Source: Clostridia bacterium (GTDB lineage: Bacteria > Bacillota > Clostridia > Christensenellales > Borkfalkiaceae). Taken from it: DNA of 38,872 bases. Location of the stretch: positions 1-38,872 of the forward strand of contig JAGHJS010000005.1 of NCBI GenBank assembly GCA_017886545.1, written 5' to 3'. Of the stretch, positions 1-38,872 are shown piece by piece. The translations under genes were made by a program, and so were the position numbers. The stretch's first letter is position 1, and every line of letters starts with the position of its first letter. The notes under the pieces are model-generated. The model saw only the letters and a program-made list of their open reading frames with translations. It did not search any database and was not told the origin of the DNA.

Positions 1-40
1 AAAGGCGAATCCGTCTCCTAATGGAAACGGGTTCGCCTTT
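1..40 (-). terminator. Terminator hairpin of the tRNA operon
   Basis: An almost perfect inverted repeat, with arms AAAGGCGAA..TTCGCCTTT and an inner CCGT/ACGG stretch around a TAAT loop. It lies just downstream (minus strand) of tRNA-Glu. The outer A/T arms supply a short U-run in either direction, so it could also stop transcription entering from the left. Confidence 0.65.
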
Positions 41-48
41 AACTTGTT

Positions 49-123
49 TGGTGACCCCACCGGGACTCGAACCCGGGTTACCGCCGTGAAAGGGCGATGT
101 CTTAACCGCTTGACCATGGGGCC
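49..123 (-). tRNA. tRNA-Glu (TTC anticodon)
   Basis: The reverse complement folds as a 75-nt tRNA starting GGCCCCA and ending GGGGTCACCA, with the CCA encoded. The anticodon loop contains CTTTCAC, giving anticodon UUC (Glu). The T-arm GGTTCGAGTCC is intact. It is the last gene of a three-tRNA minus-strand operon. Confidence 0.95.
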
Positions 124-205
124 GTATCGTGCCGCCCGAAGGCGCCGTATGAAAACCGCGTTCCCGCGGAGAGGTTTCCGCTTTGCCGCGTTGGGCAAAG
201 TTCTT

Positions 206-282
206 TGGTAGCGGCGGTGGGACTCGAACCTACGACCTATCGGGTATGAACCGATCGCTATAACCAACTAAGCTACGCCGCC
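206..282 (-). tRNA. tRNA-Met (CAT, elongator type)
   Basis: A 77-nt tRNA on the reverse strand, from GGCGGCG to CCGCCGCTACCA with encoded CCA. The anticodon loop is TTCATAC (CAU). A paired G1-C72-type acceptor end and the resemblance to Bacillus elongator Met tRNA distinguish it from the initiator at 452-528. A tRNA-Ile2 with lysidine-modified CAU is a less likely alternative. Confidence 0.9.
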
Positions 283-401
283 ATAAAAAACGCCTTTGTA
301 GCCGTGCCGCAAAGGCCTTTTCTTGTTTCCCTTCCCAGGGGCTCCCGAAAACCGTAACGAAGTGCGATTTTTGGGAAGAAGGAGCCGTCGGCATCAAAGC
401 A

Positions 402-428
402 ACAGGTTTGCCCGCAGGGCGAACCTGT
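402..428. other. Strong hairpin in the tRNA spacer
   Basis: ACAGGTTTGCCC and GGGCGAACCTGT form a 12-bp stem (one G-T wobble) around a GCA loop, in the 169-bp spacer between the fMet and Met tRNA genes. No U-run follows on either strand, so it looks like an RNA-processing or spacer structure rather than a terminator. Confidence 0.5.
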
Positions 429-451
429 GCGGGATATGCCGTACGGCGACG

Positions 452-528
<77 letters not shown>

Positions 529-559
529 ATAAAAGCCGCTTCAGGAGAAACGCTATCTA

Positions 560-588
560 ATTTTATAGCAAGAAAGCGGGTTTGTCAA
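560..588 (-). promoter_or_regulatory. Promoter of the tRNA operon
   Basis: Read on the minus strand: -35 TTGACA (588-583), 17-bp spacer, -10 TAAAAT (565-560). Predicted start is near 553, about 25 nt before tRNA-fMet. Confidence 0.8.
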
Positions 589-1033
589 CTGTTTTTGCGC
601 TTACTTTGCGGCAAATTTTTTGCGGAAAGCCCTATGCCGCCCGTTTTGTTGCTTCGAAGGAACGCTTCCGCCCCCTTCGGCGCCGCTTTTCCATCTGTCG
701 GAGCACCGTCTTTGACGGTTCGCCGTTTAAAGGAGCGTTCTGCCGCCTTCATGCGGCAGGGGAAGGAAGGGGAAAGGGCAGACCCGAAACCGGGCAAAGG
801 GTGGGAACAAGGCAGAGCGACAGCATAATGATAGGGCAACGGCAGGGCAAAAGGTATGGAACGGCTGGGGCGGCAGAGCAAGGATAAAGCGAAGAACGGA
901 AAGGTCAAAGCGGCAGAGTGATGATAAAGCGGCGGCGGGGCAAAGGGCGGGACGGTGCGGCGGCAAAGGCTGAACGCGGGCAGAAACAAAAGTCGGAACA
1001 AAATCGGAGCAGGGGCGGCGGCGTCTTTTTCCG
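589..1033. other. Non-coding, low-complexity intergenic DNA
   Basis: No coding region is supported here. It holds a perfect inverted repeat ACCGTC-TTT-GACGGT (705-719) without a U-run. From about 750 to 1000 there is a purine-rich stretch with recurring GCGGCAGAG and GGCAAAGG words. Long open frames on both strands reflect high GC only. Confidence 0.5.
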
Positions 1034-1210
1034 CGGCACACCTTTGCCGCGAGAACGACACGGCGGGGGCGGCGCACCTTTCCCGCGGGAATGACACGGC
1101 GGGGCGGCGCACCTTTCCCGCGGGAACGACACGGCGGGGCGGCGCACCTTTCCCGCGGGAACGACACGGCGGGAGCAGCGCGCCTCTGCCGCAGGAACGA
1201 TACGGCAGGA
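1034..1210. repeat. 35-bp tandem repeat, five copies
   Basis: Copies begin at 1034, 1070, 1105, 1140 and 1175 (36, 35, 35, 35 and 36 bp). The three central copies are nearly identical and each contains the perfect palindrome TTCCCGCGGGAA. The outer copies have diverged. Repeats are contiguous with no unique spacers, so this is a minisatellite and not CRISPR. It ends about 60 bp before the promoter at 1268. Confidence 0.85.
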
Positions 1211-1267
1211 GCGGCAGAAATTTCCGCGGCGTTTTTTGATTTTGCCGTTTGATATTTTTGTATCTTC

Positions 1268-1296
1268 TTGACGAAACGGCACGAATAAGGTACAAT
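1268..1296 (+). promoter_or_regulatory. Promoter of the lemA operon
   Basis: -35 TTGACG (1268-1273), 17-bp spacer, -10 TACAAT (1291-1296). Predicted start is near 1303, giving an untranslated leader of about 87 nt before the ATG at 1390. Confidence 0.8.
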
Positions 1297-1389
1297 AGAC
1301 CATATAGATAAAGAGTGCGGAACGCGGCAGAAAACCGCGTGAAACACGGCGGCCGTCCGCGCGCCGTTCGTGCGGCGGAAGGGTACGGG

Positions 1390-3606
1390 ATGAGAGAAAC
1401 GATGAATACGCTTGCCGATTACGAACCTCTTGCATATTATACGGGAACGCTGCGCGCATCCTTTGAAAAGAATGCGGCGGACTACTTCGACGCGCTTGTG
1501 AAACGATCGGGCGTGAACGAACAGGAAAATGCCGCCACCGTCGCGCGCTACAATGCGGCGTGCGTCAAGGCGCAGCACGCCGAAAAAAAGCTGAAGTCCT
1601 GCAAAGTCCTGCGCGGGTTCGTCATCTTTTTCATCGTTGCGGCGCTCGTTGCGGCGGCCGTGCTCGCGGTGCTGTACTTCATGGCGGAGCAGCCGGACTG
1701 GATTTTGCTGCTCATTGCGGGGATCTGCCTGCTCGTCGGCGTCATACTCATCGTATTGCTTTGCACCAAGCTCAAACAGGTGCTGCAGACGCGGCAGAAA
1801 AAGTACGACAAAGCCGTTTCGCTCGCCGGGTCGATCAAAGAGCAGGCGATGACGCAGATGCGCCCCCTGCACGCGCTGTTCACCTGGAACATGACGCGCG
1901 AACTCATTCAGCGCTCCGTGCCTTTTCTGAAGCTGGACGAGACCTTCGACGTGAAAAAGCTCGACCTGCTCCGGCGCAAGTACGGGTTCGGCGCGAACAA
2001 TGACCCGAATACCTCCACCGTGTTCCTGCTTTCGGGTTCGGTGGACGGCAACCCCTTCCTTTTCGAGCGCGTGTACCGCTGCTCGATGGGGCAAAAGACG
2101 TATTACGGCTCCATCGTCATCCATTGGACGACGTACGAGCGCGATTCGGACGGGAACACCCGTGCAGTGCACCACACGCAGACGCTGACCGCGTCCGTCA
2201 CCAAGCCCGCGCCCTTCTACGGGTACGATACGCGCCTGTATTACGGCAACGAAGCCGCGCCCGACCTGCGCTTTTCGCGCCAGCCCACGCATGCGAACGA
2301 GCTGGACGAGGACGAGATCGAAAAGACGGTCAAACGCGGCAAAAAGAAGCTGGAAAAGCGTGCGCGCAAGGCGGTGGGCGCGGGCACGCAGTTCACCGAA
2401 ATGGGCAATGCGGAATTTGACGTGCTGTTCGGCGCCGTCGACCGCACCAACGAAGTGCAGTTCCGCCTGATGTTCACGCCGCTCGCGCAGCAGAACATGC
2501 TCGAACTCATCAAATCGGACGACGGCTACGGCGACGACTTCGCGTTTTATAAGACGGGCTGCATCAACTGCATCCGTTCCGAGCATGCCCAGCACTGGCA
2601 GACGGATACCGATCCCGCCCGCTACAAGAGCCACGACCTTGCGGCGGCGCGCGCGGCGTTCGTCGAGTACAACGCGGCGTACTTCAAATCGCTGTACTTC
2701 GACCTGGCGCCCGTTCTTTCGGTGCCGCTGTACCGCCAGACCAAGCCGCGCGAATTCATTTACCGCGACGTATACCCCGCCAATTACACGGGATTTGAAG
2801 CGGAGGTGCTCGCCAACAGGCTGGGCGCCGCGCCCTTTGCGCACAGAGCGGCGAAAACGGACAGTATTTTGAAAGCGTCCTTTGTCAGCAAGGACGGCGG
2901 GGCGGACAGGGTCGCCGTCACGGCAAATTCTTACGATACGCGCGAACACGTGGAGATCGTGTCCGTGTTCGGCGGCGACGGGCGCATGCACGCCGTACCC
3001 GTGCGCTGGATCGAGTACATACCCGTTTCCAATACCCGCGAAATGGCGTTGAAGGCGGTCGGCGGCACACGCGAAGGGTACGAGGCGCTGCGCAGCGGTT
3101 CCGCGCTCGCTTCCTTCGTGCGCAGGTATGCGCCGAACGGAGAATCGGCGTACTGCGACGGGCTTATCGCCTTCCCGCTCGGCGGGAACGGGTTCGGCGC
3201 CAAAGCGGATGCAGAGCTTTCGGGCATCTTCGGGCAGCGCGCGGCGGCAGCCGCGGGCGCGGCGTTCTTCGTCGGCGCCGAGGCCGTGCGTGCCGCGGCG
3301 GATAAACTGGACGCGGCGGACGACGAGGCGCGCAAACGGCGTGCGGAGCAGGCGGCGGAAGGGACAAACGAGGCGCCCGCGCTCTCGGGCAAAGGGGCAG
3401 ACCCCGCCGTGCAGAAAACAGACCCCGCTCCCGCAGCACAGAAAACAGAAGCGGCGGGCTCCGCCCCCGCGGAAAGCGTTTCCGAAGGGAACGCCTCCGC
3501 CCCGGAAGGGGAAAGAACGGACGAACCGTTCGCCGAATACACGGAGAACGCCGCGGACCCGTTCGCGGAATTCGATACCAACAACGAAAAGAAAAAGGAG
3601 GAATAA
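1390..3606 (+). CDS. Large membrane-anchored protein, LemA partner
   Basis: A 738-aa protein I do not recognise with certainty. It has a helical N-terminus rich in Lys/Glu (residues 1-80), two adjacent hydrophobic segments (about 83-105 and 113-135), then a long soluble region of mixed structure (about 140-600). The C-terminal 120 residues are low-complexity Ala/Glu/Pro/Asp-rich and probably disordered. The start is set by GGAAGGG six bases before ATG 1390; an upstream GTG at 1315 is open but has no ribosome site. It stops 3 bp before lemA, so the two are co-transcribed and probably act together at the membrane. DUF3137-type proteins are recalled as LemA neighbours and this could be a distant relative, but that rests on context only. 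Confidence 0.8.
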   Translation: MRETMNTLADYEPLAYYTGTLRASFEKNAADYFDALVKRSGVNEQENAATVARYNAACVKAQHAEKKLKSCKVLRGFVIFFIVAALVAAAVLAVLYFMAEQPDWILLLIAGICLLVGVILIVLLCTKLKQVLQTRQKKYDKAVSLAGSIKEQAMTQMRPLHALFTWNMTRELIQRSVPFLKLDETFDVKKLDLLRRKYGFGANNDPNTSTVFLLSGSVDGNPFLFERVYRCSMGQKTYYGSIVIHWTTYERDSDGNTRAVHHTQTLTASVTKPAPFYGYDTRLYYGNEAAPDLRFSRQPTHANELDEDEIEKTVKRGKKKLEKRARKAVGAGTQFTEMGNAEFDVLFGAVDRTNEVQFRLMFTPLAQQNMLELIKSDDGYGDDFAFYKTGCINCIRSEHAQHWQTDTDPARYKSHDLAAARAAFVEYNAAYFKSLYFDLAPVLSVPLYRQTKPREFIYRDVYPANYTGFEAEVLANRLGAAPFAHRAAKTDSILKASFVSKDGGADRVAVTANSYDTREHVEIVSVFGGDGRMHAVPVRWIEYIPVSNTREMALKAVGGTREGYEALRSGSALASFVRRYAPNGESAYCDGLIAFPLGGNGFGAKADAELSGIFGQRAAAAAGAAFFVGAEAVRAAADKLDAADDEARKRRAEQAAEGTNEAPALSGKGADPAVQKTDPAPAAQKTEAAGSAPAESVSEGNASAPEGERTDEPFAEYTENAADPFAEFDTNNEKKKEE

Positions 3607-3609
3607 ATC

Positions 3610-4278
3610 ATGGCAAACGAACTTGACGAACTGACCGGCCCCGTCAATCAGCAGGGGCGCGACGTCGCCGTCATCGAAAAGCAGCTCCCGATCAAGGTCG
3701 GGGTCGGCTCGCGCATTTTCGAGGTGATCCTGTGGATCCTGGGGATCTTCCCCGGGCTGATCTTCCTCATCATGAAGATCAAGGCGGGGAACTACCTTTC
3801 GCAGCTGCAGCAGAAACTGCAGCACGACGCTTCGCAGATCGATAACTACCTCGAACAGCGCGTCGTCATCCTGCAGAACTGCGCGCGCCTCCTGGATAAG
3901 GCGATCGACCTCGACAAAACGACCATGACGCAGATCGCGGCATACCGTTCGGGCGCAGACCCTTCCAACGACGGCGCCCGCAACGAGATCGCCAAGCAGA
4001 TCGATTCGGTGGGCAGGAGCATCAACCTCGCGTTTGAAAACTACCCCGACCTGAAGGCGCACGCCGAGATCGCCGACGCGATGCAGCAGAATGCCTATCT
4101 GCAGAAGGAGATCACCGCCGCGCGCGAACTGTACAACGATACGGTAAACGTGTGGAACAGGGATATCTACGCATGGCCGACCAAAATGATCGTCGCGGCG
4201 CGCCGCGGCTACACCACGCGCATCCCGTTCACCGCCTCGGCGGAGATCAAGGCGCAGGCGAGGAGCGTGTTCTTTTAA
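3610..4278 (+). CDS. lemA: LemA family membrane protein
   Basis: A 222-aa LemA-type protein. One transmembrane helix lies at about residues 37-59, followed by a long helical domain. The family hallmark is near the C-terminus: YPDLKAHAEI, then the ARELYNDTVNVWN region and a WPTKMI segment matching the usual YN..V..YN..I..FP pattern. LemA proteins form helical bundles on the cell surface or inner membrane, and their exact role is unsettled. The strong ribosome site AAGGAGG precedes the ATG. The gene follows the 738-aa partner by 3 bp and ends at a strong terminator, making a clean two-gene operon. Confidence 0.9.
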   Translation: MANELDELTGPVNQQGRDVAVIEKQLPIKVGVGSRIFEVILWILGIFPGLIFLIMKIKAGNYLSQLQQKLQHDASQIDNYLEQRVVILQNCARLLDKAIDLDKTTMTQIAAYRSGADPSNDGARNEIAKQIDSVGRSINLAFENYPDLKAHAEIADAMQQNAYLQKEITAARELYNDTVNVWNRDIYAWPTKMIVAARRGYTTRIPFTASAEIKAQARSVFF

Positions 4279-4298
4279 GAGGCGTAGCATTTTTGAAC

Positions 4299-4328
4299 AA
4301 AAAAAGCACCCCGCGGGGTGCTTTTTGT
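4299..4328. terminator. Bidirectional terminator
   Basis: A-run, GCACCCCGCGGGGTGC (8-bp arms), then TTTTTG. It works for the lemA operon on plus. Read on minus it has a U7 run and would stop transcription from the XRE gene at 4578-4360. Confidence 0.85.
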
Positions 4329-4363
4329 TTTGCCGTGCCGTACTCCTTTACGCGTGGTTTCAT
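4327..4363 (-). pseudogene. Vestigial 5' end of a second 85-aa XRE gene
   Basis: Overlapping the stop of the 72-aa XRE gene (ATGA, 4363-4360) is a start codon followed by about 11 codons (MKPRVKEYGTA) matching the first codons of the intact 85-aa XRE gene at 4889. Similarity then ends abruptly and the frame runs into the terminator. This is the scar of a tandem duplication of the two-gene unit whose second gene has been lost. Confidence 0.75.
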
Positions 4364-4578
4364 ACGTTATCCTGCAGGCAGAGGATATAGGCGGGGTCGA
4401 CGTCCAGAACGGCGCAGAGGTTTGCAAACGTATCGAGCGCGGGCATGCTCCTTCCCGAAAGATACTGCCCGACGGTCGGCTGTTTTATCCCCACTTTTGC
4501 GGCGATCTCCGTCTGTGTCATGCCGCTTTGCCGGATGGCTTCGGCAAGGCGCTGTTGTATCTGGTTTTGTACGATCAT
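4329..4578. repeat. 250-bp duplication, copy 1 (partner 4855-5104)
   Basis: A direct repeat at a constant offset of 526 bp with no indels. Positions 4517-4578 are identical to 5043-5104, and 4329-4446 differ from 4855-4972 at three sites. The 70 bp between (4447-4516) differ at about 28 sites. The divergent core is exactly the helix-turn-helix coding segment. Confidence 0.9.
4360..4578 (-). CDS. XRE-family repressor, paralogue A (72 aa)
   Basis: A compact HTH_3/XRE DNA-binding protein of 72 residues, essentially one helix-turn-helix domain (about residues 8-66) with no effector domain. The core reads MTQTEIAAKVGIKQPTVGQYL, a textbook XRE HTH. A good ribosome site AGGAG lies six bases before the ATG. 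It is identical to the protein at 4886-5104 outside residues 23-44 and differs there at 13 positions, which implies a different operator. A minus-strand terminator (4605-4632) separates it from the upstream genes, so it may have its own weak promoter or depend on read-through. By size and type it resembles phage-like or toxin-antitoxin switch regulators. Confidence 0.9.
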   Translation of the reverse strand: MIVQNQIQQRLAEAIRQSGMTQTEIAAKVGIKQPTVGQYLSGRSMPALDTFANLCAVLDVDPAYILCLQDNV

Positions 4579-4604
4579 AGGTATCTCCTGTTTAAAAGCT
4601 TAAA

Positions 4605-4632
4605 AGCCATTCCCTCATGTTCGGGAATGGCT
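4605..4632 (-). terminator. Terminator after the 85-aa XRE gene
   Basis: AGCCATTCCC and GGGAATGGCT form a 10-bp stem with an 8-nt loop. On minus it is followed by TTTTAAGCTTTT, and on plus by CATTTTT. It starts at the stop codon of the 85-aa gene. Confidence 0.7.
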
Positions 4633-4889
4633 CATTTTTCGGGCGGGAAGGGGCGGAACAGCTCTTCCATCGGTATCTGCAAAATTTGCGCAATGGCAAA
4701 CACTTCCTTATCGGTTGCGCAGCGGAGCTGCCCTTCGAGCTTGGAATAGCTCGTCGGGTTGATGTCTACGCCGAAAATCTGCAGCTTTGCGATAAAGTCT
4801 TTTTGTGCGATACGGCGTTCTTTCCGCAGCCGTTCGGCATTTCTGCCGATCAGGTTTGCCGTGCCGTACTCCTTTGCGCGTGGTTTCAT
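4632..4889 (-). CDS. XRE-family regulator (85 aa)
   Basis: A small HTH_3/XRE protein with a longer N-terminus than its neighbours. After about 14 residues comes NAERLRKERRIAQKDFIAKL, a loop, then a second helix pair with NPTSYSKLEGQ as recognition helix and an EVFAIAQILQIPMEELF tail, typical of Cro/C1-type repressors. Its start codon overlaps the stop of the 72-aa gene upstream (ATGA, 4889-4886), so translation is probably coupled. It is the only intact copy of the second gene of the duplicated pair. It and its partner probably form a two-repressor unit controlling the divergent promoter region at 5105-5204. Confidence 0.88.
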   Translation of the reverse strand: MKPRAKEYGTANLIGRNAERLRKERRIAQKDFIAKLQIFGVDINPTSYSKLEGQLRCATDKEVFAIAQILQIPMEELFRPFPPEK

Positions 4890-5104
4890 ACGTTATCCTG
4901 CAGGCAGAGGATATAGGCGGGGTCGACGTCCAGAACGGCGCAAAGGTTTGCGAACGTATCGAGCGCGGGCATCTTTTTGCCCAACAGATACTGTGAGATC
5001 ATCTGTTGGCTCACCTGCATTTTTTGGGCGATCTCTTTTTGCGTCATGCCGCTTTGCCGGATGGCTTCGGCAAGGCGCTGTTGTATCTGGTTTTGTACGA
5101 TCAT
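4855..5104. repeat. 250-bp duplication, copy 2 (partner 4329-4578)
   Basis: The second member of the 526-bp-offset direct repeat described at 4329-4578. It covers the whole 72-aa XRE gene plus the first codons of the next gene. The repeat ends precisely at the ATG of the 72-aa gene, so the upstream operators and promoter were not duplicated or have since diverged. Confidence 0.9.
4886..5104 (-). CDS. XRE-family repressor, paralogue B (72 aa)
   Basis: A single-domain XRE repressor of 72 residues with the core MTQKEIAQKMQVSQQMISQYL. The start is the ATG at 5104, which matches the start of its paralogue; upstream in-frame codons run into the regulatory inverted repeats. Residues 1-22 and 45-72 are identical to paralogue A, while 13 of the 22 residues between differ. 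It is the first gene of the minus-strand operon and its stop overlaps the next start. The palindrome CGTATACAAAGTATACG lies 10 bp upstream of its start and is a plausible autoregulatory operator. Confidence 0.9.
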   Translation of the reverse strand: MIVQNQIQQRLAEAIRQSGMTQKEIAQKMQVSQQMISQYLLGKKMPALDTFANLCAVLDVDPAYILCLQDNV

Positions 5105-5114
5105 TTCTGCACCC

Positions 5115-5131
5115 CGTATACAAAGTATACG
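5115..5131. promoter_or_regulatory. Operator-like palindrome next to the XRE operon
   Basis: CGTATACAAAGTATACG: perfect 7-bp arms with a 3-bp centre. It overlaps the only -10-like motifs (TATACT, TATACG) that could drive the minus-strand XRE genes, which fits repressor autoregulation. A matching minus-strand -35 is poor (TTTACA at 19 bp), so the promoter itself is uncertain. Confidence 0.6.
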
Positions 5132-5151
5132 TCCAGTGGGTGTAAAAATTC

Positions 5152-5181
5152 TTGACGTACAACCTACGGTTGTTTTATAAT
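5152..5181 (+). promoter_or_regulatory. Promoter with internal operator-like palindrome
   Basis: -35 TTGACG (5152-5157), 18-bp spacer, -10 TATAAT (5176-5181). The spacer contains ACAACC-TAC-GGTTGT (5159-5173), a perfect inverted repeat with 6-bp arms and a 3-bp centre, where a bound repressor would block RNA polymerase. It drives the gene at 5205. Confidence 0.75.
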
Positions 5182-5204
5182 GACAGGGTGGGGAGGAAAA
5201 ACCG

Positions 5205-5531
5205 ATGGTAACAAAAGACGTTGCCGCCGTGCTGGACGAGATACGGCAGGGGCAGGGGATCGGCATGGAGGCGCTCGCCCTGCGGATGGGCGAGGCGGAG
5301 GAGGCGCTCGCCGCTTTTTTCCGCTGCGGCGGAGAGGAGCGCCTCGGCAGAGCTGCGGCGCGGGCGCTGGGGCTGCGCGCCGACCGCTTTGAAACGTGCG
5401 CGGGCGCGGTCATCGACTATTATAAGAGTGGCATCTACTTTTCTTCGGACGAAATGCAGATGATCGCCCTGTTCCGCCGCGCGGACGCGGCCGTGCGGGA
5501 ACGGCTGCTGGCACTTTTGGCGGCGCTATAA
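5205..5531 (+). CDS. Divergent XRE-like small regulator (108 aa)
   Basis: A 108-aa protein without a confident family match. Residues 5-60 have the helix spacing of an XRE domain (VLDEIRQGQGIGMEALALRM, then an ALAAFFRCG-type helix and a final ALGLRADRFE), but the recognition helix is atypical. The C-terminus (SSDEMQMIALFRRADAAVRERLLALL) resembles the tail often found after XRE domains in Clostridia. GGGAGGA lies seven bases before the ATG. Transcription is divergent from the XRE operon, from a promoter with an operator-like palindrome in its spacer. This is the classic layout of a bistable or phage-like switch, although no phage genes are nearby. Confidence 0.75.
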   Translation: MVTKDVAAVLDEIRQGQGIGMEALALRMGEAEEALAAFFRCGGEERLGRAAARALGLRADRFETCAGAVIDYYKSGIYFSSDEMQMIALFRRADAAVRERLLALLAAL

Positions 5532-5537
5532 AACGAA

Positions 5538-5561
5538 GGCGCGCTCCCGCGGGAGCGCGCC
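5538..5561. terminator. GC-rich hairpin between convergent genes
   Basis: GGCGCGCTCCC and GGGAGCGCGCC form an 11-bp stem with a 2-base centre, between the stops of the convergent genes at 5531 and 5567. U-runs are poor on both sides (TTCGTTTTA on minus), so it is a probable but not ideal bidirectional terminator. Confidence 0.6.
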
Positions 5562-5566
5562 CTTGC

Positions 5567-7453
5567 TCATATCAGTTTTTCGTAGTCCGCATACAGGGAA
5601 TCCAGCGCAGCGTGCAGCGTTTCGAGCCGCGCGCAGGCGTCGCCGAGCGCCTTGTAATCGGCGGCGACGGCGGGGTCGGCGATGGCGGCCTGCAACGCCG
5701 CCTCCTCCGCTTCGAGGGCGGCGATTCTTGTTTCAAGCTCCTTTACGCGCTGTTTGCGCTTCGCCTCTTCGGCGCGTTCCGCCTTTGTGCGGTGCGCCGC
5801 CGCGCCCTGCTTCGCCCGCTCCTCCGCCTTCTTCGCATTGGCTGCCGCCGCCGCTTGCTGCGCGGCGCGCTTTTTCTGTTCGGCGTATTCCGCGTATCCG
5901 CAGGGGTACGGGGTGATGCGCCCGTCCGCCGCGTCCAGCACCTTTTCCGCCAGGGCGGCGGTGAAATAGCGGTCGTGCGAAACGAACAGCAGCGTGCCGC
6001 GGAAGGCTTTCAGCGCCGTTTCAAGCGCCTCGCGCGCCTGTAAGTCGAGGTGGTTGGTCGGCTCGTCCAAAATCAGCACGTTCGCCCGCTCCGCTTCGAG
6101 CAGGACGAGTGCGAGTTTCGCCCGCTCCCCGCCCGAAAGGGAGCGCACTTTTTTGTCGACGTCCTCTTCGCCGAGCTTCGCCTGCGCCAACAGCGCGCGC
6201 GCCTGCGTCTGGCTCATGCCGCGGTGCTTGTTCCACAGCGCGCCGAGCACCGTTTCGTCGGGGTCGAGCGCGGCGTTCTCCTGGTCGTAATACCCGAGCT
6301 TTACGAACCTGCCCCAGCGCACGGCGGGGTCGCGCCCGTCCGCGAGCGCGCGGGCGAGGGTGGATTTCCCCGCGCCGTTTTCGCCGAGCAGGGCGACCTT
6401 TTCGCCGCGGCGCAGGGTGAATTCCACGTCGCCGAACAGCTCCCGTTCGCCCGCAAAAAGGCGCAGGTGCCGCACTTCGAGGGTGCGCTCCTCGCTTTCG
6501 GCGTCCGTCGCAAAGCGGAACACGGGCGGCGCGGGCGGCGGCAGGGGCTTTTCGAGCCGCTCCATGTTCTCCAGCTTTTTCACGCGCGACTGCGCGCTGC
6601 TCGCCGTGGTGGCGCGCACGATGTTGCGGGCGACGTAGTCTTTCAGCTCCGCGATCTCCTTCTGCTGCTTTTCATAGGCGCGTTCCTCGGCGAGGATGCG
6701 CTCCGCTTTCAGAATTTTGTATTTGGAGTAGTTGCCGCGGTACATGTGCACCCGCCCCCGCTCCAGCTCGTAGATCTTGCCCATCAGCGCGTCGAGGAAC
6801 CAGCGGTCGTGCGAAACGGCGAACACCGCGCCGCGGTAGCCTTTCAGGTAGTCCTCCAGCCAGAACAGCGTATCCGCGTCGAGGTGGTTGGTCGGCTCGT
6901 CCAGAAGGAGCAGCTCCGGTTCTTCCAGGAGCAGGCGGCACAGTTTGAGCCGCGTCTTTTCCCCGCCGCTCATGGTGGAAACGACGCGCCCGTAGCACCC
7001 TTCGAACCCCATGCCGTTCAGCACGGTGCGGATGCGCACGTCGATGTTGTACCCGTCGGCGGCGGCGATGCGCTTTTCGAGCTTTTCGTGCTGCTGCGAA
7101 AGGGCGCGGTACGCCGTTTCGTCGGCATGGGCGAGCGCCTCTTCCGTCTCGCGCAGCTTCCCGAAGGCGGCGTATACGTCCGCGAACACGCTCTTCATCT
7201 CGTCGAGCACGGTGCGCTCGCTCTCCAGCCCGCCGTTCTGTTCGAACAGCCCCAGGCGCAGCCCGCTCTTTTTCAGCACCCTGCCCGCGTCGGGCGCGAG
7301 GGCGCCGCTCAGCAGGCGGATGAGCGTCGTTTTGCCCTCGCCGTTCGGCCCGATGAACCCCGCGCGCTCGCCCTCCGAAAGGGTCAGGCTCACGTTTTCG
7401 AGGATGGGCTTGTCGTCGTATCCGAATGTAACGTTTTCCAGTTGAATGAGCAT
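5567..7453 (-). CDS. ABC-F family ATPase (YdiF/Uup-like)
   Basis: A 628-aa protein with two ABC ATPase domains in tandem and no membrane segments, the ABC-F arrangement. The first Walker A is GPNGEGKT (residues 35-42), with signature MSGGEKTRLKL and Walker B LLLLDEPTNHLD. The second half has GENGAGKST, SLSGGERAKLAL and LILDEPTNHLD, and ends with the FVSHDRYF switch region. A basic, helical inter-domain linker and a long charged C-terminal coiled coil (about 530-628) resemble Uup/YdiF. ABC-F proteins act at the ribosomal E-site, in translation rescue or antibiotic protection. Nothing here shows which, and the housekeeping surroundings favour a general translation role. The ribosome site is weak. 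Confidence 0.93.
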   Translation of the reverse strand: MLIQLENVTFGYDDKPILENVSLTLSEGERAGFIGPNGEGKTTLIRLLSGALAPDAGRVLKKSGLRLGLFEQNGGLESERTVLDEMKSVFADVYAAFGKLRETEEALAHADETAYRALSQQHEKLEKRIAAADGYNIDVRIRTVLNGMGFEGCYGRVVSTMSGGEKTRLKLCRLLLEEPELLLLDEPTNHLDADTLFWLEDYLKGYRGAVFAVSHDRWFLDALMGKIYELERGRVHMYRGNYSKYKILKAERILAEERAYEKQQKEIAELKDYVARNIVRATTASSAQSRVKKLENMERLEKPLPPPAPPVFRFATDAESEERTLEVRHLRLFAGERELFGDVEFTLRRGEKVALLGENGAGKSTLARALADGRDPAVRWGRFVKLGYYDQENAALDPDETVLGALWNKHRGMSQTQARALLAQAKLGEEDVDKKVRSLSGGERAKLALVLLEAERANVLILDEPTNHLDLQAREALETALKAFRGTLLFVSHDRYFTAALAEKVLDAADGRITPYPCGYAEYAEQKKRAAQQAAAAANAKKAEERAKQGAAAHRTKAERAEEAKRKQRVKELETRIAALEAEEAALQAAIADPAVAADYKALGDACARLETLHAALDSLYADYEKLI

Positions 7454-7657
7454 AATTCCGAAAATCGGCGCAAACTGTGTGTATGCGCAGCCTCAAACAA
7501 AAAATCGAACGGCTGGAGGGGCGGCTCGCCGCCGCGCCCCCGTCCGCCTGCGCGCCGCTCGTGCGCAGGCTGGTCAAATACAAGCGCAGGTTCCTGCACC
7601 TGCCCCCGCCAAAAGAGCGGGGGAACGGAAAAAAGCTGCAGGAAGGGCAGAGCGCGG

Positions 7658-8530
7658 TCAGAACAGGGCGCTCTTTCCCTTCGTAAAGTCGGGGATAAAG
7701 CGCTCGTCCGCCGCGGCAAGCTCCTGCACATAGGCGTGGGGGATGCCGCTGTTTTCAAGGTACGTCCGCACTTTTTTGTACTCGCGCAGCGTGATGCGGC
7801 GGCGCAGCTCGGGGTATTTGTCCGCCTCGCCGCAGGGCGTGTACTGCGCCATCAGCGAAAAAGTCGCGGGGGAGCGCAGCTGCGCGAACCAGTCGATGAT
7901 ATGCAGACTGTCGTCCGTGCACAGCGGCAGGATCAGGTGCCGCACGATGCACCCCGCGAACATCTTCCCTTCGCGCACGTCGGGCGTGCGCGCCGCCATA
8001 AAGGCGACCGCGCGGGAGGCGACGGCAAAGTAATCCGCCCTGCCCGTATAGCGTGCGGCGATCTTCGGCGCATAAAATTTGAGATCGGGCAGCCACACGT
8101 CGATGTACGGGTCGAGCGCGCGCAGCGCCGCAAGGGTCTCGTAGGCGTGCGTGTTGTACACGACGGGGATCTTCGGGCGGTACAGGCGGAACGCCTCCAG
8201 AAGCTGCGGCACGAAGTGCGCCGCCGTCACGAGGTTGATGTTCTCCGCGCCGCGCTCTTCCAGCTCGCAAAACACCTGCGCCAGGCGCGCCGCGCTCACC
8301 GCCTCGCCCGTCTGCGCGCGGGATAGTTCGTAATTCTGGCAGAACGCGCAGCGCAGCGCGCACCCGCCGAAAAACACGGTGCCCGACCCGTTTTTGTACG
8401 AGATGCACGGCTCCTCGTAGGGGTGCAGCCCGTATTTGACGAGCAGGAGCTCCTTCCCCGCGCCGCATGCGCCCCGCCCGTTTTCTCTGTCCGCCCCGCA
8501 GTTTACGGGGCAAAGCCTGCATTCGCTCAT
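7658..8530 (-). CDS. PflX-like radical SAM protein (COG1313 type)
   Basis: A 290-aa radical SAM protein. The N-terminus carries a second cysteine cluster (CRLCPVNCG, then a further CGAG). The canonical CxxxCxxC cluster follows as GGCALRCAFCQNYE. The arrangement, with HPYEEPCIS and GSGTVFF between the two clusters, matches the uncharacterised PflX family related to pyruvate formate-lyase activase. An activating role on a glycyl-radical enzyme is family inference, and no such enzyme is nearby. The start is placed at 8530 (MSECRLC) because the in-frame ATG at 8539 lies inside the predicted -10 hexamer. With that promoter the transcript would begin one or two bases before, or at, the start codon. 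Confidence 0.88.
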   Translation of the reverse strand: MSECRLCPVNCGADRENGRGACGAGKELLLVKYGLHPYEEPCISYKNGSGTVFFGGCALRCAFCQNYELSRAQTGEAVSAARLAQVFCELEERGAENINLVTAAHFVPQLLEAFRLYRPKIPVVYNTHAYETLAALRALDPYIDVWLPDLKFYAPKIAARYTGRADYFAVASRAVAFMAARTPDVREGKMFAGCIVRHLILPLCTDDSLHIIDWFAQLRSPATFSLMAQYTPCGEADKYPELRRRITLREYKKVRTYLENSGIPHAYVQELAAADERFIPDFTKGKSALF

Positions 8531-8537
8531 ACACGGC

Positions 8538-8566
8538 ATTGTAGCACATTTTAAAAACATTGACAA
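8538..8566 (-). promoter_or_regulatory. Promoter of the radical SAM gene (leaderless)
   Basis: Minus strand: -35 TTGTCA (8566-8561), 17-bp spacer, -10 TACAAT (8543-8538). The predicted +1 falls at about 8531-8530, on or one base before the ATG at 8530. There is no room for a ribosome binding site. Confidence 0.7.
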
Positions 8567-8588
8567 CCTTTCCGCAATGCGATATAAT
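8560..8588 (+). promoter_or_regulatory. Consensus promoter of metK
   Basis: -35 TTGACA (8560-8565), 17-bp spacer, -10 TATAAT (8583-8588): a perfect sigma-A consensus. Its -35 overlaps the -35 of the divergent radical SAM promoter by five bases. The leader to metK is only about 28 nt, too short for a SAM riboswitch. Confidence 0.9.
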
Positions 8589-8622
8589 AAAGCGGCATCA
8601 AACAGAGGAACGGAAAACGCAG

Positions 8623-9786
8623 ATGAAAAAGTTTTTTACGAGCGAAAGCGTGACAGAGGGACATCCCGACAAAGTGTGCGACCAGATCGCGGACGCGGTG
8701 CTGGACGCGGTGCTCGCGCAGGACGGGAACGCCCGCGCGGCGATCGAATGCTGCGCCACGACGGGCATGGTGCTCGTCATGGGCGAACTCTCCACAAATT
8801 GCTATGTGGATATTTCGCGCATCGTCAAGGATACGGTGAAGGAGATCGGCTACACCGAAGGGCAGGGCTTTTCCTATAATTCCCTCGCCGTCATCACGGC
8901 GATCCACGCGCAGAGCGCGGACATCGCGCTGGGCGTAGACGCCTCTCTCGAACGCAAAGAAGGCGGCGGCGCGTACGACCAGATCGGCGCGGGCGACCAG
9001 GGCATGATGTTCGGCTATGCCGTGAACGAAACGCCCGAACTCATGCCGCTGCCGTACATGCTCGCGCAAAAGCTCGCCGCAAAGCTCGCCGAAGTGCGCA
9101 AAAACGGGCTTTTGCCCTACCTGCGCCTCGACGGGAAGACGCAGGTCACCGTCGAATACGAGGACGGGAAGCCCGTGCGCGTCGATACCGTCGTCGTTTC
9201 CGCGCAGCATGACGAACAGGTCTCGCAGGAGCAGCTCCGCGCGGACATCAAACAGCACGTCATCCTGCCCGTCATCGGCGACGCGTGGCTGGACGAAAAC
9301 ACGAAATACTTCATCAACCCCACGGGCAGGTTCGAGATCGGCGGCCCCGCGGGCGACAGCGGGCTGACGGGGCGCAAGATCATCGTCGATACCTACGGCG
9401 GGCGGTGCGCGCACGGCGGCGGGTCGTTTTCGGGCAAGGACGCGACCAAGGTCGACCGCAGCGCGGCGTACATGGCGCGCTACATCTGCAAAAACATCGT
9501 CGCGGCGCACCTCGCGGACGAGTGCGAGATCGAGCTCGCCTACGCCATCGGCGTGGCGAACCCCGTCTCCGTCTATGTCAACACCTACGGTACGGGCAGG
9601 GTGTCGGACGAAAAGCTCGTGCAGATCATCCGCGAAAACTTCGATCTGCGCCCGCAGGCGATCATCGAAAAGCTCGGGCTGCGCAGGCCCGTCTTCAAGG
9701 CGACGGCGGCGTACGGGCACTTCGGGCGGGAAGGTTTCCCGTGGGAGCGGACGGACGCGGCGGAAACGCTGAAAAAATACCTTTGA
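8623..9786 (+). CDS. metK: S-adenosylmethionine synthetase
   Basis: A 387-aa MetK, the normal length, making S-adenosylmethionine from methionine and ATP in the cytoplasm. It opens with [17 protein letters not shown] (ATP-binding GHPDK), followed by [12 protein letters not shown], the DTYGG motif and the [19 protein letters not shown] region that binds phosphate and metal. The start at 8623 is the standard MetK start; in-frame codons upstream run into the promoter. AGAGGA is about 13 bases upstream, a slightly long spacing. A strong promoter with no riboswitch points to constitutive expression. comF follows after 58 bp. Confidence 0.98.
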
Positions 9787-9801
9787 TACAGTCGGAAAAG
9801 G

Positions 9802-9826
9802 GCGGGGCGTGCAGGCTCCGCCCCGC
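9802..9826 (+). terminator. GC hairpin between metK and comF
   Basis: GCGGGGCG and CGCCCCGC form an 8-bp stem with a 9-nt loop, followed by TTCGTTC only. It may attenuate rather than end transcription into comF. Confidence 0.4.
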
Positions 9827-9844
9827 TTCGTTCAGGGGGGACGG

Positions 9845-10597
9845 ATGAAAAAGAGCGGGATTGCCGCACGGCTGCGGCGGTTTTTCTTTCCCGAAAAGCT
9901 GACCTGCGCCTGCTGCGGCGAGGAGCTGTACGCAGACGCGTACTTCTGCCCGCGCTGCCTGGCGCGGCTGTCCTTCAATACGGGGCACATCTGCAAAAAA
10001 TGCGGCAGGGCGGTCGCCGAGGAGGCGCCCGCATGCCTCGAATGCAAGGCGGATATGCCCGCCTACGAAAAGGCGCGCAGCGCCTTCCGCTACGAGGGCG
10101 ACATCGTGCGGCTGATCCGAAAATACAAGACGGGCGCAAAGCACCTCGCCGCCGCGTTCGCGGCGGCGATGCTCCCGCTCGTGCGCGCGGAATTTGCGGA
10201 GGCGGACTTCCTCTCGTCCGTGCCCATGACAAAGCGAGCAAAGCGCAGGCGCGGCTACGACCAGGGCGCGCTGCTCGCCGAAGAACTTGCCGTCCGTTCG
10301 GGGCTGCCGTACGAGGCGGAGCTGCTCGTCAAAACGCGCGAAACGCGGGCGCAGAAAAAGCTATCCCGCCGCGAGCGGGCGGAGAACCTGCGCGGCAGCT
10401 TCCGCGTGCACGAACGCGCCAAGTGCCGCGGCAAAAGCATCCTTTTGGTCGACGACGTGCTCACTACGGGCGCCACGGCGTCCGCCGTGGCGGAGGCGCT
10501 CCTGCGCGCGGGCGCGGCGCGCGTGTTTGTGCTGACGGCGGCGGGCGTGCCGTATGCCGCTCTGTGCGGCGGCGCGGGGCAGGGCGATCGCGGCTGA
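9845..10597 (+). CDS. comF: ComF family phosphoribosyltransferase-like protein
   Basis: A 250-aa ComF/GntX-type protein. The N-terminal zinc-ribbon part has two Cys pairs of clusters (CACCGEEL..FCPRC, then CKKCG..CLEC). The C-terminal half is a type I phosphoribosyltransferase fold with the PRPP loop ILLVDDVLTTGATASA. In transformable Bacillota ComF assists uptake of single-stranded DNA, but homologues are widespread and no other competence gene is seen here. The start is ATG 9845 with AGGGGGG just upstream. The last residues (GGAGQGDRG) are unlike the family and are probably a neutral tail. Confidence 0.92.
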   Translation: MKKSGIAARLRRFFFPEKLTCACCGEELYADAYFCPRCLARLSFNTGHICKKCGRAVAEEAPACLECKADMPAYEKARSAFRYEGDIVRLIRKYKTGAKHLAAAFAAAMLPLVRAEFAEADFLSSVPMTKRAKRRRGYDQGALLAEELAVRSGLPYEAELLVKTRETRAQKKLSRRERAENLRGSFRVHERAKCRGKSILLVDDVLTTGATASAVAEALLRAGAARVFVLTAAGVPYAALCGGAGQGDRG

Positions 10598-10634
10598 ATT
10601 TTCTGTTTTTTCGGGGAAAAGCGCCCCCGCCCCG

Positions 10635-10659
10635 AACTTTTTTCGCGAAAGGGGAAGTT
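10635..10659 (+). terminator. Possible terminator after comF
   Basis: AACTT...AAGTT with an inner TTTCGCGAAA palindrome, followed by TTTTCTTTT. The stem is weak, but the position between comF and the secA promoter and the U-rich tail fit. Confidence 0.35.
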
Positions 10660-10664
10660 TTTCT

Positions 10665-10693
10665 TTTACATTTTTTTGCAAATATAGTAAAAT
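10665..10693 (+). promoter_or_regulatory. Promoter of secA
   Basis: -35 TTTACA (10665-10670), 17-bp spacer, -10 TAAAAT (10688-10693). The leader of about 80 nt contains two small hairpins, GCGCCG/CGGCGC (10723-10741) and GCGGC-GGA-GCCGC (10746-10758), the second just before the ribosome site GGGAGGTG. Confidence 0.7.
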
Positions 10694-10779
10694 AAAAGCG
10701 TTTACGATCAAACTGGCGGACTGCGCCGTTTTATGCGGCGCGCAAGCGGCGGAGCCGCCCGCAGAAGGGAGGTGCCCTC

Positions 10780-13659
<2,880 letters not shown>

Positions 13660-13674
13660 CGCAGAGGGAGGACC

Positions 13675-14772
13675 ATGTTCAGGGCAGACGATTACAGGCT
13701 GAAAGCGAAGGCGCTCGAGGGCACCCTCGAAGAGACGAAACAGGCGCTGGATATAGACGTTTTGCGCGGCAAGCTGACGGAACTGAAGGCCGAGCAGGAA
13801 AAGCCCGAAGTCTGGCAGGACATCGAGCGCTCCGCTAAGCTCGGGCGCGAGATCTCCGTCGTCGAGGGCAAGATCGGCGCGTACGACAAGGGCAAAAAGG
13901 CGCTGGAAGAGGTGAACGAGGTCATCGACCTCATCGAAGAGACGGGCGAGGAGGAGCTCATCCCCGAGCTCGACCAGATGTTCTCCACCGCCGAAGCGGA
14001 CCTTGAGGACATGCGCATCCGCTCCCTTCTGCGCGGCAAGTACGACGCGAACAACGCGCTCCTGACGCTGCATTCGGGCGCGGGTGGCACCGAAAGCTGC
14101 GACTGGGTCTCCATGCTCTACCGCATGTACACCCGCTACGCCGAGCGCAACAACTTCCGCGTCACCGAGCTCGACCGCTTAGACGGCGACGAGGCAGGCA
14201 TCAAGAGCGTAGACTTCAAGATCGAGGGCGAAAACGCCTACGGCTACCTCAAAGCGGAAAAGGGGGTGCACCGCCTCGTGCGCATCTCCCCCTTCGACGC
14301 GAACAAGCGCCGCCACACCTCGTTCGCGTCGCTGGAAGTGATGCCCGAGATCGAGGACGAGGGCGACGTCGAGATCCGTCCCGAAGATTTAAAGGTCACG
14401 ACCTACCGCTCCTCGGGCGCGGGCGGGCAGCACATCAACAAAACGGAGTCCGCCATCCGCATCCAGCATATCCCGACGGGCATCGTCGTTTCCTGCCAGA
14501 ACGAGCGTTCGCAGATGCAGAACCGCGAAATGGCGATGAAGATGCTGCGCTCCAAGCTCATCGAGCTGCGCGAAAGCGAGCGGCTCGCGAACGAACAGAA
14601 CTTAAAGGGCGAGATCAAAAAAATCGAGTGGGGCAGCCAGATCCGCAGCTACGTCTTCTGCCCGTACACGCTCGTCAAGGATCACCGCACGGGCTGCGAA
14701 ACGGGCAACATCCAGGCGGTCATGGACGGCGACCTGCAGCCCTTTATCATCGATTATCTTAAAAAGAGCTGA
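13675..14772 (+). CDS. prfB: Peptide chain release factor 2
   Basis: A 365-aa RF2 that terminates translation at UGA and UAA. The stop-codon recognition tripeptide SPF is at residues 205-207 and the catalytic GGQ at 250-252, the same numbering as E. coli RF2. The gene is one uninterrupted frame. At the site where most bacterial prfB genes carry CUU UGA and a programmed +1 frameshift, this one reads CTG GAT (Leu25-Asp26) with no stop and no upstream AGGGGG element. The usual autoregulation is therefore absent. AGAGGGAGG lies before the ATG, in an operon with secA (15 bp) and the membrane protein that starts 2 bp later. Confidence 0.98.
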   Translation: MFRADDYRLKAKALEGTLEETKQALDIDVLRGKLTELKAEQEKPEVWQDIERSAKLGREISVVEGKIGAYDKGKKALEEVNEVIDLIEETGEEELIPELDQMFSTAEADLEDMRIRSLLRGKYDANNALLTLHSGAGGTESCDWVSMLYRMYTRYAERNNFRVTELDRLDGDEAGIKSVDFKIEGENAYGYLKAEKGVHRLVRISPFDANKRRHTSFASLEVMPEIEDEGDVEIRPEDLKVTTYRSSGAGGQHINKTESAIRIQHIPTGIVVSCQNERSQMQNREMAMKMLRSKLIELRESERLANEQNLKGEIKKIEWGSQIRSYVFCPYTLVKDHRTGCETGNIQAVMDGDLQPFIIDYLKKS

Positions 14773-14774
14773 CC

Positions 14775-15413
14775 ATGAAAAAGTACTACCGCTTTACCCG
14801 CCGCCGCACGGAAACGGCGCGCTACGTCACGATCGGGCTGGTGTTCGTCGCTCTGGGCGTGCTCGCGTACTTCTACCTTACGGGCGGCGCGATCTGGTGC
14901 GGTGTGCTCGCGGCGGTCGGCGCGCTCATCGCCGTGCTGCCGCAGTTCGTCATCCATGCGCGCTACGGCGTGGAAGGGGACACCCTGTACTATACGAAGC
15001 GCGGCATCCCGCGCAAAACGCCCGTCTCCGAGGCGAAGGCGGCGCTCATCTGCGTACACGACGAGTACCGCGGCATGCGCGGCTATACGCCCGCCCTGTC
15101 GGACAGGAATTATTCCGAGGGCGCCGTGCCGCTGCCCGCGATCCTGTTTTTGCGCGGCGTAAAGACGGACGAGCTCGACTTGTGCGAAACGCGCACGCAG
15201 GCGAAGCTCGTGCATAAGGGGCAGGTGCTTTTCGACGCGCTGCTCGAACTCGATTTTCTGGACGATCTGATGAAGTCCTCCTTTGCGGGCAAGCTGTATG
15301 TGTCCGAACGGGTGTACGGCATGTACAGGCGCGTGCTGGACGAGATCGTCGGCGAAGAGCGGCTGGAGGTCTACGACCGCATCCCCGCCGCATTCAAAAA
15401 CCTGCAGAAATGA
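14775..15413 (+). CDS. Small membrane protein of unknown function
   Basis: A 212-aa protein with a basic N-terminus, two closely spaced hydrophobic helices (about residues 17-36 and 41-60) and a cytoplasmic domain of about 150 residues that I do not recognise. The two-helix hairpin followed by a mixed alpha/beta domain resembles bacterial PH-like (bPH2) proteins in outline only. It starts 2 bp after prfB and its stop overlaps a terminator, so it is the last gene of the secA-prfB operon. Confidence 0.8.
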   Translation: MKKYYRFTRRRTETARYVTIGLVFVALGVLAYFYLTGGAIWCGVLAAVGALIAVLPQFVIHARYGVEGDTLYYTKRGIPRKTPVSEAKAALICVHDEYRGMRGYTPALSDRNYSEGAVPLPAILFLRGVKTDELDLCETRTQAKLVHKGQVLFDALLELDFLDDLMKSSFAGKLYVSERVYGMYRRVLDEIVGEERLEVYDRIPAAFKNLQK

Positions 15414-15433
15414 GGGAGTTTCCCTCTTTTTTG
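15412..15433 (+). terminator. Terminator overlapping a stop codon
   Basis: GAGGGA-GTT-TCCCTC followed by TTTTTT. The stem begins inside the TGA stop of the preceding gene. A second hairpin CCGCC-CTGC-GGCGG lies at 15449-15464. No separate tsaD promoter is evident, so tsaD may rely on read-through. Confidence 0.8.
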
Positions 15434-15483
15434 TTTTTTCGCAGCCTTCGCCGCCCTGCGGCGGGGCATCATCGGGGCTTGTT

Positions 15484-16551
15484 ATGGAACAGTACCTCTC
15501 TTACGCGCAGCGCGTAAGCAAAAAAGAATATGCCGCCGAGCCGCTCATCCTCGGCATCGAAAGCTCGTGCGACGAAACGTGCGCCGCGGTCATCCGCGGG
15601 CGGGAGCTTTTGTCGAATGCAGTGCTGTCCTCCGCCGCCGAACAGGCGAAATACGGCGGGGTCGTGCCCGAACTTGCTTCCCGCGCGCATACCGACGCGG
15701 TGGGGAAGGCTGTCTTTGAGGCGCTCGCGCAGGCGGGCGTGCGGGGGGAACAGCTCTCCGCCGTCGCCGTCACCTACGGCGCGGGGCTTCTGGGCGCATT
15801 GCTGGTCGGGCTGTCCTTTGCCAAGGCGTACGCCTTTGCGCTCGGGCTGCCGCTCATCGCGGTCGACCACATCCGCGGGCACATGGCGGCGGCGTACCTT
15901 GCGGATACGGCGCTCGAACCGCCCTTTATCACCCTGCTCGCGAGCGGCGGGCACACCGCCGTGCTGTACACGAAAAGCTATACCGACTTTGAAATTTTAG
16001 GCTCCACCCGCGACGACGCCGCGGGCGAGGCGTTCGACAAAGTCGCGCGCATCTTAGGTTTGCCGTACCCCGGCGGCCCGTCGGTGGAAAAACTCGCGTG
16101 CGAGGGGAAGGCGCAGATCCCGCTCCCCAGAATGTTCGCGGGAAACGGCTACGATTTTTCGTACAGCGGGTTAAAGACGGCGGTTTTGAACTACTGCCAC
16201 AACAAAGAGCAGCGCGGGGAGAGCTACAGCCGCGCGGATGTGGCGGCGTCCTTCCAGAGCGCCGCGTGCGGGGTGCTCGCCGAACGCGCCGTCGCCGCGG
16301 CAAAGGCGAAGGGCTGCGATACGGTCGCCGCGGGCGGCGGGGTCATCGCCAACGGGTACCTTCGCGAACTGCTGGCAAAAGAGTGCGCGCGCGAAGGGCT
16401 GCGGCTCGTGCTGCCCGAAAAAAAATTCTGCACCGACAACGCCGCGATGATCGCGGCGGAGGGGCTGGTGCAGTACCGCGCGGGCAATTTTGCGCCGCTC
16501 ACCCTCAACGCCTGCGCGCATATCCCGCTCGGCAAAAAGGGAAAGCAGTAG
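15484..16551 (+). CDS. tsaD: tRNA threonylcarbamoyladenosine transferase TsaD
   Basis: A 355-aa Kae1/TsaD-family protein that transfers threonylcarbamoyl to A37 of ANN-decoding tRNAs, with TsaB and TsaE. Diagnostic features are GIESSCDETCAAVI near the start, GGVVPELASRAH, the metal-binding HxxxH (His129 and His133, VDHIRGHM), ASGGHTAVL, the GEAFDKVARILGLPYPGGP block and the C-terminal TDNAAMIA aspartate. The first 16 residues (to about YAAEP) are an extension. The start is ATG 15484 with a weak GGGG ribosome site; no better start is seen. The partners tsaB and tsaE are not in the window. Confidence 0.97.
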   Translation: MEQYLSYAQRVSKKEYAAEPLILGIESSCDETCAAVIRGRELLSNAVLSSAAEQAKYGGVVPELASRAHTDAVGKAVFEALAQAGVRGEQLSAVAVTYGAGLLGALLVGLSFAKAYAFALGLPLIAVDHIRGHMAAAYLADTALEPPFITLLASGGHTAVLYTKSYTDFEILGSTRDDAAGEAFDKVARILGLPYPGGPSVEKLACEGKAQIPLPRMFAGNGYDFSYSGLKTAVLNYCHNKEQRGESYSRADVAASFQSAACGVLAERAVAAAKAKGCDTVAAGGGVIANGYLRELLAKECAREGLRLVLPEKKFCTDNAAMIAAEGLVQYRAGNFAPLTLNACAHIPLGKKGKQ

Positions 16552-16640
16552 CCGTCCGGCGGGGGCGGAGGACAGGGAACAAAACGTTTTTCAGCGGCGG
16601 CGGGCGGCGCAGAGACCGACCCGCCGCCTTGCTGTCGGAG

Positions 16641-16679
16641 AAGACCGACGGGCGTAAAGGCTGTCGGTCTTTTTTTTTG
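16641..16679 (+). terminator. Terminator after tsaD
   Basis: AAGACCGAC and GTCGGTCTT (9-bp stem, 13-nt loop) followed by eight T. The 5' arm can instead pair with GTCGG at 16634-16638, so a competing hairpin is possible. Confidence 0.85.
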
Positions 16680-16712
16680 CTTTTTCGGGGCAGCGTATCG
16701 CTTCGGGTGCGT

Positions 16713-16791
16713 TCGGCAAAACGGCGCGTACGGGCGGCAAAACGTGCGCGTACAGGTGGTAAAACGCGTACGTACGGGCGGCAACAAAGGG
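16713..16791. repeat. 22-bp tandem repeat, about 3.5 copies
   Basis: Copies at 16713, 16735 and 16757 share CGGCAAAACG and CGTACGGG words with a few substitutions, and a partial copy follows at 16779. It lies between the tsaD terminator and the mannoside operon promoter. The 400 bp between tsaD and 16958 otherwise holds only that terminator and promoter and a small inverted repeat GCGCA-TAT-TGCGC (16886-16898). Confidence 0.75.
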
Positions 16792-16899
16792 AACGGCCTC
16801 CCTTTTTGTTGTTGTACGAAGGGTGCGCAAAGGAGGCGTTTTTTCGGGCAAAAGGCTTGAAAAAGTCAATAAAACGAACTTTTTGGCGCATATTGCGCA

Positions 16900-16928
16900 T
16901 TGAAGCTCCCTGCGAACCATGGTATGAT
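16900..16928 (+). promoter_or_regulatory. Promoter of the mannoside operon
   Basis: -35 TTGAAG (16900-16905), 17-bp spacer, -10 TATGAT (16923-16928). GCGCA-TAT-TGCGC (16886-16898) sits directly upstream of the -35 and could be a regulator site. The leader is about 25 nt with GGGAG before the ATG. Confidence 0.7.
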
Positions 16929-16957
16929 ACAGCTGTAAAAGGGAGACTGGAAAAAGT

Positions 16958-19342
16958 ATGGTCTTACGTGAGTGGAAGGTACAAATAGACGGACGGGAGT
17001 TCAGCGGCATCGTGCCTTGCACGGTTTTTTCGCTCCTGCGCGGAAACGGTCTGCCCGAAGAGCTGTACCGCGGTACGAACGAGCGGCAGGCGGAGGCGTA
17101 TTTTTATGCCGAACCCGTGTTCTCCGCCGAATTTACGGCGGACGCCGCCACGCTCGCCAAAAAGCACGCCGAACTGCGCTTTGCCTGCCTCGATACGCTC
17201 TGCGCGGTATACCTGAACGGCGTTTTCCTCGGCAGGGCGGATAACTTCCACCGTGTGTGGCGGTTCAACGCGAAGGGAGCGCTGCGGGAAGGGAAAAACC
17301 GTCTTGAAGTGCGTTTTTTCTCCGCGCTGCGCTATGCGGAGGGGCGCATGGAACAGCTCTATGTGTGGGGCAACTCGCGCGAGAACGGCACGCTCCCCGG
17401 CATCTCGTACGTGCGCAAGCCCTACTATACCTTCGGATGGGATTGGTGCCCGCCTTTCCCCGACGCGGGGATCCTCGGCGAGGTACGCCTTGACGCGTAC
17501 GATCTGCCCCGCCTTCGCGGCGTGCTCGCGGAACAGGAACATACAGGCGGCAAAGTGACGCTGACCGTCACGGCGGAAGGGGAGGGCGACGCAGAAACGT
17601 CGCTGTACGCGCCGGACGGAACGTGCATAGGCAGCGCGCGGGGCGCAAAGGTGCGCTTTACGGTGGATCAGCCGCAGCTCTGGTGGCCGAACGGGTACGG
17701 CGCGCAGCCGCTGTACACCCTGCGCACGGCGCTGTACTGCGGCGGCGTACAGGCGGACGAGAAGGTGCAGCGCGTCGGGCTGCGCACGCTGGCATTGGAT
17801 ACGGCGGAGGACGGGTACGGCAAGGCGTTCGCCTTCGTCTGCAACGGGGTGAAGCTCTTTGCCAAGGGCGCGAACATCATTCCGTACGACTGCCTGCTCT
17901 GGCAGGATACGGCGGCGCGCGAAGAGCGCCTGCTCCGCGAATGCGCGGCGGCAAACTTCAACATGCTCCGCGTATGGGGCGGCGGGTACTACGGTTCCGA
18001 CAGGTTTTACGACCTGTGCGACGAGCTGGGCATCCTCGTCTGGCAGGACTTCATGATCGCCTGCGCGCATATCCGCCTGGACGAAGAGCTGGAAAAAAAC
18101 ATCCTCGCGGAGGCGGAGGAGAACGTGCTGCGCATCCGCAACCATCCCTCGCTGGCGCTTCTTTGCGGGAACAACGAGATGGAGCCGTGCGCGTACGATC
18201 TTTCGGTGCGCAAAAACTTCCCCGATGCGGAAAAGATCGTCGCCGACTACCTGTATTTATACGAAGAGGCGCTCCCCGCGCTGACGGCGCGGCTGGCGCC
18301 GCAGACGGCGTACTGGCCCTCTTCTCCGTCGGCGGGCGGCAATTTTTATGAGAGCGGTTCGCCCGACTACGGCGACAGCCATTTCTGGGGCGTATGGGGC
18401 GAACTGCAGCCTGCAGAGGCATACCGCAAACATGCCTTCCGCTTCCTGAGCGAATTCGGGTTCATCGCCTTCCCTTCTGTACATACGCTGGACGCGTTTT
18501 CTTCGGAACAGGACAGGAACATCTACTCCGAGGTGATGGAGTGCCATCAGAAAAACGCGGCGGGAAACGCGAAATGCGCCTATTATCTGCGCGACTATTT
18601 TTTGTTCCCCTCCGATTTTGAAACGCTGGTGTTAGCAACGCAGTATGTGCAGGCGGACGCGCTGGAAACGGCAATCGCGCACCTGCGCTCCCACTACGGC
18701 AGGTGCATGGGTGCGCTCATCTGGCAGCTCAACGACGCCTACCCCGGTATCACCTTTTCGCTCATCGATTATTACGGGAGAAGGAAGCCCGCGTTCTACG
18801 CCGTGCGGCGCGCCTGTCGAAACGTTTCGCTGTTCGCGGCGCGGAAGGAGAGCGAAGTGGCGCTCACCGCAGTGAACGAAACGGCGGAGGAGCGCACGCT
18901 CACCGCCTCGTTCTGGCTGGCGGACGCAAAATTTGACCGCGTATACGAGCGGGAGATCGCTGTCCGCTGCCCGCCTTTTTCGGCGCAGGAGGTGTTCCGC
19001 GGCGATTTCGGCGCACAGCTTTGCGGGCGTGAGCGCGAACTCTTTTTCGGGTACAAACTCACGGAGGGCGCGGCGGAGCATGCGCGCGGGTCGCTGCTGT
19101 TTGTCCCGCCCAGGCTCTTCCGTTGGGCGAAAGGGGAGATCGGTATCCGCAAAGAGGGGGATACGGTCGCTCTTTCCGCAGACGTATTCAGAAAATTTGT
19201 CAAACTCGAAGGGGACGACGAGCTGCTTCTCAGCGATAACTGCGTCGACCTCATCGAAAAGGGCGAAACGGTCTTGCAGTTGCAGGAAAAAACAGGGGAC
19301 GCGGGCGCGCTGCGCGTGTCATCTCTGCGCGATATAAAATAA
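16958..19342 (+). CDS. GH2 family beta-mannosidase
   Basis: A 794-aa glycoside hydrolase of family 2 that removes terminal beta-linked mannose. It is built as a sugar-binding jelly roll (about residues 1-165, with YFYAEPVF and FGWDWCP), an Ig-like domain, then a TIM barrel. The acid/base Glu is E407 in GNNEMEP and the nucleophile Glu is E499 in FLSEFGF. The barrel also has WGGGYYGSDRFYDLCDELGILVWQDFM, typical of beta-mannosidases. No signal peptide, so it is cytoplasmic and acts on imported oligosaccharides. It leads an operon with a sugar importer 19 bp downstream. A chitobiosyl or glucosaminidase specificity within GH2 is less likely. Confidence 0.92.
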   Translation: MVLREWKVQIDGREFSGIVPCTVFSLLRGNGLPEELYRGTNERQAEAYFYAEPVFSAEFTADAATLAKKHAELRFACLDTLCAVYLNGVFLGRADNFHRVWRFNAKGALREGKNRLEVRFFSALRYAEGRMEQLYVWGNSRENGTLPGISYVRKPYYTFGWDWCPPFPDAGILGEVRLDAYDLPRLRGVLAEQEHTGGKVTLTVTAEGEGDAETSLYAPDGTCIGSARGAKVRFTVDQPQLWWPNGYGAQPLYTLRTALYCGGVQADEKVQRVGLRTLALDTAEDGYGKAFAFVCNGVKLFAKGANIIPYDCLLWQDTAAREERLLRECAAANFNMLRVWGGGYYGSDRFYDLCDELGILVWQDFMIACAHIRLDEELEKNILAEAEENVLRIRNHPSLALLCGNNEMEPCAYDLSVRKNFPDAEKIVADYLYLYEEALPALTARLAPQTAYWPSSPSAGGNFYESGSPDYGDSHFWGVWGELQPAEAYRKHAFRFLSEFGFIAFPSVHTLDAFSSEQDRNIYSEVMECHQKNAAGNAKCAYYLRDYFLFPSDFETLVLATQYVQADALETAIAHLRSHYGRCMGALIWQLNDAYPGITFSLIDYYGRRKPAFYAVRRACRNVSLFAARKESEVALTAVNETAEERTLTASFWLADAKFDRVYEREIAVRCPPFSAQEVFRGDFGAQLCGRERELFFGYKLTEGAAEHARGSLLFVPPRLFRWAKGEIGIRKEGDTVALSADVFRKFVKLEGDDELLLSDNCVDLIEKGETVLQLQEKTGDAGALRVSSLRDIK

Positions 19343-19361
19343 ACAGATCGGAGGATCGGAC

Positions 19362-21104
19362 ATGAAAAAAGGCTTTTTGAAGGTGATTGCCTGCGTATTG
19401 GCGTGCGGCCTGGTCTGCGGTGTCGCGGCGGGCTGCGGCCCGGGCGGTGGGGTCACGGTCGACAATACGCGCACACAACTGTATGTCGGCAACTATGACG
19501 GCGGTCTCGGCAGTATTTGGCTGGAAGAGTTCACCCGTTATTTTGAGAATAAGTATGCCGACGTTTCGTTTGAAGAGGGACGCGTCGGCGTACAGATCGT
19601 GCCGACGAGTGACCGCACGTTCGGCGGCAATACATTGCAAACGACCATTGCAAACAAGCAGGCGGACGTCATCTTCGGCGAGGACATCGTCTATTACAAC
19701 TACACGAACGGGCTGACGATGGACATCACAGACCTTGTGGACGGCACCTGGACGTGGACGGTGGAGGACAGGGACGGCAACCCCGTCACGCTCGGCTCCA
19801 CCTATGACGACAGCACCGATACGACCATCTACGCCAAAATGAACGAGTCCGAGCGCGCCTATTACGACGCGGACGGCAGGTTCTACGGTGTACCTTACTA
19901 CTACGGCAATGTGACTATCACTTATAACGAAGATATTTTCGAGAGTGCAGGCGCCTTCTTCAAAGAGGGGAAGTCCGCCGCCGATTTCAGCGAGAGCGCG
20001 CAGAACTGGGACGAGATATTCGGGCAGAAAGCGGACGGCCCCTCCGCCGGACCGGATGGTCAGCCCGAAACAAGCGACGACGGGCTGCCCGCCACATACG
20101 ACGACTTTTTCCTGCTGTGCCGCTTTTTAAAAGATGAAGGCAGCGTCAACGGCAAAAAGATCATGCCGCTCGTCATCTGCGGTACGTATAACGGCTATCT
20201 GCTCGACTTTTTGGAGACGATGCTGGCGGATGCCGAGGGGGCGGAACAGTTCAATCTCAATCTGACGGGCGAAGGAGAGGCGAAAACACTCGGCACGGTG
20301 GACGGCAGCGGGAATTTCGTCCCCGACGCGGAGGAGACGCTGATCGGTGCGGCATACAATAACAGGAATCAGCTGCAGAGACAAAAGGGAAGATACGACG
20401 TGCTCAGGTTCGCATATGAATTTGCGCATTCCAACAGTTTTGAAGAGTCGAGCATGAGCTCTTCCGGGTATACCAATATCGTTGCGCAGAATTTGTTCAT
20501 TAACGGGAACAGTAACTATGCCTATGCGATGCTGCTTGACGGGAACTGGTGGGAGAGCGAAGCGACGAGTACCTTCAACAGGCTCGGCGAGAATGCGAAA
20601 CAGAACTTTAATTTCAAGTCGATGCCGATCCCTAAAGCGTCTCAGGAGGACGTCAAGGCGGACCAGGGCGCACGCACCTACGTTTCCACAAACTACAACA
20701 GTGTCCTTATCAACAACAACATCGCCGATAACGAGATCCGCAAGAATCTTGCGAAATTGTTTGTATATGAGTTCCATACTAACGAACAGCTTTCGCAGTT
20801 TAACAGCATCACAGGGCTTGTTCGTCCGTACGAATACGAGATCGATAAGGAATCATCGTATTGGCAGAATATGTCACCCTATGCGCAGAGCATGTACAAA
20901 TTGTATGTGGAAGATCCCAATGTCACGCTGCTGTTCGGGCAGACGAAACTATCCATTGCCGATTCGAGTTACGAGATCGATAACTGGACGTTCTATTCGA
21001 AAGTAGACGATGATACCTATGCGAACCCTATCAGGAGTTTCTATCAGAACAGCTCGCTGACGGCGGCGGACTATTTCAAGGGGCTTTTGACTGCGCACAG
21101 TTAA
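19362..21104 (+). CDS. Sugar ABC transporter substrate-binding lipoprotein
   Basis: A 580-aa extracellular binding lipoprotein (family 1 type). The signal peptide ends in VAAGC with Cys25 as lipidation site. Regions such as NFNFKSMPIP and YSKVDDDTY..PIRSFYQ fit the C-terminal lobe of carbohydrate-binding SBPs. At 580 residues it is longer than the usual 400-450, which suggests a large ligand such as an oligosaccharide. GGAGG precedes the ATG, and it is followed within 14 bp by two permease genes. Position after a beta-mannosidase suggests mannose-containing oligosaccharides as substrate; that is inference. Confidence 0.9.
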   Translation: MKKGFLKVIACVLACGLVCGVAAGCGPGGGVTVDNTRTQLYVGNYDGGLGSIWLEEFTRYFENKYADVSFEEGRVGVQIVPTSDRTFGGNTLQTTIANKQADVIFGEDIVYYNYTNGLTMDITDLVDGTWTWTVEDRDGNPVTLGSTYDDSTDTTIYAKMNESERAYYDADGRFYGVPYYYGNVTITYNEDIFESAGAFFKEGKSAADFSESAQNWDEIFGQKADGPSAGPDGQPETSDDGLPATYDDFFLLCRFLKDEGSVNGKKIMPLVICGTYNGYLLDFLETMLADAEGAEQFNLNLTGEGEAKTLGTVDGSGNFVPDAEETLIGAAYNNRNQLQRQKGRYDVLRFAYEFAHSNSFEESSMSSSGYTNIVAQNLFINGNSNYAYAMLLDGNWWESEATSTFNRLGENAKQNFNFKSMPIPKASQEDVKADQGARTYVSTNYNSVLINNNIADNEIRKNLAKLFVYEFHTNEQLSQFNSITGLVRPYEYEIDKESSYWQNMSPYAQSMYKLYVEDPNVTLLFGQTKLSIADSSYEIDNWTFYSKVDDDTYANPIRSFYQNSSLTAADYFKGLLTAHS

Positions 21105-21117
21105 GAAGGAAACAGTG

Positions 21118-22068
21118 ATGAAAGCCAAACAACAGAAAAATTCCTTCGGGATGTTCGGGAAAAAGGCGAAGATATTCTATGCTCTTATGTTGATCTTTCC
21201 CGTCGCGCAGTTTGCCTTTTTCTATATCGGAGTGAATTTTAACTCCTTATTAATGGCGTTTCAAAGGTATGAGCTCATCGACGGGCAGTTGCAGCTGATG
21301 GGTGCGGGGTTCGAAAACATTGCCGAGTTTTTCCGCTGGATCGGCAGCGGAGACGCGTTTTTATCGCTGCTCGGGAATACGATGATCATTTATGCAATCG
21401 GTTTGGTCATCGGATTAGGCGGCGGGCTTTGCTTCTCCTTCTATATCTATAAACGCCGTTTCGGCAGCAGAGTTTTCCGTGTCGTGCTTTTTCTTCCTTC
21501 TATTCTTTCGGCGATCGTTCTCTCGCTCATGTGGGAAAAATTTCTCAATGACGGTGTCATCAATATCGCGCGGGATCTGTTGAACGATCCGGAGATCCAC
21601 GATATACGGTATACGGCGCAGGGGCAGTTCTGGATGGTCGCGGGGTTCAACGTACTCATGTGCTTCGGCAGCAGCGTGTTGCTTTTCACGGGTACGATGG
21701 ACCAGATCGACGAAAGCGTGGCGGAATATGCAAAGATCGACGGCTGCACGCCCTTGCAGGAGTTTCTTCGTATTACGCTCCCCATGGTCTTCCCGACGGT
21801 ACGCACTTTTGTTATCATGGGCGTGGGCGGCATCTTCATCAACCAGGCATATATGCTGAACTTCTATGCGCTCGGCGATACGGGCGACGCGGCGGCGCCG
21901 TACAGCGTGTTCGGGTACTTCTTCTTCCGCGACATGTACGATCCGAACGCATCGCTGTCAAGTTATCCGTATATGGCTGCGATCGGCGTCATCTTTACGA
22001 TCTGTGCGGCTCCTCTCACGTTCGGCGTCAAATATCTGCTTGAACGGTTCGGGCCGAAGGAGGAGTAA
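21118..22068 (+). CDS. Sugar ABC permease, MalF/UgpA type
   Basis: A 316-aa integral membrane permease with six predicted helices and the EAA loop YAKIDGCTPLQEFLRITLPMV that docks the ATPase. The start is taken as ATG 21118 with AGAAGGA seven bases upstream; a GTG immediately before is in frame. It forms a heterodimer with the next gene product. No ATPase gene is present in the locus, so a shared MsmX-like ATPase elsewhere is probably used. Confidence 0.93.
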   Translation: MKAKQQKNSFGMFGKKAKIFYALMLIFPVAQFAFFYIGVNFNSLLMAFQRYELIDGQLQLMGAGFENIAEFFRWIGSGDAFLSLLGNTMIIYAIGLVIGLGGGLCFSFYIYKRRFGSRVFRVVLFLPSILSAIVLSLMWEKFLNDGVINIARDLLNDPEIHDIRYTAQGQFWMVAGFNVLMCFGSSVLLFTGTMDQIDESVAEYAKIDGCTPLQEFLRITLPMVFPTVRTFVIMGVGGIFINQAYMLNFYALGDTGDAAAPYSVFGYFFFRDMYDPNASLSSYPYMAAIGVIFTICAAPLTFGVKYLLERFGPKEE

Positions 22069-22070
22069 GT

Positions 22071-23033
22071 ATGGAACTTTCCGTTAACGAAAAAAACGAA
22101 CGGCAGAATGCCGCGCCTGAGGGCAAAGAGGAAAAACCGCGCAGAGCAGGAAAACCGAAAGAAAAGTTCGGGGTGTTCAACGTTGTTTTGCTTGTGTTTC
22201 TGTGTCTGTTCAGTTTCGTATTGTTCGTCGTTATCTTTTGGAGTTTGATCGCGTCATTGACGGACGGAACAATGTATGAAATTGAAGGGGTCAAGTACGG
22301 ATTTCCGATCCAATATTTTACGCTTGATAATTACATCAATGCGTATATAAATTTAAAGGTGACGATCTCGTCTGCGCAGGGGAATACAGAGGTTTATACG
22401 CTGCAGCTCCTGTTCAATTCACTTGTGTATGCGGTCGGCAGTTCTTTGATCATGACTTTTGTAACCTGCACGATGGCGTATCTGTCTGCGAAATATCCGT
22501 TCCGGTTGAGTAAGATCATTTACAACGTCGTCATCGTGGTCATGATCATCCCCATCGTCGGCGAACTGCCGTCCATGTCGCGGATGCTCACCTATGTCGG
22601 GTTGTATAACAATATAGTCGGTATGTACCTTATGCGCGCAGGGTTTACAAATATGTATTTCCTGGTGTTCTATGCAACGTTCAAAAGCGTTTCCTGGTCA
22701 TACGGCGAAAGCGCATTCATGGACGGCGCCAGCCACCTGCGCGTGTATGTAAGTATTTTTCTTCCGTTGGTCAAATCTATTTTTTTCACGGTGTTTCTTC
22801 TGAACTTCATCGTGTTCTGGAACGAGTACCAGATCCCGATGGTTTTGCTGCCGTCCATGCCCACGATCGCACAGGGCGTGTACGAGGCAAAACTGAGTTA
22901 TGACATTGCACTTGCGTTTACACCGTCAAAAATTGCGGTCGGTATGCTCGTTTGTGTTCCCACGCTTGTGCTGTTTGTTGTGTTCAACAAACGGCTGATG
23001 GGCAACCTTTCGGCGGGCGGTCTTAAGGGCTGA
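22071..23033 (+). CDS. Sugar ABC permease, MalG/UgpE type
   Basis: A 320-aa permease with a charged 34-residue N-terminal tail (Lys/Glu/Pro-rich), six helices and the EAA loop GESAFMDGASHLRVYVSIFLPLV. It starts 2 bp after the partner permease, with AAGGAGG inside the partner's last codons, so translation is probably coupled. Base composition is clearly less GC-rich than in the housekeeping genes. Confidence 0.93.
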   Translation: MELSVNEKNERQNAAPEGKEEKPRRAGKPKEKFGVFNVVLLVFLCLFSFVLFVVIFWSLIASLTDGTMYEIEGVKYGFPIQYFTLDNYINAYINLKVTISSAQGNTEVYTLQLLFNSLVYAVGSSLIMTFVTCTMAYLSAKYPFRLSKIIYNVVIVVMIIPIVGELPSMSRMLTYVGLYNNIVGMYLMRAGFTNMYFLVFYATFKSVSWSYGESAFMDGASHLRVYVSIFLPLVKSIFFTVFLLNFIVFWNEYQIPMVLLPSMPTIAQGVYEAKLSYDIALAFTPSKIAVGMLVCVPTLVLFVVFNKRLMGNLSAGGLKG

Positions 23034-23085
23034 ACCGGATGAATGTATCGGTGCACAGAAAACAAGGAGGAAAATGAGGAAAATC

Positions 23086-26000
23086 ATGACGAAATGCAAA
23101 AAATGGCTGTTCGCGCTTGTGTTTGCGGTCTGTGCCGCCCTAATTGCCGGAGGAGTCCTGCTCGGGGTTTCGGCGGCGTCGATATATACGACGGAAGATA
23201 TTTTTTCTTTCCGTAATATTGTCAGTTACCGCGGGCAGGCATTGGATGATTCAGACCGTTCTGCCCTTGCCGTGACAACGGGGATCGGCGGAGAGGTCTT
23301 TGTCAACGGCGAACAGTCCGGAGCGTTTTCCTGGGAGATAGGCACAGAAAAGATCTCCTCATATGAAGTCGTTTTCGCGGATGTTGAGAGCGGAGATGCG
23401 TTTTCTTTTGAAGCGCGGCTCTCCGGAGCGCGCGCTGTTGTAACGCTTTCTTATGTTGCGGACGGGAAAAGCCGTGAGGTTTCATCTGTCACGGGGCAGA
23501 ATGCGGCAAAGATCAATTATTTGTTCGATCCTTCCGATATGTCCGTACGCGTTGCATTCGAGTCCGGCGGACAGGATTTCGGTGTCGATTGGAACGACTG
23601 TTCCGAGTTCGCGCGCTATGATGTATCGCTGCGCGTTACGGGTGTTTCCGGGGAAGGCATCGTGAATATATATTCGGTCTGCGGTTACGGGTGTATTACC
23701 GACAACATGTACGAATCGAATACGTTTGCGCCCTCCCTTTATGCAAAGGCGGAGACGAATGCCGTCGTCGGGGGGGGGTACGCCTTGCCCGTCCCGTATG
23801 CGTCCGTCCTCGGCGGCGAAACGATTTCGCAGATCGATGCGGAGGTATATGAAAACGGATCGCTCGTGGCTGAGGGCACTGTTCCGGACGAGCTCAGCAC
23901 GGTGACGTTTACGGAGAGCGGCAATGCGGAAATCACGTATACCGCAGTTTCGGCGAACGGGGTCCGTTCGGTCAAAACAGTAAGTATAGAGGTTATGGAG
24001 GCGGACGATGTCACCAACACATTCGCTCCTTCTTCAGATTGCACGGACATCACCATAGGCACAAATACCGAACACCTCCTGCCTTATGTCGAAAATGTTT
24101 CTACGTTTAATGTATCGGAAAATCGTCGCACGGCTTCGATCGTCACGGTGAGTGACGGAGAAGGGAACCCTCTTGAAGGATGGGACGGAATTGTGAACAG
24201 TACCGGGCAGACGATTCGCTTTGAAAAGGCCGGCGAATACACCGTGACCTTTGCGGACCGTTCCGGATTTGGGAATACGCTTTCCTATACGGTGACCGTT
24301 GATGACGAGAAGGTCGGTATCGACGGGATAGAGACGGAAGAATTTTATGTGAGCGGTTCCGAATTTGAATTGCAGCAGGCGAATTTGTATTACAAGGGCG
24401 AAAGCAAGGCGGCGGATGTTTCTGTTTTTGCTCCCGACGGGACGGAATATACAGCTGCATTTACCTTCGGTATGAGCGGGATTTACCGTCTTGTTTACAG
24501 CGCGGAGTTGGGCGGACAAGTCAGAACGGTCGAAATTCCGCTTACAGTGTATGACCGCTCCGACAGCTATTTTTCCAGCCGTACCAGCGAGGTAGCGTAC
24601 GAATCATATGGAGAGGACGATGCAGGAGTGGTGATTACCTCTTCCTCCAGCGATGAAGTCGTCTTTGAGCGGGTCATTGACGTTTCCGGCGCAAAGGTCG
24701 AAACGGAGCTAATTACGACGGAGCCAAACGGCAGCGAAACGTTCTTGCAGATCAAAGACAAGGATAATCCGTCCGGTTACTGTCTGATAGATTTGCGCGG
24801 TAATAATTCGAGTGCTTCGACGCTTGATTTTTCCTGCATCTATATTCGGGTGACCGATCTGTATGATGAAAACAATTATTTCGAAATCCGTGTTTTGGAC
24901 GGGGCATATTACAATACTCCCGGAAGCTTTATCCGAGCGCGGGCGTCGGGGCAGAGCTTTGGCGGACTTGCCGTGCGCAATAACCGTTACAACGAAGAGG
25001 GACAGGAGCAGCTCGGCGTTACGCGCGATTCATTCAATCCGAGCGGCGGTTTCCTGATGAGCTATAATTTCCTCACTGACGGGTATAACCATAACCGCCA
25101 TCTCCGTTTGTATTACGACAATGAGGAAAAAGCCCTTTTTGGGGCCACGCAGTTGCAATTTGCGACGCTCATTTATGATTTTGACGATCCGAGATTTTCG
25201 TCGAATCCTTGGGACGGCTTTACGACGGGCGAAGTTAAAGTGAGTGTGACGCTCAGCAATATCAGCAATTCGGCATCTCTCGTGTTGTTTGAGGTCGGCG
25301 ATTATGATCTGACTTCTGAATATCAGACGGATACGACCTCGCCGGTCCTTACGTTGGACGAAGCGGCGGAGGTGCAGACGTATGCGATCGTCGGCAAGCC
25401 GTTCAGAGTGTTTGATGCGGGTTCTTCGGATAAGAACTGGTCCGACGTCGTTGTGCAGGCTTATCTCGGGGAAGAGGAGATCCCCATCGTCAACGGAACA
25501 TTTACGCCTGACCGCCCCGCCGTATACATGCTCATGTATTATGCGGTCGATGCGTTCGGTAACAGATCGGAGCCGGAATATGTGTCCGTTCGTGCGCAGA
25601 GCGCACAGCCCGGCATCGCGCTGACGGCGAGCGGGCGCGAAACCTCTGCCGTTCTCGGCAGGAGCTATACATTGCCCGAGTACGAACTGAGCGGCGCGAG
25701 CGGACAGATCACAGAATTTTACGGGTATCGTTTAAAAGGGAGCGGAACGTTCATCGGCGTGGAAAACGGCAGGATTGATTTCCCTGCTACGGGGACGTAT
25801 GAGATCCTTTATAAAGTGACAGATTACCTCGCGCAGAGCGCGCAGGATCTGTATGAAGTCACTGTCGTAGCATCCGATGAACCGCTCGTGGAGGAAGAGT
25901 TCTCCTTCTATCCCGTGTTGTACGGCGGCTTTGCTTACGAGATCCCTACGCTTCCGGCGTTTGTTTATACGAATCAAGGAACGGAACAGGCGGAGGAAAC

Positions 26001-27306
26001 TGTTGCGATTTATGACGGCGATACGCTGCTGGCACAGCTTCAGCCCGGCGAGAGCTATACGCCTTCCGCGTCGCTCGCCGGAAAAACGTTGACAGTGCAA
26101 TATAGTATCAGCGGAGCGGCGCAACTCCGTACGTATGAGTGCGAAGTGCGGGCTATGGACGGAAACGACAAGTCTGTATATTTTACAGCTGACGAAGGCG
26201 TTACGTATAGGCAGGAGAATTTGCTGGAGGATGCGGAGGCGGTATTGGGGACCGGTGCAAGACCCGTGTTTACGATGTCTGCCGATGCCGGGGTCGCGTT
26301 CAAGAAGGAATTGCTTGCGGAAAATTTCAGCGTGGTGTTCTATTTCCCGCAGGGGGCGGAGTCCGTTTCGTCGGTAAAGTTGACCATTACCGACAGCAGG
26401 GATCCTTCTGAAGAGATCGCGATCACGCTGCAACAGCAACCAAGCGGAATGGCTGCCACCTTGGACGGTTCGGCGTGGATCGCATGTGCGGGGAGTTGGG
26501 CGGATGTATCGGGTGTGCTGATCGCCTTTTCCGCGGAGGACGGGGCCTTTACAGACGGCGTCGGTAATTCCATCGGATCTCCTGTACAGACGACGGACGG
26601 TGGATCCTTTACAGGATTTTCAAGCGGGAAAGTTTATTTCCGTATCGATCTTACGGGAGTGACGTCCGAAGTGAGCCTTTGCATTGCGGAGATCAACAAC
26701 CAACAGATGAGCATGTCGGTGGACCGCGTTGCGCCCGAGTTATTCATTCAGGGCTGGTATGACGATTACGATCTCGGCGATACGGTGACGGTCCTTCCCG
26801 CTGTATCAGATGACGTACTGAATCAGGCGACGACTCCCACGGTCAGCGTGCAGTTGGGCGGTACATATCTGAAAGATCTCAACGGTCTGACGCTGCAGAA
26901 TGTTCCCGCCGACCAAACGTATGATTTCCGTATAGAAGAGTATGGTACATATACCATTCTGTATTCGAGTTCGGATACCTCATCCCGCGGCAATCTGCGG
27001 ACAGAGACGGTTTCCTTTATCGTCGTGGATAAAGAGCCGCCCGTTGCCGCGCTTTCGCAGAGCAGTCTCACCGTCTCTGCGGGAGAAAGTGTCGATCTTG
27101 CGGCAATGCTTACGGTCAGTGATAACATAACGCCGTCGGGCGAGCTTCGTACGGTCATATCCGTCAGGAAAAACCGTTTGCGCGAGTATGTCGGGGAGAG
27201 CGGAACATATACCTTTACCGAGGCGGGGCGCTATTATGTTGATTATCTCGTGCGGGACGGTGCGGAAAACCTCGTTATCGTCACGCTGACAGTCACGGCA
27301 GAGTAA
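23086..27306 (+). CDS. Giant secreted Ig-like/beta-sandwich protein
   Basis: About 1,406 aa with a signal peptide (MTKCKKWLFALVFAVCAALI.., cleavage near VSAAS), no lipobox, no sortase motif and no C-terminal anchor. By eye it contains three similar beta-sandwich modules of about 150-200 residues (about 35-215, 500-755 and 1060-1225), which look like carbohydrate-binding or LamG-like folds. Between and after them are Ig/HYR-like domains (TSPVLTLDEAAEV.., VAPELFIQGW.., EPPVAALSQSS..) rich in Thr, Ser and Tyr. No catalytic motif is recognised. A role in holding glycans at the surface for the neighbouring importer is inferred. The start is ambiguous: ATG 23086 has GAGGA at 5 bases; ATG 23074 lies only 3 bases from AAGGAGG. 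Confidence 0.8.
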   Translation: MTKCKKWLFALVFAVCAALIAGGVLLGVSAASIYTTEDIFSFRNIVSYRGQALDDSDRSALAVTTGIGGEVFVNGEQSGAFSWEIGTEKISSYEVVFADVESGDAFSFEARLSGARAVVTLSYVADGKSREVSSVTGQNAAKINYLFDPSDMSVRVAFESGGQDFGVDWNDCSEFARYDVSLRVTGVSGEGIVNIYSVCGYGCITDNMYESNTFAPSLYAKAETNAVVGGGYALPVPYASVLGGETISQIDAEVYENGSLVAEGTVPDELSTVTFTESGNAEITYTAVSANGVRSVKTVSIEVMEADDVTNTFAPSSDCTDITIGTNTEHLLPYVENVSTFNVSENRRTASIVTVSDGEGNPLEGWDGIVNSTGQTIRFEKAGEYTVTFADRSGFGNTLSYTVTVDDEKVGIDGIETEEFYVSGSEFELQQANLYYKGESKAADVSVFAPDGTEYTAAFTFGMSGIYRLVYSAELGGQVRTVEIPLTVYDRSDSYFSSRTSEVAYESYGEDDAGVVITSSSSDEVVFERVIDVSGAKVETELITTEPNGSETFLQIKDKDNPSGYCLIDLRGNNSSASTLDFSCIYIRVTDLYDENNYFEIRVLDGAYYNTPGSFIRARASGQSFGGLAVRNNRYNEEGQEQLGVTRDSFNPSGGFLMSYNFLTDGYNHNRHLRLYYDNEEKALFGATQLQFATLIYDFDDPRFSSNPWDGFTTGEVKVSVTLSNISNSASLVLFEVGDYDLTSEYQTDTTSPVLTLDEAAEVQTYAIVGKPFRVFDAGSSDKNWSDVVVQAYLGEEEIPIVNGTFTPDRPAVYMLMYYAVDAFGNRSEPEYVSVRAQSAQPGIALTASGRETSAVLGRSYTLPEYELSGASGQITEFYGYRLKGSGTFIGVENGRIDFPATGTYEILYKVTDYLAQSAQDLYEVTVVASDEPLVEEEFSFYPVLYGGFAYEIPTLPAFVYTNQGTEQAEETVAIYDGDTLLAQLQPGESYTPSASLAGKTLTVQYSISGAAQLRTYECEVRAMDGNDKSVYFTADEGVTYRQENLLEDAEAVLGTGARPVFTMSADAGVAFKKELLAENFSVVFYFPQGAESVSSVKLTITDSRDPSEEIAITLQQQPSGMAATLDGSAWIACAGSWADVSGVLIAFSAEDGAFTDGVGNSIGSPVQTTDGGSFTGFSSGKVYFRIDLTGVTSEVSLCIAEINNQQMSMSVDRVAPELFIQGWYDDYDLGDTVTVLPAVSDDVLNQATTPTVSVQLGGTYLKDLNGLTLQNVPADQTYDFRIEEYGTYTILYSSSDTSSRGNLRTETVSFIVVDKEPPVAALSQSSLTVSAGESVDLAAMLTVSDNITPSGELRTVISVRKNRLREYVGESGTYTFTEAGRYYVDYLVRDGAENLVIVTLTVTAE

Positions 27307-27334
27307 CGTTGCGGATCGACCAGGAGAAATAAAC

Positions 27335-29209
27335 ATGAAAAAGAAATTCATCAGATTTTTAGCGGTAGTTCTGTGCGTTTTGCTTGCAGCCTCGTTCGCA
27401 GCGTGTGCGGATACGACGGAAACGGAAAAGGGAGAGGACGAAACGACGCTCGTTAAAACAGAGTACAATCTGATTGAAAACGGTTCTTCGGAGTACCAGA
27501 TCGTCGTTCCGTCTGTGTCGCAGTCCTGCGAGCAGTTCGCGGCGAGCGAATTTGCCTATTTCGTTTATGAGGCGACCGGTGTACAGCTGCAGACGATCAC
27601 CGATAACGAGGCGATCGGACGAGATGGCCGTTATATTTCGCTCGGCGCTACTGCGCTGCGGGAGGAACTTGCGCCCGATTTCGATGAGAGCGGGTTTAGC
27701 TATTCCGGCTTTGCGATCCGTACCGTGGGAGATACAGTGCTGATCTCCGGGAGCAACGACAGCCGTTCCTATGGCACGGCATACGGCGTATATGATTTTC
27801 TGCATTATACGATCGGGCTGGAATTCTATGCGAGCGATGAGATCTATTTTAACGAGTACGGTCCCACAGACAGCGTCGCTTTGTATGATCTTAATTATGA
27901 AAGCATTCCCGATATACAGCTCATGGGGTTCGGATCCTCGTTGATCACACAGGATTCCATGTATATGCGCCGTATGAGGTTGCAGGGATTCTACCCGACC
28001 GATTATTGTATCGGACCCGTCCATTCGACTGCAGGCTATTTTATGTCGCCGAGCAATTATCCGGATCATCCGGAATGGTTCTGGACGTTCAACGAGCTGA
28101 ACGGGATCTGCTGGTCTTCAGACGGGGTCGTGGACGCAATTACGCAGGAGATCATTGCCGCAACGGAGGATTCGGACGCACGCTATGTGTTTGTTACGCA
28201 GCCGGATACGGAGGTATATGGCTGTGATTGTGCCGAGTGCGAGACAAATCTGCAGAAATATGAAACGGAAAGCGGGTTGCAGCTTTATTTTATAAATCGT
28301 GTCGCCGAAAAGGTGAAAGAGTATTATGATGCAGTGCAACCGGATAAAGACCTGTCTCTTGTTGTGTTCTGCTATCGCTTTACGCTCGATGCGCCGTCCG
28401 ACGCGACATTTGCGGCATATCCGGAATTGCAGCCGAAGGAGAATGTGGCGGCGTCGTTCATTCCTATCGGCATGAACTTCGAATATCCGATCACTGACCC
28501 TGCGAACGCGGCATTTTATGAGTACATGATCGACTGGTCGGAGATATTCGGGCAGAAGAGCCTGATCGTCTATACATACGGTACCTGTTTTTCTAGCTTT
28601 TTTGATGTGTTCAACGATTTCGGATCGGTAGCGGGTTCCCTGAAAGCGTATTCCGATCTCGGTGTCGAACTCATAAACGAACAGGCAAATCTCGAGTCGA
28701 ACATGGGTTGTTTTGAGGAATTGCGCATCTATCTGCGCTCCAAGCTGGCGTGGGATTCCGGGCGTGATGTGGATGCGCTGATAGAGGATTTCTTTGCACA
28801 CTATTATAAAGATGCGTCCGATACGATGTTGCAGTATTTTAACTCCATTACGGCATATACTTCGGCGCTGTTCCGCGAACTCGGGTTGACGACGGGTGTC
28901 TACACTACAGTTTATGATCGGATCGATTACGGTACGTTGAATTCACTTCGCGCGCTTTTGGACAGGGCGGAGGAAGACATCCTGTATTTGCAGAATATTG
29001 ATCCTGAGCTGCATGAAACATTGCTTGACCGGATCAAAAAAGAAAAGCTCACCGTCTATTATGCGTTGTTGGCTTCTTATTCTTCGCGCCTGGGTGACGT
29101 TGCGTATCAGGCGATCAAGAGCGAATTTACGGAATACTGTACGAAATTCAACATTGTGCGTTACAGGGAAGGACAGACGGTTGATTCTTTCCTTGAAACG
29201 TTGGATTAA
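27335..29209 (+). CDS. DUF4838-type lipoprotein, putative glycosidase
   Basis: A 624-aa lipoprotein (lipobox FAAC, Cys24). Residues about 40-150 look like the alpha-glucuronidase/hexosaminidase-type N-terminal domain (QFAASEFAYFVYEATGVQL). The rest resembles DUF4838 proteins: an acidic barrel-like domain with HPEWFWTFN, a VTQPDTEVYGCDCAEC cysteine cluster and a helical C-terminus (LLDRAEEDILYLQ). DUF4838 proteins often occur in carbohydrate-utilisation loci, but their activity is not established in what I know. It is probably an outer-surface glycosidase or glycan binder. AGGAG precedes the ATG; co-transcribed with the genes on both sides. Confidence 0.8.
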   Translation: MKKKFIRFLAVVLCVLLAASFAACADTTETEKGEDETTLVKTEYNLIENGSSEYQIVVPSVSQSCEQFAASEFAYFVYEATGVQLQTITDNEAIGRDGRYISLGATALREELAPDFDESGFSYSGFAIRTVGDTVLISGSNDSRSYGTAYGVYDFLHYTIGLEFYASDEIYFNEYGPTDSVALYDLNYESIPDIQLMGFGSSLITQDSMYMRRMRLQGFYPTDYCIGPVHSTAGYFMSPSNYPDHPEWFWTFNELNGICWSSDGVVDAITQEIIAATEDSDARYVFVTQPDTEVYGCDCAECETNLQKYETESGLQLYFINRVAEKVKEYYDAVQPDKDLSLVVFCYRFTLDAPSDATFAAYPELQPKENVAASFIPIGMNFEYPITDPANAAFYEYMIDWSEIFGQKSLIVYTYGTCFSSFFDVFNDFGSVAGSLKAYSDLGVELINEQANLESNMGCFEELRIYLRSKLAWDSGRDVDALIEDFFAHYYKDASDTMLQYFNSITAYTSALFRELGLTTGVYTTVYDRIDYGTLNSLRALLDRAEEDILYLQNIDPELHETLLDRIKKEKLTVYYALLASYSSRLGDVAYQAIKSEFTEYCTKFNIVRYREGQTVDSFLETLD

Positions 29210-29221
29210 GGAGGGAATGGC

Positions 29222-30601
29222 ATGAAAAAAGCATTGACAGCTATTATGTTGGCGTTTTTGTTGGTGTTTGCATTTGTCGGTTGTGCCGAAGAACCGGCGG
29301 GACCGCCTTCCGATTCCGATCAGCCGTCCGTGACGCCGCCCGATGATTCCGATGAAGAAGAGATTTTACAGCTCTCCGCCGATTATATCGTGCTCGGGGT
29401 GGGATTGACGAAACAGCTTACGCTCACGTATGACGGAGAAGAGATCGCGGCATCTGAGGCGGTTTGGACGGCATCCGGATCCGCCGCGACTGCCGAAGGC
29501 GGGTTGGTGACGGGCGTTTCCGAAGGGGAATGTACGGTCACGGCAGAGTACGGGGGCGAAACGGCGGAGGCGTCGGTCATCGTCACCGTGATCCAAAGGC
29601 TGACCGTTTCCGAAAGCGAGGTCGTGATCGCGCTCGACGGGACCGCAAAGCTTGAGGCAAGCGTCGGCGAATTGCGGGACGATGCGATCGCGGCGACAGA
29701 CGAGGCGGTCACCTATTCCTCGGGGGATCCGTCGGTCGTGACGGTAGACGGGGAAGGGAATCTTTACGGCGTACAAAGCGGCGCTACGCGCATATTGGTG
29801 CAGAGCGGCGATCTGAGCGTTTCAGTGGCGGTGACCGTCTGCGAAGAGATCAAGACCGCGGCGGAATTCCGCGAAAAACTGACGGCGGATTCCGACGGGA
29901 CGTTCCTCATCACGCAGGACATCGATTTCTCGGGCATGCAGTATTTTGCGCTCACCTCGTTTTCCGGTACGCTGTATGGCGGCGGACACAAGCTCACCAA
30001 TCTGCTGCTTGTCAATCATCTTTCGTCTGCGGCGACAAACTACGGAGGTGCGCTCTTTGAAAATCTTACCGGCACGGTGTGTGATCTGTACATAGGCGCG
30101 CGGTATGAGGCAGTCGTGCGTGAAACGGATCAGTTGCTGCACGAGGGCATCGCACAGTTCGGCGGCGTGATTGCAAATCTGTTGTACGGTACCGTTGAAA
30201 ACGTCTATATCAATGTGGATTATCAGATCTATCCTTGGTACTCACAGAATTGGAACGAATGCGGCGCCGTATGCGGCAGGCTTCGCGGGAATGCGGAGAT
30301 TCGCGGCTGTATCATCGAATATTCCTGCGCTACGCCGGAAAGCACGCTTGGCAGCGGGCTGGCGGATATTCACACGATCTACGGCATGACAGATTCGAAT
30401 ACCCAGACGCCCGTGATAGACAATGTTTACATTCTGAACAGCGGAAGTTATAAGAAAGACTACCGCAATACCGCAAGCGACTATTTCGGCAGTATACAGC
30501 CCATGTTCAACGGTATCTACGAGTTTGAGGAGACACAGGCACTTGCCGAAGCCGTTCAGGGCACGGCAATGCAGACGGTCTACGAATATGCACAGGCGTA
30601 A
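29222..30601 (+). CDS. Ig-like and beta-helix lipoprotein
   Basis: A 459-aa lipoprotein (lipobox FVGC, Cys21) with an acidic Pro/Asp/Ser linker. Two bacterial Ig-like (Big2) domains follow (about residues 48-130 and 130-208, recognisable by VTGVSEGECTVTA and YGVQSGATRILV). The C-terminal part (about 210-459) resembles GLUG/beta-helix repeats: FRGTLYGGGHKL-like turns, GTVCDLYI, GTVENVYIN. This is the same layout as one unit of the next gene product, so the two are paralogues. Such surface proteins usually bind polysaccharide or protein ligands; no enzyme motif is seen. GGAGGG precedes the ATG. Confidence 0.8.
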   Translation: MKKALTAIMLAFLLVFAFVGCAEEPAGPPSDSDQPSVTPPDDSDEEEILQLSADYIVLGVGLTKQLTLTYDGEEIAASEAVWTASGSAATAEGGLVTGVSEGECTVTAEYGGETAEASVIVTVIQRLTVSESEVVIALDGTAKLEASVGELRDDAIAATDEAVTYSSGDPSVVTVDGEGNLYGVQSGATRILVQSGDLSVSVAVTVCEEIKTAAEFREKLTADSDGTFLITQDIDFSGMQYFALTSFSGTLYGGGHKLTNLLLVNHLSSAATNYGGALFENLTGTVCDLYIGARYEAVVRETDQLLHEGIAQFGGVIANLLYGTVENVYINVDYQIYPWYSQNWNECGAVCGRLRGNAEIRGCIIEYSCATPESTLGSGLADIHTIYGMTDSNTQTPVIDNVYILNSGSYKKDYRNTASDYFGSIQPMFNGIYEFEETQALAEAVQGTAMQTVYEYAQA

Positions 30602-30621
30602 AATAATTAAGGAGGGAAATG

Positions 30622-33600
30622 ATGAAGGTCAGATTCAAAATACCGGCGCTTTTGGCAGCGCTGACAATGGCGATCGTATTGCTTTTTGCCGGGGTTGCCT
30701 GCGATACGGGCATTGAAGGGAGTCTGTCTCTTGACAGAACGGAAGCACAAGTCGATACGGGAAAGAGCATAACGCTCGTTCCGCAATTTGAAGGGTTCGG
30801 GGAGAACGGCCCTTCTGCGGAAGATGTGAATTGGCGTTCGGCGGCTCCTGCGATCGCGCAAGTCAGCGGAGGTGTTGTATACGGGGTCAGTGAAGGCGAG
30901 ACCGACATTACGGCGTCTCTTACGTTTGAGGATGTCGATTACAGCGCAACCTGCACCGTCACTGTTTTGCCGGGCGAAGAGGAGCACGATGTAACGATCG
31001 TCCTGGACGAGACGAGCATCACATTGACGGAGGGGGAACAGACTACGCTTTTGCCGACGGTCACGCTGGACGGCAATGTGCAGGCGGCGCCCGAAGTTTC
31101 CTGGCAGTCGGAAAATGCACAGATTGCCTCCGTTGCGGGCGGGGTAGTTACTGCCGTGGCGGCAGGCAATACGAATATCGTTGCCACCGTCACCGTTTCA
31201 GGTAAAGAGTACAGCGCCGTATGCGCCGTTACCGTGCTGGCGGCGCCGCAGACAGTGATAAGGCTCGATTCTGCTTCAAAGGAGATCGATTGGGGCGAAG
31301 AATTCACGCTGACCGCGACCGTTACAGACGGCAAAGGAAATCCTGTTGAAGATGCAAATATAGTGTGGGAGAGCTCGGACAGTACAGTTGCTACCGTTTC
31401 CGACACGGGGACCGTGACGGCAACGGGCAGTGGATATGCCGTTATCACGGCGACGGCGGAAGGCGTTTCCGCCTTCTGCGACGTGACCGTGAACGACGTG
31501 TATGACGTCACGTTTTCCCCGCTCGATGCGGAATTCGGCGCCGCCTATGAGCTGACGGAAGCGGCGGTACAGCTGCAGGACTTCCTCTCCGATCATTTCA
31601 CGATACAGGTAGAACGCAACGGCGACCCGATCACCGATCTCAACGGGCAATATACTTCGTTTGCGGTCACGGCAGACGGGACTTCCGTTTCCGTGACGGA
31701 CACGGGGCTGTCCTTTGCCGCAGTCGGCACAAGTACCGTGACGTTGCAGCTCGGCAAGAAGTTGGACGGCAGCACGCTTGCCTCCGTTTCGATTCCCGTC
31801 ACGGTCTGCGACCAAATCATTGATTCCGAAGAAGAATGGCTCGGCATTGACGGCACAAAGTATTATGTACTCGCCGCCGACCTTGATTTTTCGGAAGGAT
31901 ATACGCTCGGTACGGGCGTCAATCTTACGGGCACGCTCGACGGCGGCGGACATTCGATCACGGCGACCTTTGCGACGGGCGCGGACAACAATACGGGGCT
32001 GTTCCGCTGGATCATCGGCGGCACGGTGAAAAACCTCTCCCTGACTGCGACGTACGGCACGTTGCAGGCGAGCCGCATCGGGGCGCTCGCAATCGTCGCG
32101 CAGAATGCGGTGACGGTTGAAAACTGTTACATCCGTACAAACTATACGGAGGTGTTTGGCGGGGAAACTACGGGTATCACGGGCGTGTTCGGTTCGGTGG
32201 CAAGCAGTACGTCGGCACGCTCGGTGGTCATCCGCGATACGATCGTAGCGGTGAGCGCGCCGGCGGAAGAGGACGATGTGTTCGGGCTGATCAGCACAAG
32301 CACATGGAGCAATTATTACACGTTGCAAAACGTGCTCGTCTACACGTCGGGCGAAAATGTGGCGGCGATCGGGACGAACGGAGCGCCCACAGCGACGAAT
32401 TACGAGGCGTTCACGGGCGGGCTTGACAGCGAAACATCCGAAGCAGCGCGGACGGCATTGCTGGCAAAGGCAGAGGAGTTCGGGCTGAGCAGTTTTGTGC
32501 GCGGGGAGTTTGAGATCTCCGTTCTTACCGAAAACGCATTCATCGCGTTTGACGACGCCACGGCGGCAGTCAAGGCGGATGAAACGCTTACGTTGACGTT
32601 TACGGCGACCGACCTTACCACCAACACACCGATCGCGGCGGAAAACATTGTATGGGCGACCGATAAACCTGCCGTCGCCACGGTCGAAAACGGCGTGGTC
32701 ACGGGCGTTTCCGCAGGCACCGCCGTCATCACGGCAACGGTCAGCGTCGGCGGCAAGTCGTATTCGGCGACCGTCTCCGTCACCGTTGAAGAGCTGATCA
32801 CGGCAAGCATTTCCTTCGCGGAGGGCAACCCCACGCAGGTCAATGCGGAGGCGCAGATAACACTGGCGGTCATCGCCCGCAATCTGCTTGACGAAACGGA
32901 CATTTCTGCGGATAATATAACGTGGACATCTTCGAACGACGGCTATGCGACGGTCGCGGGCGGCGTGGTCACGGGCGTGGCGCCCGGGGAAGTCACCATC
33001 ACCGCGAGCGTGACCGTAGAAGGCAAAACGTATGAAGCAGAATGTACCATAACCGTTCTGGATGCGGTCGCGGACGTGTATGAAATTTCGCTCGCCTTTG
33101 CGGAGGAAACGTACAACTTTGAAGTCGGCGGCAGCTACACGACGGCGGCGTTCACGCTGGACGTCACGGCGACGAAAAACGGCGAGCCGTGGGACGGCTG
33201 GGCGGAGTATATCTCCTTCTCTTCGGGGAACGGCGAGCTGTTCGCGATCAGCGAAAACAGCGTCACCGTGCTCGGCACGGGCAGTACAACGGTCACGGTG
33301 AACTTCTCCTATGAAGATATTTCGCGTACCGATACCGCTGCGGTCGAGCTGTGGACGCAGCTCATCGACTCGGAGGAAGAGTATACGGCGCTGGGGAACA
33401 GCACTGCGCAGTGGAGCGGGCGCTATCTTCTCACAGCCGACCTTGATTTTTCGGAAGGATATACGCTCGGTACGGGTGTCAATCTTACGGGCACGCTCGA
33501 CGGCGGCGGACATTCGATCACGGCGACCTTTGCGACGAGTGGGAGCAACGATACGGGGTTGTTCAACTGGATCATCGGCGGCACGGTAAAGAACCTCTCT

Positions 33601-34092
33601 CTGACCGCGACGTACGGCACGCTGCAGGCAAGCCGCATCGGGGCGCTCGCGATCGTCGCGCAGAATGCGGTGACGGTTGAAAACTGCTATATCCGTACAA
33701 ACTATACGGAGTTGTTTGACGGAACGACGACCGGCATCACGGGCGTGTTCGGTTCGGTGGCAACCAGTAATTCTGCGAGATCGATAGCCATTAAGGATAC
33801 GATCGTAGCGGTGAGCGCGCCGGCGGAAGAGGACGATGTGTTCGGGCTGAACAGCACAAGCACATGGAGCAATTATTACACGTTGCAAAACGTGCTCGTC
33901 TACACGTCGGGCGAAAATGTGGCGGCAATCGGGACGAACGGAGCGCCCACAGCGACGAATTACGAGGCGTTCACGGGCGGGCTTGACAGCGAAACATCCG
34001 AAGCGGCGCGTACGGCGCTGCTGGAAAAGGCAGAGGAGTTCGGGCTGAGCAGTTTTGTGCAGGGTGCATTTGAAAGTTCCGCGCTCGTCTGA
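30622..34092 (+). CDS. Large Ig-like/beta-helix lipoprotein with internal duplication
   Basis: About 1,156 aa. The lipoprotein signal peptide is MKVRFKIPALLAALTMAIVL.. with lipobox GVAC (Cys27). Three Big2 Ig-like domains (about 33-295) are followed by a beta-rich bridge, a beta-helix/GLUG module (about 418-630), two more Big2 domains, a second bridge and a second beta-helix module (about 940-1156). The two helix modules are almost identical in DNA and protein, at an exact offset of 1,560 bp (520 codons). The start is taken as ATG 30622, five bases from GGAGGG; the ATG one codon earlier is too close. It is probably the main surface adhesin or glycan-binding protein of the locus and the last gene before the hairpins at 34145. 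Confidence 0.85.
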   Translation: MKVRFKIPALLAALTMAIVLLFAGVACDTGIEGSLSLDRTEAQVDTGKSITLVPQFEGFGENGPSAEDVNWRSAAPAIAQVSGGVVYGVSEGETDITASLTFEDVDYSATCTVTVLPGEEEHDVTIVLDETSITLTEGEQTTLLPTVTLDGNVQAAPEVSWQSENAQIASVAGGVVTAVAAGNTNIVATVTVSGKEYSAVCAVTVLAAPQTVIRLDSASKEIDWGEEFTLTATVTDGKGNPVEDANIVWESSDSTVATVSDTGTVTATGSGYAVITATAEGVSAFCDVTVNDVYDVTFSPLDAEFGAAYELTEAAVQLQDFLSDHFTIQVERNGDPITDLNGQYTSFAVTADGTSVSVTDTGLSFAAVGTSTVTLQLGKKLDGSTLASVSIPVTVCDQIIDSEEEWLGIDGTKYYVLAADLDFSEGYTLGTGVNLTGTLDGGGHSITATFATGADNNTGLFRWIIGGTVKNLSLTATYGTLQASRIGALAIVAQNAVTVENCYIRTNYTEVFGGETTGITGVFGSVASSTSARSVVIRDTIVAVSAPAEEDDVFGLISTSTWSNYYTLQNVLVYTSGENVAAIGTNGAPTATNYEAFTGGLDSETSEAARTALLAKAEEFGLSSFVRGEFEISVLTENAFIAFDDATAAVKADETLTLTFTATDLTTNTPIAAENIVWATDKPAVATVENGVVTGVSAGTAVITATVSVGGKSYSATVSVTVEELITASISFAEGNPTQVNAEAQITLAVIARNLLDETDISADNITWTSSNDGYATVAGGVVTGVAPGEVTITASVTVEGKTYEAECTITVLDAVADVYEISLAFAEETYNFEVGGSYTTAAFTLDVTATKNGEPWDGWAEYISFSSGNGELFAISENSVTVLGTGSTTVTVNFSYEDISRTDTAAVELWTQLIDSEEEYTALGNSTAQWSGRYLLTADLDFSEGYTLGTGVNLTGTLDGGGHSITATFATSGSNDTGLFNWIIGGTVKNLSLTATYGTLQASRIGALAIVAQNAVTVENCYIRTNYTELFDGTTTGITGVFGSVATSNSARSIAIKDTIVAVSAPAEEDDVFGLNSTSTWSNYYTLQNVLVYTSGENVAAIGTNGAPTATNYEAFTGGLDSETSEAARTALLEKAEEFGLSSFVQGAFESSALV
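31876..32505 (+). repeat. Internal 630-bp duplication, copy 1
   Basis: Matches 33436-34065 at a constant 1,560-bp offset without indels. Long stretches are identical including synonymous sites (for example 31876-31977 except single bases, and 32261-32448). A short patch around 32150-32240 is clearly more divergent. Confidence 0.9.
33436..34065 (+). repeat. Internal 630-bp duplication, copy 2
   Basis: Partner of 31876-32505. The mosaic of identical and divergent patches suggests a duplication later homogenised by gene conversion. Copy 2 forms the C-terminus of the protein. Confidence 0.9.
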
Positions 34093-34144
34093 AAGCATGT
34101 TGGTTTTGAAAATATATTTGCAGAATAAGGAACAGAAGAAAAAA

Positions 34145-34187
34145 GGTCATACCTCGGCAGATGCCGAGGTATGACCCCGATACGGGG
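34145..34187. terminator. Two overlapping hairpins before the araC-like gene
   Basis: GGTCATACCTCGGCA-GA-TGCCGAGGTATGACC (34145-34176) is a perfect 15-bp inverted repeat preceded on plus by AAAAAA, so its U-run lies on the minus strand. CCCCG-ATA-CGGGG (34175-34187) follows, sharing two bases and leading into ATTTTTATG. The second may end the upstream operon or mask the CGGGGA ribosome site of the next gene. Confidence 0.6.
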
Positions 34188-34193
34188 ATTTTT

Positions 34194-34935
34194 ATGGCTG
34201 AATGCAAAGTAAAATACGATATTTCCACAGACGTCGAATACAACATCCGCAACGGCGATTTTTCCGTCGTGCACACGCATACCTATTGGGAGATCGTGTT
34301 CATCGTAGAGGGCGCCATCGACAACCGCATCGGCAACGAAACGACGCGCATCCCGAAAAACTGCGCCGTGCTCATCAAGCCCGACGACGCGCATTCCATC
34401 CGCATCGCCGAAGAGAATACGATGTATATCAACCTCGAAGTGCGCAGCTCGATCTTGAAAACCTTTCTGGATGCGGTCGAAACGGGCCTATACGAGCGTA
34501 TTTTGCAGGAGAAAAACCTCATCGGGCGCTTTTCGGCGGACTATGGCGAAAACGTCAACAAATTTGTGCGCGATATCCTGCTCTACGGCACGGCGGAGGA
34601 GGAGCAGCGCGGGCTGCGCAGGCTTATCTTCCGCATCGTTTTCGACATGCTGCCCGACGTCGACGAAACATTGCACGAGCATTCCGGCGAAAACGACGTG
34701 ATCAAAAAGACGGTCGCCGTCATGGAGCAGGAGGAAAACGTCAGGCTGAAGCTCGGCGATATCTGTAAGATCGTCGGCTATTCCGAGTCGTACCTCATCC
34801 GCCTGTTCCGCTCCAAGCTCGGCACCACGCCCAACCGTCGGGTATTCGAACAAGGGGCACTTTTACAAATTGTTCGGCGAAGAGTACGGCATGCTCCCGT
34901 ACGAGTACAAAAAGATGAAGGGGGAACGCGGATGA
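34194..34935 (+). pseudogene. AraC-type regulator with internal deletion
   Basis: The N-terminus is a cupin-like sensor domain (about residues 1-165, HTHTYWEIVFIVEG, KPDDAHSI). The first AraC helix-turn-helix follows (LKLGDICKIVGYSESYLIRLFRSKLGTTPN). The frame then breaks: the second HTH continues in another frame as VGYSNKGHFYKLFGEEYGM LPYEYKKMKGERG and stops at TGA 34933-34935, overlapping the ATG of the mannosidase. About 27 residues that normally link the two HTHs are missing (near nt 34833), consistent with loss of about 80 nt (3n-1). Without the intact second HTH the protein probably cannot regulate normally. In its original frame it would have been translationally coupled to the enzyme and probably controlled this locus. 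An assembly error cannot be excluded. Confidence 0.8.
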
Positions 34936-37361
34936 GCGGCGAAGAGCGCAAGGCGGTGCACTGCATCGCAAACGCGCACGTCGACCTCGTGTGGCAGTGG
35001 ACGCGCGAAGAGGGCATTGCCGCCGCGCTTTCGACCTTCCGTTCCGCAGCCGACCTTGCCGAGCGGAACGCCTTCGTGTTCTGCCACAACGAGTCTTTTT
35101 TATACGAATACGTCGAGGCGTACGAGCCGCTTCTCTTCGCGCGCATCAAATCGCTCGTTGCGGCGGGCAGGTGGCACATCATGGGCGGCTGGTTTTTGCA
35201 GCCGGACTGCAACCTGCCCTGCGGGGAGAGCCTCGCGCGGCAGATCGAAGAAGGGTGGCGGTATTTCTCCGAAAAATTCGGCGCCGTTCCGACCGTCGCG
35301 GTCAACGTCGACCCGTTCGGCCACTCGCGCGGACTGGTGCAGATCCTGCAAAGGAGCGGCTTCACTGGCTACATCGTCGGGCGGCCGAGCCGCGAACTTT
35401 TGCCCCTTCCCGCCGAGCAGTTCCTCTGGGCGGGCTTTGACGGCAGCCGCGTCGCCGCCGCGCGCATCGGGCGGTACGCCACGCTGATGGGGCATGCGGC
35501 GGAGCACATCGCGCAGGTCGAACGGGAAACCGCCGAAGAGACGGCGCTCGCCTTCTGGGGCCTTGGCAACCACGGCGGCGGGCCCTCCCGCAAAGACCTT
35601 GCCGACATCGCCGCCGCGCAGAGCGCGGGCGCACGGTGGGTGCATTCCACGCCCGAACGCTTTTTTGCGGATATCGCGCCGCAGGCGGTGTGGAAGGCGC
35701 CGCTCACGCACGTCTTTCCGGGGTGTTATTCCTCGCTTGCGCGCATCAAACGGCTGCACGCCGCGCTGGAGAGCGAGCTGTACAAAACGGAGGCGATCTG
35801 CGCGCTTGCCGACCTTCGCGGCGTATATGCCTATCCCGCCGAAGAGTTACATAGCGCGCTGCGCGATCTGTTGCAGCTGGAATTCCACGACGTGCTCGCG
35901 GGCACCTGCACAAAGACCTGCGAAGAGGCGTCGCTCGCCCTCGGCGCGCACGGCATGGAGAGCCTGCGCCGCGCCTTCGACGGCGCGTTCTACGCCCTTG
36001 CAAACGGCTCGCCCGCCGCGGCGGAAGGGGAGTACCCGCTGTTCGTGTTCAACCCGCAGCCGTACCCCGTCCGCGCGTGCGTGGAGGCGGAATTTACCCT
36101 CTGCCCCTCCAACGACGAAGAAAACGACGACAGCCTCGTCTTTGCCAAGGACGGGGCGGGCGCGGAGCTGCCCGCGCAGGTGCTCAAAGAGGAGAGCAAC
36201 CTGAACTGGGACTGCCGCAAGCGCGCGGCGGTGCTGTGTACGCTCGCGCCGCTCGGGCTTACGCGCCTGTCGCTCACCGCGCAGCGCGTCGATAAAAAGG
36301 AGTGCAGGCTGCGGGTGCGCCCCTTTGCGGGCGAAGTTGTCCGCGCCGCGGTCGAACCGTCGGGCGGCAGGCTCATACAGCTCTCCTTCGGCGGCGAAGA
36401 GGTGCTCGCGGGCGGCGTCGCGCCCGTGCTTTTCGACGATACGCCCGACCCGTGGGCGATGGGCGAGGCGCAGCGCGAACACATCGGCACGAACGCGCGC
36501 CCCTTCCTGTTTGCGCGCCGCCCCTCGGGCGCGTTTGCGGGCGGCAGCGGCTGCCGCTGCATCGAATCGGGCGCGGTGCTCGAACGCACGGAGAGCTTTT
36601 TCCGCCGCGAGCAGTGCGCCGTGCGCATGGAATACACCTTTTACCGCGCCCTGCCGTATATCGATATCGCCGTCACCGTGCTGTTCAACGCGCGCGACAG
36701 GGCGGTCAAACTTGCCCTGCCCGTCGCCTTTGACGGCGCGTTCATCGGGCAGACGGCGTACGGCGTTCAAACGCTGGAAAAGGGCAGGGAGTGCGCGGCG
36801 CAGCGCTACGTCGCCGTCGTGCGCGAAAACGGCATGGCGCTGCTCCTCCTCAACAGGGGAAGTTACGCCTTTTCCTTCGACGGCACTGTGCTTACCGCAA
36901 CGCTGGTGCGCGGGGCAACGTACTGCGCGCACCCCATCGGGGAGCGCGAACTGCTGCCGCGCGGCCGCTACACCGAAAAGGCGGACCAGGGCGAACACCG
37001 CTTCTTTTTCCGCCTCGCCTACGCCCGTGCGGAGGACGCGGAGCGGCTCGCAAACGAATTCTGCCGCGCGCCGTACGCTTTGAACCTGTTCCCCGCGGGG
37101 AGCGGCGGGGGCGCCCCCTTTGCGCTCACGCTGAGCGACCCCGCCGTTACGCTCTCTTCTTTCCGCAAACGGGAGGACGGGTACCTGATCAGGCTGTTCA
37201 ACCCGACGGGCAAGGAGCGCCGCGTCTGCGTGCGCTGCGGGCAGGCGGAACGCTCTGTGCGCCTCGGCGCATACGCGATCGGAACGGTGCTGTACCGCGA
37301 TGGCGAACTCTTCGAACAGGAGAGCATGCTCCCGCGCGGCGGAGCCGGCATATCGCCGTGA
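34932..37361 (+). CDS. GH38 family alpha-mannosidase
   Basis: An 809-aa cytoplasmic GH38 enzyme that releases alpha-linked mannose from imported oligosaccharides. The zinc/active-site motif is AHVDLVWQW (His16, Asp18), the nucleophile region is NVDPFGHSRG (Asp127), and GLGNHGGGPS follows. The large C-terminal beta domains include LFDDTPDPWAMG. The start at 34932 overlaps the AraC stop (ATGA), a normal coupling arrangement. Because of the deletion in the regulator gene, the enzyme's frame is now open back to 34194, so a fused AraC-GH38 product is also possible. It complements the GH2 beta-mannosidase at the other end of the locus; together they could degrade N-glycan- or mannan-derived material. 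No signal peptide is present. Confidence 0.92.
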   Translation: MSGEERKAVHCIANAHVDLVWQWTREEGIAAALSTFRSAADLAERNAFVFCHNESFLYEYVEAYEPLLFARIKSLVAAGRWHIMGGWFLQPDCNLPCGESLARQIEEGWRYFSEKFGAVPTVAVNVDPFGHSRGLVQILQRSGFTGYIVGRPSRELLPLPAEQFLWAGFDGSRVAAARIGRYATLMGHAAEHIAQVERETAEETALAFWGLGNHGGGPSRKDLADIAAAQSAGARWVHSTPERFFADIAPQAVWKAPLTHVFPGCYSSLARIKRLHAALESELYKTEAICALADLRGVYAYPAEELHSALRDLLQLEFHDVLAGTCTKTCEEASLALGAHGMESLRRAFDGAFYALANGSPAAAEGEYPLFVFNPQPYPVRACVEAEFTLCPSNDEENDDSLVFAKDGAGAELPAQVLKEESNLNWDCRKRAAVLCTLAPLGLTRLSLTAQRVDKKECRLRVRPFAGEVVRAAVEPSGGRLIQLSFGGEEVLAGGVAPVLFDDTPDPWAMGEAQREHIGTNARPFLFARRPSGAFAGGSGCRCIESGAVLERTESFFRREQCAVRMEYTFYRALPYIDIAVTVLFNARDRAVKLALPVAFDGAFIGQTAYGVQTLEKGRECAAQRYVAVVRENGMALLLLNRGSYAFSFDGTVLTATLVRGATYCAHPIGERELLPRGRYTEKADQGEHRFFFRLAYARAEDAERLANEFCRAPYALNLFPAGSGGGAPFALTLSDPAVTLSSFRKREDGYLIRLFNPTGKERRVCVRCGQAERSVRLGAYAIGTVLYRDGELFEQESMLPRGGAGISP

Positions 37362-37405
37362 GCGGGCGGGCGCGGCAGAATCTTTCGCCGTTTTTATAAA
37401 AATGT

Positions 37406-37434
37406 TTGACATACCGTCTTTTGTTCGGTACAAT
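37406..37434 (+). promoter_or_regulatory. Promoter of the last gene
   Basis: -35 TTGACA (37406-37411), 17-bp spacer, -10 TACAAT (37429-37434). Predicted start near 37441, about 33 nt before ATG 37474. Confidence 0.85.
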
Positions 37435-37473
37435 GAAAATATCTATAAATGTACGGAAAAAAGAGGGAAGAAC

Positions 37474-38688
37474 ATGGAAAACGGAGCATACGGTTCCCCG
37501 AACGGTTATCCGGGCGGCTATCCGAACGGGTACCCGGGCGATCCCGGCGCCATGGAAGCCGAGGCGCTTCGCAAGGAGATCGGGCGCAGGCAAAAAAAGC
37601 TCATTCCCGTCAACATCGTTGTCATGCTGCTGTGCCTTGTCGCCGTCTTTTCGCTGCTGTTTCTGCCGCTCGTCAGCATTGACGCAAGCAGCCTTGCGGA
37701 GCTGATGCCCGCATCGGCGGACAGCGGTACGGACGGAAGCACGGACGGCTCCGCTCCGTCGGAGAGCGACGGGACCGATGCGCTCGGGGCGATCCTCGGC
37801 CGCGTGGAGCTGCACCTTTCCGTCACGGGGAAGGATCTTCTGCGGCTCGGTTTTTCCTCCGCGCCCGACGACGTGCTGTTTGACATGATCGACGGCACGC
37901 TCTCTTCCGCCGCCGAGGCGCTTGCGGCGAACATGATCGCCCTGATGGTGCTTTCGGGCAGCGAAGGCGCGGACGCGGCGGCAGTGGAGACCGACCCGCT
38001 GACCGACGCGCTGCGCGCGCTGGAAACGGCGCAGGGCGATGCGGAGATCGACGCGGCGATCTCGTCGCTCGTTTCGGAATTGCAGGCGCAGCTCGGCGCG
38101 GACGTCATCGACGACGCGACGGCGGCAGACCTGCGTGACGGCGTGCGCGAACAGTACGACGAAACGGTGCGCTACAACGACGGCGTGTTCACGACCGAAG
38201 CGTTCGTGTGCGTCGCCGTCTCCTCCGTGATGAACGAAGGGGGCGAAGGCGAGGTGTACACCACTTTCGGCGACCTTGTCGCGGCGGCGGTCGGCACGCT
38301 GGCGGAGGACGGCGGGGAGGACCCGCTCGCAAGCGACACGGTCAAGCTCGTTTGCCTTGCCGCGGCGGTCGTCACCATCTTTTTCGCCTTTGTGTGGGCG
38401 GTGCTGTTCCTGTTCGCGTTTTTCCGCCTGTTTGCAAAGAACAAGCGCTTTCTGATGTGGTATGTAAAGATCTTCGGCATCCTGCCCTGCCTGCTGTTCG
38501 GCGTGCTCCCCCTCGCGGCGGGCGCGCTGGCAGGCGGCGAGATCGCCGCCGTGCTGGGCATGCTCTCCACCATGGCGTGGGTCAGCGGCGGCTGCTATGT
38601 GCTCCTCTGGCTGGTCTCGATCTTCTGGGCGTTCCCCATCAAACGGAAGATCCGCGCGCTCAACAAACAGCTGGCGCAGCTTGGCTGA
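37474..38688 (+). CDS. Polytopic membrane protein with Gly-Tyr-Pro N-terminus
   Basis: A 404-aa protein of unknown function. A cytoplasmic N-terminus carries short NGYPG repeats (residues about 10-22), then a Lys/Arg-rich helix and TM1 (about 45-67). An acidic Ala/Asp/Ser-rich extracellular region of about 215 residues follows, then three or four C-terminal helices (about 288-313, 325-347, 352-385) ending in a basic tail. No family is recognised. The start at 37474 is supported by AGAGGGAAG and by the promoter just upstream. It appears monocistronic and unrelated to the mannoside locus. Confidence 0.85.
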   Translation: MENGAYGSPNGYPGGYPNGYPGDPGAMEAEALRKEIGRRQKKLIPVNIVVMLLCLVAVFSLLFLPLVSIDASSLAELMPASADSGTDGSTDGSAPSESDGTDALGAILGRVELHLSVTGKDLLRLGFSSAPDDVLFDMIDGTLSSAAEALAANMIALMVLSGSEGADAAAVETDPLTDALRALETAQGDAEIDAAISSLVSELQAQLGADVIDDATAADLRDGVREQYDETVRYNDGVFTTEAFVCVAVSSVMNEGGEGEVYTTFGDLVAAAVGTLAEDGGEDPLASDTVKLVCLAAAVVTIFFAFVWAVLFLFAFFRLFAKNKRFLMWYVKIFGILPCLLFGVLPLAAGALAGGEIAAVLGMLSTMAWVSGGCYVLLWLVSIFWAFPIKRKIRALNKQLAQLG

Positions 38689-38752
38689 CGCCGCAGCCCT
38701 GCTTTTTCAAGAAGAAAAAAGACAGACGCGGAAGAAAACCGCGCCGAACCTT

Positions 38753-38872
38753 GCGCGCCCCGCAAGCGACACGCGCCCCGCAGCGACACGCGCCCCGCAG
38801 CGACACGCGCCCCGCAGCGATACGCGCCCCGCAGCGACACGCGCCCCGCAGCGACACGCGCCCCGCAGCGAC
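38753..38872. repeat. 17-bp tandem repeat running off the window
   Basis: Six contiguous 17-bp units ACGCGCCCCGCAGCGAC from 38771 (one with a C-to-T change at 38821), preceded by a degenerate 18-bp copy at 38753. The array reaches the last base, so its true length is unknown. There are no spacers, so it is not CRISPR. The preceding 60 bp downstream of the stop at 38688 show no clear terminator. Confidence 0.9.

Follow-up and report, generated by a model that had tools for sequence, protein, structure and literature searches.

How do two neighbouring genes come to encode regulators that are identical everywhere except in the part expected to read DNA? The question is raised by a 38,872-nt stretch of DNA (the window; positions 1 to 38,872 of contig JAGHJS010000005.1) from a Clostridia bacterium of the Borkfalkiaceae (GCA_017886545.1). 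The assembly, a MAG with 91 contigs, 2.06 Mb and a completeness of 85%, is the single one on which the pair found in the window rests. The features involved are the following.

4360 to 4578, minus strand: gene A, a 72-aa XRE protein with an A-type core (residues 21-44), apparently recombinant, its flanks nearly those of B
4886 to 5104, minus strand: gene B, a 72-aa XRE protein with a B-type core, the first gene behind a divergent promoter
4447 to 4516, minus strand: core of gene A, with 28 of the 30 differences to B; predicted operator word ATAGnCAnTGCCTAT
4973 to 5042, minus strand: core of gene B; predicted operator word ACAACC-N3-GGTTGT
4329 to 4578, no strand assigned: first copy of a 250-nt direct repeat, gene A followed by the opening ~35 nt of a copy of frame C
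4855 to 5104, no strand assigned: second copy of the 250-nt direct repeat, gene B and the beginning of frame C
4632 to 4889, minus strand: frame C, 85 aa, overlapping the stop of B by 4 nt
4329 to 4363, minus strand: remnant of the start of frame C, lying after gene A, from the repeat comparison

Both XRE frames stand where the initial annotation had placed them, and its counts hold. The proteins are identical at the 50 residues outside positions 23-44 and differ at 13 of the 22 inside; in DNA, 28 of the 30 differences between the 219-nt frames fall in nucleotides 63-132 (4516-4447 in the window), a 70-nt block, while the flanks differ at 3 of ~180 sites, namely synonymous changes in codons 51 and 54 and one change just beyond the stop codon. 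Such a concentration was never reached in 200,000 random placements of the differences, where the maximum was 22. Each protein is a single XRE domain without a second domain (HTH_3 in Pfam over residues 11-65, 51.0 bits and E 1.5e-13 for A, 51.2 bits for B, cut-off 23), and residues ~21-44 presumably form helix 2, helix 3 and the following loop. The repeat copies, 88% identical, begin at the ATG and end ~35 nt inside frame C, which is why a remnant of C stands after A. Frame C, between the copies, and its remnant were both absent from the initial annotation; C itself has a weak HTH_3 match in the Pfam profile search (E 0.0027, 18.1 bits against a cut-off of 23), and a counterpart follows A in the sister locus described below. 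The best explanation, which we hold to be likely, is that A and B are tandem paralogues within a group of ~70-aa single-domain XRE proteins of the window's bacterial family, with old, distinct heads, whose flanks have been made nearly identical by recombination and whose core reads the operator.

The argument begins with the closest relative, a sister locus (L048 of genome G007, with the same copies as L019) where the gene order is B, A, C. It carries the same A and B core types in flanks that have diverged. Protein identities for the N flank (residues 1-20), core (21-44) and C flank (45-69), with borders at 20, 44 and 69 that were chosen after the window pair had been seen, are these.

Window A and sister A: 45% N flank, 88% core, 80% C flank
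Window A and sister B: 85% N flank, 46% core, 88% C flank
Window B and sister B: 85% N flank, 88% core, 88% C flank
Sister A and sister B: 45% N flank, 46% core, 84% C flank
Window A and window B: 100% N flank, 46% core, 100% C flank

On this comparison the A and B cores are evidently two old lineages, each conserved in the sister species, and, because the sister holds these cores in diverged flanks, window A appears to be a recombinant that joins an A core to an N flank, at least, of B type. That N flank is 85% identical to sister B as against 45% to sister A, hence it seems to have come from a B-type gene, with B as the likely donor on the 5' side. On the 3' side the direction of copying looks ambiguous, since the synonymous sites of that flank are nearer to sister A (0.34) than to sister B (0.60-0.66), while its residues, by contrast, are nearer to sister B.

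Silent sites tell what kind of process was at work. One rival has A and B arise by a recent tandem duplication, after which the residues that contact DNA came under strong diversifying selection, a cause that the initial annotation had offered. It would suit a pair in which 13 of 22 core residues differ and the flanks are identical in protein. It is nevertheless very improbable, for the core synonymous sites of A and B are about as divergent (pS 0.59, against 0.00 in the N flank and 0.11 in the C flank) as those of window A and sister A (pS 0.57), that is, as between species; both core types form separate lineages in the sister and in other genomes; and orthologous cores are under purifying selection, with a dN/dS of 0.07 for the A cores of window and sister and likewise 0.07 for their B cores. 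Between residues 30 and 44, window A and sister A differ by 6 synonymous and 0 nonsynonymous changes. Where A and B share a residue, its codon differs at 5 of 11 core positions and at 2 of 45 flank positions (Fisher p 0.002), identical codons being found at 20 of 20 shared residues in the N flank and at 23 of 25 in the C flank. Purifying selection would thus have preserved an old core block between young flanks. The other routes proposed at the outset, gene conversion of the flanks or a cassette swap of the HTH, fit these old cores and young flanks: recombination made the mosaic, and flank conversion and insertion of an A core into a B copy yield the same product.

A variable block sharply bounded by constant flanks may also recall a dedicated diversification device, such as a diversity-generating retroelement or an invertible cassette. 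For such a device we see next to no chance. Adenine-directed changes would be expected of a retroelement, and 11 of the 30 A/B differences involve no adenine on either side; a reading of the window's open reading frame list brought no reverse transcriptase to notice. As for inversion, the repeat is direct, and no inverted repeat within 3600-5600 joins the flanks of both copies.

Homologues were collected. The 72-aa protein has matches in 31 of 40 genomes of the window's genus (1e-10), and at least 128 of 398 genomes match in a family search at 1e-16, in which 14 candidates per genome were scored and copies were taken from part of the matches listed; a search of a viral collection returned 2 distant loci. 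Duplicates were merged, and gapped tblastn hits, frames with a stop before codon 67, sequences containing N and matches with E of 1e-15 or more were dropped, which left 155 non-redundant copies at 140 loci. Among other forms, the window's own genome has, at G000:C48:4991-5422 (L003, L004), two related XRE domains in a listed 197-aa open frame. Thirteen loci are tandem, with 28 copies; 12 lie in genomes of the window's family and one (L074) is unplaced.

Divergence along the protein is uneven in these tandem pairs; an even course would have told against the initial annotation. The paralogue at the same locus is strictly the nearest sequence in DNA for 19 of the 28 copies in the C flank, for 7 in the N flank and for 0 in the core, and in all 28 the C flank has a better rank than the core; in a first set of 74 copies, with ties counted, the corresponding figures were 22, 8 and 1 of 28. 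Counted by locus, the strict C-flank effect is seen in all copies at 7 of 13 and in one copy or more at 10 of 13; no copy displays it in the sister L048, in L108 or, plainly, in L109. The mean fraction of foreign copies at least as close as the paralogue is 0.03 in the C flank for 17 tandem pairs, compared with 0.315 for 24 dispersed pairs of the same genome, while in the core it is 41% in tandem and dispersed pairs alike. Dispersed pairs thus lack the C-flank effect, which is therefore local to neighbours. The N flank, as a rule, shows no homogenisation (0.293 in tandem against 0.299 in dispersed pairs), being nearest to the paralogue only in the window, L074 and L108 of the 13 loci, so that the two-sided identity of the window is a stronger case than the norm. 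What appears to recur in other tandem loci is a one-sided mosaic, limited to the 3' flank.

These loci bear on two further explanations. One holds that the 3' flanks are alike from protein constraint alone, the same dimer partner being kept without any exchange of DNA. The C-terminal part of HTH_3-type domains is indeed the expected dimer region; an alignment of 26 rows shows no variation at P46, L48, D49, T50, F51, L54, C55, D59 and L66, and homology past the stop codon is absent from 9 of the 13 loci. Against it, where paralogues share a residue at the 12 other loci, identical codons are more frequent in the C flank (230 of 348) than in the core (87 of 189; p 9e-6), and the codon identity of the window pair was given above. 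Nor would it explain the homology that extends beyond the stop in 4 of the 13 loci (the window, L110, L113 and one pair of L115), or the lack of the effect in dispersed pairs of the same genome. We give this explanation little probability. The other holds that the assembly mixed up reads from the two genes where their flanks are identical, creating a chimera. Exact shared stretches of ~60-70 nt could confuse short k-mers, and the source is a MAG with the contig number and completeness given above. Yet the copies lie 526 nt apart and terminate in different unique sequence, and the 3' pattern is found in at least one copy of 9 of the 12 other loci, in other assemblies; the chance that the window pair is an artefact is slim. 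We retain recombination between tandem paralogues with distinct heads.

What, then, do the heads read? In the window the answer is sought upstream of B.

5152 to 5181, plus strand: promoter-like site of gene D, TTGACG-18-TATAAT, 11 of 12 consensus positions
5159 to 5173: predicted operator 1, of B type, ACAACC-TAC-GGTTGT, in the -35/-10 spacer of the D promoter
5129 to 5143, minus strand: predicted operator 2, ACACCCACTGGACGT, imperfect (5 of 7 pairs), adjoining a -10-like TATACT (5129-5124) of B
5205 to 5531, plus strand: gene D, 108 aa, a divergent frame with an HTH-like N terminus

The D promoter is the only sigma-70-like match in 4280-5560, where shuffles give 0.7. Of the two palindromes singled out by the initial annotation, the one at 5159-5173 has counterparts in relatives and is kept here as operator 1; the other, GTATAC-AAA-GTATAC at 5117-5131, was dropped as an operator, for the sister does not keep it and reads GTATAATCTGTAAGC there. 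The sister has the same 15 bases at operator 2. With the B word in the spacer of the D promoter and an imperfect copy before B, it is probable that B represses the divergent gene D and itself via ACAACC-N3-GGTTGT: a B dimer would bind this word in the shared divergent promoter and, sitting between -35 and -10, would repress both D and its own gene. The 15-bp sites predicted for the two heads are ACAACCTACGGTTGT for B and ATAGGCAATGCCTAT for A. The pattern TTGACnnACAACCnnnGGTTGT occurs without mismatch at one place in the genome, the D promoter. With mismatches allowed, the B word was found in its own genome at 3 places, as was a backward control at 3, with 1 mismatch only at the D promoter and 2 elsewhere; a second search gave 1 forward and 1 reverse match (at the same place) against 1 and 2 for the control, and operator patterns at 2-3 mismatches gave no more places than backward controls in this genome. 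For gene D, searches of Pfam, PHROGs, NCBIfam and PADLOC returned nothing at the thresholds applied; a D profile can nevertheless be aligned to the XRE profile along 42 columns (probability 92), and the sister has a counterpart at the same place, 61% identical.

This divergent layout is widespread. In B, as in 124 of the 155 family copies, the upstream DNA has the motif GTCAAG as a landmark, together with a -10-like hexamer (3 or more of 6), the remaining 31 without promoter landmark including window A. On the opposite strand, a perfect TATAAT lies 17-18 nt from TTGAC(A) in 61 of the 124, against a mean of 0.4 and a maximum of 3 in shuffled upstream sequence; since the landmark was picked partly by its forward -10, only this reverse -10 is independent. 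Dyads in both spacers exceed shuffles (5.52 against 3.78 and 5.07 against 3.95, of 7), and particular words go with particular cores.

Dyad word ATAGGCAATGCCTAT: cores like KQPTIGQYLSGRA, in genera g1, g3, g4 and g12 of the family search
Dyad word GCTATCAATGCTAGC: core CHQAIGQYLYQNK
Dyad word ACATGCAATACATGT: core RQQQISSYLNGKT
Dyad word ACGCCCAATGGGCGT: core SQQTISHYLKGDK
Dyad word ACAACC-N3-GGTTGT: SQQMISQYLLGKK-like cores, in the window's genus

Across 7617 cross-locus pairs of the 124 copies, operator similarity follows core similarity with r 0.444, a value reached by 0 of 500 permutations, which ignore phylogeny, the sole control being a filter for unrelated flanks. For the flanks the correlation is weak (N 0.144, C 0.151), yet above nearly all permutations. 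When both flanks are less than 70% identical (4898 pairs), r is 0.362 for the core, 0.131 for the N flank and 0.107 for the C flank. Single positions with z of ~3 or more are 22, 32-34, 37, 38 and 41-44, with 3, 12 and 59 outside the core. In a leave-one-out prediction of the six half-site bases, made on the 84 of 124 landmark copies with a clear dyad (at least 6 of 7), the copy with the nearest core is right for 80%, compared with 62% for the nearest N flank, 56% for the nearest C flank and 42% for random pairs; with flanks below 70% identity the figures are 65% for the core, 41% for N and 40% for C. The A word is present within 2 mismatches in the 130 nt upstream of 14 of 18 A-type cores and of 4 of 137 others, three of these 4 looking A-like; the 4 A-type copies without it include window A. 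Statistically, then, the core is the operator-reading module of these proteins, and the difference in DNA-reading helices goes with operator specificity, as the initial annotation had supposed.

Some loci depart from the simple dyad. Cores with RQSNISHYxKGDK go in several genomes with asymmetric operators, such as ATGCC-CAATA-GCGAT, mirrored across the landmark (L069:3001, L140:533, L181:667, L191:582 and L196:571), possibly sites for mixed dimers. Later tandem copies (L048 3213-3316; L115 upstream of 2071 and 2497) have promoter-like sequence facing the preceding copy, which, as judged by eye, could give antisense RNA to the preceding gene.

The divergent promoters of the family do not all serve the same gene. 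Within ~560 nt, 84 of the 124 face one of five small gene types, and 40 face none, as scored with HMMs seeded by eye from the same loci; where one copy follows another, the partner may be that of the leading one.

Partner types (of 124): Cys-rich, ~90 aa, 35; ~72 aa, 15; DUF6809, 13; D-like, 11; 105-aa XRE, 10

The Cys-rich type and D have no match in the profile libraries, to which one representative of each type was compared (two of each of these types in Pfam); the ~72-aa type has a sub-threshold Pfam match to DUF6291 (E 0.056), another type matches DUF6809 and the 105-aa type matches HTH_3. The same head type occurs with different partners, hence heads and targets appear to be reassorted. 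The window neighbours are a LemA protein (by profile) as well as an ABC-F-like ATPase and D, named by their reading frames; by reading, the locus in L048 and L050 adjoins ABC-F-like and membrane-protease-like genes, L050 having an ispC-like gene as well. Farther along the window, 30619-34092 codes for a large protein in which, by eye, two long internal stretches resemble each other and repeats look Ig-like.

Gene A is a case apart, a head for which no site was recognised.

4605 to 4632: hairpin in the gap separating C from A; resembles a terminator on the plus strand (pattern scan), with a fold z of -3.2 on the minus strand

By its core, we infer, A would read ATAGnCAnTGCCTAT. This word is not upstream of window A. 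In its own genome it is found at 2 places with 3 mismatches (each on both strands) against 13 per strand for a backward control, and 12 matches with up to 2 mismatches compare with 23 for the control; the best match there (C36, 1 mismatch) lacks the promoter context. Searches of four relatives also gave fewer matches than their controls, the best ones in G007, G009 and G021 including sites directly upstream of an A-type gene, and those right upstream of the A-type gene of G030 having 2 mismatches. With its word missing upstream and no more frequent in the genome than a control, A may be either a relic that lost its circuit, its head kept until recently, or a protein that acts by sharing a dimer chassis with B. 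The latter can be extended into an account that we regard as unlikely though worth stating, in which local recombination keeps a common dimer chassis while the heads differ, mixed dimers form, and A anti-represses B. A, which has an A head on a B-like chassis and for which no own operator was found, would form dimers with B and loosen the hold of B on the D promoter, a built-in anti-repressor created by a natural head swap. If this were true, heads, operators and divergent partner genes across the family would make a combinatorial regulatory kit.

Much of what the locus uses is familiar. The XRE domain, self-regulation and specificity that moves with the recognition helix are already known from C proteins, CI/Cro, helix swaps and HsdS. 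In the 434 and P22 helix-swap experiments, specificity is said to move with the recognition-helix region; in the window, by contrast, the exchange happened in nature, the neighbouring genes that were read have a chromosomal look and the proteins lack a second domain. HsdS domains comprise ~150 residues and serve restriction-modification, whereas the unit exchanged here is ~24 residues of a repressor. C proteins fall into groups with different palindromes, and to our knowledge tandem paralogues with homogenised flanks have not been described for them. They belong with restriction-modification genes, none of which was recognised among the neighbours of A and B that were read. C proteins of type II restriction-modification are likewise small regulators of the promoters of their own system; phage CI/Cro repressors have the same domain class, HTH_3, and operators inside divergent promoters; and in HsdS specificity subunits recombination in conserved stretches likewise exchanges the DNA-reading part. 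Papers on these systems deal with C.Csp231I (PMC3115060), with the specificity of the 933W repressor (PMC3317979) and with HsdS recognition sequences that move within and between genes (PMC3077401). Among solved chains, PDB 7t8i alone, an Xre-family regulator of ICEBs1, matches the family profile at 1e-6 or better (4.1e-7). It is probably ImmR, which acts within a mobile element and has a peptidase as its partner, whereas no such partner was noticed at the window locus. In animal poly-zinc-finger repressors, DNA-contact residues of paralogues are said to differ on a like scaffold. The title of a paper on them invokes adaptive evolution (PMC2604467), while recombination explains the mosaic in the window. 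In the open-licence literature, titles and abstract openings yielded no description of tandem repressors with homogenised flanks and distinct heads. We know of no standard name for the arrangement.

The window offers the classic helix-swap experiment as carried out by nature, repeated in its one-sided form in one bacterial family. As an operator is visible beside most of the genes, the family provides a readable protein-DNA recognition table, with residues 22-44 on one side and half-site bases on the other. It also opens a direct route to the question of how paralogous repressors hold on to distinct targets while the DNA next to them is homogenised.
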